DNA from: Eudoraea adriatica DSM 19308
GTDB taxonomy: Bacteria > Bacteroidota > Bacteroidia > Flavobacteriales > Flavobacteriaceae
Direction: 5' to 3'
Assembly (NCBI RefSeq): GCF_000382125.1
Contig: NZ_KB907547.1
Location: 620,001-684,000, forward strand
Length of the DNA stretch: 64,000 nucleotides
The translations under genes were made by a program, and so were the position numbers. The notes beneath the pieces are model-generated. The model did no database searches. It was not told where the DNA came from and was given only the letters and a program-made list of their open reading frames with translations. Positions 1 through 64,000 of this stretch are shown piece after piece (position 1 is the stretch's first letter; each line of letters begins with the position of its first letter).

Positions 1-570
1 AAAGGTGATAATCCTAAATTCACCTAACTGACTACCCGAGCTTATCTTAAAAACAGCTGTCTTTCTGCTAGAATTCTCTTTTAATATTACCATACGACGG
101 TGCATAAAACGCCTAAAATCACTTGAATTAGCAGCTTTAATATTTATTATTTGAACATTCATAAACTTACTGGGGGTGCCACCTTCTTCCCAATTTACGC
201 TCCAGTTTTTAATTCGCCACCAAATTTTGCTGCCTTCAGGGTTCTCGGCAAATTGCGTAACGTTTTTGGCCCAATAATCTAACTCTTTAGTATTATCGGC
301 ATTGTAGAGGTTATCTAATGTCCTCGCAACCTGAACCCTTTCGAACATGCCCTGATCTGGCCCTGTCATTATTTGATAGGTGACAATAGCATTTTCCGGG
401 CTATTGTTGAACATTTGGGTTTTTTTAGCCGCTGCTTTTTTAAAATCGTCTGCCTGTCCGGATTTTGCCTTCCAGCGCATTGTCCTGTAATACTCCCAAT
501 TTGGATTTGTTTGAGCATAGCCTGGTAAGGCCAGCAATAAAATAAATAATAATGTTAAAACACGTTTCAT
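1..570 (-). CDS. Secreted protein of unknown function (partial, runs off window)
   Basis: The gene starts at 570 and runs left off the window, so 190 codons without a stop are visible and the C-terminus is unknown. The first ~20 residues are a clear Sec signal peptide (basic MKR, a run of Leu, cleavage after PGYAQ), so the product is exported. The mature part is rich in aromatic and basic residues (NPNWEYYRTMRW near the start, IWWRIKNWSVNW further on). Its layout, two halves that each begin with a beta-strand-like aromatic stretch, resembles the secreted proteins at 1106-1816 and 46438-47136. Those may share a dimeric alpha/beta-barrel-like fold, but the relation is distant. No catalytic motif is recognised. 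It points away from the fragment at 616. Confidence 0.8.
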   Translation of the reverse strand, partial: MKRVLTLLFILLLALPGYAQTNPNWEYYRTMRWKAKSGQADDFKKAAAKKTQMFNNSPENAIVTYQIMTGPDQGMFERVQVARTLDNLYNADNTKELDYWAKNVTQFAENPEGSKIWWRIKNWSVNWEEGGTPSKFMNVQIINIKAANSSDFRRFMHRRMVILKENSSRKTAVFKISSGSQLGEFRIITF

Positions 571-615
571 AATTAATTGGTTATTAGTTAGTAAATAAGA
601 ATACTTACTGAAGAT

Positions 616-960
616 ATGGATAAGAAAGCATCTATCAAATCAAGTTATGACCAAACTACCATAATTGTGTCCGAATGGTATCAATTCCTTATCCAAGGTT
701 TTAACAATGATAAAATTATTGGGTTAATTAAGATAAAGTTATTCCCGGAAACAGAAAACATATTGATTACAGATGGAAGGCGCATAGAAGGTCCGGACAG
801 AAAATCCATGGTTACCTTTGGTGGCCATCAATAGGGTCGTATCATGGAGGTTACCCATGATAAAAATTCAGAGGTTCGTTATTCAGTTTACAAGGCCCAA
901 CGATTTCGCGGCCTGTATCTCAAATTAGATCACCCTACGGGCAAACACAGAGATCTTTAA
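616..960 (+). pseudogene. Possible gene remnant with in-frame stop, weakly aryl-sulfotransferase-like
   Basis: An ATG at 616 opens 72 codons ending in TAG at 832-834. The same frame then stays open for another 41 codons to TAA at 958-960, which suggests one reading frame broken by a nonsense change. The fragment N-ILITDG...TFGGHQ / GRIMEVTHD around the stop is reminiscent of the C-terminal part of the aryl-sulfotransferases at 5797 and 7850 (N-TFINEG...GRLFEVTPD). No signal peptide is present, which fits a fragment that has lost its 5' part. The alternatives are a real 72-residue protein or a chance open frame; the resemblance is weak. Confidence 0.35.
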
Positions 961-1105
961 TTACGTGCAGGGATAATCTCTTGAAAATGACAAACCATTT
1001 ATAATAGAACTACACTATGGTTCCAGATTATTGTTTTGGACTTTTATAGGCTTCAAATCCATTTTTTTTACTACCTTTTTGGCAGTAACTATAAACCAAA
1101 ACAAA

Positions 1106-1816
1106 ATGAAAAAATTAATTCTTACGTCACTGTTATTTGTGACCTTTTCTATTAGTGCTCAGGATTTCTATTGGACCTATTACAATTTCAGTGTAGAACC
1201 TAAAAATGAGGCTGCTGTATTACAACTGGTACAAGATTATTTTAAAGAACATAAGCAGGATGGCGTTACCGTACGTTTTTTTGAAAACCACTTTAACGAC
1301 AGTGGTAATAACTATACCCATTCCATTGGATTTTCGGGTACTTTGGATGCCATGGGAAATCAGTATTCCGGCGCACAGAGCGATTCCTGGGACCTGTTTC
1401 TGACAAGAGTAAACCAGCTCATCAAAGGATCATTCAGTTCTTTTATGGGGCGTGGTATTTCTACCCATGGTCCGGCTACCGAAGGTAATGATTGGCCCGT
1501 TCAAAATTATGTATACCTTCATGTGAAAGACCCCAGTGCCTTTTTAGCAGCCAGGGAAAAATATTTTTCTTCGTTTAAATCAGATGTAAGGCTAACTGTA
1601 TTGGGAAGTATCACCTCTGGTCGTTCTCCACATGGGGAGACTCATATGGTAATTCAGGGCTATAAGGATTTCAAATCTGCTATGGCAGGTATGGATGCCC
1701 TTCTTACATCGGATCAGGTTGAAGCCCGCAGGAAAGCCTGGAAAGAATTTAACGAAAATGATGGCGGTGTTTCTGTAATACGCTCAGGTACCAGGATCCT
1801 GTTAGGTAAATGGTAA
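1106..1816 (+). CDS. Secreted protein of unknown function, paralogue of 46438-47136
   Basis: The 236-residue product starts at 1106 because an upstream in-frame ATG (1031) would put 25 unrelated residues before an otherwise perfect signal peptide (MKKLILTSLLFVTFSISAQ). The mature protein has two similar halves: FYWTYYNFSVEP-N...HSIGFSG near the start and NYVYLHVKDPSAFLAA...HMVIQGYKD later. The last residues are ILLGKW. The gene at 46438-47136 has the same length, the same motifs and the same type of ending (LLLGAW), so the two are paralogues. The duplicated strand-helix pattern suggests a ferredoxin-like (dimeric alpha/beta barrel) fold, as inference only. It stands alone and is followed by a strong terminator. 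Confidence 0.85.
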   Translation: MKKLILTSLLFVTFSISAQDFYWTYYNFSVEPKNEAAVLQLVQDYFKEHKQDGVTVRFFENHFNDSGNNYTHSIGFSGTLDAMGNQYSGAQSDSWDLFLTRVNQLIKGSFSSFMGRGISTHGPATEGNDWPVQNYVYLHVKDPSAFLAAREKYFSSFKSDVRLTVLGSITSGRSPHGETHMVIQGYKDFKSAMAGMDALLTSDQVEARRKAWKEFNENDGGVSVIRSGTRILLGKW

Positions 1817-1833
1817 AAGCATCTGTTTAAAAT

Positions 1834-1865
1834 AAAAGCCCCTTTCGGAATAAGGGGCTTTTTTT
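1834..1865 (+). terminator. Rho-independent terminator after 1106-1816
   Basis: An 11-bp perfect stem (AAAAGCCCCTT / AAGGGGCTTTT) with a short loop is followed by an uninterrupted T run, 17 bases after the stop codon. Confidence 0.9.
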
Positions 1866-1935
1866 GTATTCTTAATAATAGAAACCAATAATTGAGATTC
1901 GGAATTATCATTTAAAGTTTTAAAACCTGGAGAAT

Positions 1936-3222
1936 ATAAAGAACAAAATAGGCTGGAAAGTAGCCGCCGCCCTGGTGGTTGCAAATATGATTGGAACGGG
2001 TGTTTTTACAAGCCTGGGGTTTCAGCTTCAGGATGTGACCAATACTTGGTCTATACTATTCCTTTGGACATTGGGAGGTGTCATGGCAATTATTGGTGCA
2101 TTTTGCTACGCCGAGATTGGAAGTGCTATCAATAAATCTGGCGGGGAGTATATATTTCTTTCCAAATTGTTTAATCCCCTGGTGGGGTATCTTTCTGGTT
2201 GGATTTCACTGACTGTGGGATTCGCAGCCCCGGTAGCACTGGCAGCTATGGCCTTGGGGGCCTATTTGGGAAACGTCCTGCAGGTTAACAACACCCTTCT
2301 GGCCATATCGGTTATAGTGATAATATCTGTTATACACTCATTCAGCCTTAATGTGAGCAGCAAATTTCAATCTTATGCGAGCTGGTTTAAGGTCTTGTTG
2401 ATCCTTATTCTTATACTTATCGGACTTTACTATCCCCAGGGTGATTCTGCACTTAACTTTTCAGATTCCTGGACGATGGAAATAGTAACCCCTTCATTTG
2501 CCATAGCTTTTGTATATGTGACTTATTCCTATACCGGCTGGAATGCCGCAGCATACATTATTGAAGAGATAGATAAGCCACGTATAAACCTGCCCAAGGC
2601 ACTTCTCCGTGGGACGCTTCTTGTTACTTTATTATATGTTTTCATGCAGTTTGTATTCCTAAAGCACGGAACACTGGCTGATTTAAAAGGACAACTGGAT
2701 ATTGGACATGTCTATGCTACTAATCTATTTGGTAGCCAGGGCTCCAAAACCATTAATATTTTAATTTCTTTCTTTTTGATTTCGAGCATCAGTGCCATGA
2801 TATGGGTGGGGCCAAGGGTGTCTATGGCTATGAGCAAAGATTTTAAGCTTTGGCGATTTTTAAAAAGGGAAAATAAAAACAAACTTCCGGTAGCAGCGGT
2901 TTGGCTTCAGGCACTATTAAGCATCACCTATGTCCTTACAGGTACTTTTGAAAGTGTATTACTCTATTGTGGTTTTATTTTACAACTGAGTGCAGCCCTT
3001 ACCGTTTCAGGAGTATTTATATTGCGTAAAAAAGAACATGTATCAACTGGCTTTAAAGCCCCATTTTACCCTTTGCTCCCTGTCGCCTTCATTTTATTTA
3101 GTCTTTGGATCCTTGCTTATCTGATAATAGACAAACCAATGGAAAGTATGGTAGGGCTTTTAATCCTGGCCATAGGTGTTCTAACCTACTTTTTCAATAA
3201 AAAGATTAGCGGTTCTTCCTGA
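1936..3222 (+). CDS. APC-superfamily amino acid permease, apparent ATA start
   Basis: Inner-membrane amino acid transporter of the APC superfamily. The N-terminal helix contains the family's glycine-rich motif (NMIGTGVFTSLG), followed by a Glu-bearing second helix (CYAEIGSAINKSGGEY) and about twelve hydrophobic segments in all. Family members usually begin with a short K-x-K-I-G-W-K stretch before the first helix. That stretch is present here (KNKIGWKVAAALVVAN), but the codon in the ATG position at 1936-1938 is ATA. The nearest conventional start, GTG at 1975, would remove half of helix 1. A GGAG lies just upstream at 1929-1932. I therefore place the start at the ATA (428 residues). CTG at 1927 is another possibility. 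It is convergent with the methyltransferase gene seven bases away. Confidence 0.8.
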   Translation: MKNKIGWKVAAALVVANMIGTGVFTSLGFQLQDVTNTWSILFLWTLGGVMAIIGAFCYAEIGSAINKSGGEYIFLSKLFNPLVGYLSGWISLTVGFAAPVALAAMALGAYLGNVLQVNNTLLAISVIVIISVIHSFSLNVSSKFQSYASWFKVLLILILILIGLYYPQGDSALNFSDSWTMEIVTPSFAIAFVYVTYSYTGWNAAAYIIEEIDKPRINLPKALLRGTLLVTLLYVFMQFVFLKHGTLADLKGQLDIGHVYATNLFGSQGSKTINILISFFLISSISAMIWVGPRVSMAMSKDFKLWRFLKRENKNKLPVAAVWLQALLSITYVLTGTFESVLLYCGFILQLSAALTVSGVFILRKKEHVSTGFKAPFYPLLPVAFILFSLWILAYLIIDKPMESMVGLLILAIGVLTYFFNKKISGSS

Positions 3223-3229
3223 CAAGTAA

Positions 3230-3910
3230 TTATAACTTGGTGACCACCATGTAAATTAATTTATTCTTTTCCATCCCATAATCGGCAACATCTTCTTTTT
3301 CTTCATATAATAAAACTTCAAACCCTCCTTCCGTGGTGAACATTTCTCTTATGACATTTTTTTCACAACCAAAGTCAGGGCGCCCCATTTCAATGCCAGC
3401 TTCGCGATGAAAGAACTCAAAAACAAACAACCCTCCGGGCTTTAGGGCCGTTTTTATCTTTTTGGCTATGCCATCAATTTCCAGACACCCACCGTATAAC
3501 CAGGTAATCAGATCCCACTTTTCCGTTCCATAATCAAATGTTTCAAAACTGGCTATTTCCGTCGTCAACTCAACATTTTCAACTTTGGCCTGATTATCAG
3601 CATAGGCAACAGCCTTGTCTGCAAGATCAAAACCAGTAACATCCCAACCATTCCTGGCCAGATATAAAGCATTTCTACCCTGCCCCATAGCTACACAAAG
3701 TGCTTTTCCGGGTTTTACAGATTCGGCAGTCTGTTGCAAAAGATTATTTGCTTCTTTATTAAATGTATAAGAAGGATTGTCAACGAGGCTGCGGTTCCAT
3801 CGCGCGCGTATAAGTTCATTTCTTTCTTCAATGCTAGTGGCTGATTGGGCTAAAGTTACTGTGCAACAAAAAATAGCTGATAATAACAATATAATTTTAA
3901 ATACTTTCAT
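3230..3910 (-). CDS. Exported class I SAM-dependent methyltransferase
   Basis: The 226-residue protein has a Sec signal peptide (about residues 1-21, ending TLAQ) followed by a class I methyltransferase core. Motif I reads CVAMGQGRNALYLA, with the GxGxG-type glycines partly replaced, then the acidic residue after strand 2 in VTGFDLA, then WDLITWLYGG and the post-motif ALKPGGLFVFEFF. The arrangement resembles TehB-like or thiopurine-methyltransferase-like enzymes. Export is unusual, because SAM is cytoplasmic; either the signal is a membrane anchor or the enzyme acts on something in the envelope. Substrate unknown. The neighbour on the right (4048) is divergent. Confidence 0.8.
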   Translation of the reverse strand: MKVFKIILLLSAIFCCTVTLAQSATSIEERNELIRARWNRSLVDNPSYTFNKEANNLLQQTAESVKPGKALCVAMGQGRNALYLARNGWDVTGFDLADKAVAYADNQAKVENVELTTEIASFETFDYGTEKWDLITWLYGGCLEIDGIAKKIKTALKPGGLFVFEFFHREAGIEMGRPDFGCEKNVIREMFTTEGGFEVLLYEEKEDVADYGMEKNKLIYMVVTKL

Positions 3911-4047
3911 AATTCCTGTTTAAGTATAAATTGGTTATCTTAATATCCTTGTAATATACTATTGCCCAATGTACTAATAATCGATGACAAGAAACGGCTT
4001 TACAGGTTTAATAAATTAGCAAGGCCAAGCAAATAAATAACCTAATA

Positions 4048-5025
4048 ATGAACAATAAAATTTCAAGAAGAAATGCCATAGCAACAAGCCTGAAGGTTTC
4101 TCTGGCAGCAATAGGAGGATATGCATTTAAAACAAGTGCTCAGGAACAACTTAACTTTGAAAGCACTTCAGTAAAGAAGAAACTCCCGCTAAGAATTAGC
4201 CTGAATACCTCCACCCTTTTACATTATAAATTAGATGTCGATGTGCAAATTGATATGGTCGCTGATGCCGGATTTGACGGAGTTGAACTATGGATGCGCG
4301 ATATTCAGGCATACCTGGAAAAAGGAGGTAAGGCTGAACAATTAAAAAGAAAACTTGAAGACAGGGGGCTGGTACTGGAAAACATTATAGGCTTTTCAAA
4401 ATGGTGCAGTGATGTGCCTGATGAAAGGAAAAAAGCCCTGGAACAATTGCGTGGGGAGATGATGATCATTGCGGCGATGGGAGGTAAATATATCGCAGCC
4501 CCGGTTCAGGGAATTGAATCTTTGGATAGAAATAAGTATGATGACTACGCCGAGCGTTATAATGCAATCCTGAACCTCGGCGATGAAACCGGGGTCACAC
4601 CAATACTAGAACTTTGGGGGATGGGGGCACTTAACAAAGTAGCCGATTGTGCGCGCATTGTTATTGCTACCGGGCACCCAAAGGCAACTATGTTGCTCGA
4701 TTTCTATCATGTATATCGCGGAGGGAATGACTGGGACACCATTGATATTCTGAATGGACATAAATTACCGGTAATGCACATTAATGATTACCCCGCAAAC
4801 CCATCATTTGAATTGTTAAAAGACTCCGACAGGGTTTTACCCGGGGAAGGTATCTGTCCTTTCGACATTCTTATTCCAAAATTATATAGGGCCGGCTTCA
4901 GAGGCGGGTTTTCAGTAGAGCTTTTTAACAGGGAATACTGGGAGACTATGGATGCCCAAACCATGCTTAAAAACAGTTATGAGAAAACTAATGACGTAGT
5001 TGAGAAAGCCCTGGCAAAAATTTAA
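4048..5025 (+). CDS. Periplasmic sugar isomerase/epimerase-like TIM barrel (Tat signal)
   Basis: The protein belongs to the xylose-isomerase-like TIM-barrel family (sugar phosphate isomerase/epimerase). The N-terminus (KISRRNAIATSLKVSLAAIGG) has a twin-arginine motif and hydrophobic stretch, so export by Tat is likely. Metal-ligand positions typical of the family can be seen: Glu in FDGVELWMRD, Glu in PILELWGMG, Asp and His in MLLDFYHVYRG, His-x-Asp in VMHINDYP, and Glu in GFSVELFNREYW. It is followed after 35 bases by a DUF1080 hydrolase, probably in one operon. Exported members of this family commonly accompany DUF1080 proteins in Bacteroidetes and are thought to act on sugars or 3-keto sugars. 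The exact substrate cannot be read from sequence. Confidence 0.85.
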   Translation: MNNKISRRNAIATSLKVSLAAIGGYAFKTSAQEQLNFESTSVKKKLPLRISLNTSTLLHYKLDVDVQIDMVADAGFDGVELWMRDIQAYLEKGGKAEQLKRKLEDRGLVLENIIGFSKWCSDVPDERKKALEQLRGEMMIIAAMGGKYIAAPVQGIESLDRNKYDDYAERYNAILNLGDETGVTPILELWGMGALNKVADCARIVIATGHPKATMLLDFYHVYRGGNDWDTIDILNGHKLPVMHINDYPANPSFELLKDSDRVLPGEGICPFDILIPKLYRAGFRGGFSVELFNREYWETMDAQTMLKNSYEKTNDVVEKALAKI

Positions 5026-5060
5026 TATTAATCCTGATAATCACACGATAAATTTAAAAC

Positions 5061-5720
5061 ATGATGAAACTAAGTTTAAACTATACCATTATTCTCCTTC
5101 TTGTTCTGGGGAATTTGAACGAGGCTCCGGCACAGGAAATGAAAAGTGCCGATGGGAATGACTGGATTTCGCTGTTTAACGGAAAAGACCTTGACGGTTG
5201 GAAAGCAGGTGTAAATGCTTCTACTTTTTCCGTGGAAGATGGCACCATTAAAGTAGCCGGGGAAAGAGCGCACTTGTTCTACGTTGGCGATGTGCAGAAC
5301 CATAATTTTAAGAATTTTGAATTTAAGGCGAGGGTAATGACCAAACCCGGATCAAATTCTGGTATTTATATTCACACCCAATACCAGGAAGATGGTTGGC
5401 CTTTGCATGGCTATGAAGTGCAGGTTAATAATTCACAAGGCGACTGGAAACGCACCGGGAGTTTGTACAATATTGTTGATGTTAAGGAAAATTATGCTGT
5501 AGATAATGAGTGGTATACAGAATATGTAAAAGTGGAAGGGAAACGAATTATCATAAAAATAAACGATATCGTGGTTGTGGACTATACAGAGCCTGAAAAG
5601 CCCTTTAGGGAAGGAGACGGCGTTCACAGGGTACTTGGCACTGGTACTTTTGCGCTACAGGGTCATGACCCCGGAAGTATTGTTTTTTATAAAGATATTA
5701 TGGTCCGCCCTTTACCATAA
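5061..5720 (+). CDS. DUF1080 protein (3-keto-disaccharide hydrolase-like), secreted
   Basis: The 219-residue protein has a signal peptide (cleavage after APAQ) and a single DUF1080 domain, a concanavalin/LamG-like jelly roll. Family hallmarks are WISLFNGKDLDGWK at the start of the mature protein, the central SNSGIYIHTQYQ, the GYEVQVNNS strand, GSLYNIVDV, and the closing GTFALQGHDPGSIVFYKDI. Some family members hydrolyse 3-keto-glycosides. The gene follows the Tat-exported isomerase-like gene at 4048, so the two probably act together in the periplasm. Two adjacent Met codons (5061, 5064) are equally possible starts. Confidence 0.9.
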   Translation: MMKLSLNYTIILLLVLGNLNEAPAQEMKSADGNDWISLFNGKDLDGWKAGVNASTFSVEDGTIKVAGERAHLFYVGDVQNHNFKNFEFKARVMTKPGSNSGIYIHTQYQEDGWPLHGYEVQVNNSQGDWKRTGSLYNIVDVKENYAVDNEWYTEYVKVEGKRIIIKINDIVVVDYTEPEKPFREGDGVHRVLGTGTFALQGHDPGSIVFYKDIMVRPLP

Positions 5721-5796
5721 TCCGTCTTGAACTCTACATCTTATATTAATAGCTTATTTTTAATGTCGGGAAACTTTACCAACCAAACCAAAACCA

Positions 5797-7362
5797 ATGA
5801 AAAAAATTCTTAGTTATTTAAGTGCAATTCTATTTGTAGTACTTCTTTTTAACTGTGGTGACAAACAAACAGCTGAAGGAGAAACTGACAATAAGGACCG
5901 TAATATGTTTGGCCACTATATTCCCCGCGGACTTACCAAAACAACTGAAGGACTTAGTCCCGGTTATATTATGTTTGCTGTTCCCAATTCTGCCTCTACC
6001 TATTTGATCAACAGAAATGGGGAAGTAGTGCACGAATGGAAAGGAAATTATGCTTTTCATAGTCCATATCTCATGGATGATGGTTCTCTTGTAACGGGCG
6101 CAAAGGATCCTGATTATCCTGTCTTTGGTTTTGGAGGTCCCTACGGGCGGATACAAAAAATTAGCTGGGATGGAAAAATGTTATGGGATTACGAATATGC
6201 AGATACCACACAAATAGTACATCATGATATAGCGGTATTACCCAACGGGAATATTCTTGCAATTGCTTATGAAACTTCATCATATGACTATGCACTTGCA
6301 TTGGGCAGAAAACCAGAATTCATTCCAAGATCCGGACCGTGGATGGAAAAAATAATTGAAATAGCACCACAAGCCAACAACAGGGGCAAAATTGTCTGGG
6401 AGTGGCGCATTGAAGATCATCTGATTCAGGATTATGACGAAACCAAAGCCAATTACGGCAATGTGTCAGAACATCCTGAATTGATAGATTTTAACCTGGG
6501 AGATTCCATCCCGCCTGCCATAACGCAGGACAGCCTGGATATTTTAAAAGCCATGGGCAGGGAAGGCAGAAACCTCACCATTGACAATCCCCGTTCAGAT
6601 ATTTACCACATTAATGCCATAAACTATAATCCTGATCTGGATCAGATAGTATTCAGCTCTCCAAGGTTGAGTGAAATTTTTATTATCGACCACAGTGTTA
6701 CTACTGAAGAAGCTGCAAGTCATCAGGGTGGGAAAAGCGGCAAAGGAGGCGATTTTTTATACCGTTGGGGAAATCCGGAAAATTATGGCCGGGGAGATTC
6801 TACCAATCGTAAACTTTTTGGCCAGCATGATGTTCGCTGGGTTGAAAAAGGGAAGCCAGGGGCAGGGCACCTTACTGTATATAATAATGATGTCCCCATG
6901 GGCCCTGATAGCCTTGATTATTCAGCCATATATGAAATTAAGCCTCCTTTAATGGAAGATGGCAATTATGAAATAATGGCTGCCAATGGTTTTGGCCCGG
7001 AGAAACAATTATGGAACTATGTAGCCAGGGATACCATTTCATTTTACGGAAGTTTTATTTCCGGGGCACATCGTATGGAAAATGGAAATACCTTCATTAA
7101 TGAGGGACCCAAAGGTCGTTTGTTTGAAGTAACCCCGGACGGGGAAATTATCTGGGAATATTTAGTTCCATATCGCAGGAATATTCACAAACCTAATGGC
7201 GAGCCAAACAATCCAATGAACGGGACCCATAACACATTCAGGGCCACTTTTGTGCCGGCGGATCATCCTGCTTTACAGGGAAAAGAGCTAAAACCACTGG
7301 ATCCGCAACCCGAAGTATTTGTGTTGCCACCTCCACCGCCTGAAGAGGATAAGAAGGCCTGA
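5797..7362 (+). CDS. Aryl-sulfate sulfotransferase family lipoprotein, copy 1
   Basis: The 521-residue lipoprotein (lipobox LLFNC near residue 20) belongs to the arylsulfotransferase (ASST) beta-propeller family. Blade signatures repeat along the chain: STYLINRNGEVVHEW, GRIQKISWDGKMLWDYEY, HHDIAVLPNGNIL, IVWEWRIEDHLIQDYD, and near the end SGAHRMENGNTFINEG then GRLFEVTPDGEIIWEY. Conserved His residues (HHDI, FGQHDVRW, GAHRM) sit where the family keeps catalytic or active-site His and Arg. Family enzymes transfer sulfate between phenols without PAPS. A Pro-rich tail (LPPPPPEED) ends the protein. The gene at 7850 is similar over the whole length, so they are a tandem duplication separated by two small genes. 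Substrate unknown. Confidence 0.85.
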   Translation: MKKILSYLSAILFVVLLFNCGDKQTAEGETDNKDRNMFGHYIPRGLTKTTEGLSPGYIMFAVPNSASTYLINRNGEVVHEWKGNYAFHSPYLMDDGSLVTGAKDPDYPVFGFGGPYGRIQKISWDGKMLWDYEYADTTQIVHHDIAVLPNGNILAIAYETSSYDYALALGRKPEFIPRSGPWMEKIIEIAPQANNRGKIVWEWRIEDHLIQDYDETKANYGNVSEHPELIDFNLGDSIPPAITQDSLDILKAMGREGRNLTIDNPRSDIYHINAINYNPDLDQIVFSSPRLSEIFIIDHSVTTEEAASHQGGKSGKGGDFLYRWGNPENYGRGDSTNRKLFGQHDVRWVEKGKPGAGHLTVYNNDVPMGPDSLDYSAIYEIKPPLMEDGNYEIMAANGFGPEKQLWNYVARDTISFYGSFISGAHRMENGNTFINEGPKGRLFEVTPDGEIIWEYLVPYRRNIHKPNGEPNNPMNGTHNTFRATFVPADHPALQGKELKPLDPQPEVFVLPPPPPEEDKKA

Positions 7363-7423
7363 TTTTTACATTAAATAGAACTAAGGGAATTTAGGAGGAA
7401 TTAATTTTGACAAAATAAAGGAT

Positions 7424-7552
7424 ATGGATGGTATTGATGTAGTTATGGTCATTGCCATTATCCTTTTCGCAAGGCTTGGAATACGTTTGCTAGGGGGTTA
7501 TCGCAAAATGAAAAAAAACAACAAAAAGGATCCCGATAAAGAGGAGTCCTAA
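7424..7552 (+). CDS. Small single-pass membrane protein (42 residues)
   Basis: A short open frame from ATG at 7424 with AAAGG just upstream. It encodes a hydrophobic segment near the N-terminus (about residues 5-15, VVMVIAIILFA, extending through LGIRLLGGY), then a very basic and charged tail (KMKKNNKKDPDKEES). This is the usual layout of a small membrane protein with a cytoplasmic tail. It lies between the two ASST genes and directly before the 63-residue coiled-coil gene, so co-transcription is plausible. No family recognised. Confidence 0.55.
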   Translation: MDGIDVVMVIAIILFARLGIRLLGGYRKMKKNNKKDPDKEES

Positions 7553-7580
7553 AAATCAGTTACATATAAAAACAATTAGC

Positions 7581-7772
7581 ATGGGAATATTTTGGGATTT
7601 ACTGCAACAAGAAGAACTGGATAAACAACAGGCACAGGCAGACAGCGTTGAAGACCGCGTAGCAGTCCTGGAAACTGAACTGGAGAAAACAAGGCTACTC
7701 CTCAGAAAAACTCTGGAGGCACTGGAGACTCACTTGAACCGCGATATTGACGGAGATGGAATTACGGGATAA
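7581..7772 (+). CDS. Small coiled-coil protein with acidic DxDGDG tail
   Basis: The 63-residue protein begins MGIFWDLLQQ and contains a heptad-rich helix (about residues 20-50, VEDRVAVLETELEKTRLLLRK). It ends in NRDIDGDGITG, an EF-hand-like or dockerin-like calcium loop. Short proteins with the MGIFWDLxQQ start and this overall shape are, as I recall, common in Flavobacteria, without known function. It starts 28 bases after the small membrane protein gene and 77 bases before the second ASST gene. Confidence 0.7.
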   Translation: MGIFWDLLQQEELDKQQAQADSVEDRVAVLETELEKTRLLLRKTLEALETHLNRDIDGDGITG

Positions 7773-7849
7773 ATTTTTGGCATTCATAAAATAATCCTTT
7801 AAAACACAATAAATATGCATTACATTTAAACCATATATCAACCTAACAT

Positions 7850-9427
7850 ATGAAAAAAATTCTTCTATACTTCAGCACCATCATGATGATGGTACTCCTT
7901 TTTAATTGTGGCGACAATCAACCCTCTTCTGATGAAAAAGCGGTAAAAAAAGTCCGGGATATGTTTGGGCATTATATACCAAGGGGGTTAACCAAAACTA
8001 CCGATGGCCTTAGTCCCGGCTATGTGATGTTTTCCGCTCCTAATTCGCCTTACACATACCTGGTGAACAGAAAAGGAGAGGTGGTTCACCAATGGAAGGG
8101 AAATTATGGGGCATTCAACGCATATCTAATGGATGATGGTTCTATTTTACTGGCTGCCGAGGATCCGGATTTTCCTGTCTTTGGCTTTGGTGGCCCTTAT
8201 GGCCGGATTCAAAAAATTAGCTGGGATGGAAAAATGTTGTGGGATTTTGAATACGCCGATGAAAAACAAATTCTGCACCATGATTTTGCTATTTTACCCA
8301 ATGGAAACATCCTTGCGATTGCCTATGTAGCCACCTCATTTGAAGAAGCAATAGCTGACGGCAGGAAGCCTGAAATGATGCCAAAATCAGGGCCCTGGCT
8401 CGAGAAAATTATAGAAATTGAACCTCAGGGACCACGGGGGGGTAACATTGTCTGGGAGTGGCATGTATCAGATCATTTAATCCAGGACTATGATAAAAGC
8501 AAGCCAAATTATGGTAATCCGGCCGAACATCCGGAATTGTTGGATTTTAATTTAGGAATGCCCATACCTCCGCCAATAAGCCAGGACAGCCTGGATGTCA
8601 TGAAAGCCATGGGTATGGCCGAAAGAAATCAGACTACAGATAATATGGGGTCGGACATTTTTCACTTCAACGCCATAAATTACAATCCGGAACTGGATCA
8701 GATCGTATTTAGCTCACCTTTTTTAAGCGAGATTTTTATTATTGACCACAGTACAACTACCGAGGAGGCGGCCGCTCATAAAGGAGGGAAATACGGGAAA
8801 GGTGGTGATTTCCTTTACCGCTGGGGAAACCCCGGCAACTATCAAAGAGGGGATTCTACAAACCGGCGGTTATTCGGGCAACATGATGTTAGATGGATAG
8901 AACCCGGAAAGCCGGGTGCCGGTAATCTGACGCTATTCAACAATCATCCTCCGGGAGATTTTGACTTTAATGAGAGGAATGCTGATTCTCTCAATTATTC
9001 TACAGTTCTCGAGATTACCACGCCAATTGAAGAAAATGGTAATTATACCATGATTGATGGTCAGTCCTTTGGCCCTGAACAACCCACCTGGTCTTATATA
9101 GCCCCGGATACACTGTCTTTTTACAGCAGCTATATTTCCGGTGCTCACAGAATGGAGAATGGCAATACATTTATAAATGAGGGGGCTAAGGGCCGCTTTT
9201 TTGAGGTAACACCGGAAAAAGAAATTGTATGGGAATACCTTAATCCCTATAGGGGGGAGATTCGCCAAAACAACGGTGAGCCAAAAAATCCAATGCCCGA
9301 TCCTTATTTTGAATTTCGTGCCACGTTTATTCCTGCAGATCATCCCGCTTTGCAGGGTAAGGAACTATTACCAATAGATCCTCAACCTGAACCATTTGTG
9401 TTGCCCCGGCCAAAAAAGGAAAAATAA
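7850..9427 (+). CDS. Aryl-sulfate sulfotransferase family lipoprotein, copy 2
   Basis: Paralogue of the gene at 5797 with the same organisation: lipobox (LLFNC), then HYIPRGLTKTTDGLSPGY, a beta-propeller with GRIQKISWDGKMLWDFEY, HHDFAILPNGNIL, FGQHDVRW, SGAHRMENGNTFINEG and GRFFEVTPEKEIVWEY, and a Pro-containing tail ending PRPKKEK. Differences are concentrated in a loop that is longer here (around residue 365, NNHPPGDFDFNERNAD). Expected to act at the outer membrane or cell surface on phenolic sulfates, by family analogy. Immediately after its TAA the same reading frame continues into a histidine kinase remnant (9428-9919), which marks an old junction. Confidence 0.85.
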   Translation: MKKILLYFSTIMMMVLLFNCGDNQPSSDEKAVKKVRDMFGHYIPRGLTKTTDGLSPGYVMFSAPNSPYTYLVNRKGEVVHQWKGNYGAFNAYLMDDGSILLAAEDPDFPVFGFGGPYGRIQKISWDGKMLWDFEYADEKQILHHDFAILPNGNILAIAYVATSFEEAIADGRKPEMMPKSGPWLEKIIEIEPQGPRGGNIVWEWHVSDHLIQDYDKSKPNYGNPAEHPELLDFNLGMPIPPPISQDSLDVMKAMGMAERNQTTDNMGSDIFHFNAINYNPELDQIVFSSPFLSEIFIIDHSTTTEEAAAHKGGKYGKGGDFLYRWGNPGNYQRGDSTNRRLFGQHDVRWIEPGKPGAGNLTLFNNHPPGDFDFNERNADSLNYSTVLEITTPIEENGNYTMIDGQSFGPEQPTWSYIAPDTLSFYSSYISGAHRMENGNTFINEGAKGRFFEVTPEKEIVWEYLNPYRGEIRQNNGEPKNPMPDPYFEFRATFIPADHPALQGKELLPIDPQPEPFVLPRPKKEK

Positions 9428-9919
9428 GCCTGGCTCCAGAACTTTTACCGTAGTTTTCTCAATTTACCTCCTCCCGACAAAGCATTGATCCCTGCCAAAA
9501 AAATGATAGACAAAGTAAAGGTACTATTGGAGCAGGAGAATCATAATGGAAGAATTACCATAGAGACCATTATAGACCCTGAGGAAATGGAACTTTATAT
9601 TGATGAAAAACAAATTTCACAGGTCTTGATAAATTTAGGTAAAAACGCAGCTCAGTCTCGGGGCAAACAGGAAAACGGACGTATTAAAATCACCACGGCA
9701 ACAGGCACAAAAGGAAAGAAATACATAGAAGTATGGGACAATGGCCCCGGCATTCCACCAGAATTAATAGACGAAATTTTTGTCCCTTTTTTTACTACCA
9801 AAAATTCAGGTACCGGCATAGGGCTGAGCTTGTCAAGGCAAATTATGCATTTGCACGGGGGGAACTTAAAAGTGCACTCTGTTCAGTCTGAATATACCTC
9901 TTTTGAATTGTCTTTTTGA
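9428..9919 (+). pseudogene. Histidine kinase ATPase-domain fragment (5' end missing)
   Basis: The frame encodes the HATPase_c end of a NtrB-type sensor kinase: N box NLGKNAAQS, G1 DNGPGIPPE, F box FVPFFTTK, G2 GTGIGLSLS, then IMHLHGG. Directly upstream, still in frame, comes NFYRSFLNLPPPDKALIPAKK. This matches the linker that in this kinase group follows the phospho-acceptor helices. Reading back, the frame meets the stop codon of the ASST gene at 9425-9427, with no sensor domain, no H box and no good start; TTG at 9485 is the only early candidate. It is best read as a truncated gene joined to the ASST stop. A standalone ATPase (anti-sigma-like) protein of 144 residues is less likely. Confidence 0.75.
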
Positions 9920-10082
9920 GAAAATGGCATGTGCATTTTAATCGAATGTGCTGTTTGTTTTATTATTAAAGATAAAGGTGTTTTTAGCTATTTGCCATAA
10001 TTCTTTCCCTTGCGTTAAACAAGCCCTGCTTCCGCATATTCAAATTCTTTTATATATTTAGAGAATTCAGTGATTCAGGACT

Positions 10083-11498
10083 ATGACCAACCGTTTAGGA
10101 ATTATTGTGATTTGTACCCTCTTGCTGATTGGCTGCCAGACAAAAAAGCCGGACTTAAAAGAGGTAATAGAAATCAGAGACTTCAATGAAATAGTAAAGG
10201 ATGGTAAACTCCGGGTCCTTATTGCTTATAGTGCTACGAGTTATTTTCTGTATCGTGGTCAAACCATGGGTTATGAATACGAATTACTAAAACGGCTTGC
10301 TAAAAACTTAAACCTTGAACTGGATTTAATAGTATCCAGAAATCTGGATGAGATGTTGGATGAGCTTAAAAATGGAAATGTAGACCTTGTAGCTCATGGT
10401 CTGGCAGTTACCCAGGAAAGAAAAGAAGAAGTTTCTTTCGTAGATTATTTATACCTCACCAAACAGGTATTGGTACAAAGAAAACCGGATAACTGGCGCG
10501 ATTTAACTCTTGATAATATTAAGGAAGCTATAGTACAGGACCCTATAGAACTTATAGGAGATACTGTTAGTGTGAGAAAAAATTCCTCTTATTTTAAGCG
10601 ACTCCTGAATTTATCAAAGGAAATAGGAGGGGATATCGTCATAGATTCCCTTGAGGGAGCCCTATCCACTGATGAAATTATAAAACAGGTAGTGGACAAA
10701 AAAATTAAATACACTGTGGCGGACGGAAACCTGGCCGGAATACACGCCTCACAGTACCCTATATTGGATATTAGTGTACCCCTGAGTTTTTCACAGCGAA
10801 TAGCCTGGGCAGTTAGAAAGGAATCCCCGGTATTGTTGGAAGCTATTAATAACTGGATAAAAGAAGAAAAAAAGACCCCTGATTATTATGTGATATACAG
10901 CAAATATTTTGAGTATAAAAGAAGCTTTAAGAGGAGGGTAAAAAGTGAATTTTACAGTTTAAATAATAATCAGATTAGTGCGTATGACAGGCTAATCAAA
11001 GAATATGCGCAGGAATTAGGATGGGATTGGCGTCTGTTGGCTTCATTAGTATACCAGGAATCGCAATTTGAACCAAGCGACAGTTCGTGGGCAGGAGCTA
11101 AGGGCTTAATGCAGATGATGCCGGCCACCGCAGAGGAGCTTGGGATTAAAGACCTGGGGGACCCCGTGGAGAGTTTACGAGGAGGCACTGCCTATCTGCG
11201 AAATCTTTACGGCAATTTTGCGATGATAGAAGATTCTGTACAAAGGATAAAATTTACGATGGCTTCCTACAATTGTGGTTATCAGCATGTTAAAGATGCT
11301 CAAAGTCTTGCAGAAATTCGTGGCCTTGACAAATACACCTGGGATGATAACGTAGATAAAATGATTTTGGCGCTTAGTGATCCCCAACATTACAACCATA
11401 AGGCTGTTCAGTATGGATATGTTCGCGGTGCAGAACCTTATGATTACGTAATGCAGATATTTAACAGGTACAAACTTTATGCTTCTTTAGTAGACTAA
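10083..11498 (+). CDS. mltF: MltF-like membrane-bound lytic transglycosylase
   Basis: The 471-residue lipoprotein (lipobox LLIGC about residue 18) has two domains. Residues ~40-275 form a periplasmic substrate-binding (SBP_bac_3) domain (KLRVLIAYSATSYFLY, GYEYELLKRLAKNL, NVDLVAHGLAVTQERK). Residues ~300-460 form an SLT/goose-lysozyme transglycosylase domain with the catalytic Glu in LVYQESQFEP, followed by GAKGLMQMMPATAEELG and ASYNCG. MltF cleaves peptidoglycan between MurNAc and GlcNAc to form 1,6-anhydro-MurNAc. The SBP domain is thought to regulate activity by binding muropeptides. Monocistronic in appearance. Confidence 0.9.
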   Translation: MTNRLGIIVICTLLLIGCQTKKPDLKEVIEIRDFNEIVKDGKLRVLIAYSATSYFLYRGQTMGYEYELLKRLAKNLNLELDLIVSRNLDEMLDELKNGNVDLVAHGLAVTQERKEEVSFVDYLYLTKQVLVQRKPDNWRDLTLDNIKEAIVQDPIELIGDTVSVRKNSSYFKRLLNLSKEIGGDIVIDSLEGALSTDEIIKQVVDKKIKYTVADGNLAGIHASQYPILDISVPLSFSQRIAWAVRKESPVLLEAINNWIKEEKKTPDYYVIYSKYFEYKRSFKRRVKSEFYSLNNNQISAYDRLIKEYAQELGWDWRLLASLVYQESQFEPSDSSWAGAKGLMQMMPATAEELGIKDLGDPVESLRGGTAYLRNLYGNFAMIEDSVQRIKFTMASYNCGYQHVKDAQSLAEIRGLDKYTWDDNVDKMILALSDPQHYNHKAVQYGYVRGAEPYDYVMQIFNRYKLYASLVD

Positions 11499-11573
11499 TA
11501 CTAAATATCCTCAAGCTCTATCCTAAAAAATGTTTTTCTTTGTTACTCAATAATCTTTATGCTGTTTTGAACT

Positions 11574-13253
11574 ATGAAACAAATTTGCCTCTTATTCGGT
11601 TTTCTTATATTATTAAGCACTTCCTCCTTATTTGCACAGCAAAAACCCAAACTAATTTTACAAATCACGATAGATCAACTCCGTGCAGACCTTCCCATGA
11701 AGGTTTATGACAGACTTCCTGCCGGCGGTTTTAAAACCCTTTACGAACAAGGTATCGTGTATGAAAATGCATATCATCGGCATGCCAACACCGAAACTGT
11801 TGTGGGGCATGCTACCCTGGCCACTGGTGCAGATCCTTCTGCACATGGCATGATTGGCAACATCTGGTTCGATACGGAAACAAAGCAAACCGTATATAAT
11901 GTTCAGGATGTGAACTATCCCCTTTTAGGAGCCGGTGGAGGCGTTGACAAAAAAACTGAAATAGATCCAACGCAGGCCGCGGCTACTACAGACGGAAGAT
12001 CTCCAATGGCAATTCTGGGCACCACCTTCAGTGATGAACTGGCCCTGTTTACTAATGGAGAGGCCAAAATATTTGCAGTCTCGGTAAAGGATCGCGGTGC
12101 AATAACACTGGCCGGCCACGCCGGAAAAGCATTCTGGTTTAGCAAAGCAAAGGGCGAATTTGTGACCAGCACTTATTATTTTGAAGACTATCCTGATTGG
12201 GTAAAAAACTGGAACAGCCAGAAGAAAATCCAAGCCTATCTTAATACAAGCTGGGAACTGATGCATGATAAAGACAATTACACCTATGGCGAAGCAGATG
12301 ATATGCCCTGGGAGACAAAATTTCCGGGTTACGGCATAGTTTTTCCCCACCCCTTTGGAGAGATGAGCAAGTATTTCACAACCTTTCTAACCTTGAGCCC
12401 GGTAGGTGATGAACTGACATTAGATTTTGCCAAAACCCTTATTGAGGCAGAAAATATCGGTGCTGATACTATTACGGATTATCTCTCCATAAGTTTTTCA
12501 TCTACGGATTATGTGGGTCATGTCTTCGGTCCTTCAAGTCTTGAGAGTGAAGATAATCTCTTTAGATTGGACCGGACTCTTGCTAATCTGCTAGCCTATA
12601 TTGATGAGAAAGTTGGGCTGGAGAATACACTTATCGTGCTATCTGCAGACCATGGAGGAGTAGATGCCCCCGGGCATATGCAAAAATTTGGGATCGATGC
12701 GGGGTATTTTGACATAGATGCTATAGATACCCTGGCCATAAAAAAAGTGCTGCAGGAAGAATTTAAAATTACCGACAAATTGGTGTCAGGCTATTTTCAC
12801 CCTTATGTGTATTTAGACAAACAGGCAATTGGCAGGAATAATCTGGATATTGACGCCGTTTCACGTGTTCTGGCTGCTGAACTGAGAAAAGAAAAGGGCA
12901 TTTCCAATGCCATTGCTTCTGCTGATCTCCTGGAGGGAAATATAGCCAATACGGCGTTGAATACTTCTGTATTGCGAAATTATAATCCGAGGAGATCCGG
13001 GGAAATCTATCTTGTATTTGAACCTTATTGGTTTATCAACGATTTTGATGGGTTAACCGTGGCTACAACACATGGTTCTCCCTGGAAATATGATCAGCAC
13101 GTACCCGTAATCTTTATTGGTAATGGTTTGGAAGCCGCTAAAATCTATAGACGTATAGAGACCGTGGATGTTGCTTCAACCTTGTCGCATTATCTTAATA
13201 TAAAGATTCCTTCTGGAGCTTCGGGCGCTGCATTGAAGGAAGTGTTGGAGTGA
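11574..13253 (+). CDS. PafA-like alkaline phosphatase / nucleotide pyrophosphatase family
   Basis: The 559-residue enzyme has a signal peptide (cleavage after LFAQ) and an alkaline phosphatase superfamily fold. Metal-binding and catalytic positions are visible: Asp in ITIDQLRAD, the nucleophile region HANTETVVGHATLATG, Asn in MIGNIWFD, Lys and Arg in SVKDRGAITLAGHAG, Asp/His in STDYVGHVFGP, SADHGG, and His in TTHGSPWKYDQHVPV. The N...K-x-R set is what distinguishes PafA-type phosphate-irrepressible monoesterases in Flavobacteria. It probably releases phosphate from monoesters in the periplasm. Confidence 0.88.
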   Translation: MKQICLLFGFLILLSTSSLFAQQKPKLILQITIDQLRADLPMKVYDRLPAGGFKTLYEQGIVYENAYHRHANTETVVGHATLATGADPSAHGMIGNIWFDTETKQTVYNVQDVNYPLLGAGGGVDKKTEIDPTQAAATTDGRSPMAILGTTFSDELALFTNGEAKIFAVSVKDRGAITLAGHAGKAFWFSKAKGEFVTSTYYFEDYPDWVKNWNSQKKIQAYLNTSWELMHDKDNYTYGEADDMPWETKFPGYGIVFPHPFGEMSKYFTTFLTLSPVGDELTLDFAKTLIEAENIGADTITDYLSISFSSTDYVGHVFGPSSLESEDNLFRLDRTLANLLAYIDEKVGLENTLIVLSADHGGVDAPGHMQKFGIDAGYFDIDAIDTLAIKKVLQEEFKITDKLVSGYFHPYVYLDKQAIGRNNLDIDAVSRVLAAELRKEKGISNAIASADLLEGNIANTALNTSVLRNYNPRRSGEIYLVFEPYWFINDFDGLTVATTHGSPWKYDQHVPVIFIGNGLEAAKIYRRIETVDVASTLSHYLNIKIPSGASGAALKEVLE

Positions 13254-13296
13254 TTAAATTTCCACCATTTTAAGTTTTTACCAGTTCCTTAATTGG

Positions 13297-13941
13297 TTAT
13301 TCTTCATACTGGTACAAATCGGCCAGTTTATAGATTAGAAAATCAATAATGTTCTCTTCACTTTCGCCATCTAAAAACATTTTATAAGCCGCATCGGCTT
13401 GTTCCTCTTTAAAAAAATCTAAATCATCTGAGCCATATTCATTAAATGCATTCCAGGACTTAAGACCATCGAGTATTTCCCTGTGGGCAATATATCTTTT
13501 CCTTGCAAGTTCCAGGTTTTTCTTGTAGTCCTTGTTATTGCGATTTTCCAATTCTGCTTTTTGAGAACTTAATCTTAAATAGTCTTGCTCAATTCTCGCA
13601 TCGGCTTCTTCTGCCTCTGCTATAATCTTAAAATAAGCCCTGGAAATTAACGAAGCATACTTTTCGTCAAAAGAAGCGCCCATGCCGGTTTCCAAATAAT
13701 TATCTCCTTTGAGTACCCCCGGGTCTTCTGTGCTTGAATAAAACTCTCTGGCATCATTCGAAGCAAATAGCCCCTCTTTCTGTAAAGATCTCTTCCAGGC
13801 TTCAGATTGTACGGTCTCTTTCCAAACCCTCCGGTATTCCCGCTTAAAATTGGTCTGTGATGAGGTACATCCCCCCATAATAAAAACCAAAAGAAGAAAA
13901 CCAATACCCGGAGTAACTTTATAAACTCCTGTTTTAATCAT
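13297..13941 (-). CDS. Lipoprotein of unknown function, paralogue of 57102-57719
   Basis: Start chosen at 13941, not 14022, because it gives a proper lipoprotein signal (LLLVFIMGGC, lipobox GGC), 214 residues in all. The mature protein is helical and charged, with a probable coiled coil in the middle (EQDYLRLSSQKAELENRNN). The C-terminal block LDGLKSWNAF-EYGSDDLDFF...AYKMFLDGES...IIDFLIYKLADLY is shared almost word for word with the protein at 57102. Function unknown. It ends the leftward group that includes the cyclase upstream (139 bases away) and faces the phosphatase gene. Confidence 0.8.
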   Translation of the reverse strand: MIKTGVYKVTPGIGFLLLVFIMGGCTSSQTNFKREYRRVWKETVQSEAWKRSLQKEGLFASNDAREFYSSTEDPGVLKGDNYLETGMGASFDEKYASLISRAYFKIIAEAEEADARIEQDYLRLSSQKAELENRNNKDYKKNLELARKRYIAHREILDGLKSWNAFNEYGSDDLDFFKEEQADAAYKMFLDGESEENIIDFLIYKLADLYQYEE

Positions 13942-14080
13942 AATAAGAAAAAACGTATTTATGCAGAGTAGATTAGTGAGAATACATGATATGGAAATGG
14001 GAAGGTTTAAAACCTTTGACAAGATAAGAAAGAATTATCTTCTCTCGTATAAAAATTCCATGAAGAACATCTTATTTCTG

Positions 14081-15946
14081 TTAAGCCATTTGAAGCTTTG
14101 GCTTTTTTACATAATACATCTTCATCATTCCCTTGTTTTTGACTTTCATTTTACCTCTGTATTCGCATTCAAATTCATCTTTTATCAATTCATAAGTGTT
14201 TTCAGAAACATTAATCTTTCCTGTTTCCGAATTCGTTTCCATACGGGCTGCAACATTTACGGTATCTCCCCAGATGTCATAAGCAAATTTTTGGGTGCCC
14301 ACTACTCCTGCAACCACGGGGCCAGTGTTAATCCCAATACGGATTTCATACGGCATTATATTAGTTTGATCCATGTTTTTAACTGCTTCGGTGATTTCAA
14401 TTATTTCAAAAGCTGCACGCACCATACTCAAAGCGTGATCTTCTTTATTCAAATGCAATCCACCGGTACACATATAGGCATCGCCCATGGTTTTAATCTT
14501 CTCCAGACCGTGCTTTTCCATAACTTCATCAAACCTCGAAAAATAATAATCCACACTTCTAACTAAGTTTTCCGGACTTAAATCAGCGGAGGAGCGGGTA
14601 AAATCTTTAAAGTCTGTAAATAAAACCGTGATAGATTCAAATTTTTTAGCTTCCACCTGGCCGGTTTCTTTTAATTCCTGGGCGGTTTCTTTAGGAAGGA
14701 TATTCAGCAACAGGGCGTCAGACCTGTTCTTTTCCTCCTCAATGATTGTATTGGTTTCTTTTACAAAACTATAGCGCTTGTAAAGAAAAAAGGCAAACAC
14801 AAAGATTACAACCAATGCCAGGGCAGTGGCGTAAATTATTATCTTTTGTCGTTTATCCTTTAACAATTGTATTTCGGACTCTTTCTGTAGAAGATCTACT
14901 TCAATCTGCTTCTGTGAAACTTCAAAATCTGCGCGTAAATTGGCCATTTCCTGTACCTTATCTATATTATTCAAGCTGTCTCTGTAAATGACATGGTTTT
15001 TGAAATACCTGAGGGATTCGGCAGTATTTCCCCTCTTCTCATAAAGTTCTGACAGCTTTAAATAGGCATCCCCTATTTGTTCTTTGAGTCCGTGTTGTTT
15101 TGCCAGGTCCAAACTTCTAAAGGCATAGGCGAAAGCTGTTTCCCATTGTTCCTGTTCCGCATAAATGTCAGACATATAAGTTAAATATACACTGATAGGG
15201 TAATAATGCCCGAGTTCTTCAAGCATTTCTGTAGCTTGTCCGATGTTTTTTTCAGCGATGTCATAATCTCCTTTTAAGGCATATGCAAGGCCTACATTAC
15301 CCATATTGTAAGCAATTCCCGGCTTATAATCTATAGCTCTGTATATATCTCCGGATTCCCTAAAAAACAACAGGGCAGAATCTGGTTTCGACAAACCAAG
15401 ATTGTACAAATCGCCAATATTTTCCATGGCACTGGCATATCCCACCGAATCATTTTCAGCTTTATGGATGGCGCTGGCCTCATTATAGTTGCGGATTGCA
15501 TTGTGATGATCATCCATGGCTGCGTAAACCGTCCCAATATTTATGTATAATATACCTAATTCGCGTTGTAGCTCTTCCTCCTCTGCCAGTTTTACGCCAT
15601 TAAAAAAACTTTCCAATGCCTGATTTAAGTCCCCTTTGAGGCGTAATGCAGTTCCTCTTTCCTGATATGCTCCAATAATATGGTGTGTGGAATCGGCTTC
15701 AATTGCCCTGCGCAGTAGTTCGCTGCTAAATTGCAGCGACTTATCCGGATCCGGGCTAAAGACAGCAAGGTCATAAAGTAATTTCAAACGGTCTTTTTCC
15801 TCAAATTGCCGGGAGTTGTATATCAATTCAAGACTGTCTGCGATATGCCTGTCCTGAGCATAGATGTAAGTGCCAAAAAAAAATAATCCGAATATTATAT
15901 AGGCTTTGCTATGGAATACTTTCCTAAAAATATTAAAATAAGCCAT
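14081..15946 (-). CDS. TPR-transmembrane class III adenylate cyclase, copy 1
   Basis: The 621-residue protein has a signal sequence, then a series of tetratricopeptide repeats (about residues 60-325, such as GTALRLKGDLNQALESFFNG and GNVGLAYALKGDYDIAEKN), a short coiled coil, one membrane helix (~369-388) and a cytoplasmic class III cyclase domain (~415-615). Catalytic residues are present: metal Asp in LFTDFKDF (~445) and MGDAYM (~489), and the transition-state Asn/Arg in DTVNVAARME. The base-specifying pair is Lys in EKIKTMG and Asp in YDIWGD, matching ATP, not GTP. The TPRs are predicted periplasmic, so they could sense an envelope partner and control cAMP synthesis. The gene lies 30 bases downstream of the small secreted protein gene at 15977-16453, an arrangement repeated at 21440-23757. 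Confidence 0.92.
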   Translation of the reverse strand: MAYFNIFRKVFHSKAYIIFGLFFFGTYIYAQDRHIADSLELIYNSRQFEEKDRLKLLYDLAVFSPDPDKSLQFSSELLRRAIEADSTHHIIGAYQERGTALRLKGDLNQALESFFNGVKLAEEEELQRELGILYINIGTVYAAMDDHHNAIRNYNEASAIHKAENDSVGYASAMENIGDLYNLGLSKPDSALLFFRESGDIYRAIDYKPGIAYNMGNVGLAYALKGDYDIAEKNIGQATEMLEELGHYYPISVYLTYMSDIYAEQEQWETAFAYAFRSLDLAKQHGLKEQIGDAYLKLSELYEKRGNTAESLRYFKNHVIYRDSLNNIDKVQEMANLRADFEVSQKQIEVDLLQKESEIQLLKDKRQKIIIYATALALVVIFVFAFFLYKRYSFVKETNTIIEEEKNRSDALLLNILPKETAQELKETGQVEAKKFESITVLFTDFKDFTRSSADLSPENLVRSVDYYFSRFDEVMEKHGLEKIKTMGDAYMCTGGLHLNKEDHALSMVRAAFEIIEITEAVKNMDQTNIMPYEIRIGINTGPVVAGVVGTQKFAYDIWGDTVNVAARMETNSETGKINVSENTYELIKDEFECEYRGKMKVKNKGMMKMYYVKKPKLQMA

Positions 15947-15976
15947 AGTTGAGGATAAGGAATAATTAATAGGGGT

Positions 15977-16453
15977 TTATCTATATGCCTTAATAACCGG
16001 ATCAATTAAAAATGTGCCTTCCTTACCTGCTACTTTAAACTCTAAACCATATTTTTCCATTAAATATGCTTTTTGTGTGCCAGGTCTGGTTTTAATTTTC
16101 GTGGCAACCAGTAATTGAGTAATTCCATTCCAGGAAAACGATTCGGGTTGTATTATACCCGTCTTTCTTTCAAAAATTCTATCTCCCGATATATGATTAA
16201 TCGAGGTGATTTCTACTACATCCGATGGGTCGCTAATAGAAACCGCATCCCAGATAATCCGATCTCTCTTTCTTACATGAGTTGTGTAATCTTCATTTGA
16301 AATGCCTGTGGGCTGTCCAAAATTGGCATTTGCCGCAATAGTGGCCTGTTCAATATTTGCAGTGTCTACATAAAGGGTTACAACGTGTAATTGGCCACAA
16401 GACACAAGGCTCATAACGGCCACTAAAATCAAAAGCAGATTGGTTGTTTTCAT
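15977..16453 (-). CDS. Small lipoprotein of a cyclase-linked family (member 1)
   Basis: The 158-residue lipoprotein (lipobox LVSC) shares a layout with the products at 23308 and 23964: H-x-VTLYVDT near the mature start, a mid-section with D-RIIWDAVS, then ITSINHISGDRIFE, and a terminal strand GTFLIDPVIKAYR. The predicted fold is an all-beta sandwich. It is the first gene of a likely two-gene operon with the TPR-cyclase at 14081 (30-base gap). I do not recognise a described family. By position it may be a periplasmic ligand or partner of the cyclase's TPR domain; that is inference. Confidence 0.75.
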   Translation of the reverse strand: MKTTNLLLILVAVMSLVSCGQLHVVTLYVDTANIEQATIAANANFGQPTGISNEDYTTHVRKRDRIIWDAVSISDPSDVVEITSINHISGDRIFERKTGIIQPESFSWNGITQLLVATKIKTRPGTQKAYLMEKYGLEFKVAGKEGTFLIDPVIKAYR

Positions 16454-16714
16454 AATGACTTTCTTTAAGTTAGTATATGGGGGAAATTTATTTGTCCTAC
16501 ATTCCGATACTGTTTAATTTCAATTCGGGATCTGTCGTAAATACCTTTGCCTCTTCTATTGGCTTAGCAAAGATGGCTCAAAAAGCTCCCCTTAATATAG
16601 TGAAATTAAGCGTATTAGTAAAATGACTTTGTACGAATGGCATAGAATCATGTCCGAAAGTAGTATTTTTCTTATCCCAGAGAAAAATAGAGATCCCTGG
16701 CGGGCCCGTATGCT

Positions 16715-17548
16715 TTAAATCTCTATCTCATGCCCCTGAACTGCAAGTTCAATAGGAAAATCATTGGTATGGGAATTCATAAAGCTAGTGAATATATCAG
16801 ATCTGTATTTGTCGGTATGCGCAGGATCGTGATGAAACATCACCAAACGTTTAGCCTTGGCCCTCTTAGCTAATTCGGCAGCAATTTCCAATGTACAATG
16901 CCCCCACCCTACTTTCTTTTTATATTCCTCGCAGCCAAATTGGGAATCGTGAATAAGCAAATCTGTCTTATTGCAGAGATCAAAACCAGAGATCCATTTA
17001 TCCTCTTTAAATAAGTGGGGTTTATTTAAAACGGGTTCATGATCCGGGATATAGGCAACGGATCTGGATCCCATCTGGATTCTATAGCCAACTGTTGGGC
17101 CGGGATGACAAACAAATTTGGCAGTTATTAAAAACTTCCCAAGCTTAAATGGTTCGTTTGGCAATTCGTGTATCACCAATTTGCTGGGGATATCCCTAAG
17201 CATTACAGGGAAAAGTGGTGGAGACAAAAATCTCTTCAATCTGTCTTTTAAAGGGTAGGAACTACCCCCGGGACCCCAAATATGTATTTCTTTGTTCGGA
17301 TCAAAAATAGGCTTAAAAAAACCCAGACCCTGAATATGATCCATATGTAGATGAGTCAACAAAATATCTATCCGGTCTGCACTACTATAGCTGTCAAAAT
17401 CTATTTCCAATATGCCCGTGCCTGCATCCAGAATTAATCTTTCATTAGCATCTATGATTTCAATACACGAGGTATTGCCTCCCAACTTCTGTGTCTCCTT
17501 TGAAGAGGTAGGGTATGCGCCTCTGGTTCCATGTAGTTTGATTCTCAT
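16715..17548 (-). CDS. MBL-fold metallohydrolase (phosphodiesterase-like)
   Basis: The 277-residue cytoplasmic protein has the metallo-beta-lactamase fold. It opens with LHGTRGAYP and GGNTSCIEI, then LILDAGTGILE, the zinc motif HLHMDH, a later His in FVCHPGPTVGYR, Asp/His in AYIPDHEPV, LLIHDSQF, and FHHDPAHTD. The G-T-R-G-x-x-P start is typical of the PhnP-like group that hydrolyses phosphodiesters, including cyclic ones. The start codon overlaps the end of the PAS-domain gene by 4 bases (ATGA), so translation is coupled. Being near an adenylate cyclase gene, a cyclic nucleotide phosphodiesterase role is a reasonable guess, not shown. Confidence 0.85.
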   Translation of the reverse strand: MRIKLHGTRGAYPTSSKETQKLGGNTSCIEIIDANERLILDAGTGILEIDFDSYSSADRIDILLTHLHMDHIQGLGFFKPIFDPNKEIHIWGPGGSSYPLKDRLKRFLSPPLFPVMLRDIPSKLVIHELPNEPFKLGKFLITAKFVCHPGPTVGYRIQMGSRSVAYIPDHEPVLNKPHLFKEDKWISGFDLCNKTDLLIHDSQFGCEEYKKKVGWGHCTLEIAAELAKRAKAKRLVMFHHDPAHTDKYRSDIFTSFMNSHTNDFPIELAVQGHEIEI

Positions 17549-17943
17549 AGCTTTAGATCATTGTCCCAAAAAATAGCCAAAGCCCCGGCAAATTCCTTGG
17601 ACCTTCCAATGATAGGAATAGAAGTAACAGAGATTTTGAAAGATTTGCCTTCCAGGCTTTTAATCCAGAAGGTCTTATGGGCGGGCACATGTGTTTTTAT
17701 TGTGCTTACAAGCGGAAGTTCATCTGGTGGAATTGCCTTACCTTTTTTATCATGCGGTTGAAATGCATTACCCCATTCTCCAACCCGCATTTCTCCGGTG
17801 TCCTGGAACCGCTGGCCAAGGATTCGTTCTGCCGGTTCATTATAAAAAATCAGCGTTCCTTCCGGATCTACTATAAAAACAGGTACGCTGAGACAATCTG
17901 CCAATTGCCGGCTTAAAATAATTTCAATTTCATGTGCTGACAT
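17545..17943 (-). CDS. Single-domain PAS protein
   Basis: The 132-residue protein is essentially one PAS domain: VPVFIVDPEGTLIFYNEPAERILG at the front (seen at residues ~20-43), a middle loop with PPDELPLV, and closing strands FWIKSLEGKSFKISVTSIPI and GALAIFWD. It has no output domain. Its end overlaps the start of the MBL hydrolase by 4 bases, so the two are probably made together and the PAS protein may sense a signal for the hydrolase. Proteins of this type often bind a small ligand or cofactor; which one cannot be told. Confidence 0.85.
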   Translation of the reverse strand: MSAHEIEIILSRQLADCLSVPVFIVDPEGTLIFYNEPAERILGQRFQDTGEMRVGEWGNAFQPHDKKGKAIPPDELPLVSTIKTHVPAHKTFWIKSLEGKSFKISVTSIPIIGRSKEFAGALAIFWDNDLKL

Positions 17944-18630
17944 AGGCAGACAGGTTTTGCAGGAGAGTTCTTCTAAATGTATAAAAAATAATTCGTTTTT
18001 ATTCTATAATGCCCGCCAGAATATATTGCCATTAATAGGAACGTTACCCGGGAGAAAGATAAAAGTACAAGATAATAATTTCATTAAAATTCCCCTATAT
18101 AAAAACCCTAGAAGGTCTATGGCTTTTATTTATTGCACCGTATTGTCGATAATAGCTCTGTAATAGTGCCTGAATAAAAGGGGTATGATCTTAATTAACA
18201 TTGAAGTCTAATCCGCAAACCTAAATCAAAAAATAAGGTGCCAATAGATAAAATGCTGACAAAACTTATCGGGTTAAAATATAAAAAAGCCCTGAACAAC
18301 ATCAAAGGCTCTTTTAAGTATTATTGATTCAACTTTAGTTTGATCCGGCTACACTTAGTTCAGGGATGAGCGAGTGAAATTCCATCCCTTTAAACTTGTA
18401 CCTTCACTTTACCAAAGAACCCTTCTGCAATAGGCTAATACCAAACTTGTGGCGGAGTGCCTCAAAAAACTTATGGGCTAATAGTATAGGAATAGCTTTC
18501 TAAAACTCTACTTCAGGCATAAAAACTCCTCATTATTATTTTAAATCTTATATGTATCTTCGGCAAACTAAATTCAAAAAGGTATTTTCACCAGGCTGTG
18601 AATTATGTCCTATTCTAAAAATATATAAGC
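17944..18630. other. Intergenic region between divergent genes, no gene seen
   Basis: 687 bases separate the leftward PAS gene from the rightward M1 peptidase. No convincing open frame or RNA gene is present. An imperfect hairpin with a short T run (18283-18315, AAAAAAGCC / GGCTCTTTT) and a 6-bp inverted repeat (18363-18388, GGGATG / CATCCC) are visible. Promoters for both flanking genes should lie here. TATCTTCG about 75 bases before the peptidase start resembles a Bacteroidetes -7 box. Confidence 0.5.
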
Positions 18631-20856
18631 ATGTTAAAAAAACTATTATTCTTTTTTTCTCTGATCCTTTTTAATGCTGTCACTCTCGCTCAAACCCAAC
18701 CGTGGCAAGGAAAATTTGAGCCCATTGATAATATGATTAATCCACCCAACAGCTACCGAGCGGCGAGTGGAGCGCCTGGAAAAGCTTATTGGCAGCAACG
18801 GGCTGATTATAAAATTAAAGCAACATTGGATGAAGAAAATAATACAATTACGGGGGAGGAAACCATTACCTACCACAACAATTCTCCCGATGATCTAAGC
18901 TATATCTGGATTCAGCTGGAACAGAATGTAAACAAAAAAGGAAGTGAAGATTTCGGTTCTTTTTTTAATAGCATAAAAGATTCCATAAATACGCGGCAAA
19001 TGCAATTGCTTACAAGAGCCATTGATTTTCCTGCCGGCTACACCATTAAATACATAAAAGATGCCAATGGCAACCCCATGAAATCATTCGTGAATAATAC
19101 AATGATGAAGGTAGTGCTTAAAGAGCCCCTTAAATCTGGTGTATCTATAAGTTTTTCTATGGCATGGTCTTATCCCATCACCGACAGAAGCATGTTTTTC
19201 TTATCAAGGGAAGGTTATGAGTATTTCCCCGGCGATGACAATACAGTTTACCTAATAGCCCACTGGTTTCCGAGAATGGCGGTTTACAATGACACCGAAG
19301 GCTGGCAAAATCAGCAATTTCAAAGACTTGGGGAGTTTGCTTTGGAATTTGGCGATTATTATGTTGAATTAACCGTACCCGAAGATCACATTATCGCTTC
19401 TACAGGTTCCCTGCAAAATGGTGATGCCGTGCTTTCCAAAACACAACAGGAAAGATTGAAAGAAGCCGCCGGTTCCTTTGACAAGCCAGTGATGATCGTT
19501 ACCAAAGATGAAGCCGAGAACAATGAGAAAGCGAAATCCAATAAACAGAAAACATGGATTTTTAGCGCTTCCAACGTGCGTGACTTTGCTTTTGCGTCAT
19601 CCCGTAAGTTCCTATGGGATGCCCAGGCTGTAAAACTGCCTACAAATACTGTTATGGCAATGTCTTTTTACCCTAAAGAGGGTTTGCCGGTATGGAAAGA
19701 AGAATCTACAAAAGCAATCAAAAATGCATTGGAAGTTTATTCAGAAGCTACTTTTGATTATCCTTATCCTGTGGCTATTTCAGTTAATACTTCTAATATA
19801 GGAATGGAATTCCCCATGATTAGTTTTAATGGGGGCAGGCCCAAGAATGGCAAAATAAGTGATCGTGCCAGGGCGGGAATGATTGGTACTATTATCCATG
19901 AAGTTGGTCATAATTGGTTTCCCATGATCGTTAGTTCGGATGAGCGCAAATGGATGTGGATGGATGAAGGCTTAAACACATTCATTCATCAGAGAACTGT
20001 AGCCGAAAGATACCCAGAATTTAGCAGTGCTACTCCTAAAACCATTGTGCCTTTTATGAGTGGTGACAAAAATATAATGCGTCCTATAATGACCACCTCT
20101 GACAATGAAATCCTGACCCAGTTTGGTAATAACTTTTACATGAAGCCTACTGTTGGTTTGCAGATGTTACGAAACTCCATTGTTGGCCGTGAATTATTTG
20201 ACCAGGCATTTAAAGAATATGCCAATCGCTGGAAATACAAACACCCGAATCCGGCAGATTTATTCAGGACCCTGGAAGACGCAACTGCCGTAGACCTGGA
20301 TTGGTTTTTCCGGGGATGGTTCTTTACGACCGACAATGTTGATATGGAACTCACGGATGTAAAATGGTTTAGAGTCAATGAAGAAGAACTCAATTCCAAG
20401 GACCAGAAAAAAACCGTTAAATTGAAAATTGAAGGTGAAAATTTCAGCGAACAGGCAAAGGATTTTTCGAGTGGCCCGGAAGCAATAACCATGACCTCTA
20501 CCCCCGATGCGAGCTATGGCGGATTTTTATCAAGAATGGATGAGCCTGAGCTCCGGAAACAACTTTCCGATAAAAATATTTATGTGGTAACTATTAAAAA
20601 TATTGGGGGTCTGGTGATGCCTGTAACCATAGAATGGCTATATACAGATGGCTCCAGGGAGATTGACACGCTGCCTGCAGAAGTCTGGCGCGGCAACGAA
20701 TATGAAATTAAAAGGACCTTTGTAAAAGAAAAAGAAGTTTCAAAAGTGAATTTAGATCCTAATTTTGAATTTGCCGATACGGATATGAGAAACAATAGCT
20801 TTCCCAAAGTAGAAGCGCCATCAGAATTTGATGCTTTTAAGTCAAAACAGGAATAG
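18631..20856 (+). CDS. M1 family metallopeptidase (aminopeptidase N-like), secreted
   Basis: The 741-residue enzyme has a signal peptide (ending TLAQ) and an M1 peptidase core. The zinc site is HEVGHNW with the third ligand Glu in WMDEGLNTF, the normal HExxH-18-E spacing. The exopeptidase motif usually GAMEN is NIGMEFP, as in the group of Bacteroidetes enzymes that ends with a short C-terminal region. The catalytic Tyr is not obvious by eye. The protein probably trims peptides in the periplasm or outside. Promoter-proximal and followed by a strong terminator, so it is transcribed alone. Confidence 0.9.
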   Translation: MLKKLLFFFSLILFNAVTLAQTQPWQGKFEPIDNMINPPNSYRAASGAPGKAYWQQRADYKIKATLDEENNTITGEETITYHNNSPDDLSYIWIQLEQNVNKKGSEDFGSFFNSIKDSINTRQMQLLTRAIDFPAGYTIKYIKDANGNPMKSFVNNTMMKVVLKEPLKSGVSISFSMAWSYPITDRSMFFLSREGYEYFPGDDNTVYLIAHWFPRMAVYNDTEGWQNQQFQRLGEFALEFGDYYVELTVPEDHIIASTGSLQNGDAVLSKTQQERLKEAAGSFDKPVMIVTKDEAENNEKAKSNKQKTWIFSASNVRDFAFASSRKFLWDAQAVKLPTNTVMAMSFYPKEGLPVWKEESTKAIKNALEVYSEATFDYPYPVAISVNTSNIGMEFPMISFNGGRPKNGKISDRARAGMIGTIIHEVGHNWFPMIVSSDERKWMWMDEGLNTFIHQRTVAERYPEFSSATPKTIVPFMSGDKNIMRPIMTTSDNEILTQFGNNFYMKPTVGLQMLRNSIVGRELFDQAFKEYANRWKYKHPNPADLFRTLEDATAVDLDWFFRGWFFTTDNVDMELTDVKWFRVNEEELNSKDQKKTVKLKIEGENFSEQAKDFSSGPEAITMTSTPDASYGGFLSRMDEPELRKQLSDKNIYVVTIKNIGGLVMPVTIEWLYTDGSREIDTLPAEVWRGNEYEIKRTFVKEKEVSKVNLDPNFEFADTDMRNNSFPKVEAPSEFDAFKSKQE

Positions 20857-20883
20857 CATAATCTATTGCCCAATTACAGGATA

Positions 20884-20918
20884 CAAAGAGGCAGCCAGGA
20901 TGGCTGCCTCTTTGTTTT
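20884..20918 (+). terminator. Rho-independent terminator after the M1 peptidase
   Basis: A 13-bp perfect stem (CAAAGAGGCAGCC / GGCTGCCTCTTTG) with a 5-base loop is followed by TTTT. It lies between two convergent genes and may also stop transcription from the right. Confidence 0.9.
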
Positions 20919-20949
20919 CATAAAACTAATACTTAGGAGAACAAACCTT

Positions 20950-21279
20950 TTAAGAATTGTCCTGGACCGCAGCTTTTGGTGCGTTTTTTTTAACTGATGC
21001 TATGCCTTTCGCCATAGAGGAAGCAGATGCGTACATTTGGCTGTCTCCAATCACTTGTCCATTAGAAGCTTTTAAGCTGAAATAAGGGCTACCATCTTTG
21101 GCTATTTTTTTCTCAAACATTTTATCATTTTGTGAGTTCTTTCGAACGGATTCTATCCCGTTATCACAAGCAGCTTTTGAGTTATATGCTTCACTACTTA
21201 GAATTACCTGGCCGTTTGAGGCTTTAAGGTTAAATCTTAACTTCCCGGCCTTGTCTTTTTTAATTTCAAATTTTCCCAT
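20950..21279 (-). CDS. YegP-family protein, two DUF1508 repeats
   Basis: The 109-residue protein contains two tandem DUF1508 units, each with the signature F-x-LKASNGQVI (FNLKASNGQVILSSEAY and FSLKASNGQVIGDSQMY), followed by KA.DNGIESVRKN or SMAKGIASVKKN. The family forms small beta-rich domains of unknown function and is widespread in bacteria. No signal peptide, so cytoplasmic. It stands between the terminator and the second cyclase. Confidence 0.92.
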   Translation of the reverse strand: MGKFEIKKDKAGKLRFNLKASNGQVILSSEAYNSKAACDNGIESVRKNSQNDKMFEKKIAKDGSPYFSLKASNGQVIGDSQMYASASSMAKGIASVKKNAPKAAVQDNS

Positions 21280-21439
21280 TTCTTTGATTTTTAATACTGC
21301 CTATAAAAGTAACAAATTATTGTCTTTTTTTTCAGTTTTTTAAAGCACTTAATGATTTTATTCCCTTTGTTTTTGAATAACCTGATATTAAAAATCTCGT
21401 TGTTTATATTCCTGATAATTGTCCGAAAAAGACTGTCTA

Positions 21440-23275
21440 TTAGATAAGGTTTTTGCTGCAGGGGCCTTGTACAAAATACATTTTCATTTTACCCCGGTTT
21501 TTTACGGCTATTTCTCCCCTGTACTCGCAAATAAATTCATTCTTAATCAATTCATAGGTGTTTTGGCTGATATTTATCTTTCCTGCTTCAGACATGGTTT
21601 CCATTCGGGAGGCCACATTTACAGTATCGCCCCAGATGTCATAAGAGAACTTTTTACTTCCAACCACCCCGGCCACAACGGGCCCTGTATTTATCCCAAT
21701 CCGAACATCAAATGAAAGTCCCTGGTCTGTTTCGCTTAACTTGACATCTTCTACAAATTGTAAGATCTCAAAGCCAGCCTGTACCATTTTTATGGCATGA
21801 TCCTTTATTGGAAAAGGTAATCCCCCTGCACACATATAGGAATCTCCGATAGTCTTTATTTTTTCGAGTCCATATTTTTCAATAATGTCATCAAATGCCG
21901 TAAAGTAATACCCCAGTCTTTTAACCAGTTCTTCAGGGTTTATTTGCTCCGAATATGCCGTGAAAGCCTTAAAATCTGTAAACAAAACGGTAACGGATTC
22001 AAATTTATTGGCCTTCACAGTGCCCGATTCCTTTAATTCACGGGCAGTTTCTTCCGGCAAAATATTGAGCAGCAAACTTTCGGAACGGTCCTTCTCCTTT
22101 TCAATAATAGCGTTGGTTTTTCTAACATATAAATTTCGTCTGTACAATCCTATAGCCATAAGGAAAATTAGAAACAGGGCCGTGGCAGATGCAATAGTAA
22201 TTATCTTTTGCGTTCTTTTTTGCTGATTGGCAAGATCCAGCTCTATTTGCTTTTGTGCTATTTGCATTTCGCCCATTTGTTGAACGGTTGTTATATTTTT
22301 TACACTATCCCTGAAGGCAATATAATTCCGATAATATTTCAGCGCTGCAGAGGCATATCCCGTTCTTTCATATAATTCTGATAGCTTTAGATAGGCACTG
22401 CCCATTTCTGCTTTCAAACCATATTGTTTTGCCAGATTCAAAGAACGTAAAGAGTACGTAAAAGCGGCATCCCAATCGTTTCTGTAAGCATAAATATCAG
22501 ACATGTAGGTGAGATATACAGTAATGGGCCGGTAGTCTCCTAATTCTTCAAGGATGGCAATGGCCTCGCTGATATTTTCTTCCGCTTTAATTTCTTGTCC
22601 TTTTTGAGCAAAAGCCAGGCCTTTATTTCCAAGATTATAGGCCAAAAAAGGTTTTCTGTTTTGAGCTTTAAAGATGGGCCCCGACTTGTTAAACAATACC
22701 AGGGCTGAATCTGGTTCGCCAAATCCCAGATAGGAGTCTCCAAGGTTTTCCACCGCGATAGCATAAGCAATTCTATCTTCTAATCCTTCCAGAATTTTGA
22801 TGGCATTGCTGTAATATTGAATAACATTGGGTTTATTCCCCATTCCTGAATAAACAGCGGCTATAGCAGTATATAAATTTCCTAATCTTCCTTTTTCGGT
22901 GCTTTCATCAATGAATTCTCTGGCTTTAAAATAACTTTCCAGAGCCATGCTTAAATCACCTTTTTGTTCATGGGCGTTCCCTCGGTGTCGATATCCTCTA
23001 TAAACATACCTGTTTGAATCGACTGCTATAGCCTCTTTTAAAAGCAGATCAGTATATTTCAGTGATTCATCTGGATCGGGGTTATTTTGGGCTATTTTGT
23101 CTAATATATCCAATTGTTGCGTGGGGTCATAGTTTCCAGACTCATACAGTTTTACCAGACTATCGGATACAATTTTATTTTGACTAAAACTTGGTAAAAA
23201 TGTAAACAGGAGAATTCCAAATACAAAAATTCCTTTGACAAGCTTCGCAGTGTTCTTTGTGCGATACATTTTCAT
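21440..23275 (-). CDS. TPR-transmembrane class III adenylate cyclase, copy 2
   Basis: The 611-residue paralogue of the cyclase at 14081 has the same order: signal sequence, tetratricopeptide repeats (about residues 60-320), coiled coil, one membrane helix (IITIASATALFLIFLMAIGL), and a class III cyclase domain with LFTDFKAF, EKIKTIGDSYM, and YDIWGDTVNVASRMET. The Lys/Asp pair again points to ATP as substrate. Sequence similarity is strong in the cyclase domain and clear in the TPRs. It lies 32 bases after the small secreted protein gene at 23308, the same order as copy 1. The start has a choice of two Met codons (23275 or 23269). Confidence 0.92.
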   Translation of the reverse strand: MKMYRTKNTAKLVKGIFVFGILLFTFLPSFSQNKIVSDSLVKLYESGNYDPTQQLDILDKIAQNNPDPDESLKYTDLLLKEAIAVDSNRYVYRGYRHRGNAHEQKGDLSMALESYFKAREFIDESTEKGRLGNLYTAIAAVYSGMGNKPNVIQYYSNAIKILEGLEDRIAYAIAVENLGDSYLGFGEPDSALVLFNKSGPIFKAQNRKPFLAYNLGNKGLAFAQKGQEIKAEENISEAIAILEELGDYRPITVYLTYMSDIYAYRNDWDAAFTYSLRSLNLAKQYGLKAEMGSAYLKLSELYERTGYASAALKYYRNYIAFRDSVKNITTVQQMGEMQIAQKQIELDLANQQKRTQKIITIASATALFLIFLMAIGLYRRNLYVRKTNAIIEKEKDRSESLLLNILPEETARELKESGTVKANKFESVTVLFTDFKAFTAYSEQINPEELVKRLGYYFTAFDDIIEKYGLEKIKTIGDSYMCAGGLPFPIKDHAIKMVQAGFEILQFVEDVKLSETDQGLSFDVRIGINTGPVVAGVVGSKKFSYDIWGDTVNVASRMETMSEAGKINISQNTYELIKNEFICEYRGEIAVKNRGKMKMYFVQGPCSKNLI

Positions 23276-23307
23276 AAAACAGGAATTGGATTCTTCATTG
23301 GTCTTTA

Positions 23308-23757
23308 CTACTCTTCAATCTGGATTTTTGGCTCAATGGTATATGTATTGGTATTCGAACCAACATTAAATTGAAGTTGATATTTGTAAGGGGTCTTTCC
23401 TCCGCGAATAACCGTAGCCCTCGTCATCTCATTTCCCTTTATGACATCTGAACTAAAAATTCTTGGCCCACTAATGTACTTAATTGCCCTTATCCTGACC
23501 GGAGTATTTGGTTCCGTAGAGGATAACCCTTTCCATATAATGTTATCGCCTACCTGGGCAAAAATAGTAAAGTTAGCAGGGGTGTTATTTAATACAGTAG
23601 TAGTCTTCTCCACGGTAAAGTAGCATGTCTTAGCAGGGTCAGCATTCTTTGTATCTACATTAAGTGTGATTTCATGTACTGACTGTGCATGTAACCCATG
23701 TGAAGCCACTGCTATCATCAAAATAAATACGAAAAAACTAATTCTATTCAGTTTCAT
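23308..23757 (-). CDS. Small secreted protein of the cyclase-linked family (member 2)
   Basis: The 149-residue protein has a signal peptide (cleavage after LHAQ) but, unlike member 1, no lipobox. It begins HEITLNVDT, has VGDNIIWKGLS in the middle, IRAIKYISGPRIF, and ends in TYTIEPKIQIEE. These blocks align with the products at 15977 and 23964. The gene is immediately upstream of the second TPR-cyclase (32 bases), so the gene pair is duplicated as a unit. Predicted all-beta. Function unknown. Confidence 0.78.
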   Translation of the reverse strand: MKLNRISFFVFILMIAVASHGLHAQSVHEITLNVDTKNADPAKTCYFTVEKTTTVLNNTPANFTIFAQVGDNIIWKGLSSTEPNTPVRIRAIKYISGPRIFSSDVIKGNEMTRATVIRGGKTPYKYQLQFNVGSNTNTYTIEPKIQIEE

Positions 23758-23882
23758 TTACTCCAATTCTAATTATCAAACAAAAAAAGAGGTTATACAA
23801 TACTTATTCTATCTATTTAAACAGATTAATATTTGAAATATACTATATCTTCATATAATTACACGAATTCTTCCAAAAAGAT

Positions 23883-23907
23883 AACCCGGGTTAGCCCGGG
23901 TTTTTCT
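23883..23907 (-). terminator. Probable terminator between family members 2 and 3
   Basis: An 8-bp perfect stem (AACCCGGG / CCCGGGTT) with a TTAG loop lies downstream of the leftward gene at 23964. The T run (TTTTT) is best on the + strand, while on the - strand ATCTTTTT follows the stem, so it may work in both directions. Confidence 0.65.
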
Positions 23908-23963
23908 TTATCTGAAATGTATTCAATTCTAGGCCGCAAAGGCTTACTTGTATACAAATAATA

Positions 23964-24449
23964 CTATTGAACCTTAATTTTTGGGTCAAACTGGTACATT
24001 TCACCATCTACTGTAAATTGTATGGCATAGGAATACTCCTTATTTGCAGCATTCCTTAAAACTTTTTCCTTTACCTTTTTTTTACTTCCGTTATTTCTTT
24101 TACCCTTTTTTCTGGCGTTGGAAAATATATTTTGACTATTGCCCACAGCTCTGAATTCTATCATCTCAATATCAATAGTTTCACCAGTCGTCGTAACCCC
24201 TTCCCATTCTACAAAATCTTCGGGATCAACAAGAATGGTAAAATCCTTGGCCGGCTCACTGACCTCCACAATTGTAACCTCTTCATCAGCAACATCAAAA
24301 GTACTGGCTGCCGCAGGATCATCCTGACTTAATTCTTCGGTATCAACTGTTAATATTATTACATGAGTAGCGCCCTGGCTGTATAAATTAGTCCCAAAGC
24401 AAATTAATAAGAGGGCTATTCCTAATAAATGTCGAGTAAATAGTTTCAT
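23964..24449 (-). CDS. Small secreted protein of the cyclase-linked family (member 3)
   Basis: The 161-residue protein has a signal peptide (ending LYSQ) and the family blocks HVIILTVDT, DFVEWEGVTTTG, IEMIEFRAVGNSQNIF and the closing FTVDGEMYQFDPKIKVQ. A lysine-rich insertion (RKKGKRNNGSKKKVKEK) and an acidic region (DVADEEVTIVEVSEP) distinguish it. It is separated from members 1 and 2 by a terminator and has no cyclase gene directly downstream in its own transcript, though the second cyclase pair follows. Function unknown. Confidence 0.75.
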   Translation of the reverse strand: MKLFTRHLLGIALLLICFGTNLYSQGATHVIILTVDTEELSQDDPAAASTFDVADEEVTIVEVSEPAKDFTILVDPEDFVEWEGVTTTGETIDIEMIEFRAVGNSQNIFSNARKKGKRNNGSKKKVKEKVLRNAANKEYSYAIQFTVDGEMYQFDPKIKVQ

Positions 24450-24714
24450 GTTTGGTGTTTTTGTTAGTTAGTTTATCTAATTGTAGTCATGTAATTTAGA
24501 AATTTCAAGATAGAGAATAAAATCGAATTAAAATGTAGGGTTTCCCTTACGTAGGAAAACGTCTTTGAAAAACTTTTGCAAAATGTCAAATCTCCGATGA
24601 AATGCATAAAAATAACGACTAAACCACAGATTTTGCCGCTTTCACAACAATTAGGCTGCAGATCACCACACAAATTCGTATCTTATTAATACTAAATTTT
24701 TAAATCCTACTGCT

Positions 24715-24843
24715 ATGAAAACAAATTCAGAAAAACACCCTGTATTAAATGCAATTCTTTCGGTTTTAAATCTAAGTTTAGAGGTAGTACTTGCCTTGAT
24801 CGCCCTGGGCCTCTTAATCGGTCTTTATGGTGTATTGAGTTAA
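24715..24843 (+). CDS. Small single-pass membrane protein (42 residues)
   Basis: A short open frame from ATG at 24715 to TAA. The first 11 residues are polar (MKTNSEKHPVL), then a long hydrophobic helix (SLEVVLALIALGLLIGLYGVL) runs to the C-terminus. A strong terminator follows 28 bases after the stop, and an AT-rich stretch lies upstream, so it looks like an independent transcription unit. No family recognised. Confidence 0.6.
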   Translation: MKTNSEKHPVLNAILSVLNLSLEVVLALIALGLLIGLYGVLS

Positions 24844-24871
24844 CACCTTAGCTTAGGAATAAAGAAATAAT

Positions 24872-24900
24872 AAAAGCCTTCGATAGCACGAAGGCTTTTT
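24872..24900 (+). terminator. Rho-independent terminator after the 42-residue gene
   Basis: An 11-bp stem (AAAAGCCTTCG / CGAAGGCTTTT) with a 6-base loop, ending in TTTTT. Confidence 0.9.
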
Positions 24901-25001
24901 ATTTGGTCCTACTTAGTCTCAAGTTGTTCATTCTACCAGGGTAGCTCAGGGGGTAAATGACTTTGGCAAAATCTTTGATACCTTATGGCAAAACCGCACT
25001 C

Positions 25002-25616
25002 ATGGGTAACCATCTTTGTTCAGTATTTCTTTTGCTCCTCTTTTGGAGCCTGTTACCCCTCAATGCCCAGAAAAAAGGATTTGAACCGGGCTATATTATC
25101 ATACTGGAAGGAGACACCCTTTTGGGGCAGGTAAAGGATCGCTCCCAGGAACCCTTTGTTGAATTATATCGTAAAATTCGCTTTAAGCCTGATGGGAGAT
25201 CTTCAAGGAGGAAGTATAGGCCAAAAGATATACTGGGATATGGCGCGGGGGGACGGGATTATGAATCGGCACCCCTTTGGGAGGAATCGTCTTTTTTTAA
25301 ATTCCGGTATTATTTGGATCCCGGTGCGGAAAAGGTTTTCCTTATGGTCCTAAGAAGGCAGGGGGGTCTTACCCATTATCGCCGCGAATTTGTCCAGGAC
25401 GATAATTCATATCTGGATTCCTATCCCCTGTTCCACCGGGAAGGGTATAGTGAAATGGTTCGGGTAACCCAGGGGGTACTGGGACTCAAAAGAAAAAGGC
25501 TAATGGAGTACTTCAATGACTGTGATGAACTGGTGAATGCACTATACAACAAAGAGCTGAAAGAAGCACACGAAGTCTACAACTACTACCTGGAATTTTG
25601 CCAAGAAACCCCATAG
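25002..25616 (+). CDS. Secreted protein of unknown function
   Basis: Start placed at 25002: it gives a good signal peptide (SVFLLLLFWSLLPLNAQ), whereas the earlier Met at 24957 adds 15 residues without a reason. The 204-residue product opens with FEPGYIIILEGDTLLGQVKDR, a beginning I associate with a group of secreted Bacteroidetes proteins of unknown function. It then has many basic and aromatic residues. The C-terminal part is helical (RLMEYFNDCDELVNALYN). No catalytic motif seen. Confidence 0.75.
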   Translation: MGNHLCSVFLLLLFWSLLPLNAQKKGFEPGYIIILEGDTLLGQVKDRSQEPFVELYRKIRFKPDGRSSRRKYRPKDILGYGAGGRDYESAPLWEESSFFKFRYYLDPGAEKVFLMVLRRQGGLTHYRREFVQDDNSYLDSYPLFHREGYSEMVRVTQGVLGLKRKRLMEYFNDCDELVNALYNKELKEAHEVYNYYLEFCQETP

Positions 25617-25751
25617 ATTTGAAAAATCAACCTGGCTGGGGTTTTGTCAGGAAAAACCTTCCCAAAATGACGCATATATCCAGTATATTTTAGATATATT
25701 TAACCACATATAACTTGTTATAGGTAAATTAACTCCGCTTAATAAACCATC

Positions 25752-26231
25752 ATGACCAAATTAAAAATACTTTTCCCTGTATTTATTCTATCAATATTTT
25801 CTTGTCAAAACATTCCTAAAAATTCAGAAAGCGGTGCTTTTCAAAATGATACTACGCCCGGATTTGATGTAGCAGCTGCTACAAAAATTATCAAAGAAAG
25901 ATGCAAGGAATTTGAAGATGCTGTAAAAGTCGGAGATTCCATAGCCGTAGGTGACCTTTACACCGAAGACACAAAAATAATTCCGAGTCTTACGGGCAGA
26001 AATAGCATAATAACAGAAGTCCATGAAATGTTTCGAGACAGCATCACAGGAATGAACTTTAAGATTATCAACCTCTGGGGCAATGGAAATATTATTGTAG
26101 AGGATGCATTTGTTGAATTTTATCATGCCAATGGAACGCTTGTAAGCAAAGGGAACGCCCTTTTGGTATGGAAAAAAGAAGCAGATGCCTGGCGTATTTT
26201 CCGAGATGTATATAAACCGGATAAAAAATAG
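25752..26231 (+). CDS. Lipoprotein with SnoaL/NTF2-like (DUF4440-type) domain
   Basis: The 159-residue lipoprotein (lipobox IFSC about residue 18) has a cone-shaped NTF2-like domain. A helix RCKEFEDAVKVGDSIAVGDLYTED is followed by strands ending in ALLVWKKEADAWRIFRDVY, which is typical of the DUF4440/SnoaL group. Such domains bind small ligands or have steroid-isomerase-like activity; the role here is unknown. It lies 92 bases before the TPR gene of the sugar-oxidation operon and may be its first gene. Confidence 0.85.
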   Translation: MTKLKILFPVFILSIFSCQNIPKNSESGAFQNDTTPGFDVAAATKIIKERCKEFEDAVKVGDSIAVGDLYTEDTKIIPSLTGRNSIITEVHEMFRDSITGMNFKIINLWGNGNIIVEDAFVEFYHANGTLVSKGNALLVWKKEADAWRIFRDVYKPDKK

Positions 26232-26323
26232 GAAAAGTTTAGCTCAAAAAAATACGTTGACCGTAATAATGTTCTAAATATAATCCTGAATTAAATCACA
26301 TAAAATAAACATAAATGACTTTT

Positions 26324-28003
26324 ATGAAAAAACTCTCCATTATTATTTTACTCAATATAATTGCAAATACCGCCTATGCACAGCACCATCATGGTCCTGG
26401 TGAAGACTCCAAAGCAATTAACCATGTTATGGCCTGCAGAAGTGGTGTAAATTATATTGACAACCTTCCAATACCCTTACTTATGGATGGAGTTGGTTCT
26501 TCACCTCTAAAGATAATAACCTCATCAGCAGAAGCGCAAAAGTATTTTAGCCAGGGAGTAAGTCAGTTACACTGTTTCTGGGACTTTGAAGCTTACAGGT
26601 CTTTTAAGGAAGCTATTAGATTAGACTCTACTGCAATTATGCCATATTGGGGAATGCTGCACACCATTTTGTTTATAGATAATGAAGAGTTTGACAATGA
26701 AAAGACTGTAGCAGTAGAAAAACTCAAAGATCTAAGCAAAGAGGCAAAAGGCTATGAAGCACTCTATAGTAAAGGAATTCTCGATTTTGTTGAAACTGAA
26801 AATCCAGAAGGCTATTTGAAACAGTTAGAAAATATAGTGCATCAATACCCGGAAGATGTAGATGCAAAACTGTTTCTGGCCCTGTTCAATATGTCGGGAT
26901 ATGATGAAAATATGGATCCCAGAAAAGGAACCATCTATAGTGAATATTTATTGCGGGACCTCCTTATTTCCAATCCGGAAAATCATGGGGTGCATCATTA
27001 TTGGATTCACCAGATGGAAAACTGTTGCCCGGAAGAGGCCATGGAGAGCGCTGAAAAGCTGGCTGCTTTAGCTCCGGAATCCGGTCATATCGTACATATG
27101 CCGGGGCACATTTATTATAAGATAGGGGATTATAAAAAAGCACACGATCAATTCATTGACGCAATGAAAGTTGACTCCACCTATATGGCCGAACAAAATA
27201 TAAAAGAGATAGACAACTGGAATTACATACATAACCTTAATTATCTTTTGGCCAATTGTGCTCAGGATGGCCGCTATAAAGAAGGATTGCAATATGCAGA
27301 CAGACTTGAAAAGATGGTAGCCGTCGCAGACAGGATTGATATGCATCGCGGAGCCTATTTTTATCAAGGGATAATCACTCCTGCAATTATGGAAATGCGA
27401 TTTGGATTTTGGGATAAAGCCGTTGAAAAATTTGAAAAAATAACGGATACTGATACTTTGTATGGAAAAGCCGCAATGGATTATAAAACAGCATTCTCTA
27501 TTTTTTCTAAGGGTATGCTAGCCTTGGAAAAGAACGACATTAATGCTGCTAAATCAAAATTAGACCAATTAGATGCTTTGTTCTGGAGAAATTCAAAACT
27601 GGAAAATGAAAAAGATCAAATCAATCCATTCCGGTTGAAAACACTTCTTGTGACATCAGTTGAACTCGAAGGAAATATATTGGTTGCCGAAAAGGACTTT
27701 ACCAAAGGTATTCAAACTCTTAAAAAGGCTGTTAAAATGGAGAAAGATTTAGGTTACTCCGAACCGCCATATTATCCCAGGCCAACTTTACTAAGTCTGG
27801 CATCTGCTTATCTTAATAAAGGGGATTATAAGAATGCTGAATCCAGTTATGAGAAAATTCTTGAGAAGCATCCCAATAGTTCTATGGCATACTGGGGGTT
27901 GATGAATCTTTACAAAGAAAATGAGCAGAAGGACAAATATAAAATGATCAGGAAAAAATTTGAAAATGTAACCAAATATGGGGATAGAGAAGTTTTTAAA
28001 TAG
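26324..28003 (+). CDS. TPR protein with His-rich N-terminus, secreted
   Basis: Start at 26324 gives the usual MKKLS signal start, rather than the earlier ATG at 26315. The 559-residue product has a signal peptide (TAYAQ) followed by HHHGPGED and several tetratricopeptide repeats along the chain (EAQKYFSQGVSQLHCFWDFE, and near the end ASAYLNKGDYKNAESSYEKIL). A histidine pair appears in HHYWIHQMENCC. Related TPR proteins are known in Bacteroidetes without function; the His-rich start hints at metal binding. It is 46 bases upstream of the gluconate-dehydrogenase-like subunit gene and is probably part of that operon. Confidence 0.82.
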   Translation: MKKLSIIILLNIIANTAYAQHHHGPGEDSKAINHVMACRSGVNYIDNLPIPLLMDGVGSSPLKIITSSAEAQKYFSQGVSQLHCFWDFEAYRSFKEAIRLDSTAIMPYWGMLHTILFIDNEEFDNEKTVAVEKLKDLSKEAKGYEALYSKGILDFVETENPEGYLKQLENIVHQYPEDVDAKLFLALFNMSGYDENMDPRKGTIYSEYLLRDLLISNPENHGVHHYWIHQMENCCPEEAMESAEKLAALAPESGHIVHMPGHIYYKIGDYKKAHDQFIDAMKVDSTYMAEQNIKEIDNWNYIHNLNYLLANCAQDGRYKEGLQYADRLEKMVAVADRIDMHRGAYFYQGIITPAIMEMRFGFWDKAVEKFEKITDTDTLYGKAAMDYKTAFSIFSKGMLALEKNDINAAKSKLDQLDALFWRNSKLENEKDQINPFRLKTLLVTSVELEGNILVAEKDFTKGIQTLKKAVKMEKDLGYSEPPYYPRPTLLSLASAYLNKGDYKNAESSYEKILEKHPNSSMAYWGLMNLYKENEQKDKYKMIRKKFENVTKYGDREVFK

Positions 28004-28049
28004 ATACTAAATAAGTCCATCAAATATTTTAAGAAAAATAAGTTTACCT

Positions 28050-28625
28050 ATGAATACTAATAACTGGTCAAGAAGAAAATTTACCAAAGCTGTGATTTCT
28101 GCACAAGCACTGCTGGCATCAGGGGTGTTAGCGCTTCCATTGGCATGTGCCGAGTCCAATAAGACTGAAAGTGATACCCCTTTGGATAAATTACAACAAG
28201 AGACTCTAAAATTTGCCATGGATGAAATAATTCCTGCGAATGACAAAATGCCTTCAGCTTCCGAAACAGGAAGTGTAAACTATGTCTTAAATATACTGGA
28301 AGAATTGCCCGATTTATCGCCCTTGTTTATAAGCCTGACAGATAAAATTGAAGATCAAAGTTTACAACTGTCCGGTTCTGCTTTTTCAAAATTAAATAGC
28401 GAGAGGCGTATTGCTGTTTTAACAACTATTGAACAAACAGAACCCGGGTTATTTAAAGTGCTGAAAGACTTCACTTATGAAAGTTATTATACGAATGATT
28501 CCGTCCATAAATTGATTAGCTATGAACCTCATCCAACCGGAACCACAGGGCCGGAAATGGAGCCTTTTGATGAGCAACTTCTGGACAGAGTAAAAAATAT
28601 ACCAGCCATGTACACTAAAATATAG
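28050..28625 (+). CDS. Gluconate 2-dehydrogenase subunit 3-like protein (Tat lipoprotein)
   Basis: The 191-residue protein starts with NWSRRKFTKAVIS, a twin-arginine signal, and has a possible lipobox (LPLAC). The mature part follows the gluconate_2-dh3 family: FAMDEIIPANDKMPSASETGSVNYV, a helical bundle, and FTYESYYTNDSV...YEPHPTGTTGPEMEPFDEQL. The family is the small, usually Tat-exported partner of FAD-dependent GMC dehydrogenases and is thought to carry the flavoprotein out and chaperone it. The GMC gene follows 5 bases later, as expected. Confidence 0.92.
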   Translation: MNTNNWSRRKFTKAVISAQALLASGVLALPLACAESNKTESDTPLDKLQQETLKFAMDEIIPANDKMPSASETGSVNYVLNILEELPDLSPLFISLTDKIEDQSLQLSGSAFSKLNSERRIAVLTTIEQTEPGLFKVLKDFTYESYYTNDSVHKLISYEPHPTGTTGPEMEPFDEQLLDRVKNIPAMYTKI

Positions 28626-28630
28626 AGCCC

Positions 28631-30223
28631 ATGAATAATGACGATATTGATGTTTTGGTAATAGGTGCGGGCGCAGCAGGTGCTGTTGTTTCATGGAGCT
28701 TAACCGAAAAAGGCGCAAAAGTTGTTTGTCTGGAACAAGGCGGCTGGGTTGATCCTTTGTCCTTTCCATCGTTAAAGCCAGATTATGAAACGCACTTAAC
28801 AAGAGAAGGCGATTTTAATTTAAGTCCTAACTTAAGGAATCGCAAAGAGGATTATCCGGTAACGACGGATGGTGAAAATCCGCCTTTTATTATGATGTTC
28901 AATGCTGTTGGTGGCTCAACTATTCATTGGCAGGGTATTTTCCCTCGCTTTCACCCTTCCGATTTTAAGGTAAAAACACTCGATGGTGTTGCTGATGATT
29001 GGCCAATTTCTTATTGGGATTTAGAACCATATTATGAATTTAATGATAAAATGATCGGGGTTTCTGGTCTAAACGGCGATCCGGCAAATCCACCGCGAAC
29101 AAAAAGACCAACGCCCCCTTTGCCTTTGGGCAAGATGGGAAATACGCTGGTAAAAGGGTTCGAAAAATTAGGCTGGCATTGGTGGGTAAACGATCATGGT
29201 ATTATTTCAAAGCAATACAAAGACAGAGCGGCTTGTATGTTGCATGGCAAGTGTATGTTTGGATGCCCTATGGGGGCAAAAGCCACTACGGATAGGACGT
29301 ATTGGCCGCTTGCAATTGAAAAAGGCGCAGAGATCAGAACCTGGTCCAGGGTTAAAGAAATTACGGTTGACAATACCGGAAAAGCCAAAGGCGCCATTTA
29401 TTTTGATAAAGAAGGAAATATCCAGGAAATAAAAGCCAAAGTGGTGGTGGTATGTTGCAATGGTATAGGGACACCAAGATTGCTGCTTAATTCCAAATCC
29501 AATCTATTCCCGGATGGTTTGGGTAATGGCAATGGCCTTGTTGGCAAAAACTTTATGGTTCATCCCACGCATTTTATTAACGGTATTTTTGAAGAAGCAA
29601 TGGATGGCCATATAGGCCCTATGGGAAGCCCCCTTTTTAGTCAGGAATTTTATGAAACGGATGAGAGTCGTGGTTTTAAAAGAGGTTATATGCTTTTGGG
29701 AGAGCGTACATTTGGCCCTCTATTTCAGGCACAGGATATTCCCTGGGGGAAAAACCACCATGCTGAATTCGGCAAAATCTTTCCCCATCAGATAGGTTTA
29801 ACAGTGGTTGCAGATGATTTGCCGGAAGAAACCAATATGGTTACTCTGGATGATAAAGAAGTAGACTCCAATGGTATTTCGGCCGCGAAGGCAACCTATT
29901 CCCTGTCCGAAAATTCAAAACAAATGTTGAATCACGCAGTTGAGAAGTCAACAGAAGTTTTAATGGCTGCCGGTGCCAAAGAAGTTATTGTACCCCCGGC
30001 AACCAACCTGGCACATTTAATGGGAACGGCCCGAATGGGGACCAGTGAGAAAAATTCTGTGGTGGATAAAAATAACAAGGTACACGGCATTCCAAATTTA
30101 TATGTGGTGGATGGAAGTTCTTTTACCACAGGGGCAGGCGTTAACCCTACATCAACCATCATGGCTCTGGCATTGCGGGCTGCTGATAAAATCTGGGAAA
30201 ATGCAGTACATGGCAAATCTTAG
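28631..30223 (+). CDS. GMC-family FAD-dependent sugar/alcohol dehydrogenase
   Basis: The 530-residue flavoprotein begins with the FAD dinucleotide motif VLVIGAGAAGAVVSWSL and has the GMC layout: NAVGGSTIHWQG, then a Cys cluster (CMLHGKCMFGCPMGAKAT) like that which binds an Fe-S cluster in FAD-dependent glucose/gluconate dehydrogenases. The C-terminus carries the catalytic His (LAHLMGTARMG) and Asn (GAGVNPTSTI). No signal sequence, so it would leave with the Tat partner encoded just before it. Enzymes of this group oxidise sugars or glycosides at C3 or C1 and pass electrons to cytochromes. No cytochrome gene is found in this operon. Confidence 0.92.
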   Translation: MNNDDIDVLVIGAGAAGAVVSWSLTEKGAKVVCLEQGGWVDPLSFPSLKPDYETHLTREGDFNLSPNLRNRKEDYPVTTDGENPPFIMMFNAVGGSTIHWQGIFPRFHPSDFKVKTLDGVADDWPISYWDLEPYYEFNDKMIGVSGLNGDPANPPRTKRPTPPLPLGKMGNTLVKGFEKLGWHWWVNDHGIISKQYKDRAACMLHGKCMFGCPMGAKATTDRTYWPLAIEKGAEIRTWSRVKEITVDNTGKAKGAIYFDKEGNIQEIKAKVVVVCCNGIGTPRLLLNSKSNLFPDGLGNGNGLVGKNFMVHPTHFINGIFEEAMDGHIGPMGSPLFSQEFYETDESRGFKRGYMLLGERTFGPLFQAQDIPWGKNHHAEFGKIFPHQIGLTVVADDLPEETNMVTLDDKEVDSNGISAAKATYSLSENSKQMLNHAVEKSTEVLMAAGAKEVIVPPATNLAHLMGTARMGTSEKNSVVDKNNKVHGIPNLYVVDGSSFTTGAGVNPTSTIMALALRAADKIWENAVHGKS

Positions 30224-30253
30224 AAATGGAAAGCTTCAAAAATAACCCTCAAA

Positions 30254-32512
30254 ATGAATAGAATTGTAATTTTTTTACTGATACTATTTGCTGCCGGCCT
30301 TGCATACAGCCAGGAAGTCCAATCATTAACAAGCTATGTGGATCCTTTTATTGGCACTAAAGGGGAAGGACATACTTTCCCCGGTACTTCCGTTCCGTTT
30401 GGGATGGTTAAACTCGGCCCTGATTGTGGTGATAAACGTTCCAATTCAGGATATATCCCAGACGCCGAAATTCATGGGTTTAGCCACACTCATGTAAGTG
30501 GTACCGGCGGAGGAGCTAAATATGGAAATATTCTGGTTATGCCCTTTACCGGAAAAGTTACCCCGGGAACTATTTCATCAAAACCAAACAATTACAAAGC
30601 TTCCCCGGCATACTTTGCTGTTGATTTGGACAGGTATAAAATAAAAGCCGAATTGACTTCCAGTCATAGTGTGGGGTTTCATAAATATACGTTTAACGAA
30701 AACAGTGATAAAGGTATTCTTATTGACTCAGGCAGTTTTCTGGGTGCAGGTCATTGCTGTGGAGAAGCTCAGGAATTAATTGGTTCTGAAACAAGGGTTG
30801 TCTCAGATACCAGAATTGAAGGGTATTCCAGGGTAAGAGGTGGATGGAATAAAGGTGGAGAATACACCGTGTTTTTTGTTGCCCTGTTTGATACTCCTGC
30901 GGACACTTATGGCACCTGGAAGAACGATGAAATTGAGACCGGCAGCAAAATGGCGCATGATAGTGGCGATAAAACCGGAGCTTATTTCTTTTTTAACAAT
31001 AAAACCGATAAGATTATAAATGTAAAAGTGGGCATATCATTTATTAGCACAGGAAAGGCTTATGAAAATATTACCAAAGAAACCAAAGGTTGGGATTTTG
31101 AAGAGGTTCATCAGACTGCTGTCAATAAATGGAACGACGCATTAAATACTATAAAAATAGAAAGTGCTAATGACGATTTAAAAAAGGTTTTTTATACCGC
31201 CATGTACCATACCATGCTGATGCCAGCAAATCGTACCGGTGAAAACCCCAAATGGAATTCAGGAGAACCACATTACGATGATTTCTACGCCATTTGGGAT
31301 ACGTACAGGGCCACCAACCCCTTATTGGCATTAATCCAGCCAAAGCGCGAAGCAGATATTGTCCGTTCCCTGATTGACATCTATAACTATGAAGGATATA
31401 TGCCCGATTCGCGAAGTGGAAACCATACGGGAAGGACACAGGGAGGAAGTAACTGCGATATGGTAATTGCAGAGGCTTATTTAAAGGGGCTCAAAGGAAT
31501 TGATTTTGAAAAGGGATACGAAGCAATGATTAAAAATGCGGAAATACCGCCCGGGGATAATCAACAAAAGGAAGGAAGAGGTGGTATCAATGAATATATT
31601 GAATTGGGTTATGTGCCTGCCGAATACGAGCCCGATAGCGGCGCCCCAGATCTCCATATTCCTAAACTTTATGCCAGAGCAGGAACCAGAACCCTTGAGT
31701 ATGCTGCCAATGATTGGGCTATAGCATTGGTTGCCCAAGGAATGGGAAAATCCGAAGATTATTTAAAATATAAAAAAAGGGCCTCCAACTGGTCTAACCT
31801 ATGGAATACCAACATTGAAACCGAAGGTGTTAGCGGGTTTATTTGGCCAAAGACAAAAAAAGGCCAGTGGGTGGAAGATTATTCCGTTAATAAAGGAGGT
31901 AGCTGGTCAAATTTCTTTTATGAAGCAAACTCTTGGGAGTATTCATTTTACGTTCCTCAGGATGTGCAATCACTTATAGATCGTTGTGGGGGAAATGACA
32001 GCTTCATTAGCCGACTTGATACATTTTTTAAGAACCAACATTTTAATGTTAACAATGAACCCAGCTTTTTTACGCCTTGCCTTTATACCTATGCCGGAAG
32101 ACAGGATAAAACCAATGTAACTATTCGAAATATCATAAAAGGAGGTTACACCGCTGAGCAAAATGGAATTCCCGGAAATGATGATGCAGGCTCCATGTCT
32201 GCCTGGGTAGTATTCAATTTATTGGGTTTTTTCCCAAATGCAGGACAGGATATTTATATAATTACCTCCCCTCATTTTAAGCAGGTATCCATTGATTTGG
32301 ATAAAGGAAAAAGATGGGAAATAATTGCCCACGACCTTTCTGGGGAAAACATTTACATAAATAATGTTATGTTGAATGGAAAACCCTTAAACAGGGCCTG
32401 GTTCAGGCATAATGAAATTAAAGAGGGCGGTAAATTGGAATTTTTTATGAGTGGCAAACCATCTAATTCCTGGGAAATAAAACCCCCTCCATCCATTGTG
32501 GATTATGAATGA
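30254..32512 (+). CDS. GH92 family alpha-mannosidase
   Basis: The 752-residue enzyme has a signal peptide (AYSQ) and the full GH92 layout: VDPFIGTKGEGHTFPGTS and VPFGMVKLGPD at the front, GFSHTHVSGTGGG, the catalytic domain with YDDFYAIWDTYRATNPL and the NHTGRTQGGSNCDMV loop, and the family's GNDDAGSMSAWVVF near the C-terminus. GH92 enzymes are calcium-dependent exo-alpha-mannosidases (often 1,2). The gene is 30 bases after the GMC gene and probably in the same operon. This suggests that released mannose-type sugars, or mannosides, are then oxidised. Confidence 0.93.
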   Translation: MNRIVIFLLILFAAGLAYSQEVQSLTSYVDPFIGTKGEGHTFPGTSVPFGMVKLGPDCGDKRSNSGYIPDAEIHGFSHTHVSGTGGGAKYGNILVMPFTGKVTPGTISSKPNNYKASPAYFAVDLDRYKIKAELTSSHSVGFHKYTFNENSDKGILIDSGSFLGAGHCCGEAQELIGSETRVVSDTRIEGYSRVRGGWNKGGEYTVFFVALFDTPADTYGTWKNDEIETGSKMAHDSGDKTGAYFFFNNKTDKIINVKVGISFISTGKAYENITKETKGWDFEEVHQTAVNKWNDALNTIKIESANDDLKKVFYTAMYHTMLMPANRTGENPKWNSGEPHYDDFYAIWDTYRATNPLLALIQPKREADIVRSLIDIYNYEGYMPDSRSGNHTGRTQGGSNCDMVIAEAYLKGLKGIDFEKGYEAMIKNAEIPPGDNQQKEGRGGINEYIELGYVPAEYEPDSGAPDLHIPKLYARAGTRTLEYAANDWAIALVAQGMGKSEDYLKYKKRASNWSNLWNTNIETEGVSGFIWPKTKKGQWVEDYSVNKGGSWSNFFYEANSWEYSFYVPQDVQSLIDRCGGNDSFISRLDTFFKNQHFNVNNEPSFFTPCLYTYAGRQDKTNVTIRNIIKGGYTAEQNGIPGNDDAGSMSAWVVFNLLGFFPNAGQDIYIITSPHFKQVSIDLDKGKRWEIIAHDLSGENIYINNVMLNGKPLNRAWFRHNEIKEGGKLEFFMSGKPSNSWEIKPPPSIVDYE

Positions 32513-32695
32513 ATTTTGAGCAATTGATAACCCATTAAATGCCGAACTGTCAGATGCTTAAAGAAAGTCTCCATATAATAGGAAGCAACCTGCTTCAATT
32601 AGATTGAAAAAAGAAAAACATTTAATTCTGTGCATGGAAAAGCCGGAATTAATTAAAAAGTGGGTAAATTAAGGCAAGGAATTTAATCGAACCAA

Positions 32696-34135
32696 ATGAG
32701 CTCAACAGAAGCAGGGAATCCACCAGGTAACTACCAGAAATTGCGTTGGATAAAGAGAATTATCACTCTGGTATTTGGCATAATAATCTGGAATCTCCCC
32801 ATACCCTGGGACCTGTCACCTGATGCCTGGCATTTGTTTGCTATTTTTATTACCGCCATCATAGGAGTCTTAATTGATGCCCTGTCTATTTTTACTGCAT
32901 CTGTTCTGGCATTGGTAGCAGTGGTGCTTTTAAGGGTTCTCACTCCTGAAAAAGCTTTTTCAGGATTTTCAGAGAGTTTTATACTGCTTATTCTAGCCGC
33001 ATTTTTAGTCGCAAAAGGAGTTATTAAGTCGGGCCTGGGAAGGCGAATCGCCTTTTTACTAATTCGCCGATTTGGGAAGTCTACCTTAAACCTGGGCTAT
33101 TGTATAGTTGCTACAGATACCCTCCTGGGGCCGGCCATTCCGAGTAATACAGCAAGATCGGGAATCTTATATCCCATTACCCATGCATTAGCTTTAGACA
33201 CCGGATCTCTGCCAACGCCGGAAAGCAGAAAGAAAACCGGAAGCTATCTTATGATGACGGCTATTTCCGGACATACTATAAGTTCAGCACTGTGGTTTAC
33301 CGGAATGGCCGCCAATCCTGTGGGGGCAGGAATAGCCGCGCAGTTTGGGGTGAACATGAATTTTGGGAATTGGGTCCTTGTGGCTTCGGTACCCTGTATA
33401 ATTGCGCTGGTCCTAATACCCTTTGTATTGTATAAGCTCTTCCCCCCGGAAAATAAATATACCCCTGAGGCTCCTAAAATGGCAAGGAATGCACTTCAGG
33501 AAATGGGTCCCATGAGCAAACAGGAATGGATTATGGGCATTACCTTTTTTGGAATGATCCTGCTTTGGGCTTTTTCCCCTATTTTAAAAATAGACCTGGC
33601 TATTGTTGCTTTCCTCGGACTATCCATCCTAATATTGGCCAATGTGTACACACTTGAAGATATTCGGCAAGGTGCCGGGGATGCGCTTGAAACCTATGTA
33701 TGGTTTGCAATTTTATATATGATGAGTACAGCACTCAATGACATGGGTTTTATGAAAACCCTGGGCGCTCAAATAGCTACCCAAATCAGTGGATATAGCT
33801 GGGTCACGGTATATATCCTCCTTACTGTGTTGTATGTTTTAATTCATTATCTTTTTGTCAGTCAAACCGCACAATTGCTGGCTTTGTATGCAGTTTTTTT
33901 ACAAGTGGCTGTAAATGCCGGGGTGCCTGCTGCATTGATGGCTTTTATGCTCTCCTTCGCCACCAATTATTTTGCGGTTATTACTCCCCAGGCTTCCAGT
34001 TCTAATATTTTGTTTGCAGGAAGTGGCTTTTTACCCTCTGAAGACATCTATAAACAAGGCGCGATCATTACGGTGTTGAATACGATAATCTTCCTGCTTG
34101 CAACACCCTGGATTATGTGGTCGTCATCTTTATAA
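32696..34135 (+). CDS. DASS-family dicarboxylate/anion transporter
   Basis: The 479-residue membrane protein belongs to the divalent anion:sodium symporter (SLC13/CitT-like) family. The key motif is SNTARSGILYPITHALA (residues ~150-165, substrate/Na+ hairpin SNT), with a second related one late in the chain (TNYFAVITPQASSSNILF). About a dozen hydrophobic segments are seen. It likely moves dicarboxylates such as succinate, malate or citrate; substrate not determinable. It follows the GH92 gene after 183 bases. Confidence 0.9.
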   Translation: MSSTEAGNPPGNYQKLRWIKRIITLVFGIIIWNLPIPWDLSPDAWHLFAIFITAIIGVLIDALSIFTASVLALVAVVLLRVLTPEKAFSGFSESFILLILAAFLVAKGVIKSGLGRRIAFLLIRRFGKSTLNLGYCIVATDTLLGPAIPSNTARSGILYPITHALALDTGSLPTPESRKKTGSYLMMTAISGHTISSALWFTGMAANPVGAGIAAQFGVNMNFGNWVLVASVPCIIALVLIPFVLYKLFPPENKYTPEAPKMARNALQEMGPMSKQEWIMGITFFGMILLWAFSPILKIDLAIVAFLGLSILILANVYTLEDIRQGAGDALETYVWFAILYMMSTALNDMGFMKTLGAQIATQISGYSWVTVYILLTVLYVLIHYLFVSQTAQLLALYAVFLQVAVNAGVPAALMAFMLSFATNYFAVITPQASSSNILFAGSGFLPSEDIYKQGAIITVLNTIIFLLATPWIMWSSSL

Positions 34136-34154
34136 GAAAATAATAAGAAGTAAA

Positions 34155-34502
34155 ATGAGTTCAACTAATAACCACATTAATTATATAGAATTTAAGGCCA
34201 AAGACCTTGAAGCGGTTAAAGCTTTTTACAAGGAAGTGTTTAACTGGACCTTTACGGACTATGGGCCAACCTATACTTCCTTTTCAAATAGTGGCCTGGA
34301 TGGGGGCTTTGAACATACTGCGGATCCTATTGCCAATGGTGCCCTGGTGGTTTTATATCATGAGGACCTGGAGCGGGCAAAGCAAAAAGTAATCCGATCA
34401 AAAGGACGTATCTCGAAGGATATATTCTCGTTTCCGGGTGGGCGCAGATTTCATTTTCTGGATCCTGCGGGTAATGAGTTGGCTATTTGGTCTGATAAAT
34501 AA
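34155..34502 (+). CDS. VOC/glyoxalase-like protein
   Basis: The 115-residue protein, with start at 34155 (an earlier ATG at 34098 overlaps the transporter gene and adds unrelated residues), is a single vicinal-oxygen-chelate domain: HINYIEFKAKDLEAVKAFYKEVFNW, then YTSFSNSGLDGGF, GALVVLYHEDLERAK, and FPGGRRFHFLDPAGNELAIW. Metal-ligand positions (an early His/Glu and a late Glu in NELAIW) are in place. Related to the glyoxalase/bleomycin-resistance group. Function unknown. It lies 19 bases after the transporter, probably co-transcribed. Confidence 0.85.
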   Translation: MSSTNNHINYIEFKAKDLEAVKAFYKEVFNWTFTDYGPTYTSFSNSGLDGGFEHTADPIANGALVVLYHEDLERAKQKVIRSKGRISKDIFSFPGGRRFHFLDPAGNELAIWSDK

Positions 34503-34743
34503 GCCAGGGTGTTGAATAAAATTCCTCCATTTTGTTCCATTCGGTTTCAAGGCTTATTTAGTACCTTAGGGCTTGGTTGGGTTTGTGCGCATCAGGTTAT
34601 ACAACAACTATTGGCCTTCATTCCTGCATCGCCAATGTTGCTTTGCTACGAGGGTTGAAAAACTGCAGAGCAGCCGCTATGGTAACCAGCCAACCAAAGA
34701 CAAAAATAGTTTATAACATACTAACCGTTAAAAAAGGATTCAA

Positions 34744-35514
34744 ATGAGTAATATGCAAGGAAAAGTAGCGTTGATCACCGGTGCAAGCAGTGGGATTGGA
34801 AGGGCAACTGCAGAAGCTTTTGCGGAGAAAGGTGCCAATGTTGTTGTCGCTGCCCGTCGAAAAGCAGAACTTGAAAGCTTAGTGGCTTCTATCCAGGAAA
34901 AGGGTGGAAAGGCAACTGCTATCAGGACGGATGTTTCTGTTGCCAAAAGTGTTGAGGAAATGGTTGCCCATACGATAAAAGTATTTGGCCGATTGGATTA
35001 TGCGATTAATAATGCAGGTATAGAAGGAAAATTCAATGGAATAACGGACCTTACTGAAAGGGATTGGGATCAGGTTATCGACATCAACCTGAAGGGAGCA
35101 TTTCTTTGTATGAAATATGAGGCCAAAGCCATGCTCAAGCTAAATAATGGTGGAGCAATTGTAAACATTGGCTCCGTCAATTCATTTCTGGGTTTTCCAA
35201 CAGGGTCGGCCTATGTAACCTCTAAACACGGTCTCATTGGATTAACCAGTAGTGTCTCTGCGGAGTTGGCACCAAAGGGAATCAGGGTAAACCTTTTATG
35301 TCCGGGTGTTACAGATACGCCTATGCACCAACGACTTAGAGGCATTGTTGGTGACGATTTGTACGATAAAGGGTTGCTCCCAACGGTGCATCTGCAAAGA
35401 GCTGGACGCCCGGAGGAGATTGCTAAAGCAATTATCTTTCTTTGCTCAGATGAATCCAGTTATATTTCTGGTTCAACACTTACCGTAGATGGCGGACTCA
35501 CCTTAACAATGTAG
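34744..35514 (+). CDS. Short-chain dehydrogenase/reductase
   Basis: The 256-residue classical SDR has TGASSGIG at the cofactor-binding loop (residues ~13-20), NNAGIEG, catalytic Ser (NIGSVNSFLG) and Tyr-x-x-x-Lys (AYVTSKHG), and a closing ISGSTLTVDGG. The Arg pair after strand 2 (VVAARRKAE) predicts NADP(H) preference. Substrate not predicted. Preceded by 241 bases with no gene. Confidence 0.92.
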   Translation: MSNMQGKVALITGASSGIGRATAEAFAEKGANVVVAARRKAELESLVASIQEKGGKATAIRTDVSVAKSVEEMVAHTIKVFGRLDYAINNAGIEGKFNGITDLTERDWDQVIDINLKGAFLCMKYEAKAMLKLNNGGAIVNIGSVNSFLGFPTGSAYVTSKHGLIGLTSSVSAELAPKGIRVNLLCPGVTDTPMHQRLRGIVGDDLYDKGLLPTVHLQRAGRPEEIAKAIIFLCSDESSYISGSTLTVDGGLTLTM

Positions 35515-35734
35515 TTCCATTTATAAACTGTAGCGTGAGCAATGCTAACTGAACCTCAACAAAATAATCAAAGGCTAACAAGGTATATTAGTCATTCCCT
35601 ACACCCATACGGGCGGAAAACAGGTCATTTACAAAACAGTTGCCTCAATAATCTCTCGATTTCTGCCAAAATGAAATTGACTTTATTGTATTATACCCTC
35701 CGAAAAGTTGCGCCAGCTATATTCAATAATTCCT

Positions 35735-35768
35735 TAACTTGGGAACAAGTATCGACCATTAAATATCC
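35735..35768 (+). promoter_or_regulatory. DUF6090-type leader/promoter element
   Basis: ATTCAATAATTCCTTAACTT followed by GGGAACAAG, 27-49 bases before the ATG. It contains TAACTTGGG, a TAnnTTnG-type -7 box. It is a close match to the element at 47303-47340 and related to those at 44002, 52943, 53785 and 60109. Confidence 0.6.
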
Positions 35769-36515
35769 ATGATTAATTTTTTCAGGCATATACGCAAGCA
35801 GCTCCTAACCCAAAACAAGCTGTCTAAATACCTCTTATATGCTATTGGGGAGATTGTGCTTGTGGTTATTGGTATCCTGATTGCCTTGCAAATAAATAAC
35901 TGGAATGAAAATCAAAAAACCAAAGCCAATATTAAAAACGCACTAACTGCGTTAAAGAGCGATTTAGCCCAGGACACAATGTTAATAAAAGAGAGGCTGC
36001 CTTTTATAATTGAGCAATATCAATTAAACGAGTCTTTAAGATCCCGAGTAGCCAAAAAAAATGCAACATTAGACACCTTAATCCACATTATGCGTCATGA
36101 GTTTAATCCAAACTGGAGTGTTCAGATTATATACAATACAAATGCTTTTAACAGCTTAAATCGAACCGGCTTAATAGAAATAATTCCGGATACTCTAAAG
36201 GCAAATATCAGGAATTTTTACAATAGAAAATTCTCTCTTAAAGACAGGATAGAAAAAACTACAAAGGACTACCAGGAAAAGATTACATCCTATGTGAACA
36301 CCTATACTTTTGGCTCGACATCAATTCATGATCAGGGACCATTGATAGATTCCCTGGTGTGGGAAAAAATTGATGCCTCACATCTTGCAGCCACCTTTCA
36401 GGGGATAAGTAATTTTAAAAGAATCCTATTTAAGGAAACCAAAGAAGAGCTGGAATTTTCATTTGCCGGTTCCCGAAGTTTACTGGCGGACCTGGAAGCT
36501 TATTTAAATGATTGA
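35769..36515 (+). CDS. DUF6090 family membrane-anchored protein
   Basis: The 248-residue protein has the family N-terminus MINFFRHIRKQLL, a one-residue spacer K, then YLLYAIGEIVLVVIGILIALQINNWNE, a membrane helix at about residues 22-41 ending in the conserved NNWNE. The positive N-terminus puts it inside and the rest outside in the periplasm. The remaining ~200 residues are helical and poorly conserved. Function unknown. This is the leftmost of seven intact DUF6090 genes in the window. Confidence 0.92.
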   Translation: MINFFRHIRKQLLTQNKLSKYLLYAIGEIVLVVIGILIALQINNWNENQKTKANIKNALTALKSDLAQDTMLIKERLPFIIEQYQLNESLRSRVAKKNATLDTLIHIMRHEFNPNWSVQIIYNTNAFNSLNRTGLIEIIPDTLKANIRNFYNRKFSLKDRIEKTTKDYQEKITSYVNTYTFGSTSIHDQGPLIDSLVWEKIDASHLAATFQGISNFKRILFKETKEELEFSFAGSRSLLADLEAYLND

Positions 36516-36557
36516 ACATGACCATAACCAGATTTTTTCTGAAAATAACAATGTGAA

Positions 36558-36923
36558 ATGAACATAGAAACATGCAAAAAATATCTTGAATTTGTATATA
36601 GCGAATGTGAACAATTCCTGGAAGACAGACGTGTCACAGATGATGAATTAAATCAACTAATAATAGAGTTTCACAGATTTCGCGATCAGGCAGCCGAAAG
36701 CGGCTTACCGGAGGAAATTAAAGATCGGCTTTCGAAATTGCATATAGATTACCCCAGGATTTACATTAAACGTGGCTATGGGTACATGTTCTCCGTAGTT
36801 TTAACCCTGGGATTATGGGCTTTAATATCCGGTTATAGAAAACAAAGAAAGCGAAAGCGGGTTTTAGAAACTTTAAAAAGTGATTCTGCAAATACCTTAA
36901 TTTTTATTAAAATGAATTACTAG
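36558..36923 (+). CDS. Small helical protein with one membrane segment
   Basis: The 121-residue protein has a charged helical N-terminal part (YLEFVYSECEQFLEDRR...LNQLIIEFHRFRDQA), then one hydrophobic segment (FSVVLTLGLWALISGY, about residues 81-96) and a basic tail (RKQRKRKRVLETLK). It follows the DUF6090 gene by 42 bases. I do not recognise the family. Confidence 0.7.
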   Translation: MNIETCKKYLEFVYSECEQFLEDRRVTDDELNQLIIEFHRFRDQAAESGLPEEIKDRLSKLHIDYPRIYIKRGYGYMFSVVLTLGLWALISGYRKQRKRKRVLETLKSDSANTLIFIKMNY

Positions 36924-37021
36924 AAATTGGTCCTTGATTTTTTAAATCAATTTTTCATCGGGAGTTGTCCATTTTTACGAAATCCAGTAACTTAAGAAAA
37001 ATATAACGAAGCTTTCAATTT

Positions 37022-38443
37022 ATGAGGCGGACCGGCCATAATCTTATAACCCTGGCATTCTTTTGTCTGATCGTTGCAGGAAGAGGTCAGGAGGGCAATT
37101 ATAAGTTTGATAATTACGGTAACCAATCCATGTTACTTAATGGCAATGTAACCGGAAGTGCTACAGATCTGGGTCTTGCTTTTTACAATCCTGCCAGGCT
37201 GGTAACTGTTGATAAACCCTCTTTTGTTATCGCCGGTAAAGCTTATGAATGGAGTAAATTTACTTTTGAGGATATTTTCGAAACCGAAATTGACCTGAAT
37301 ACTTCTAATTTTAGTGGTGTCCCCAGTATTGTTGCCGGAACATTCAATCTTAAATTCCTGCCTAAGCACAGATTCGCATATTCCATCTTATCCCGCTACC
37401 GTTCCAATATCCCTTTGAACTATAGCTCCGGAATTCAGGAGAACCCCGAATTTGATCCCTTGCAAAATGAAGTAAGCCGTGTTACCAACATAAACTTTCA
37501 AAACAATTTGCGGGAGGATTGGTATGGTATCACCTGGGCATATCCGGTAAATGATAAATTGGGGGTAGGTGCATCGCTTTTTGGCAGTATTTATACAAGC
37601 AAAGGTGGCAGCAATATTGATATCACAGCCGAACGTGAGGATAGCAGTACGGCAGGCTATAGCTCTGTGTTAAATTATAATCAGAAAACATACGGGTTAT
37701 TCCTGAAAATGGGCCTGGCATGGCAGCTTTCTAATATTGATTTGGGAGTAAATCTCAGTCTTCCTTTTATCACCGTCGATAAAAAAGCCTCCTTGCTCTA
37801 TCAGGAAAATTTGACTGGGTTGGGGCCCGGAGAAGATTTCTTAGCTTATGCCGAGTTAGACGATTTAGAAAATAAACGAAGAACAGCTACTAGTATTTCT
37901 GTGGGTGCAGGCATACCCGTTGGGAAGAGTACAATTCATCTTGACAGCAGCTGGCACTCCAAAGTTAAACCCTATCAGAGAATTGAACTGCCTGCCTTGG
38001 ATACAATTGTGCAGAATCTGGATCCGGAACCTTTTGAAGAGGAGTTCAGATCTGTTATAAACTTTGGTGCTGGCGCAGATATTTATATTTCTTCTTCTGT
38101 AAAATTAATCATGAGTTTTAGTTCGGACTTCTCGGCTACGGTCTCGAGCATTAATTTATTCGATGTCGTAAACCCAAGCGAGGGCAAGGTTAATCTACTA
38201 AGTGATTTCTGGCATTATGGCCTCGGAACAGATCTATCACTAAAATGGGGACATATAGTCTTGGGAGCCACTTATTCCAGAACAAGAAGTCCGTTTGAGG
38301 AAGGTGTTGAAATACCCGACGATATAATTGATGATGGTGCACTGGATTTTGTGACCGGTATTACTTTCGAAAGATGGCGATTTATTGTGGGGCTGGAAAT
38401 CCCGCTATTACAGAATAAATTAACAGGGCAACCTGAAGAATGA
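37022..38443 (+). CDS. FadL/OmpP1/TodX-like outer membrane protein
   Basis: The 473-residue protein has a signal peptide and a beta-barrel composition (alternating hydrophobic strands, many aromatic girdle residues). The start of the mature part, GNQSMLLNGNVTGSATDLGLAFYNPARL, is the conserved opening of FadL-type porins, where the N-terminal hatch domain sits. Further marks are GVGASLFGSIYTSK and LIMSFSSDFSATVSS. Such proteins let long-chain fatty acids or other hydrophobic compounds cross the outer membrane. Substrate unknown. Confidence 0.8.
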   Translation: MRRTGHNLITLAFFCLIVAGRGQEGNYKFDNYGNQSMLLNGNVTGSATDLGLAFYNPARLVTVDKPSFVIAGKAYEWSKFTFEDIFETEIDLNTSNFSGVPSIVAGTFNLKFLPKHRFAYSILSRYRSNIPLNYSSGIQENPEFDPLQNEVSRVTNINFQNNLREDWYGITWAYPVNDKLGVGASLFGSIYTSKGGSNIDITAEREDSSTAGYSSVLNYNQKTYGLFLKMGLAWQLSNIDLGVNLSLPFITVDKKASLLYQENLTGLGPGEDFLAYAELDDLENKRRTATSISVGAGIPVGKSTIHLDSSWHSKVKPYQRIELPALDTIVQNLDPEPFEEEFRSVINFGAGADIYISSSVKLIMSFSSDFSATVSSINLFDVVNPSEGKVNLLSDFWHYGLGTDLSLKWGHIVLGATYSRTRSPFEEGVEIPDDIIDDGALDFVTGITFERWRFIVGLEIPLLQNKLTGQPEE

Positions 38444-38459
38444 CTATGATCAATAAGCT

Positions 38460-38506
38460 GACCTTATGGAGCCTGTTCAGGGGTAAACAGCAAGCCTCAT
38501 AAGGTC
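38460..38506. terminator. Inverted repeat between convergent genes (probable terminator)
   Basis: GACCTTATG ... CATAAGGTC (9 bp) encloses a second short stem CTGTT/AACAG, lying between the end of the FadL-like gene and the end of the Lnt-like gene. No T run is present, so bidirectional termination is probable but not certain. Confidence 0.55.
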
Positions 38507-38533
38507 AAAAACAGGAAACCTTTCTAAGTTGTA

Positions 38534-40162
38534 TTACACGCCCACTACTTTTGTCTTTTGCTTATTTGGTACTGTTTTTCCTTTTTTAAAGATTTTTATT
38601 AACATCTCAAATAGGATATATGCGATAAATACCATGGCTGAAAAAGGCAGGAGATCTCCAATACGATTATATATGGTATTTATTCCGTGTACCGGAGCAC
38701 TGACCATTAGAGTTTTCTCTTGCGAGCTATAGAAGTCTGTACTCCCGAGTAAATTACCGTAGGGATCCGTTGCAATCGAGGTAGCTCTCGATACCGGCCT
38801 TATTACAGACACTCCATTTTCAATACCCCTGATGCCGGACATATAGGCATGGTAGGGATCTATGGCCTTCCAGTCTCCTGATGGCACCAATAAAATATCT
38901 GTTCCTTTTTTGCCCGATTGTTTTAAAAAGTGCGGAAAATCAGCATCGTAGCAAATAACCGGGGAAAGCTTGCCGTAAGGGGTGTCTATGACCGGGATGA
39001 TATCATCCGATCCGTATTCCTGTTCAGCAAAGGGCACCGGATTGCTTTTCAGATAAACATTGGCTACCTCTCCCTCCGGAGTTAAGGTAATGGTTTTATT
39101 GACCAGCAACAAGCGTTCGGGATTATATGGCCCCGGATTGACAACACCAAGCGACATGAAAAGGTATATTTGTTTTTCTTTGGCCATGGCTTTTGCCCTT
39201 TCAATAACCTCATCCTCCTGCGTATTAATGATGAACCCGATGGCTTCGGACCAAACAACTATTTTTGCTCCCTGATCGGCCATCCGTCTTGTTTTATTAA
39301 AAAGCAGGTCCAGATTGGCATTCAATGCGTTTCGTGTATTAGTGAACTTCTCCATGAATGGATCCTCAATAAAGGGTACCATGGCCCGGTTGGCTTCCTG
39401 AAGCTCTGGCGCTGTCTGCGAGGCATCAGGTTTAATGGTGATGGTTTTACCAAACTCATCATGATAAATGGTTTCTGAAACATTAGTGTTATCTATTGTA
39501 ATCCCTGCAACCTTCACGGTTTCTTCTTCAGCATAATCCACTAATGATATCCTTATTATTCCAAAGGCTAAAACGATAAGATAAATAGATCCTGCTATGA
39601 TGCCTCCCGTTCTTATTCGCGTCCATTTCCATTGTTGTGCCGCCATCCAGTTTGCCAGCGATGCAAACCAGGCAATTAAAAAGGAGATCCCCCAGATACC
39701 AAATACCGAAGCAATCTGCTGTATTGCCGTAAATTGGTATTGAGTATTGGCAATTGAACTCCAGACATCTCCTGTTTCCAGGGTATTCAGGTACTCAAGC
39801 ACAACAAATGCCGAAGGAAAAATAAGGGTTCCAAGAAAACCCCTTTCCCGGGCTTTGCTGAGCCTATCGACAAGGTAAGGCAGTAATGCTTTGGCTGAAA
39901 TTATAAGGAGCAGAACCATTAGAAAGGGAAGCGGGGCCGGAAACACCTCATAGACTCCCACCAAGCCAGACACATAGAGGCCAAGAAAACCAAATACAAT
40001 GGCCTTCCACACTTTGACCATACGTGTAAAATAAAGAAAAAAGGCAAGGCCAAGCCAGGGTCCGATAAATACGGTCCATTTAGCAGAACCGAGGGTCATA
40101 AAAAACATACCCAGGAATAATGCCAGGTACGGATTTGATAAATAACGTTTTAAAGTTTTCAT
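38534..40162 (-). CDS. Lnt-like membrane protein with nitrilase domain
   Basis: Start at 40162 gives a natural beginning (MKTLKRYLSNPYLALFLG); the upstream Met at 40198 adds 12 polar residues. The 542-residue protein has seven or so N-terminal membrane helices (residues ~10-210) and then a carbon-nitrogen hydrolase domain (~220-510). The catalytic triad is visible: Glu in VVWSEAIGF, Lys in VYLKSNPVPFAE, and Cys in VICYDADFPHF. The layout matches apolipoprotein N-acyltransferase, which adds the third acyl chain to lipoproteins, but the sequence diverges from typical Lnt. Another C-N hydrolase role is possible. Confidence 0.8.
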   Translation of the reverse strand: MKTLKRYLSNPYLALFLGMFFMTLGSAKWTVFIGPWLGLAFFLYFTRMVKVWKAIVFGFLGLYVSGLVGVYEVFPAPLPFLMVLLLIISAKALLPYLVDRLSKARERGFLGTLIFPSAFVVLEYLNTLETGDVWSSIANTQYQFTAIQQIASVFGIWGISFLIAWFASLANWMAAQQWKWTRIRTGGIIAGSIYLIVLAFGIIRISLVDYAEEETVKVAGITIDNTNVSETIYHDEFGKTITIKPDASQTAPELQEANRAMVPFIEDPFMEKFTNTRNALNANLDLLFNKTRRMADQGAKIVVWSEAIGFIINTQEDEVIERAKAMAKEKQIYLFMSLGVVNPGPYNPERLLLVNKTITLTPEGEVANVYLKSNPVPFAEQEYGSDDIIPVIDTPYGKLSPVICYDADFPHFLKQSGKKGTDILLVPSGDWKAIDPYHAYMSGIRGIENGVSVIRPVSRATSIATDPYGNLLGSTDFYSSQEKTLMVSAPVHGINTIYNRIGDLLPFSAMVFIAYILFEMLIKIFKKGKTVPNKQKTKVVGV

Positions 40163-40281
40163 GATGTGATGATTTTTGAACAAAGTAATGGCATACATTG
40201 TTCAAAGTCGACTGAGTACATGAAGTCGTACCCTTTAAATGCGTTCGATATTCGGTACGTAAAATCGAACCTCTTAAATAT

Positions 40282-41391
40282 TTATGAAAACCTGGATTTA
40301 TAGGCTGTTGGGGTGCTGCCAGCATATTTCTTAAAAGCGGTATTGAAACTGGATTTGGAATTGAACCCCACTTCATACATAACCTCAAGGACAGTAAGCT
40401 TATTGTCCGTGGATTCCCTGAATATCCTTTTCGCTTCTTCAATGCGATAACCATTGATCAAATCAAAGAATGATTTGCCTAATTCTACATTAATAAGGGT
40501 AGACAATTGGCGGGAAGAGATTTGCACCTCTGAAGCCAGGTCATTTAAGGTAAGGTCAGCATCAAGGTAGGGTTTGTTTTTTGTAATGTGAGCATTCAGC
40601 TTTTCCAGCAACGATTTATTTTCTCCCTGTGAACCGGCTCCATCGACAGAACTGCGTTGGGCACCGAGAAAGATCTCGTTTTGGTGTAATCCCTTTAGCA
40701 AAACACTACTGATAAAGAATAGCAGCCCAACCAATCCAACAACTATAGCCCCCTGATCAAAAGAGATAAGCTGGCTATGCCTTAATAGATTGGAGAAGGT
40801 GCTTGCCAGGACAGAAATGATAAATACATTCACCAGGAAATTCAGCCAATTCAAATTAATCTTATCCAGGTTGGAAAAATGTTCCACAATGGTCTCACGG
40901 TAATTCCTTATCCGGATCTTAATGGCTAGCAAATAGGAAAGCTCATAAATAAACCCAAAAACAGAGATCATAATAGTACTTAGGTCCTTTCCTTTTTTAA
41001 CATCTTCCAATACCCACTTCTGCATTTCCGGGCTCTGGCTGTAATAGAAAATGAATAACAATACCAACGCGATTGCAAAGGGGAGGGCATGCAGCAAATG
41101 AATAGTTTTAAGCTTGAATTTTTCGTCAGTCAATGACTGCGTATATAATAAAAGGAGCGGGGCATGAAAGATGACAAGGCTGTTGAGGATGAGTGCATAT
41201 TGGGTATTGACCTCAAAATATCCTGAAATGAGCAAATAATAGTCGAGTAATCCGAAAGCCAGGCTCAAAAAGAAAAAAGCCAGAAGGTAATTGCTTAGTT
41301 TTCTCCCCTTTTTTGAAAAGAAAAGGAAAAAACTAATAAAAAACAGCTGAAAGAGGACCAGCAGGCTAAGTATTTTAAACAGTTCAGGCAT
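40282..41391 (-). CDS. Membrane-embedded AraC-family regulator
   Basis: The 369-residue protein has about seven N-terminal membrane helices (residues ~5-230), then a linker and a C-terminal AraC DNA-binding domain: EVQISSRQLSTLINVELGKSF as the first helix-turn-helix region and VMYEVGFNSKSSFNTAFKKY, then GSTPTAYK, as the second. Such membrane AraC regulators in Bacteroidetes probably sense a signal at the membrane and control nearby genes. It is 119 bases upstream of the Lnt-like gene on the same strand, which is a plausible target. Confidence 0.88.
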   Translation of the reverse strand: MPELFKILSLLVLFQLFFISFFLFFSKKGRKLSNYLLAFFFLSLAFGLLDYYLLISGYFEVNTQYALILNSLVIFHAPLLLLYTQSLTDEKFKLKTIHLLHALPFAIALVLLFIFYYSQSPEMQKWVLEDVKKGKDLSTIMISVFGFIYELSYLLAIKIRIRNYRETIVEHFSNLDKINLNWLNFLVNVFIISVLASTFSNLLRHSQLISFDQGAIVVGLVGLLFFISSVLLKGLHQNEIFLGAQRSSVDGAGSQGENKSLLEKLNAHITKNKPYLDADLTLNDLASEVQISSRQLSTLINVELGKSFFDLINGYRIEEAKRIFRESTDNKLTVLEVMYEVGFNSKSSFNTAFKKYAGSTPTAYKSRFS

Positions 41392-41501
41392 GAAAAAACA
41401 ACTATTTAAATATTGACTCCGGCCTAAAGGTAAGAAATACTATTTCTACGCTTTTTTTTGAACACAGGAGATCCCTACTTTATTAACCTCTTTCACAAAG
41501 A

Positions 41502-42386
41502 TTATGGGTCTGCATTCAATAGGTATTCCAGTTTCTTTTCTGCATCATCCAGGTTTCCCAAAAAGATCTTCTTCCCTTCTTTATCAAGAATCATTACAGT
41601 AGGATATTTATAAATACCTAAAGCATCCATAAGGTCCTGATTTCCGCGCAGTACGGGAAAAGTGTATCCCTTATCTTCAATTTTAGAAAACAATTCTTCG
41701 GGGTCGTCATTCCTGTTTACGGCATATAGGGCAAATGAATCATTATCCCTGTAATTTTCATAAATTCTTTGTAGCTCCGGAAATTTAACCCAGCAAGGCG
41801 GGCATCTTACAAACCAGAAATCCAATAGCACAACCCTGCCTTTAAGGGTATTGTTGCTTACCACAGATTCTTCTTTGTCCAGAAATTCAAATGGTGGCAC
41901 CTCTTCTGCTTCAACATTGCCTGTCCAGTTCCCATATTCAATTTTGTGAATCCAGAGATCATTAACCCCCGCAGCCATTACTACTGGAAACAAGGCCAGC
42001 GCGATCATCACCAAAATTCTTTGCCATTTACCGATATAGTAATAATAGCCAGCCAACAAACCTAATAACCATGTGATATAAAATGGGAGTGTCTTGATGG
42101 TAAATTTAATGGTGGTATTATACCCATTTAAGATCATCAGGCCAAGAATTACCACTCCTAAGGTCACCATAACCCCGGAAAACCCTATCTTCTTCTTAAA
42201 ACCCAGTAAAGCAAGCCAGCTAAGGCCAAAGGCAACCAAAAAACTAATGATAAATCCGGTTCCTTTTGCAATCCCCAAATTATCTGCAAAGGCCCCCATT
42301 ATAGCTGCGAAGGACAAAAGCAATAAACATGACCCAATAACGAAAAGAAGAATAACAATTAGTGTATTAATGATGATTTTTTTCAT
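41502..42386 (-). CDS. TlpA-like disulfide reductase with membrane domain
   Basis: The 294-residue protein has several N-terminal membrane helices (residues ~5-135) and then a thioredoxin-like domain with the redox motif C-P-P-C in FWFVRCPPCWVKFPE (residues ~195-200), followed by YAVNRNDDPEELFSK and the cis-Pro segment YKYPTVMILD. The thioredoxin part should be periplasmic and keep thiols reduced, for example in cytochrome maturation or cysteine recycling. Transcribed leftwards, 110 bases before the AraC gene. Confidence 0.88.
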   Translation of the reverse strand: MKKIIINTLIVILLFVIGSCLLLLSFAAIMGAFADNLGIAKGTGFIISFLVAFGLSWLALLGFKKKIGFSGVMVTLGVVILGLMILNGYNTTIKFTIKTLPFYITWLLGLLAGYYYYIGKWQRILVMIALALFPVVMAAGVNDLWIHKIEYGNWTGNVEAEEVPPFEFLDKEESVVSNNTLKGRVVLLDFWFVRCPPCWVKFPELQRIYENYRDNDSFALYAVNRNDDPEELFSKIEDKGYTFPVLRGNQDLMDALGIYKYPTVMILDKEGKKIFLGNLDDAEKKLEYLLNADP

Positions 42387-42817
42387 AATCTAAGGGATTA
42401 ACTAGCCGTTGGTTTGTGCTATAATATTTGCCTTTAACTATTTATCTTCCGGGCTGTTGCCCACTTGTAAACCCAATAAGGTTCCATTTTGAATGTCTTT
42501 TTTTATTATCGAGTGAATACAAGTTACAAAAGTATTCTGTAATGCTTAAAAATGGAACGCAATGGAATAACCAAAAACTTCACGGAAATTGTATACAAAG
42601 ATGGCAGGTTCTATGGCACAAAGAAATAAACAGTTGAGTAAATAAGCCCTATTGTCTTTTTATAATCCCATCTCTGATTTTACGGATGGAAATTGGCATT
42701 AATAGGTCTTGGGATAAGGAAATTATCTACCCACTTTTTATTTAAATCTCTGTTACCGCCATGTTTATATGGTTTCTTTCGATTATATTTAACAAGACCA
42801 TAAACTTTATTCCAGCA
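42387..42817. other. Intergenic region between divergent genes, no firm gene
   Basis: About 430 bases before the start of the lipoprotein at 42818. The only hint of coding is a 25-codon frame at 42552-42629 (MERNGITKNF...DGRFYGTKK), too short to trust and possibly a fragment. The promoters of the two divergent neighbours must lie here. No clear terminator or RNA is seen. Confidence 0.4.
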
Positions 42818-43906
42818 ATGACATTCCTTTTGTTGTCCTCCTTTCAAAAAAATAATCCTTCATTAAGCCTGGCAGCGAGCTGTATCATTCTCTGCCTTGC
42901 ACTGGCCTTATCGTCCTGCAAATCTATGGGCCCCAAGACTATTCCACAGGATAGTTTCAATTATAACCAGCGTATCGCCAACCATGAGAACGAACAGATG
43001 CTGCTGAATATAGTGCGGCTAAGGTATTTGGAAATGGCCCGTTTTATGAATGTGTCCTCCGTCATTAATTCATACACCCGTGGAGGGGCTGCCGGCGTTA
43101 GCGGGGGTGCTAACCCTGTTGGAAATTCAATTGGAGGGAGTATTTCCTCAAACTGGTCTGACCGCCCTACGATTACCTATACACCCATGACCGGACAGGC
43201 TTTTTCACAAAGCCTGCTTACTCCCCTACCGCCATCGGTAATCTTTTTTTTGATCCAGTCCGGATGGTCCGCAGAACGACTGATGCGATTAACCAATTCG
43301 ATGATAAATGGAATCCACAATGAGATTGGTACGCCAGGGGAACAAAGGCAGAGTGATCAGAAATTTAACGAATTGCTCGATGTTCTCCACCAGCTCCAAC
43401 GCGCCGGTGCTCTAGGTATGCATTTCAGAGGTGATTGGCCAAAGGTGGATGTAGATATTATCCTTCCCGAGAATCCCCGAACAGATTCTGTTCGGAGGGC
43501 CATTACAAAATTCAAAGATCTTTTGGAGTTGGATCAGGACATCAACATTTTTGATATTGAATACGGGGTAGTAGTTGAAAGGAAAAATCAAATTGTAGTT
43601 CAGACGCACTCCATCCTGGAAATGATTTCTAACATTTCCTGGTATATTGAAGTTCCTGAGGAACACGTCAGTGAAGGGCGGACCCTGGCAACCTTCCGGC
43701 CCGATGATCCGGACCTGATCCATATCCTGGCTACAAAAAATAAGCCCGAAAATGCTTTCCTGAGCATTAATTACAGGGACCATTGGTACTACATCGATGA
43801 CCGGGATGTGAAATCAAAAAACACCTTTGCCGTCATGCAAATGCTGATGAGTATGGCAAAAGACGGCTCCAGCGCCGTGGCGCCCCTGATCTCCATAGGT
43901 AATTAA
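42818..43906 (+). CDS. Lipoprotein of unknown function
   Basis: Start at 42818 gives a lipoprotein signal (ALALSSC) about 30 residues in; the upstream Met at 42761 only lengthens the n-region. The 362-residue product contains NHENEQMLLNIVRLRYLEMARFMN, then a glycine-rich stretch (GGAAGVSGGANPVGN), followed by ITYTPMTGQAFSQSLLTPLPPSVIFFLIQSG. Similar outer-membrane lipoproteins with the QMLLNIVRLRY start occur in several phyla without assigned function. Monocistronic. Confidence 0.75.
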   Translation: MTFLLLSSFQKNNPSLSLAASCIILCLALALSSCKSMGPKTIPQDSFNYNQRIANHENEQMLLNIVRLRYLEMARFMNVSSVINSYTRGGAAGVSGGANPVGNSIGGSISSNWSDRPTITYTPMTGQAFSQSLLTPLPPSVIFFLIQSGWSAERLMRLTNSMINGIHNEIGTPGEQRQSDQKFNELLDVLHQLQRAGALGMHFRGDWPKVDVDIILPENPRTDSVRRAITKFKDLLELDQDINIFDIEYGVVVERKNQIVVQTHSILEMISNISWYIEVPEEHVSEGRTLATFRPDDPDLIHILATKNKPENAFLSINYRDHWYYIDDRDVKSKNTFAVMQMLMSMAKDGSSAVAPLISIGN

Positions 43907-44001
43907 CCCTTTGTGCACTATATATAACTTCCGCTAAAATGAAGTCAACCATTAATGTTTTAGCATAGGTTAAAGCATGCCTCGCTATAAATAATAATTT
44001 G

Positions 44002-44027
44002 TTATCTTAGGAAGAACAACCAACCAC
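44002..44027 (+). promoter_or_regulatory. DUF6090-type leader/promoter element before the PQQ dehydrogenase
   Basis: TTATCTTAGGAAGAACAACC, then AACCAC, 10-35 bases before the ATG at 44037, matching the elements upstream of DUF6090 genes. It precedes a coding region whose N-terminus is also DUF6090-like. Confidence 0.65.
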
Positions 44028-44036
44028 TTCCTTTCG

Positions 44037-46241
44037 ATGATCAATTTCTATAGTAAATTCCGCAAAAACCCAACAGACGGCTACAGGCCTTTAAAATACA
44101 TAAGACACCTAATTACATACAGGATTCAAATAAACCTATTGTTTGGCTTCCTCGCTGTATTACTTACCGGCTGCAATCAAAGTCCTGAAAAAGGATCCGT
44201 TGAACACATAAAAGCGGTTACCCATGCAGTGAACTATGACCGATTGATAAATGCAGACAAAACCCCGGAGGATTGGCTCTCTTATGGCAGAAACTACAGT
44301 GAGGACCGCTTTAGTCCGTTAACCCAGATTACGAAATTAAACATAGACAGTTTGGGCTTGGCCTGGACATTAAATCTTGGTACTACCAAAGGGTTTGAAG
44401 CAACGCCTTTGGTGGTAGATGGTATTATGTATGTAAGTGGGCCGTGGAGTATTGTATATGCTGTTGATGTCAGAAAAGGAGAACTTATCTGGACTTATGA
44501 TCCCAAAGTGCCCGGCAAATATGGGGAAATAGCCTGTTGTGATGTAGTTAATCGCGGGGTGGCACTGTATAAAGGCCTTGTTTATGTAGGAACATTAGAT
44601 GGCCGGTTAGTTGCCATTAATGCCGTAACCGGTGAAAAGACCTGGGAGGTTTTAACTGTAGATCAAAGTGAAAGTTATACCATTACCGGTGCACCAAGGG
44701 TGTTTGATGGAAAAGTAATCATTGGCAATAGTGGTGCTGAATATGGTGTCAGGGGTTATGTCACAGCCTATGATGCTTTAACAGGCAAACAAAGCTGGAG
44801 GTTTTACACCGTTCCCGGAAATCCTGCAGATGGCTTTGAAAATGAAGCAATGCGCAAAGCCGCAGAAACATGGACCGGAAAATGGTGGGAATCCGGTGGT
44901 GGTGGAACTGCCTGGGATGCCTATGCCTATGATCCGGAACTGAAATTAATCTATGTGGGGGTTGGGAATGGCACCTTATGGAACCAGGCATTGAGAAGTC
45001 CTCAGGGGGGTGATAACCTTTATCTTTCTTCCATAGTTGCCCTTAATTCTGACAATGGAAATCTGGAGTGGTATTATCAGACTACTCCGGGAGACAACTG
45101 GGATTATACAGCCACGCAACACATTATCCTTGCGGAAATTGAGATCAACAATCAACCCAGGAAGGTTTTGATGCAAGCGCCCAAAAATGGTTTCTTCTAT
45201 GTACTGGATCGCACCGATGGAACCTTAATTTCTGCAGACCCCTATGTTTATACCAATTGGGCAACCAGAGTTGATTTGGAGACCGGACGCCCTGTAGAAA
45301 CCGATTACGGCAGATACAAAGAAGTTAATGCCCAGATATTTCCCGGCCCGGCCGGCGGGCATAACTGGCAGCCTATGGCTTTCAATCCGGTTACGAATTT
45401 GGTTTATATTCCGGCGAGGGATCTGTCCATGATTTATGGTCAACCATTAAATTGGGAATACAAGAAAGATATCCGAACCTTCAATATTGCCCTTGGCGGA
45501 AATAAAAACGCCATTACCCGTATGGATTCCCTGGCTCCGGATGAAAAAGGAATGTTGATTGCGTGGGATCCGATTAAGAAAAAAGAAGTATGGAAGGCAC
45601 CACATAAATCTACCTGGAATGCCGGAGTCCTGAGCCTGGAAGATCTTGTATTTCAGGGAAATGCAGAAGGTTTCCTGGTTGCCTATGACGCGGAAGACGG
45701 GACAGAGGAATGGCGTTTCAATGTGGGTTCAGGGGTTGTCGCTTCACCCATCTCTTATATGGTAGACGGCATACAATACATTACCTTAATATCTGGCTGG
45801 GGTGGTGTTCTTGGCAGGTATGTGCGATTTACAGATCAGTTATATCCCGGGACTATATATACGTTTGCATTAGGCAAAAATGAAGCTGCTCCTGTATACC
45901 CGACCATTAAAAAGGAATTCATTGATCTGGAGGTTACTGCTTCCATGGACAAAATAGAAAACGGGAAGCTGGTTTTTAACCAATATTGCAGCAGATGCCA
46001 TGGCACGCCGGGAAATGGCGGGGGTGCTTATCCGGACATTGCGTATTCGGAAAAAGCAGTATTTGGAATGTTTTCCCAAATAGTAGGGGAAGGAGCATTT
46101 CTTGCCAAAGGCATGCCCAATTTTGGAGATCGGTTAGATGAAAGTCAGATAACTAATGTTAAGAACTATATCATCCATGCGGCCAGGGTATTAAAAAATG
46201 GTAAAAAGGGGGATGATGAAACGTTGCGCAACAATCATTAA
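44037..46241 (+). CDS. PQQ-dependent alcohol dehydrogenase with cytochrome c domain; DUF6090-like leader
   Basis: The 734-residue quinohemoprotein has an eight-bladed PQQ propeller: WLSYGRNYSEDRFSPLTQI, the vicinal Cys pair in GEIACCDVV next to PQQ, GDNWDYTATQH, GHNWQPMAFNP and tryptophan docking motifs. Its C-terminal cytochrome c domain has one haem site (YCSRCHGTPGNGG) and a Met ligand candidate (GMPNF). Such enzymes oxidise alcohols in the periplasm and feed electrons to the respiratory chain. A lipobox (LLTGC) is at about residue 47. The first ~30 residues (MINFYSKFRKN, PLKYIRH) match DUF6090 N-termini, so the signal is unusually long and looks like a fusion. Confidence 0.92.
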   Translation: MINFYSKFRKNPTDGYRPLKYIRHLITYRIQINLLFGFLAVLLTGCNQSPEKGSVEHIKAVTHAVNYDRLINADKTPEDWLSYGRNYSEDRFSPLTQITKLNIDSLGLAWTLNLGTTKGFEATPLVVDGIMYVSGPWSIVYAVDVRKGELIWTYDPKVPGKYGEIACCDVVNRGVALYKGLVYVGTLDGRLVAINAVTGEKTWEVLTVDQSESYTITGAPRVFDGKVIIGNSGAEYGVRGYVTAYDALTGKQSWRFYTVPGNPADGFENEAMRKAAETWTGKWWESGGGGTAWDAYAYDPELKLIYVGVGNGTLWNQALRSPQGGDNLYLSSIVALNSDNGNLEWYYQTTPGDNWDYTATQHIILAEIEINNQPRKVLMQAPKNGFFYVLDRTDGTLISADPYVYTNWATRVDLETGRPVETDYGRYKEVNAQIFPGPAGGHNWQPMAFNPVTNLVYIPARDLSMIYGQPLNWEYKKDIRTFNIALGGNKNAITRMDSLAPDEKGMLIAWDPIKKKEVWKAPHKSTWNAGVLSLEDLVFQGNAEGFLVAYDAEDGTEEWRFNVGSGVVASPISYMVDGIQYITLISGWGGVLGRYVRFTDQLYPGTIYTFALGKNEAAPVYPTIKKEFIDLEVTASMDKIENGKLVFNQYCSRCHGTPGNGGGAYPDIAYSEKAVFGMFSQIVGEGAFLAKGMPNFGDRLDESQITNVKNYIIHAARVLKNGKKGDDETLRNNH

Positions 46242-46353
46242 ATGCACGAACAGTTGGGGTTTTGCACACTATGATGATCTAATGACCAATTATGGTAAGC
46301 CTATTTAAGGCGCTTAAATAATTTCGGTTTTATCTGGCATTACGATAAAAACA

Positions 46354-46382
46354 AAGACAGGCATTTAAAGCATACCTGTCTT
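46354..46382. terminator. Hairpin between convergent genes (probable terminator)
   Basis: AAGACAGG / CCTGTCTT forms a perfect 8-bp stem with a 13-base loop, between the PQQ dehydrogenase and the leftward gene at 46438. Short flanking A and T stretches on both sides suggest it works both ways. Confidence 0.7.
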
Positions 46383-46437
46383 AGTTATTTAAAACTTAGA
46401 ATCCTGTAAATTATGCCACTTTAAATGGCTTTATCCC

Positions 46438-47136
46438 TTACCAGGCTCCCAGGAGTAACCGCAGGCCTGAGCCTTTCATTTCTACCCCTCCGTTATTTTC
46501 AACAAAATCTTCCCAGGCTTTCTCCCGTGCTTTGAGGGCGTCACCGGCAAGCAATTTATTTGCTCCCCCAATGGCCGTCTTCATGTCTTTAAACCCAACC
46601 ATTACCCAGCGGTTGTAGTTGCCCGTTCCCATTCCTACGGTGGGAGCACCCATGTTTACGAGAACGCCTGCCGGGTTATGTGCAGAATGGAATTTTTTAT
46701 GTGCTGCATCAAAGGTTTCTGTATCTTTGACATCAAGGAAATACATCCTTTGGGCACGATAACGCACATTGGTTTCCCCAACTAAGGAAATATTCCTGCC
46801 CATAGCAGAGCCGGACCCGTCCTTAATATGCTGGTTCAGGCGCGTTAAAAAAAGAGAGAAAGAGTCGTTAGGCCCCCCTCCGTACATATTTCCCAGGGCC
46901 TCCTGGGAGCCAGAAAAAACAATGGAATGGGTGGCATCGCCACCTGCAAAGTGGATTTCAAAGAGGCGCACAAAAACGTCCTCAGGCTTGTTCTTGGAAT
47001 AATAGTCTTCCACCAAATTGTAAACGGTGGCCTGGTTCTGTGGTTCTACAACAAATGTATAAACCGTGTAATAGCTGTCCTGGGCGCTTACCGAAAAAGC
47101 GATAAACATTGCAAATGCAAAAATAATTTTTTTCAT
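46438..47136 (-). CDS. Secreted protein of unknown function, paralogue of 1106-1816
   Basis: The 232-residue product has a signal peptide (ending SVSAQ) and matches the protein at 1106-1816 throughout: YYTVYTFVVEPQNQATVY, VRLFEIHFAGG, HSIVFSGSQEALGN, NQHIKDGSG-SAMGR, then a second half with RMYFLDVKDTETFDAAH, VMVGFKDMKTAIGG and the C-terminus RLLLGAW. The doubled strand-helix pattern suggests an alpha/beta-barrel dimer-type fold. No function known. It stands alone. Confidence 0.85.
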   Translation of the reverse strand: MKKIIFAFAMFIAFSVSAQDSYYTVYTFVVEPQNQATVYNLVEDYYSKNKPEDVFVRLFEIHFAGGDATHSIVFSGSQEALGNMYGGGPNDSFSLFLTRLNQHIKDGSGSAMGRNISLVGETNVRYRAQRMYFLDVKDTETFDAAHKKFHSAHNPAGVLVNMGAPTVGMGTGNYNRWVMVGFKDMKTAIGGANKLLAGDALKAREKAWEDFVENNGGVEMKGSGLRLLLGAW

Positions 47137-47302
47137 AATTGGTTGATTTTTAAGATTATGTCAATAAGGTAGTGAAAAATTGAACATCCTGAGGAAATTA
47201 TCCAACCTATTAGCCTTAACCCGGTGTCCGATTAAAGAATCTTATACCCGACCTGACTCTCAATTAAATGCACTGTAATATCAGAAAAGGCCTGTCTCCC
47301 TT

Positions 47303-47340
47303 TATTCAATAATTCCTTACCTTGGGAAAAACAACCAGCC
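47303..47340 (+). promoter_or_regulatory. DUF6090-type leader/promoter element
   Basis: TTCAATAATTCCTTACCTTG then GGAAAAACAACCAGCC, ending 10 bases before an ATG that opens only an 18-codon DUF6090 remnant. TACCTTGGG is the -7-like box. Almost identical to 35721-35750 in its first half and to 44002-44027 in its second. Confidence 0.65.
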
Positions 47341-47350
47341 ACTCTTTTCC

Positions 47351-47407
47351 ATGATCAATTTCTTTAGAGGACAGAGCGTTAAGAAAACATTCAGTGAATG
47401 TTTTTAG
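47351..47407 (+). pseudogene. DUF6090 5' remnant (18 codons)
   Basis: The frame reads MINFFRGQSVKKTFSECF then stop. The first six residues equal a DUF6090 start, after which the frame is unrelated. It sits exactly where the shared leader would deliver ribosomes, 40 bases before the intact DUF6090 gene at 47448, so it is a truncated copy or an upstream reading frame. Confidence 0.6.
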
Positions 47408-47447
47408 CGAATGGGCCAGATGGCGTGTTGGCGTTAATATCAAAACT

Positions 47448-48227
47448 ATGCTAAATTTTTTTAGACGATTTCGCAAAAAACTCGCAGACGATGGCAAACC
47501 TTTAAAATACCTGAAGTATGCCATAGGGGAGGTGCTTTTGGTAGTGATTGGTATATTGATTGCCTTGCAGATTAACAATTGGAACTACAAACGCCTGGAA
47601 CGGAAGGAAGAAATCCAAATTTTAAATAGTGTTAAGAATGATATAGAAAATACAATCGCGGAATTTGATCATTTAAATCAAATAAGAGCGCAGATGCTTT
47701 CTTCCACTAAAAGCATTTTTAAATTGACCAACTCCATGGATTTTGAAAATAGAGAGTTAGACAGCCTGATAGGGCTTACTTTTTACCGGCCTACTTTCAA
47801 TAACATACTAGGCACAATTGATCAACTATTTAGTTCAGGCAAGATTAGCCTAATCCGTAATGATTCTATAAGGAACTTCCTGATCTCCTGGCCGGGATCT
47901 ATAAATGACATGATTGAAGAAGAAACCTATGCCATGACTTTATTTCAAAATCATTATTATCCTGTGATGGCTAAATACATTCTCATACAGGACGTCATTG
48001 ACCAGAACTTTTCCACATCATTCTTCGGCACACAAATAAGGCAGGAAGAATATTCAGATATTCCGCTGAAAAGTGACCGGGAGGGCTTACTAAGAGACCG
48101 GGAGTTTTTGAACCATTTACGAATGAGGGCCTCACATTTACAAACTACAAATACGGAAACCAAAGAACTCACTCTTCATGCCCGAAAACTTATTGAAATG
48201 ATAGATAATGAAATAAAATTGCAGTAA
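47448..48227 (+). CDS. DUF6090 family membrane-anchored protein
   Basis: Start at 47448 chosen because it produces the family N-terminus MLNFFRRFRKKLADDGKPLKYLKYAIGEVL; an in-frame Met at 47394 adds unrelated residues. 259 residues, membrane helix at about 26-46, ending in INNWN. This copy is of the 'KKLADD-KPLKYL' subtype shared with 52977 and with the leader of the PQQ dehydrogenase. The rest is helical, exported, and of unknown role. It is followed by another DUF6090 gene after 39 bases. Confidence 0.9.
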   Translation: MLNFFRRFRKKLADDGKPLKYLKYAIGEVLLVVIGILIALQINNWNYKRLERKEEIQILNSVKNDIENTIAEFDHLNQIRAQMLSSTKSIFKLTNSMDFENRELDSLIGLTFYRPTFNNILGTIDQLFSSGKISLIRNDSIRNFLISWPGSINDMIEEETYAMTLFQNHYYPVMAKYILIQDVIDQNFSTSFFGTQIRQEEYSDIPLKSDREGLLRDREFLNHLRMRASHLQTTNTETKELTLHARKLIEMIDNEIKLQ

Positions 48228-48266
48228 TAAGATAAATAGAGTTATGAAAGCCCATACCCCGGACCA

Positions 48267-49097
48267 ATGCTAAAATTCTTTCGCCAAATACGACAAAGAC
48301 TGCTTACTGAAAACCCGCCTGCCGGGTCACGGAGGGCAGATAGATTCGGGAAATATCTGTTATATGCCATTGGGGAGATTATCCTTGTAGTTATTGGAAT
48401 TCTCATAGCGCTACAAATCAATAACTGGAATGAACAGCAAAAGCAAAATAAATTAGAAAAAGAATATTACTGCCGGTTGCTGGAAGATGTTATTCAGGAC
48501 AGGGAGCAAGTGACCAATTTAATAGCCCAGTCTGAGGCCAGATTAAAAGCATCCAACCAGGCGGTGCGGCTTCTCCAAAAAGAAAAGACCAGGAAGGAAG
48601 AAATAGGAACACAAATCAGCCTTTCGATACGAGCTATATATTCCGACTTTAAACCCAATAATTCCGCCTTTGAAGACCTGAAATCCGGAGCGAACCTGAA
48701 TATTATCCGGGACAAAAATGTTATCCGGGCTTTAAATAATTATTTTAATAAAGTAGACGGTTTTATCAGCATTATAAAAGTGAACGGAGAGAATGCAGTA
48801 GCCATCAACTTTTCACATCGGGATAATTTTGCCAATGGCTGGGTTGAAGCTTATATGGGCAGAGACCGTTTTTTAAAAGGCATGGAGCAAGATGTTTACG
48901 CGGCCATGCCATTAGATAAGGAAGGCATCATAGCTGAAGACATGAAAAAAAGACTTTATAATGATGCGCTTTATTATATTTCCTCCAATGCACGGCAAAT
49001 TGAACTCTATAATTTCATAAAAAATGAAATTGATGTTTTGACCCGGCTTTTACAGACAAAATGCCCTGTAATGAATAATAAAACTGGTGACGATTGA
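48267..49097 (+). CDS. DUF6090 family membrane-anchored protein with PPAGSRRADR insert
   Basis: The 276-residue protein has the subtype MLKFFRQIRQRLLTEN, then the extra PPAGSRRADR block, then KYLLYAIGEIILVVIGILIALQINNWNE. The insertion moves the helix to about residues 33-52. The helical extracytoplasmic part ends KTGDD. It is the second gene of a pair with 47448 and is probably transcribed with it. Function unknown. Confidence 0.92.
   Translation: MLKFFRQIRQRLLTENPPAGSRRADRFGKYLLYAIGEIILVVIGILIALQINNWNEQQKQNKLEKEYYCRLLEDVIQDREQVTNLIAQSEARLKASNQAVRLLQKEKTRKEEIGTQISLSIRAIYSDFKPNNSAFEDLKSGANLNIIRDKNVIRALNNYFNKVDGFISIIKVNGENAVAINFSHRDNFANGWVEAYMGRDRFLKGMEQDVYAAMPLDKEGIIAEDMKKRLYNDALYYISSNARQIELYNFIKNEIDVLTRLLQTKCPVMNNKTGDD
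48314..48341. repeat. 27-bp in-frame GC-rich insert (copy in DUF6090 48267)
   Basis: CCCGCCTGCCGGGTCACGGA then GGGCAGAT, coding PPAGSRRADR. It contains inverted repeats (CCCG/CGGG and CTGCC/GGCAG). The same block occurs at 60185 and 61269 but is absent from the other DUF6090 genes. Confidence 0.75.
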
Positions 49098-49143
49098 TAT
49101 CAATAAAGAAACCATTTTCGTAATATGGCTGCCCATATAGTAT

Positions 49144-50163
49144 TCATACTATAAATCCGTACAGCCTTTCAATCATCCAGAAACTGGCAATTGACCCGCA
49201 GAAGTAAGCAGCCAGCCTTTCAAGTTTAATCCGATTGAACTGCAGTCTGGCAACCACGTTTTTATCTATAAACAGTTTGCGGATAAGGATCCAGAGAAGA
49301 AGTATCCCCACTACAAATATGATTTGCCCCAATTCAACACCAACATTAAAGAACAGCAAGCTGGTTAAAATCTCCAGCTGTGGTAATCCAATCTCGGCCA
49401 ATACCGCCGCAAACCCGAAGCCATGCAATAGCCCGAAAGAAGATGAAACGGTAATGGGATATCTGTAGGTGAGGGAGTCTTTTTTCTGCAGTGCAATTTC
49501 CACGGCAAGGTAAACCACACTTAAGGCAATAACTGCTTCCACAGGAGGAATAGGTAAACGCACCACGTTAAGCGCTGATAATGCCAGGGTAATAGAATGT
49601 GCAATAGTAAACCCGGTTATGGTAATCCACAGTTTTTTACCTATCCCTGCAACCAGCATCAAACAAATTAGAAAGAGCAGGTGGTCCCAGCCTTCAAGGA
49701 TATGCTGGATGCCAAGTTGGGTATATTGCCTGGCTACCCCGGCCCAGCTTTCTTCTTCAGGAACTGTCCACAGCAGTTCATCCGGACCCAGCAGTTTACT
49801 GAATTTTTGGCCATTCAGCAAGGTTATCTTCATAATACAGGATACGGAAGGATTCATCACAGGGTATTGAATTTGGATATCTCCGCCATTGAGGGCTGAT
49901 GCCGATTTAAAATTCTGCCTTTTAATAAATCCTCCTGAACTCTGATAAAGGGTGATTTTGTCAATCGCCTCAAAGGACTCCGGAAGAAAAATTTCCGGCA
50001 GGTTGAATTCCGGAATGGTCGGGGGGATTTTGTACTGCAATTCAAATACCCCGGCCTTTTTTTCGGTGATTTCAACAAATAAGGGGCGACCTTCATGTGC
50101 GCTAATGCCACTTAGTCCGCATAAGAAAATTAAACCCACTAAGAAATTCCTTTTCCAATCCAT
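49144..50163 (-). CDS. HupE/UreJ-family membrane protein
   Basis: The 339-residue protein has a signal-like N-terminus, an exported region of ~150 residues, and then about six membrane helices. The HupE/UreJ motif is HILEGWDHLLFLICLMLVAG, followed by TIAHSITLALSALN, PVEAVIALSVVYLAVEIA and GLLHGFGFA. The family is linked to nickel/metal handling, but in Bacteroidetes it commonly accompanies a parvulin PPIase and its role there is unknown. Here it follows the PPIase gene by 5 bases. Confidence 0.85.
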   Translation of the reverse strand: MDWKRNFLVGLIFLCGLSGISAHEGRPLFVEITEKKAGVFELQYKIPPTIPEFNLPEIFLPESFEAIDKITLYQSSGGFIKRQNFKSASALNGGDIQIQYPVMNPSVSCIMKITLLNGQKFSKLLGPDELLWTVPEEESWAGVARQYTQLGIQHILEGWDHLLFLICLMLVAGIGKKLWITITGFTIAHSITLALSALNVVRLPIPPVEAVIALSVVYLAVEIALQKKDSLTYRYPITVSSSFGLLHGFGFAAVLAEIGLPQLEILTSLLFFNVGVELGQIIFVVGILLLWILIRKLFIDKNVVARLQFNRIKLERLAAYFCGSIASFWMIERLYGFIV

Positions 50164-50168
50164 GGTGC

Positions 50169-51056
50169 CTAATTTATTTCGGGGCGCTTATAGGTCACTT
50201 CAACAGTATAGCCGTCAATCACAGCCTGAATACTCTGTTGCTTTATTTCCTCTTTCTGTTCATATCGGGCGTCTTGCAGCACTTGTTCTTTTATCTCCTC
50301 TAATTCGGGATAAAGACCTTCTTGCTTTCCTACTATTAGAACCAGATGGTATCCGTATTCCGACCGAAGTGGTCCTATCCACTGAGAAGGATTGGGGTCT
50401 GCTTCTAAAATAGCATTGGCCATCTCCTCACCAAAATGACTTACTACATAATCCCTTCCTTTTTCAACATAGTTGGTGTTGTAATAAAAACGTTCACCAT
50501 AGGCAGGGGCTTTTTCAAAGGGTACTTTTTTCAGGTTTAACTCCTTCAGGGTACTTTTAGCGAGCTGGGAAGCTTCCAAATCACCCCGATTGTCCGTCTT
50601 GAAAAAGACATGGGTAAAAGTAACCCGGGCAGGCTCGTAATATTTGTCTTTATTTTCCTCATAAAAATTTTCCAGGTCTTCATCCGTGATATTGACAGCC
50701 AGTTCACCAATGCCCTCACTTAAAAATTCGACTTTCTGAATCATCCTGTTTTTGATGATATAATCTTCCCGGTCCAGTCCCATGGCCATAGCCTCACGGT
50801 AAAGTACTTCTTCCCGAACATAATCCTGTATCATCTTATCCAGTTCCTCCTGTGGCAGGCTGGCCAGCTTTTCTTCAAATACCTCCGCATTAAAGGCCTT
50901 GGAGCGGTATTGAAAATAGGTCATGAGGGCTTCTTTATCCACAACAACTGTTTTGGAATCTATTTCATTCTCATCCCCAAAGACCCGGAAAAGCAGAAAA
51001 AACCCGAATCCGATCAAAAGAAAATGGACCAGGGGTTGTTTTAAAAATGATTTCAT
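50169..51056 (-). CDS. Parvulin-type peptidyl-prolyl isomerase, membrane-anchored
   Basis: Start at 51056 gives MKSFLKQPLVHFLLIGFGFF, a single membrane anchor near the N-terminus; the Met at 51080 only adds eight residues. The 295-residue protein has a SurA/PpiD-like helical chaperone region (ALMTYFQYRSKAF...) and then a rotamase domain recognised by YYEPARVTFTHVFFK and WIGPLRSEYGYHLVLI. It probably helps fold exported or outer-membrane proteins. It is the first gene of a pair with the HupE-like gene, 5 bases downstream, so the two should act together. Confidence 0.9.
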   Translation of the reverse strand: MKSFLKQPLVHFLLIGFGFFLLFRVFGDENEIDSKTVVVDKEALMTYFQYRSKAFNAEVFEEKLASLPQEELDKMIQDYVREEVLYREAMAMGLDREDYIIKNRMIQKVEFLSEGIGELAVNITDEDLENFYEENKDKYYEPARVTFTHVFFKTDNRGDLEASQLAKSTLKELNLKKVPFEKAPAYGERFYYNTNYVEKGRDYVVSHFGEEMANAILEADPNPSQWIGPLRSEYGYHLVLIVGKQEGLYPELEEIKEQVLQDARYEQKEEIKQQSIQAVIDGYTVEVTYKRPEIN

Positions 51057-51321
51057 CACTTGAATACTAATTTCTGTCAATTTATAAATTTCTGTAGTAA
51101 AAAACTATTGAGATTCCTAAACCTCAGCGGTTATTGTATGACCAAATAAGAATGGGCTGCCGGCATCTTCAGAAAGCCAGGTTAACCTATAAGGAACGGA
51201 CATATACAAGTCCGGTTTGATATATGCCGAATTAAAATGGTTTACGGTAAACTGTTGGTATTGGAAAGTGCTATATTTACAAGGTGGATAAAGGCCTACT
51301 CCCCCTGACCCACCTTATTTT

Positions 51322-52782
51322 ATGAAGAAAATATTTAAGGTTTTACTAATCGTTGCAGGGCTCTATTTCCTGCTCCTTATCCCTCTTCCTGAAAATACAG
51401 GTGAACTCCAAAAAGCATCGCAGTCTCCTTTTATCTGGGATCAGGATGCCCTTTGGGAAAATCTGGAAAAAACTTTTCTCAAAGCCAGGGCAATGCCCAC
51501 TAATGAATTGGATTCATTATTACTGCTTATGATTGGGGAAACTGATAGCATACTGCACGCACACCAAGATATAACCACAGGCCCTAAAGAGGATTTTTAC
51601 CCACTGATGGAAAAGCATTTCTTCCGGATTGCCCCTCTGATTGCAGCCCAGGAAAACAAATCTGACTGGTATATTAGTTTTTATAACCGGCTAAGAAAAA
51701 AATTAAAATCAGATGCCCGCAGCTGGGATATGAATAGTGTGGAGGCCCGTAACCTCTCTTATCGCATTCTTTATGGCATCAGGGCTGCAGTGGAAGAGAT
51801 TTTATTGCAATCTTCAGACGATGAATTTGTTTCAACCATGTATGTTATGGACGAACCTTCGGCCACACCTTCGGTAGATATCTTGGGAATAAAAGTGCAT
51901 AGCGGGGATTTGCTCGTTAGCCGCGGTGGCGCTGAGGTATCGGCCTTTATTTCGAGGGGGAATGATTATCCAGGTAATTTTTCGCACGTTGCAATTATCC
52001 ATATAGACCAGGAAACCAACGATCCTTTTTTAGTGGAGGCTCATATTGAAAAAGGGGTAGCCCTGGCATCCCTGCAGGCATATTTAAATGATAAAAAGCT
52101 GAGGTTTATGGTGATGCGCCCAAGAGCGGATCTGGAACTAATGCAGGCAGATCCCATGCTCCCTCACAAAGCTTCCCTTTATATTTTTAACGAATCCCAG
52201 GAAAGACATATTCCGTATGACTTTAAAATGGACTATTACGATGCATCGGCCATGTTCTGCTCAGAAGTTGGATCCTATGCGTACAAACAATTCGGGCTTA
52301 ATTTATGGGAGTTTGAGTCTACGATCTCATCGAACGGTATTATGGAGTGGCTGAGTAATTTTGGGGTGGAGAATTTTGTAACCCAAATGCCTTCCGACCT
52401 GGAATATGACCCTATGTTGAGTGTGGTAGCGGAATGGCGGGATAAAGAAACGCTGTTTCAGGATCATTTAGACAATGCCGTTATGGATGCTTTGATAGCG
52501 CGGGCAAATAATGGTGAAAAACTCGATTACAATATATGGCTGCTACCTATGGCAAGAGCACTTAAGGCCTATTCATTTTTTCTCACTGCCATAGGAAAAG
52601 AAGGGGTTATCCCTGAAGGAATGGGGGCGGTAACTGCTTTGAAAAACAATGATTTTGTGGATCGTTTTAATAAATGTAAAGTCGTGACAGCTTCTAAAAT
52701 TGCGATTTTTAGAGAAGAAAACAACTACCTACCTCCATACTGGCAAATGGTACGGTTCGCAGAAGAGAGTGTCGTACAATGA
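51322..52782 (+). CDS. YiiX-like permuted papain-fold cysteine hydrolase
   Basis: The 486-residue protein has an N-terminal membrane anchor (LLIVAGLYFLLLIPLP) and a central YiiX/YebB-type permuted NlpC/P60 domain. This includes the His motif NFSHVAIIHID, LVEAHIEKGVALASL, and the catalytic Cys in SAMFCSEVGSYAYKQFG. Enzymes of this group are thought to cleave amide or ester bonds in lipids or peptides. The C-terminal ~150 residues are helical. It is a single gene in the + direction with a 265-base upstream gap. Confidence 0.82.
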   Translation: MKKIFKVLLIVAGLYFLLLIPLPENTGELQKASQSPFIWDQDALWENLEKTFLKARAMPTNELDSLLLLMIGETDSILHAHQDITTGPKEDFYPLMEKHFFRIAPLIAAQENKSDWYISFYNRLRKKLKSDARSWDMNSVEARNLSYRILYGIRAAVEEILLQSSDDEFVSTMYVMDEPSATPSVDILGIKVHSGDLLVSRGGAEVSAFISRGNDYPGNFSHVAIIHIDQETNDPFLVEAHIEKGVALASLQAYLNDKKLRFMVMRPRADLELMQADPMLPHKASLYIFNESQERHIPYDFKMDYYDASAMFCSEVGSYAYKQFGLNLWEFESTISSNGIMEWLSNFGVENFVTQMPSDLEYDPMLSVVAEWRDKETLFQDHLDNAVMDALIARANNGEKLDYNIWLLPMARALKAYSFFLTAIGKEGVIPEGMGAVTALKNNDFVDRFNKCKVVTASKIAIFREENNYLPPYWQMVRFAEESVVQ

Positions 52783-52942
52783 GTTATGCATAAAAAATAG
52801 CCCTTGTAAAGATCCCCTAAATCATAATAAGGGTTACTTTATCCGGAATCCGGGAGCAGATGAAACATCGATTATTCATAGCAATAGTGAGATAGTTTTT
52901 TCTATAGGAATGAGGACAGCGCCATGTATGTTGAATTATTCT

Positions 52943-52964
52943 TTATCTTAGGAAGAAGAACCAA
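52943..52964 (+). promoter_or_regulatory. DUF6090-type leader/promoter element
   Basis: TTATCTTAGGAAGAAGAACC then AA, 13-34 bases before the ATG of the DUF6090 gene at 52977. It has the same TTATCTTAGGAAGAA core as 44002. Confidence 0.65.
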
Positions 52965-52976
52965 CTTTTTATTTTC

Positions 52977-53741
52977 ATGTTTAAATTCTTTCGCGAAATC
53001 CGCAAAAAACTAGCAGATGAAAACAAGCCTTTAAAGTATTTGAGGTATGCTATCGGGGAGATTTTATTGGTAGTTGTTGGTATATTGATAGCGTTGCAGA
53101 TTAATAATTGGAATGAAACCCAAAAGGCAAGATCAGAAGAAAAGGCTCTGTTAGAAAACCTGTTGGAGGATCTGAAATCGGCCAGTCTGCAATCGGAGGG
53201 ATTTATTGGTAAAGAACAGGAGCTTATTGATAATTTAATCTTAGCCATGGGAATACAGCCCGATGGTGCTCCTTTATCTACGGCATATTTTTCTGATTCA
53301 ATTATGATTGATATGATCTGGGATTTTGAATCCAATGTCCCTGTAATAAACTCCTATGCTGAAATAAAAAATACCGGCAAGGCTTCTTTAATTCGTAACC
53401 GCGAGATACGTCAAAAGTTTACCAATCTGGAATTAAAGATTAACAACCTTAATAACCTTGTTAAGGACCGTCTTACCGTACAGCAGATTAGAATTGATAA
53501 CATTGCGCAGGATCACCTGAATTTGGTACGTTTTACCATGGATACCAGCAATAATCTGGATGTCAACATACAAGGAGAGCCCGTGAACAATTATCCGGAA
53601 ATTTTAAAACGTCCAACTGTACGAAACCTGTTAGCCATGAAACTTTTACTTACTGATGATGTACTAAAATTCAGAATGGAGTTGCAAAACGAAATTGACC
53701 TGATTATTGAATTAATCGATAAAGAGCTCGGGGCCTTCTGA
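52977..53741 (+). CDS. DUF6090 family membrane-anchored protein
   Basis: The 254-residue protein begins MFKFFREIRKKLADENKPLKYLRYAIGE, then LLVVVGILIALQINNWNE (helix about 26-45). It is the same subtype as 47448. The exported part is helical, with LLEDLKSASLQSEGF and a C-terminal FRMELQNEIDLIIELIDKE. Single gene with its own leader element. Function unknown. Confidence 0.92.
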   Translation: MFKFFREIRKKLADENKPLKYLRYAIGEILLVVVGILIALQINNWNETQKARSEEKALLENLLEDLKSASLQSEGFIGKEQELIDNLILAMGIQPDGAPLSTAYFSDSIMIDMIWDFESNVPVINSYAEIKNTGKASLIRNREIRQKFTNLELKINNLNNLVKDRLTVQQIRIDNIAQDHLNLVRFTMDTSNNLDVNIQGEPVNNYPEILKRPTVRNLLAMKLLLTDDVLKFRMELQNEIDLIIELIDKELGAF

Positions 53742-53784
53742 ATAGGAAGTATAAATTTAAGCTGTTTAACTCTTATAATAATTT

Positions 53785-53810
53785 CCTACCTTAGGAAGAA
53801 TAGCCAGCCA
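53785..53810 (+). promoter_or_regulatory. DUF6090-type leader/promoter element without an intact DUF6090 gene
   Basis: CCTACCTTAGGAAGAATAGC then CAGCCA, 6 bases before an ATG that opens only a 13-codon remnant. It matches the elements at 44002, 47303 and 52943. It may now drive the small membrane protein at 53862. Confidence 0.6.
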
Positions 53811-53816
53811 TTTGCT

Positions 53817-53858
53817 ATGATTAATTTTTATACTATTATTAACCAACTAAATCATTGA
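53817..53858 (+). pseudogene. DUF6090 5' remnant (13 codons)
   Basis: The frame reads MINFYTIINQLNH then stop. The first five residues equal the PQQ-dehydrogenase leader and nearly equal the DUF6090 start, and it stands directly after a full leader element. The rest of the gene is gone. The next ATG (53862) begins a different small gene 3 bases after the stop. Confidence 0.55.
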
Positions 53859-53861
53859 ATT

Positions 53862-54047
53862 ATGGATTACAAAAAATCAATTCTCCATCTGGTAATTAGC
53901 CTGTTTTTATCCCCTATTATTGTTTACATTATATTACTGGCAGCCAAAACGGCCGGTTCTAGCTATGAAATGTCTCATGGGGAAACATTTATTATCTGGC
54001 TGCTTATGGCAATTGTTATAAATCTGTCTTTGAAAGAGAAGGTATAA
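53862..54047 (+). CDS. Small protein with two hydrophobic segments
   Basis: The 61-residue protein has two membrane segments (HLVISLFLSPIIVYIILLA and FIIWLLMAIVINLSL) separated by a short polar loop, ending in KEKV. It starts 3 bases after the DUF6090 remnant, so it appears to use the same leader element. No family recognised. Confidence 0.65.
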   Translation: MDYKKSILHLVISLFLSPIIVYIILLAAKTAGSSYEMSHGETFIIWLLMAIVINLSLKEKV

Positions 54048-54447
54048 TAAATAACCGACCGTTCATTGCCGGGGTAGCGGGAAACTTTTAAGTAAGATTT
54101 TTGAAGCCTGACTATAGGGCCATAGGTAACAGGCTTTAACTGCGCGGAAACTCTTGACCTCTATCTGAATATAAGGTTAGGAGTTATAGACGCTTCATCC
54201 CTCAGCCGGGAAGGAATAAAGGCAACCAAAAAGGCCGGCTAAAACAATGTGCAATACGGGAATGGATCTCCAAAAAGTTGCGGGTAAAAATTGAATATGG
54301 GTTAAATTATATTAAAAACTCCCTTCTCTCCTAAGGAGCTTCTTTGCTGTTATCCATATAAAAATTGTCATGGCGGTGACATGATAAAAATCATTTAGCA
54401 GCCCGTTTGCATCTATTATATTCGTCCCAAATCTTAAATCTAAAGTT
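54048..54447. other. Intergenic region with a 12-bp RNA-type hairpin
   Basis: 400 bases without a believable gene. At 54149-54185 AACTCTTGACCT and AGGTTAGGAGTT pair over 12 positions with two G-U wobbles and a 13-base loop, which favours a + strand RNA structure. There is no T run, so simple termination is unlikely. TATATTCG at 54420-54427, just before the next gene's start, is a -7-like box. Confidence 0.45.
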
Positions 54448-54816
54448 ATGAAACAGCTCATTTTAGCACTATTATTCGCAATTGGAACAATGGGCCTAAA
54501 TGCAAAGGACGCCAATTACATAGCGCCCCAGGAGGTACAGGTTGGTGATACTTTTAAAATAGGCGACCCCGACGCACCAAGGTATAAGCACATAAATTTT
54601 CCAAGGCCCAATTTTATTTATAAAAGAGGCGGGATTGCCAATTACAAAGGCTTACCGGGAAGCAAAGTTGTTGTAACATCTGTGAAGGAAAAGACGGACG
54701 GCACCCTGGTAATTAAGATCAAAAAGGTAGATGGGGGACGGTTCTTCGGAAGCCACTGGGAAGTATCTGCAGATTTGAAGGGGGCACTGGATACAGGTGA
54801 ATTACTTGAAAATTAA
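54448..54816 (+). CDS. Small secreted protein of a flavobacterial family
   Basis: The 122-residue protein has a signal peptide (cleavage after LNAK) and a beta-rich body with EVQVGDTFKIGDPDAPRYKHI, FPRPNFIYKRGGIANYKGL, SKVVVTSVKEKTDGTLVIKI and DGGRFFGSHWEVSADL. I recall similar short exported proteins in Flavobacteriia, with the RGGIA.Y and GGRFFGS blocks conserved, without a known role. It stands alone ahead of the LytTR gene. Confidence 0.8.
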   Translation: MKQLILALLFAIGTMGLNAKDANYIAPQEVQVGDTFKIGDPDAPRYKHINFPRPNFIYKRGGIANYKGLPGSKVVVTSVKEKTDGTLVIKIKKVDGGRFFGSHWEVSADLKGALDTGELLEN

Positions 54817-54967
54817 AAAAGGTTTATTCGGAGATGTGGTAAATCATTAACCCTAACCAATACCCTGTTAATAAACCACCCTTTTTTCTGCAAATATTGC
54901 GTAACCAAAAGGGACGGGTGCTGGTGCGTTTTTAAATCCCATTGGTAATATCCTATATTTGCATGTG

Positions 54968-55813
54968 ATGGATACTACTCATGCTTTTTTCCTTACACGC
55001 CGCTACAAGTGGATATTGAGTTTGGCAAATGGGATATTCCTCTATCTCTTTCTAATAGCGTTCCTTCCTTTTGGGGTAAATAATTACGATCCATATCATG
55101 AGTACACCGCCAGTTTTCTCCTGGAGATTGGAATATTTATACCCGTGACTATAGTTTTGACGCTTATCAATGAATTTGGTGTCAAAGCTTTCTTTAAGGG
55201 CCGAACAAGTTTGAACTTTGTTATTGGGTGGACCGCATGGTCCCTGATCTTCCTGGGATTGGGGGTTTTCCTTACGTACAACATCCTTGGCAACTGGCAT
55301 GATTGGAAACTAACCAGTGTGCCTGGTTTTATCAGGGATATCTCTGCCGTTTTACTGTTTCCAATGGGCGGTACATATTTCTATTTCAGGTACAAAAAGC
55401 TTCAGGAAAAATATGATTCGGTGCTTACCAATATAGGTGCCACAATAGACAATACGCAGATGATCCATTTTTCGGGAGAAGGAGCAAAGGATAAAATCTC
55501 CATTTCTGTATCCGACTTTATATATGCGCAGGCCCAGGACAATTATATAGAGTTATTCTACCTGAAAAATCAAACCCCGTCCAAATTCCTTATCCGCTCA
55601 TCCCTGGGCCGGATGTATGGTAGTCTGGAATATGATTTCCTGGTGCGTTGCCATCGTTCCTATTTGGTAAACTTGTTTAATGTACACTCCATAAAAGGAG
55701 GGCTGAATGATTTGCGGATCACTATGAGCTACATCGATACGGAGATCCCGGTGTCCAAAACCTTTGCCGACGACACCCTGGAAAGCCTTCGTAAATACAA
55801 GCGGTTCCAATAA
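54968..55813 (+). CDS. Membrane LytTR-family transcription regulator
   Basis: Start at ATG 54968 (a TTG at 54959 is also in frame). The 281-residue protein has about four N-terminal membrane helices (residues ~12-140) and a C-terminal LytTR DNA-binding domain: DFIYAQAQDNYIELFYL, LIRSSLGRMYGSL, FLVRCHRSYLVNLFNV and EIPVSKTFADDTL. LytTR proteins bind direct repeats about two helical turns apart. Exactly such repeats lie 6-40 bases after its stop (55819-55853), before the cupin gene, so the cupin gene is a likely target. TATATTTG (54954-54961) lies just before the start. Confidence 0.9.
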   Translation: MDTTHAFFLTRRYKWILSLANGIFLYLFLIAFLPFGVNNYDPYHEYTASFLLEIGIFIPVTIVLTLINEFGVKAFFKGRTSLNFVIGWTAWSLIFLGLGVFLTYNILGNWHDWKLTSVPGFIRDISAVLLFPMGGTYFYFRYKKLQEKYDSVLTNIGATIDNTQMIHFSGEGAKDKISISVSDFIYAQAQDNYIELFYLKNQTPSKFLIRSSLGRMYGSLEYDFLVRCHRSYLVNLFNVHSIKGGLNDLRITMSYIDTEIPVSKTFADDTLESLRKYKRFQ

Positions 55814-55818
55814 ACCAA

Positions 55819-55853
55819 AATTCACCCCAAATAGTCCAATTTCACCCCAAACA
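55819..55853. promoter_or_regulatory. Direct-repeat operator candidate (LytTR-type)
   Basis: AATTCACCCCAAATAG and ATTTCACCCCAAACAG share an 11-base core (TTCACCCCAAA at 55821 and 55841), exactly 20 bases apart. The repeats lie between the LytTR gene and the cupin gene and upstream of a TATATTCG -7-like box (55888-55895). Confidence 0.6.
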
Positions 55854-55927
55854 GGGCAAAATTCGAGGGCAGGTCTTGTAGTGTCTCTATATTCGTCTCA
55901 ATAGCAATCTTTTAAATTTTATAAATC

Positions 55928-56887
55928 ATGAAAACAAATTCGAAAACAAAAAACTATTGCCTTAATTTATTCCTGGGGGTCGCATTCCTGTGCTTCTCAT
56001 CTTCAGGCCTTTTAGCACAGCAAGGTGAAGAAAATACCGAAGCTATTCTCCAATCTTTTGTGGAAAGTTATAAAACAGACCCTATGGCCATGTCGGCAAC
56101 ATTTGGTATTGCAGTTGGAGACGACTGGTGGTATGTTGTATCAAAAAGAAAGGAAGAGGGATATAAAGTGGGGAAGAGAAAACAGTACACCTTTCACAAT
56201 TTTGGCCCAAATGAAGTTTTGCTGTATAAAGGAAAACCCGAAAAACCTACATGGTATTTCCAATTCGACGATGCCGGTGTCCTGAAAAAGATTGACTCGA
56301 AAGTATGGACGGCCAGCACCGCATCAGCCCGCTCTACTGCTGCCGATAAGGTAGCCCTGGACATATTGGCAATGGAAGGCTATTCCTTTACACATAAGGA
56401 CGATGGCATCTCCTACCAGATCCTGGAGCATTTTTGGAAAAAAGATGCTGTAGAGATTACAAGATTTAACAGGGATAGTTCCCTGCCAAGCCATGGGGCA
56501 GCTTTGGTATCGCTCTATACCATGAAAGACAAACGTGTTGGGTGGTTCAGTTTAGGAACAGATGAAGCCGCCAATGCCGACCGGAATATGGATAAAGGGC
56601 AAGTCCCCAATCTTATGATCTTCACCAAAGGCCGGGGTAAAGGTCAGTTTGGAGATGGAGAATATGACATTGAGCCCGGCATGAGCGTGTTTATAGGTCC
56701 GTATGTAAAGCATGTCATCTACAACCCCTACGAAGAGCCTTTGGAAGGGATTGTTGTATTATTTGGTGATAATATCGATTTTGCAAAGGGCCAATCTTAT
56801 TTGGCGTTTCTGGAAGAAGAATATCAGTTTCTTGAAAATAACCAAATTAGGGTACAGCAAAGCGATACTGCTTTAAAAGAACAGTAG
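55928..56887 (+). CDS. Secreted cupin-domain protein
   Basis: The 319-residue protein has a signal peptide (cleavage after LLAQ). Residues ~40-190 form an unknown domain (ATFGIAVGDDWWYVVSKRKEEG...WYFQFDDAGVLKKI). Residues ~215-300 form a cupin: IFTKGRGKGQFGDGEYDIEPG and VFIGPYVKHVIYNPYEEPLEGIVVLFGD, which has the conserved PG and H of the family, though only one strong metal His is seen. Function unknown. The gene follows the LytTR gene with a direct-repeat operator candidate in between, so it is probably regulated by it. Confidence 0.82.
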   Translation: MKTNSKTKNYCLNLFLGVAFLCFSSSGLLAQQGEENTEAILQSFVESYKTDPMAMSATFGIAVGDDWWYVVSKRKEEGYKVGKRKQYTFHNFGPNEVLLYKGKPEKPTWYFQFDDAGVLKKIDSKVWTASTASARSTAADKVALDILAMEGYSFTHKDDGISYQILEHFWKKDAVEITRFNRDSSLPSHGAALVSLYTMKDKRVGWFSLGTDEAANADRNMDKGQVPNLMIFTKGRGKGQFGDGEYDIEPGMSVFIGPYVKHVIYNPYEEPLEGIVVLFGDNIDFAKGQSYLAFLEEEYQFLENNQIRVQQSDTALKEQ

Positions 56888-56889
56888 TC

Positions 56890-56978
56890 CTCCTTCATAC
56901 TATTACGAAGGGCCAGGCCCTCCTTCATTGCATTTCGGTGATCTAGGCCCACTTCATTGCATTTCGAAGGGCCAGGCC
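56890..56978. repeat. Three tandem 29-30-bp repeats
   Basis: The units begin at 56890, 56920 and 56950. Each has a C-T-C-C-T-T-C-A-T-type start, a CATTTCG-like middle (the first unit differs) and a CCAGGCC or CTAGGCC end. They lie just after the cupin gene. Confidence 0.8.
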
Positions 56979-57101
56979 GGGTGAATCCCGGATGCTCAAT
57001 AATCAAAAGGCAGTAAAAAATTAAAATATCAAAATCCAAATTTCAAGGTCAGTTTATAAGGCTTTGGGATTTGGTTTTTGTCATTTGGAAATACAAAAGA
57101 A

Positions 57102-57719
57102 TTATTCCTGAACATAGTACACATCAGCCAATCTATACGCCAAAAAGTCAATGATCTCTGAATCTGAAGAGCCTTTGCGAAACATTAAATAGGCATTTTC
57201 CAAATGTTCTTTTTTAAAGAAATCAAGATCGTCAGAACCATAGGGGCTAAAGGCGTTCCATGATTTTAGTCCCTCCAGCATGTTCCAATGTGCTTCATAC
57301 ATCAATTTTGCAAGTGCCAATTCTTTGTCATACGCCGCCCTGTCTGGTCTGTCTTTAGAGGCTAAGAGGAGGTTATTATATTGCTCCAGCAATTGCTGAT
57401 CTGCCTTTTGTGCCTCGTCTAGCAGGCTGTAACAGGCCCTGGAGACATAGGCGTTATATAATTGAACAAACAAGCTAGCCCTTTCCCGGGCTATAGGCGT
57501 CATTGTTGCCAGAATTTCCTGTTCGCTGTAAGCATAAAGCTCCTCTTTAACGGTATCACCGGAAGTACTGCCATTAAATGGATTGACCCCAACTGCCGAT
57601 TGGGTGGTTTCCTGCCCGGTTATATATTCTTTTTGAATGTGCTGCTGAGCGTTAGTGCCAGCAGTAAACAGCAGCCATAATAGCGCTGAAAAAATACGCA
57701 GTACGTTTTTTCTTTCCAT
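57102..57719 (-). CDS. Secreted protein of unknown function, paralogue of 13297-13941
   Basis: Start at 57719 (MERKNVLRIFSALLWLLF) gives a good signal peptide with cleavage after NAQ; two further codons could be added at 57728. The 205-residue protein shares with 13297 the C-terminal block LEGLKSWNAFSPYGSDDLDF, AYLMFRKGSSDSEIIDFLAY and RLADVYY. Unlike that protein it has no lipobox. The middle is helical (QKADQQLLEQYNNLLL). Function unknown. It lies between tandem repeats and the hairpin repeat array. Confidence 0.8.
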   Translation of the reverse strand: MERKNVLRIFSALLWLLFTAGTNAQQHIQKEYITGQETTQSAVGVNPFNGSTSGDTVKEELYAYSEQEILATMTPIARERASLFVQLYNAYVSRACYSLLDEAQKADQQLLEQYNNLLLASKDRPDRAAYDKELALAKLMYEAHWNMLEGLKSWNAFSPYGSDDLDFFKKEHLENAYLMFRKGSSDSEIIDFLAYRLADVYYVQE

Positions 57720-57908
57720 TTCCACCAAGAGGTTTTAATCCCTTTTTGCGTCCCTGTTCTAAAGGGCGCTGATTGTTCCTCAAGAAACAAAAAGAAGGAA
57801 GTTAAAAAAAGAAATGCCTTTAAAGCGTCGATATAATCGATAAGCATGCTATAAAAAAGATGGCCGATGTAAAACCCTACAGGCAGGTGCCATAAGTTTT
57901 GGGATGGC

Positions 57909-58557
57909 CTTCATGTCATTTCGATAGGAGGCACGAAGTGCTGACTGAGAAATCTGAAAGAAGTACGAGGTAAGGAAGGAAAAGAAGTGCGAAGTAAGAA
58001 CTGAAAAATCCAAAAGTAGTCCAAATAAATCGCTAAATATGTTTCAAAATAACCTTCATGTCATTTCGATAGGAAGTACGAAGTACTGACTGAGAAATCT
58101 GAAAGAAGTACAAGGTAAGGAAGGAAAAGAAGTACGAGGGAAGAAAAGAAGTGCGAAGTAAGAACTGAAAAATCCAAAAGTAGTCCAAATAAATCGCTAA
58201 TTACGTTTCAAAAAAACCTTCATGTCATTTCGATAGGAAGTACGAAGTACTGACTGAGAAATCTGAAAGAAGTACGAGGGAAGGAAGGAAAAGAAGTACG
58301 AGGGAAGAAAAGAAGTGCGAAGTAAGAGCAAATAAATTCCAGTATTCAGTTTGGAAAACACCTCTATGTCATTTCGATAGGAAGTACGAAGTACTGACTG
58401 AGAAATCTGAAAGAAGTACGAGGTAAGGAAGGAATTGAAGTGCGAAGTAAAAACAGGGAAAGCTAATGGATAGTTCAATTAATCGCTGAGTTTAGTTCAA
58501 AAAAACCTTCATGTCATTTCGAAATGAGTTACGCAGTAACGATTGAGAAATCTAAAG
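57909..58557. repeat. Dispersed hairpin repeats, copies 1-5
   Basis: Core units start at 57909, 58054, 58218, 58362 and 58507. Each has ATGTCATTTCGA, a short variable hairpin with loop GAA or GCA, and GAGAAATCT. They are joined by stretches rich in GAAGTACGAGG and GAAGTGCGAAG. The hairpin bases vary together (GTAC/GTAC, GCAC/GTGC, GTTAC/GTAAC). Copies 6-8 are at 59318-59621. No gene is present in this stretch. Confidence 0.9.
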
Positions 58558-58693
58558 AATTGAAGGGTCCCATGAAGTGCAGTACGTTTCTACCAGCAAA
58601 CTGATCAGTATCATTGCGGACAGCAGCAAATCTCAATAAATTTATAATTGTAACCGGAAGGAGGATATGCCCCTTCTCCTAAAATTTAGCGCT

Positions 58694-59173
58694 ATGAAAA
58701 CGTTCACATATCTATTTTTGATCTCATTGATCTCGCTGACTTTCTCCTGTAGTGATGATGATGACGAAACTGTACTCACCAAAGACGGAACGTTCCCGAT
58801 CAGCGAACTCGCCGGAACCTGGGACGCCACCAAAGCTCAGTTCAGTGTAAACACCGTCTCCGTAGATGTAGTGGAGGATGGGGGAACTGCCCTCATGTCT
58901 GTACAATCTAATGGCCGCTTTACCCTCACAATAAATCCCACAGATCGGGATTCTTATACGGTAAGTGGAGAAATGTTCTGGGAAGCGTGGAAGCAAACAT
59001 TCTATTTCGCTATTGTCTGGGATGATGACCCTGGTGATTGGGATACCTACGGCCACACCTATGACGGAACAACCCTATCCTTTAATGGGGGTGCAGATAC
59101 CGGGGAATACGACTTTGACAATGACGGGGATATGGAATCCTGTTCGGTCCATTTTATCTTTGATCGTTCCTGA
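58694..59173 (+). CDS. Lipocalin-like lipoprotein
   Basis: Start at 58694 chosen because it gives a lipoprotein signal (SLTFSC) followed by an acidic linker SDDDDE; an earlier Met at 58667 adds nine residues. The 159-residue mature part has ISELAGTWDATKAQF, RFTLTINPTDRDSY, FYFAIVWDDDPGDW and a final acidic DFDNDGDMESC then FIFDRS. This is typical of small lipocalin-like lipoproteins of Bacteroidetes. The gene is embedded between two runs of hairpin repeats. Confidence 0.8.
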   Translation: MKTFTYLFLISLISLTFSCSDDDDETVLTKDGTFPISELAGTWDATKAQFSVNTVSVDVVEDGGTALMSVQSNGRFTLTINPTDRDSYTVSGEMFWEAWKQTFYFAIVWDDDPGDWDTYGHTYDGTTLSFNGGADTGEYDFDNDGDMESCSVHFIFDRS

Positions 59174-59208
59174 GGCCTTGGGCGCTAATACCGGCGAAAG
59201 GTGCACAG

Positions 59209-59621
59209 CAATCTAAAGAAAAAGAAGTACGAGGGAAGGAAGGAAAAGAAGTACGAAGTAAGAACAAGGATAGCCATAGGCAGCAAAATAATTCCCTGTA
59301 TTCAGTTCTGAAAACAACTTAATGTCATTTCGATATGAGGTACGAAGTAACGATTGAGAAATCTAAAGAAAAAGAAGTACGAGGGAAGAAAAGAAGTGCG
59401 AAGTAAGAGCAAATAAATTCCAGTATTCAGTTTGGAAAACACCTCTATGTCATTTCGATATGAGGCACAAAGTGCTGACTGAGAAATCTAAAGAAAAAGA
59501 AGTGCGAGGGAAGGAAGGAAAGAAGTACGAGGTAAGAGCAAAGAAATCTCTGAATACCCTTCTACAACACCTTTATGTCATTTCGATATGAGGTACGAAG
59601 TGCCGATTGAGAAATCTAAAA
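59209..59621. repeat. Dispersed hairpin repeats, partial copy and copies 6-8
   Basis: Complete cores start at 59318, 59443 and 59571; a tail-only fragment with AATCTAAAGAAAAAGAAGTA begins at 59209. The hairpins are GGTAC/GTAAC (one mismatch), GCAC/GTGC and GGTAC/GTGCC. There is no gene in this stretch other than the DUF2188 gene that begins beyond it. Confidence 0.88.
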
Positions 59622-59630
59622 AATCCACTT

Positions 59631-59921
59631 TTAATCATAGTTAATACGATCGCGGATGGTGCCATCCTCTCTATGGATAATCACATCAGCCTTATATTTC
59701 CTGGCCAGTTGTTTTGCTTTGCGAATAGCTGTATCCTGGCGCCGGTGTTTAGAGGTAATACGTTTATTCCCCTCACGCCTTACGGCCCAACCATATTCAT
59801 GCGGCACAACATGCTGGTGCCAGGTCTTTCCCCTTTTGCTTTGACGCGAACTTTTAAAAAAGACCTCTACAAGCTCAATTAAAATATCTATCCAGGAACC
59901 GGATTTATTGCTTTTCGCCAT
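59631..59921 (-). CDS. DUF2188 domain protein
   Basis: The 96-residue basic protein is mostly a DUF2188 domain: HQHVVPHEYGWAVRREGNKR, then a helix AIRKAKQLARKYKADVIIH and the end REDGTIRDRINY. The domain is found in small bacterial proteins of unknown function. The N-terminal ~35 residues are an added helix (ILIELVEVFFKSSRQSKRG). Its 3' end is just after the last hairpin repeat. Confidence 0.88.
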   Translation of the reverse strand: MAKSNKSGSWIDILIELVEVFFKSSRQSKRGKTWHQHVVPHEYGWAVRREGNKRITSKHRRQDTAIRKAKQLARKYKADVIIHREDGTIRDRINYD

Positions 59922-60108
59922 TTGGCATTTTTTACTGCTGCCGAAGATACTATTTTCAACTAAGACTCCAGGGTACCCTGTTTCCCTATACTACCATTGC
60001 TATCCACCTCATCTGCTCACCAACTCCTTTTTAACGATTCTTCCATAATACACCTGAGTAAAATTTATGTTGGAATAATTCAATAATTCGTTGCAAGCCA
60101 ATTAATTT

Positions 60109-60134
60109 CTTATCTTGATAAAAGTAACCACTAA
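60109..60134 (+). promoter_or_regulatory. DUF6090-type leader/promoter element
   Basis: CTTATCTTGATAAAAGTAAC then CACTAA, just before the ATG at 60138. An ATTCAATAATTCG block (60078-60090) lies upstream, as at 35721 and 47303. The match is looser than the others. Confidence 0.5.
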
Positions 60135-60137
60135 GCC

Positions 60138-61217
60138 ATGTTACGCTTCTTCCGTCAAATACGACAACGCCTCCTAACGGATAACCCGCCTGCCGGGTCA
60201 CGGAGGGCAAATAGGTTCAGCAAATATCTGCTGTATGCCGTTGGGGAGATTTTTCTCGTGGTTGTGGGGATATTAATTGCGTTGCAGGTGAATAATTGGA
60301 ATGAGCAGCGTATTCAATTAAATCGCTATGAATTCGGAATTGAAAAAATTCATAAACGCCTTTTCGCCAGCTCTCTTTATTGGGAAACATACCAGGACAG
60401 AGCTCAGTATCAAATTGCTGTAATAGACAGCCTGCTAGATATACCCGATTCTATTCCCCCCAATCGAATGGTGGGGAATTTATTGGTTCTGGACGAATTA
60501 ATTAGAGATTGGTATGTTGATGCTCATTTGTATCTTGATTATCTGAATTTCTTTCCAACAGATTCAGTTCAATTTGACATCTACGAAAGTCTGAACAGGT
60601 ATTTCAATGGAGCCTATCAAGATCTTGAAGCATATTACAAATTAAAGGAGGAGGAAAGTTTTATGCACTTATTGAAAAATCAAAACATGCCGATCTGCGA
60701 CCTTATTCCTGGCCAATCATTTAAAAATTTCATTCGTGAATGCAGTAATACAAAAGTCAGTACAGAACAAATTAGTGATCTTAAAGAACTTATTTCCACC
60801 AAAGAATTTCGTGCCAGACTTCAATTGCAAAAGACGCGATGTAGAAATCTTATGGTTACGGAATCGACACCTGAAAGCCCCGTTCTAGAGACTATTGAAG
60901 ACTCTTTTGATTTTCTGAACAGACATTTTTATTCTATGGAAATAGTTGGATCGGGGACCTTGCCAGGTAGTTGGGATAATGGGATTAAAATAACTCCGTC
61001 AAATAAAGAATACTCTATCTGGCAGGATACCGTTACATTAAAGGATGGGGAAATAAAATTTCGTGTAGATAAAAACTGGAATTTTAATTGGGGTATAGGT
61101 GAAATGGATCAGGATAAATTAGTATTTGGCGGACCTAACATACCTGTTAAAGCAGGTACTTTTCTGGTAACTATCAATTTGGATAAAAAGAACTATGAGT
61201 TAAAACTAATCCCGTAA
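60138..61217 (+). CDS. DUF6090 protein with C-terminal SusE/F-like domain
   Basis: The 359-residue protein starts with MLRFFRQIRQRLLTDN, the PPAGSRRANR insert, and the usual YLLYAVGEIFLVVVGILIAL, helix at about residues 32-51. Residues ~60-260 are the helical DUF6090 body. Residues 267-359 differ: VGSGTLPGSWDN, EIKFRVDKNWNFNWG, KLVFGGPNIPVKAG and TFLVTINLDKKNYEL. This pattern is that of the starch-binding SusE/SusF-type beta-sandwich domains, which bind glycans at the cell surface. It suggests the C-terminal part is outside the cytoplasm. I have not seen this fusion described. Confidence 0.85.
   Translation: MLRFFRQIRQRLLTDNPPAGSRRANRFSKYLLYAVGEIFLVVVGILIALQVNNWNEQRIQLNRYEFGIEKIHKRLFASSLYWETYQDRAQYQIAVIDSLLDIPDSIPPNRMVGNLLVLDELIRDWYVDAHLYLDYLNFFPTDSVQFDIYESLNRYFNGAYQDLEAYYKLKEEESFMHLLKNQNMPICDLIPGQSFKNFIRECSNTKVSTEQISDLKELISTKEFRARLQLQKTRCRNLMVTESTPESPVLETIEDSFDFLNRHFYSMEIVGSGTLPGSWDNGIKITPSNKEYSIWQDTVTLKDGEIKFRVDKNWNFNWGIGEMDQDKLVFGGPNIPVKAGTFLVTINLDKKNYELKLIP
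60185..60212. repeat. 27-bp in-frame insert (copy in DUF6090 60138)
   Basis: The same sequence as 48314-48341 except GGGCAAAT for GGGCAGAT, coding PPAGSRRANR. Confidence 0.75.
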
Positions 61218-61221
61218 ACCC

Positions 61222-61992
61222 ATGCTACGCTTCTTCCGCCAAATACGACAACGTCTCCTAACGGATAACCCGCCTGCCGGGTCACGGAGGGCAGATAGGT
61301 TCAGTAAATACCTGCTTTATGCCCTTGGGGAAATTTTACTGGTCGTGATTGGAATTTTAATTGCTTTGAGTATCAATAATTGGAATGAGGGCAGAATTGC
61401 TAAAATCCAGGAAAAATCTGTTCTCTCTAATTTAAATCGAGAATTTTTACAAAATAAAAAAGCGTTGATTCAAACGATTCATGCGAATGAGGAAGCCTTT
61501 AAATCGGGATTGGAGCTTATGAAACTTATGGGTAAAGACAAATCCCAAATAGTAATAGTAAACACCGACAGTTTAATTTTTCAAACAGTAGAGTTTTTTG
61601 AATTTACCCCCTCAGAAAATTCACTTTCAGATCTATTACAATCAGGGAGACTACAACTTTTGGAAAACGAAACTGTGAAAGACTTACTTTACGAATGGTC
61701 CAGAGGCATGGCACTTGCAAAAGGAGATTACGAAACATTTGACAGTTCAATTGAAGACGACCTTCTGCCATATTTGACAAAACATTATTCCATGAAAGAC
61801 GTTGACATGTACGGTAATTTAAATTGGAAATCTAAGTCTGATTTAAAAAATGATAAACTTAAAATATTTGAAGATATAGAGTTTGAAAACTTAATGGATG
61901 ATATGCTCTACAGGCTTTTAAAATATAACAACTCATTAAAAAAAGCTCTGTTAGTAATAGATAATATATTAAAAGAATCCGGTTCCGAATGA
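61222..61992 (+). CDS. DUF6090 family membrane-anchored protein with insert
   Basis: The 256-residue protein starts MLRFFRQIRQRLLTDN, PPAGSRRADR, then YLLYALGEILLVVIGILIALSINNWNE, with Ser replacing the usual Gln before INNWNE. Its helical body follows. It starts 4 bases after the previous DUF6090 gene's stop and overlaps the next gene's start by 4 bases, so 60138-62774 is one operon. Confidence 0.92.
   Translation: MLRFFRQIRQRLLTDNPPAGSRRADRFSKYLLYALGEILLVVIGILIALSINNWNEGRIAKIQEKSVLSNLNREFLQNKKALIQTIHANEEAFKSGLELMKLMGKDKSQIVIVNTDSLIFQTVEFFEFTPSENSLSDLLQSGRLQLLENETVKDLLYEWSRGMALAKGDYETFDSSIEDDLLPYLTKHYSMKDVDMYGNLNWKSKSDLKNDKLKIFEDIEFENLMDDMLYRLLKYNNSLKKALLVIDNILKESGSE
61269..61296. repeat. 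27-bp in-frame insert (copy in DUF6090 61222)
   Basis: Identical to 48314-48341 over the block, coding PPAGSRRADR. The flanking bases also match the copy at 60185, which suggests recent duplication of the 5' ends. Confidence 0.75.
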
Positions 61993-62774
61993 TTAATTTC
62001 TTCCGCCAAATACGACAACGACTATTTACTGAAAACAAGTTCCGTAAGTATCTGTTATATGCGGTTGGGGAGATTATACTAGTTGTTATTGGGATTTTAA
62101 TTGCGTTGCAGATCAATAATTGGAATGAAGAGCGGAAATTGGTGGAAAGTGAAATTACGCTTCTCTCTAATATTCGAGAGGATATCCTCCTCGATACTCT
62201 GGATATTAGCTTTAACCTGGAGTATCATCGCAAATTTCAAAGAGAGGAGCAAAAATTGTTGGAATATCTTCTGGGAAATCGCACCTCTGCAACCGATATA
62301 AATATGACCGATGCCCTGGGGATAACGCTCTGGACAGCACTTCACCGGTCAACTTTTGAAAACCTGCAGAACAATGAAGTAGGTTTGGTACAAAACAATT
62401 CACTTCGAAAGAATATAGCGCGCTTCTACGATTTCTATTATAGCGCATTGAGCAAAATGCACAATGAGTTTAAGTCTTTTGATTTATACGAGAAAAAATT
62501 ACCCTTTTTTAGTAGGTATTTTACCGTTATCCCAGACTCCACGGATTACGTGCTTAAATTCCCGGGTGGGGAAGATTACTATGATCACGATTTGTACAAA
62601 AAGGCCATCCAATTGCAAGACCCGGAAGGAGCCCGGACGGACAATGAATTTATTTTTATTCTCAATGAGAGTTCTTTATTTCGCAAGGCTATGATTGATT
62701 TTAATCAGAGTGTATTAAATGAAGTTCGCGGCCTGATCATTGAGATTGATAACGAATTGAATAACCTTAAGTAA
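61989..62774 (+). CDS. DUF6090 family membrane-anchored protein without insert
   Basis: The 261-residue protein starts MINFFRQIRQRLFTENKFRK, which lacks the insert, then YLLYAVGEIILVVIGILIAL and INNWNE (helix about 22-41). The exported body follows. Its ATG overlaps the stop of 61222 by 4 bases (ATGA), so translation is coupled. At its 3' end TAATG is shared with a DUF6090 5' remnant. Confidence 0.92.
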   Translation: MINFFRQIRQRLFTENKFRKYLLYAVGEIILVVIGILIALQINNWNEERKLVESEITLLSNIREDILLDTLDISFNLEYHRKFQREEQKLLEYLLGNRTSATDINMTDALGITLWTALHRSTFENLQNNEVGLVQNNSLRKNIARFYDFYYSALSKMHNEFKSFDLYEKKLPFFSRYFTVIPDSTDYVLKFPGGEDYYDHDLYKKAIQLQDPEGARTDNEFIFILNESSLFRKAMIDFNQSVLNEVRGLIIEIDNELNNLK

Positions 62775-62803
62775 TGCTCCGATTTTTCCGCCAAACCCCT
62801 TGA
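62774..62803 (+). pseudogene. DUF6090 5' remnant (9 codons)
   Basis: The ATG overlaps the stop of the previous gene (TAATG). The frame reads MLRFFRQTP then TGA, the same start as 60138 and 61222 (MLRFFRQIRQ), then is cut. It appears to be the start of a further operon member lost by deletion. Confidence 0.6.
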
Positions 62804-62892
62804 CCCTAAAACTTCTTCCTCAATGACCGGGATCATTGCCTAAGTAAGTAATTTCCTATATGTTTATTTGATAATTTTTTAATTATACAGAT

Positions 62893-64000
62893 ATGAGATT
62901 ACTACATAAGATTTTTCTGCTAATTCCCGTATTATTTCTGGTTCTTGGATGCACAAAAGATGATGATGATCCTGAAAATTTCATTCTATCAATTACTATA
63001 ACCCCTGAAGAAGGAGGAAGTGTATCCCCTGATGGGGGTGCATTCCTGGATGGTACGGTTGTTACCCTCACAGCTACTCCTTCCGAAGGATATATTTTCA
63101 AAGAGTGGATGGGAGGTCTAACAAGTACAGAGAACCCGGTCTCCGTTTCTATGGAATCTGATATGAATGTTACCCTGGTTTTTCTAAAAGCCGATGGGGA
63201 TGAAGATGGGGTTTTTGATGATGTTGATATCTGTCCGAATACCCCTCCCGGAGAGGACGTAGATGAAAACGGATGTTCTTCTTCACAGTCCGATACCGAT
63301 GGGGATGGTGTTACCGATGATATAGATGTTTGTGCAAACACTCCTGAAGGAGAGGGAGTAGATGAACAGGGATGTCCGCTCACCTCGCCTATTTACCTGG
63401 ATGTAAACGGTGTTACCATTATATCTTATGATTGGGCAGAGGTTGGGCAGCAAGGAATTCTTGATGGTGTGGTCTATACCATTGTAGATGAAACCATGCT
63501 AAGGGAAATGGTTCAAAATGATGAGGATGTTACCACGGTTTGTACAACCAAGGTTACCGATATGAGTGGTTTATTTGTTGGGAATATCTTCTCTTCTGAA
63601 ATTAACCCTTTCAATAAGGACATTGGTTCATGGGACGTAAGTAATGTCACTGATATGAATGCAATGTTTATGCTGTCTTCTTTTAACAAGGATATTAGTT
63701 CATGGGATGTGAGTGGTGTTACAAGTATGGTTAGTATGTTTTCAAACACCTCATTTGATCAGCCCATTGGAAGCTGGGATGTGAGTGGTGTTAATGATAT
63801 GACCTCCATGTTCTTTTCTTCTTCTTTTAACCAGGATATAAGTTCGTGGGATGTAAGTAACGTCACCAATATGCGTGAAATGTTTGGTGGTTCAAGCTTT
63901 AATCAAAATATCAGTTCATGGGATGTCAGCAACGTTACCAGTATGGAATCAATGTTTGCAGGATCACCATCCTTTCAGCAACCTACCGGATCATTTAATC
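62893..64000 (+). CDS. BspA-like surface lipoprotein (partial, runs off window)
   Basis: The ATG at 62893 begins a lipoprotein (lipobox LVLGC) that continues past the window end, with 369 codons visible. The order is an InlB B-repeat-type unit ([16 protein letters not shown]...[10 protein letters not shown]), two acidic thrombospondin type 3-like calcium repeats ([17 protein letters not shown] and [17 protein letters not shown]), then a BspA/DUF285 repeat series: about five units of the form F-N[18 protein letters not shown]. Such proteins are displayed on the cell surface and bind other surfaces or glycans. Repeat number beyond 64000 is unknown. Confidence 0.88.

What the first reader, a model, noticed from the sequence alone, without database searches (positions are those of the whole stretch)
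14081..24449. Duplicated cassette: small secreted protein + TPR-transmembrane adenylate cyclase
Two gene pairs (15977+14081 and 23308+21440) share order, spacing (30 and 32 bases), and paralogous members. The small protein is exported and the cyclase's TPR part is predicted to be exported too, so the pair could be an outside-to-inside cAMP signalling unit with the small protein as ligand or regulator. A third small protein (23964) sits next to pair 2. The three small proteins share the blocks H-x-x-x-L-x-VDT, D-x-x-x-W-(D/E/K)-G/A, G-x-x-(x)-IF and a terminal DP/EP-x-I, and I recognise no known family. The link is by position and similarity only.
Basis: partly seen in the sequence, partly recalled or inferred. 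Interest (0 to 1): 0.8.

Follow-up and report, generated by a model that had tools for sequence, protein, structure and literature searches.

The report
Receptor cAMP cyclases with PixA-like partners
Two neighbouring bacterial genes, a small export-tagged protein and a membrane enzyme predicted to make the messenger cAMP, turn out to be a conserved pair in many relatives, and the small protein has the fold of the poorly understood PixA/MakC/MakD proteins, which suggests a dedicated partner-and-receptor signalling unit.

Summary
Window pairs 15977+14081 and 23308+21440 (gaps 30 and 32 bases) are paralogous; 23964 belongs to the second cassette. The pairing is not chance: in 199 genomes of the family, 37 of 38 cyclases of this clade have such a small gene upstream (36 within 150 bp), against 0 of 20 sister TPR-cyclases examined; searched from the small gene, 42 of 45 family matches lie in such cassettes. 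The small proteins are not orphans: model and profiles place them in the PixA/MakC/MakD fold. The cyclases keep the adenylate-type catalytic residues; their exported TPR domain models best on LGN, Rap and NprR, which bind peptides. But 42 of 71 relatives show no export signal while their cyclases do, so 'secreted ligand' is not general. Some sister cyclases carry other export-type genes in the same slot (T9SS cargo, NHLP RiPP precursors). Best reading: receptor adenylate cyclases each co-encoded with a dedicated partner. Binding, cAMP output and direction are untested. A conserved C-terminal Asp-Pro, the apparent self-cleavage site of a same-fold protein, is an open lead.

The parts
15977..16453 (-). 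small protein 1 (158 aa), PixA/MakCD-like, predicted lipoprotein (LVSC), ends IDPVIKAYR
   Evidence: family HMM hit E 8e-33
14081..15946 (-). cyclase 1 (621 aa): N-terminal export segment, TPR domain, one TM, class III cyclase domain
14105..14656 (-). class III cyclase catalytic domain of cyclase 1
   Evidence: G000:C2:634105-634656; Pfam PF00211
23308..23757 (-). small protein 2 (149 aa), exported, E-P in place of D-P near the C-terminus
21440..23275 (-). cyclase 2 (611 aa), same layout as cyclase 1
22181..23200 (-). TPR domain of cyclase 2 (residues 26-365), predicted outside the inner membrane
   Evidence: AF2 model pLDDT 87.6; best matches LGN, Rap, NprR
21467..22018 (-). class III cyclase catalytic domain of cyclase 2
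   Evidence: G000:C2:641467-642018; residues D434 K474 D478 D546 N553 R557
23964..24449 (-). small protein 3 (161 aa), exported, first gene of the second cassette, ends FDPKIKVQ
   Evidence: same small-small-cyclase order in L157, L165, L246

Best explanation
Each pair (small-cyclase, or small-small-cyclase for the second) is a dedicated signalling unit. The cyclase is a receptor adenylate cyclase: a TPR superhelix outside the inner membrane, one transmembrane helix, and a class III adenylate cyclase inside. The co-encoded PixA/MakC/MakD-fold protein is its cognate partner. In the window the partner is exported (one as a predicted lipoprotein) and most likely docks on the TPR domain and sets the enzyme's activity, so that the state of the partner outside is read as cAMP inside. 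Gene pairing, fold, catalytic residues and export segments are shown by sequence and model; docking, its effect on cAMP, and what the partner itself senses (perhaps glycans, given lectin-like fusions in relatives) are inferred.
Against: 42 of 71 distinct small proteins show no export segment although their cyclases do; the label changes 4-5 times on the cyclase tree, at least 3 forced by well-supported branches. In the 33 leaderless pairs no TPR co-divergence is seen (partial r 0.029, 201 of 500), and over all 55 pairs it is weak (0.147, 12 of 500). The test was chosen after the fact and rests on noisy alignments. Many sister cyclases have no close upstream gene or one of no export kind. No complex was predicted here. 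Co-inheritance of an operon does not prove contact.
Confidence: 0.5

Rival explanations
1. The small protein is the output, not the input: a PixA-like effector (adhesin, lectin or anti-predator protein) whose making or release is controlled by the cAMP pathway, and which stays near its regulator gene.
For: PixA-family proteins are described as stationary-phase inclusion body proteins, two of them under quorum-sensing control (PMC9060813, passages); MakC and MakD are cytosolic (PMC11484084, abstract and passages). RicinB lectin-like domains are fused to the small domain in L053, L061, L064 and in the gene downstream of the cyclase in L050 (L050's match, 20.6 bits, is under Pfam's cut-off). Leaderless and exported versions are both natural for an effector.
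Against: One partner or more per cyclase, also for each of the four clade cyclases of the window genome, and near-absolute adjacency are more than a regulator and its target need. Co-divergence with the TPR part in the exported group.
Confidence: 0.25
2. In leaderless cassettes the small protein works in the cytoplasm on the cyclase domain or its membrane-near linker; the exported versions are a derived rewiring.
For: Leaderless is the commoner state (42 of 71); weak co-divergence with the catalytic domain in leaderless pairs (0.126, 35 of 500; not significant after dereplication, 225 of 1000); one relative (L249:1408-1860) carries a C-terminal TM tail (my reading of the sequence).
Against: Weak statistics; does not explain the window's exported members; the branches nearest the root of the clade are mixed or exported.
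Confidence: 0.15
3. The adjacency is operon inheritance only: the genes share a promoter and a regulon but do not act on each other.
For: No physical interaction was tested; the genes lie close enough for one transcript.
Against: Adjacency survives deep divergence (small proteins 17-56% identical to the first row of A5; cyclases 44-66% to the first row of A3), duplication within genomes, and a move of the small gene downstream in Gillisia (L056, L107).
Confidence: 0.1

Closest known systems
PixA/AidA inclusion body proteins (PF12306) and Vibrio cholerae MakC/MakD
   Different: The window's three proteins have no PF12306 match; they carry export segments; they pair with a receptor cyclase, whereas none of 22 over-cut-off PF12306 matches (13 of 340 genomes) had such a cyclase within 1.5 kb. 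MakC/MakD are cytosolic (PMC11484084, abstract).
DP-EP family (PF08985; Shewanella SO1698)
   Different: No PF08985 match in the window genome; the other SO1698 catalytic residues could not be mapped.
Receptor class III adenylate cyclases
   Same: Catalytic domain, residues, membrane layout.
   Different: Sensor is an exported TPR domain with a co-encoded PixA-fold partner; my searches of the held library listed no paper on such a pairing.
RRNPP systems (Rap-Phr, NprR-NprX)
   Same: TPR receptor fold and a small gene beside it; the TPR model matches Rap and NprR.
   Different: Here the TPR domain is predicted outside the cytoplasm and the partner is a folded protein, mostly 110-200 aa, not a short pre-peptide (RRNPP features recalled).
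Pycsar anti-phage systems
   Same: Cyclase, and in some relatives a PycTM-family neighbour (12 of 38 clade loci, 11 distinct proteins).
   Different: No PycTM at the window cassettes; adenylate-type residues; PADLOC PycC matches cover part of those models.

Membership tests
PixA / MakC / MakD superfamily | same beta-sandwich fold | tested here: met
   MakD, MakC, PixA on top for the model of 23308, far above the rest
PixA / MakC / MakD superfamily | sequence-profile relationship | tested here: met
   8rqy E 1.8e-6; hhalign E 7.9e-8; 7 of 47 members match PF12306 at E 0.1 or better, L163 with 26.6 bits over the 21-bit cut-off
Pfam PF12306 (PixA) proper | score over the gathering cut-off by the window proteins | tested here: not met
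   no PF12306 match for the three window proteins at E 1; 0 in the window genome
PixA inclusion body proteins | cytosolic inclusion bodies | not testable with these tools
   window members carry export segments, 42 of 71 relatives do not
DP-EP family (PF08985) | sequence match | tested here: not met
   no match in own genome; 1 sub-cut-off match in 296 phylum genomes
DP-EP family (PF08985) | autocleavage at Asp-Pro | not testable with these tools
   D-P at the C-terminal position in 67 of 71 relatives, but E-P in window protein 2; D-P also occurs in PixA and MakC
Class III adenylate cyclase | catalytic domain with two metal Asp, Lys/Asp adenine pair, Asn, Arg | tested here: met
   (roles of residues recalled)
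Class III adenylate cyclase | cAMP synthesis | not testable with these tools
   needs an assay
Pycsar | cyclase with adjacent cyclic-nucleotide effector | tested here: not met
   no PycTM at the window cassettes; the window genome's 2 PycTM genes lie outside the window; 12 of 38 clade loci do have one
RRNPP quorum sensing | cytosolic TPR receptor with short pre-peptide gene | tested here: not met
   export segment and TM in 55 of 56 cyclases; partner modelled as a folded protein

The most novel reading that the evidence does not exclude
Bacteroidota hold a class of sender-receptor cAMP systems in which TPR receptor cyclases are wired to a co-encoded product in the gene slot upstream: PixA-fold proteins here, NHLP peptide precursors or T9SS cargo in sister clades. 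In the PixA clade the conserved C-terminal Asp-Pro tail could be released by self-cleavage and read by the peptide-binding type TPR groove, and leaderless partners, freed only when sister cells burst, would make the receptor a kin-lysis alarm.
Probability: 0.15. Interest if true: 0.9.

Novelty: new variant of a known kind. Interest (0 to 1): 0.68.

Why it matters
The papers I saw call PixA, MakC and MakD functions unknown or poorly understood; a constant genetic partner with a readable enzyme output gives a direct way to ask what this fold does. It would also show how some Bacteroidota feed outside information into cAMP, and several paralogous pairs in one genome (four in the window's) point to parallel, insulated channels.

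Tried and rejected
Autocleavage of the small protein as the main claim: the D-P is near-universal (67 of 71) but is also present in PixA and MakC, is E-P in window protein 2 and lost in the cyclase-proximal copy of L157, L165 and L246 (four of eight tandem cassettes; L171, L178, L187 and L249 keep it). SO1698's other catalytic residues could not be mapped (no sequence in hand; the paper, recalled as Osipiuk et al. 2012, is not held, so its self-cleavage rests on chain ends and on recall). Kept only in the novel case.

Pycsar-type defence: considered because PycTM genes lie near 12 of 38 clade loci (11 distinct proteins) and 5 of 20 sister loci (about 0.17 expected for the 38 at the window genome's density), but none is near the window cassettes.

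Phage or defence families for the small proteins: PHROGs gave only single weak matches (20 members of A2 scanned, best E 0.015), PADLOC none for the three window smalls. Single-sequence Pfam and NCBIfam searches of the window proteins did not show the PixA link apart from a weak MakCD hint (E 0.11). The short-member profile A6 alone was not significant in the PDB (8rqy E 0.2), though it matches A5 by hhalign at E 9.5e-24 (the two share members). The L050 repeat insert matched nothing convincing. Two weak hits (G026, G170) were not confirmed. G025:C1:2288970 (E 0.003 in a 1494-aa frame) was taken as chance and not fetched. G263:C18 (L253) matches the family profile (E 7e-7 in a small set) but has no cyclase within 1.5 kb and is counted as unlinked. 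Two good hits without a cyclase (G126:C22, G103:C48) lie beside TPR membrane proteins. In one search my own pattern for T9SS tails missed L195 and L196, which one search confirmed; L068 scored 18.4, under the cut-off of 23. One search counts 64 loci, but L241 is a cut copy of L049, so 63 distinct, 62 with a partner; its D-P count wrongly includes L246 copy B. In one search only the nearest upstream gene was tested in the 57 non-clade loci; one search repeated it in six frames over the whole loci (best E 0.18).

Full report
What is there. Five minus-strand genes at the stated coordinates: 15977 small + 14081 cyclase, and 23964 small + 23308 small + 21440 cyclase. The cyclases are 51% identical, the small proteins about 30%. 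The window is G000:C2:620001-684000 of a 3.9-Mb genome with 12 Guanylate_cyc matches, 6 of them at 193.8-204 bits. Four of those 6 belong to the clade described here and each has its own small gene or genes: two in the window, one on contig 3 and one on contig 6; the partners of the last two have no export segment.

Is it chance. A profile of 17 cyclases (A3) searched in 199 genomes of the family gave a bimodal list: 38 matches of 779.7 bits or more and 22 of 594.7 or less. I fetched 58 of these 60 loci (all 38, and 20 of the 22; G066:C96 and G075:C11 were left out). With a profile of the small family, 37 of 38 have a small gene upstream on the same strand, 36 within 150 bp and one (L180) at 514 bp; L189 has none even in six frames; 0 of 20 sisters have one, 17 of the 20 having at least 600 bp of sequence upstream. 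The two sets share some loci. Small-first, with the 47-member profile A5: 45 matches in 199 family genomes, 42 in cassettes; 20 matches in 345 phylum genomes, 19 in cassettes, eight of them the same matches again. A5 was built from cassette members, which favours them; the first search, with the single window protein 23308, is freer of this: 18 matches in 13 of 199 genomes, 16 in cassettes and 2 weak ones unconfirmed.

Export. By a simple hydropathy rule 29 of 71 small proteins have an N-terminal export segment and 42 have none; frames were taken from the first start after a stop, so a missed leader is unlikely. On a 61-row cyclase tree (56 clade, 5 outgroup) the labels need 4-5 changes, at least 3 forced by starred branches: L163 (leaderless) is sister to L057 (exported); Gillisia and L175 are exported inside the leaderless group. 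The cyclases do not follow: 55 of 56 have both an N-terminal hydrophobic segment and a central TM, and the exception misses narrowly (1.29 against 1.3).

The cyclases. The six adenylate-type positions are kept (56 of 56; Arg 55 of 56; roles recalled). The TPR domain model (pLDDT 87.6) is nearest to LGN/Pins, then RapI, APPBP2, other Rap proteins, NprR and KLC1 (Foldseek order similar), many of them known for binding peptides or protein tails; O-GlcNAc transferase and APC/C TPRs also appear. This shows a groove type, not a ligand.

Which part does the partner touch. Distances of small domain, TPR and catalytic domain were compared by partial Mantel tests on 55 pairs. All: small with TPR given catalytic 0.147 (12 of 500), small with catalytic given TPR 0.080 (67 of 500). 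Exported group, n=22: 0.354 (3 of 500) and 0.030 (193 of 500); dereplicated n=18: 0.355 (17 of 1000) and 0.024 (388 of 1000); leave-one-out 0.207-0.403 for the first. Leaderless group, n=33: 0.029 (201 of 500) and 0.126 (35 of 500); dereplicated n=25: 615 and 225 of 1000. This favours contact with the TPR domain where both are outside; it is a modest, after-the-fact result.

Neighbours. PycTM genes lie within the fetched flanks of 12 of 38 clade loci (11 distinct proteins) and 5 of 20 sister loci, HD-domain genes of 5 and 11 (PF18967 and PF01966 for examples). They may be outputs of the cyclic-nucleotide signal, but the window cassettes have none; the genome's two PycTM genes lie elsewhere. 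Upstream of pair 1 lie a PAS protein and an MBL-fold hydrolase, the latter with a sub-cut-off match to a cyclic-nucleotide phosphodiesterase model and better ones to RNase Z models; the order MBL-small-cyclase-lipoprotein is kept in L046 (by eye).

A wider pattern. Some sister TPR-cyclases have another export-type gene in the same slot. One search sorted 20 family sister cyclases and 62 cyclase rows from the GTDB loci by the next upstream gene on the strand; 3 and 17 had none. Within 160 bp it was a T9SS-tail protein in 3 and 7, a GG-type precursor in 2 and 3, another TPR-cyclase in 0 and 8, something else in 5 and 12; in 7 and 15 the gene was further off. My T9SS pattern missed some. NCBIfam, on 9 chosen proteins, confirmed T9SS sorting domains over cut-off in 5 of 6 and NHLP precursors in 3 of 3. 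So the slot often, not always, holds an export-type product, of different kinds in different clades.

Judgement. The unit is real and the pairing near-absolute in this clade. The best reading is a receptor adenylate cyclase with a cognate PixA-fold partner, most likely read by the TPR domain in the window's exported cases. The leaderless majority is the main unexplained fact; a cytosolic effector, a cytosolic contact, or release on lysis would each explain it. Papers: PMC11484084 (abstract and passages), PMC9060813 (passages). Searches for a cyclase link listed none that I recognised as such, judged from titles and abstract starts; the one hit (PMC8754138, a T9SS interactome) and the 5 shown of 29 were not opened. 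The library lacks most subscription journals.

Noticed in passing
L207:2784-3113, L208:6047-6355, L098:4653-4982, L118:4427-4756, L079:4323-4631: NHLP-leader RiPP precursor genes directly upstream of sister TPR-cyclases (three tested and confirmed; L079 and L208 look identical).
   Followed up: partly
L193, L194, L195, L196, L197: Large T9SS-secreted proteins end 6-16 bp upstream of sister TPR-cyclases.
   Followed up: partly
window 16715-17943 (-): PAS protein overlapping an MBL-fold hydrolase upstream of pair 1; MBL gene in the same place in L046; possible cyclic-nucleotide phosphodiesterase.
   Followed up: no
L257:4581-5135 and L258:3144-3845: PixA-like small genes beside TPR membrane proteins with no cyclase domain found, hinting that TPRs are the true partner.
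   Followed up: partly
L050:112-1248: PixA-like domain split by an array of 40-residue repeats of unknown kind (120-bp period); the gene after the cyclase is a RicinB-like/PixA-like fusion.
   Followed up: partly
L249:1408-1860: PixA-like protein with a C-terminal transmembrane-like tail after the D-P.
   Followed up: no
window 20950-21279 (-) and L258:6133-6459: DUF1508 gene next to pair 2, and a look-alike near the L258 small gene (by eye).
   Followed up: no
L066:5001-6915: Lacinutrix record: cyclase reading frame is interrupted while its small gene is open.
   Followed up: no
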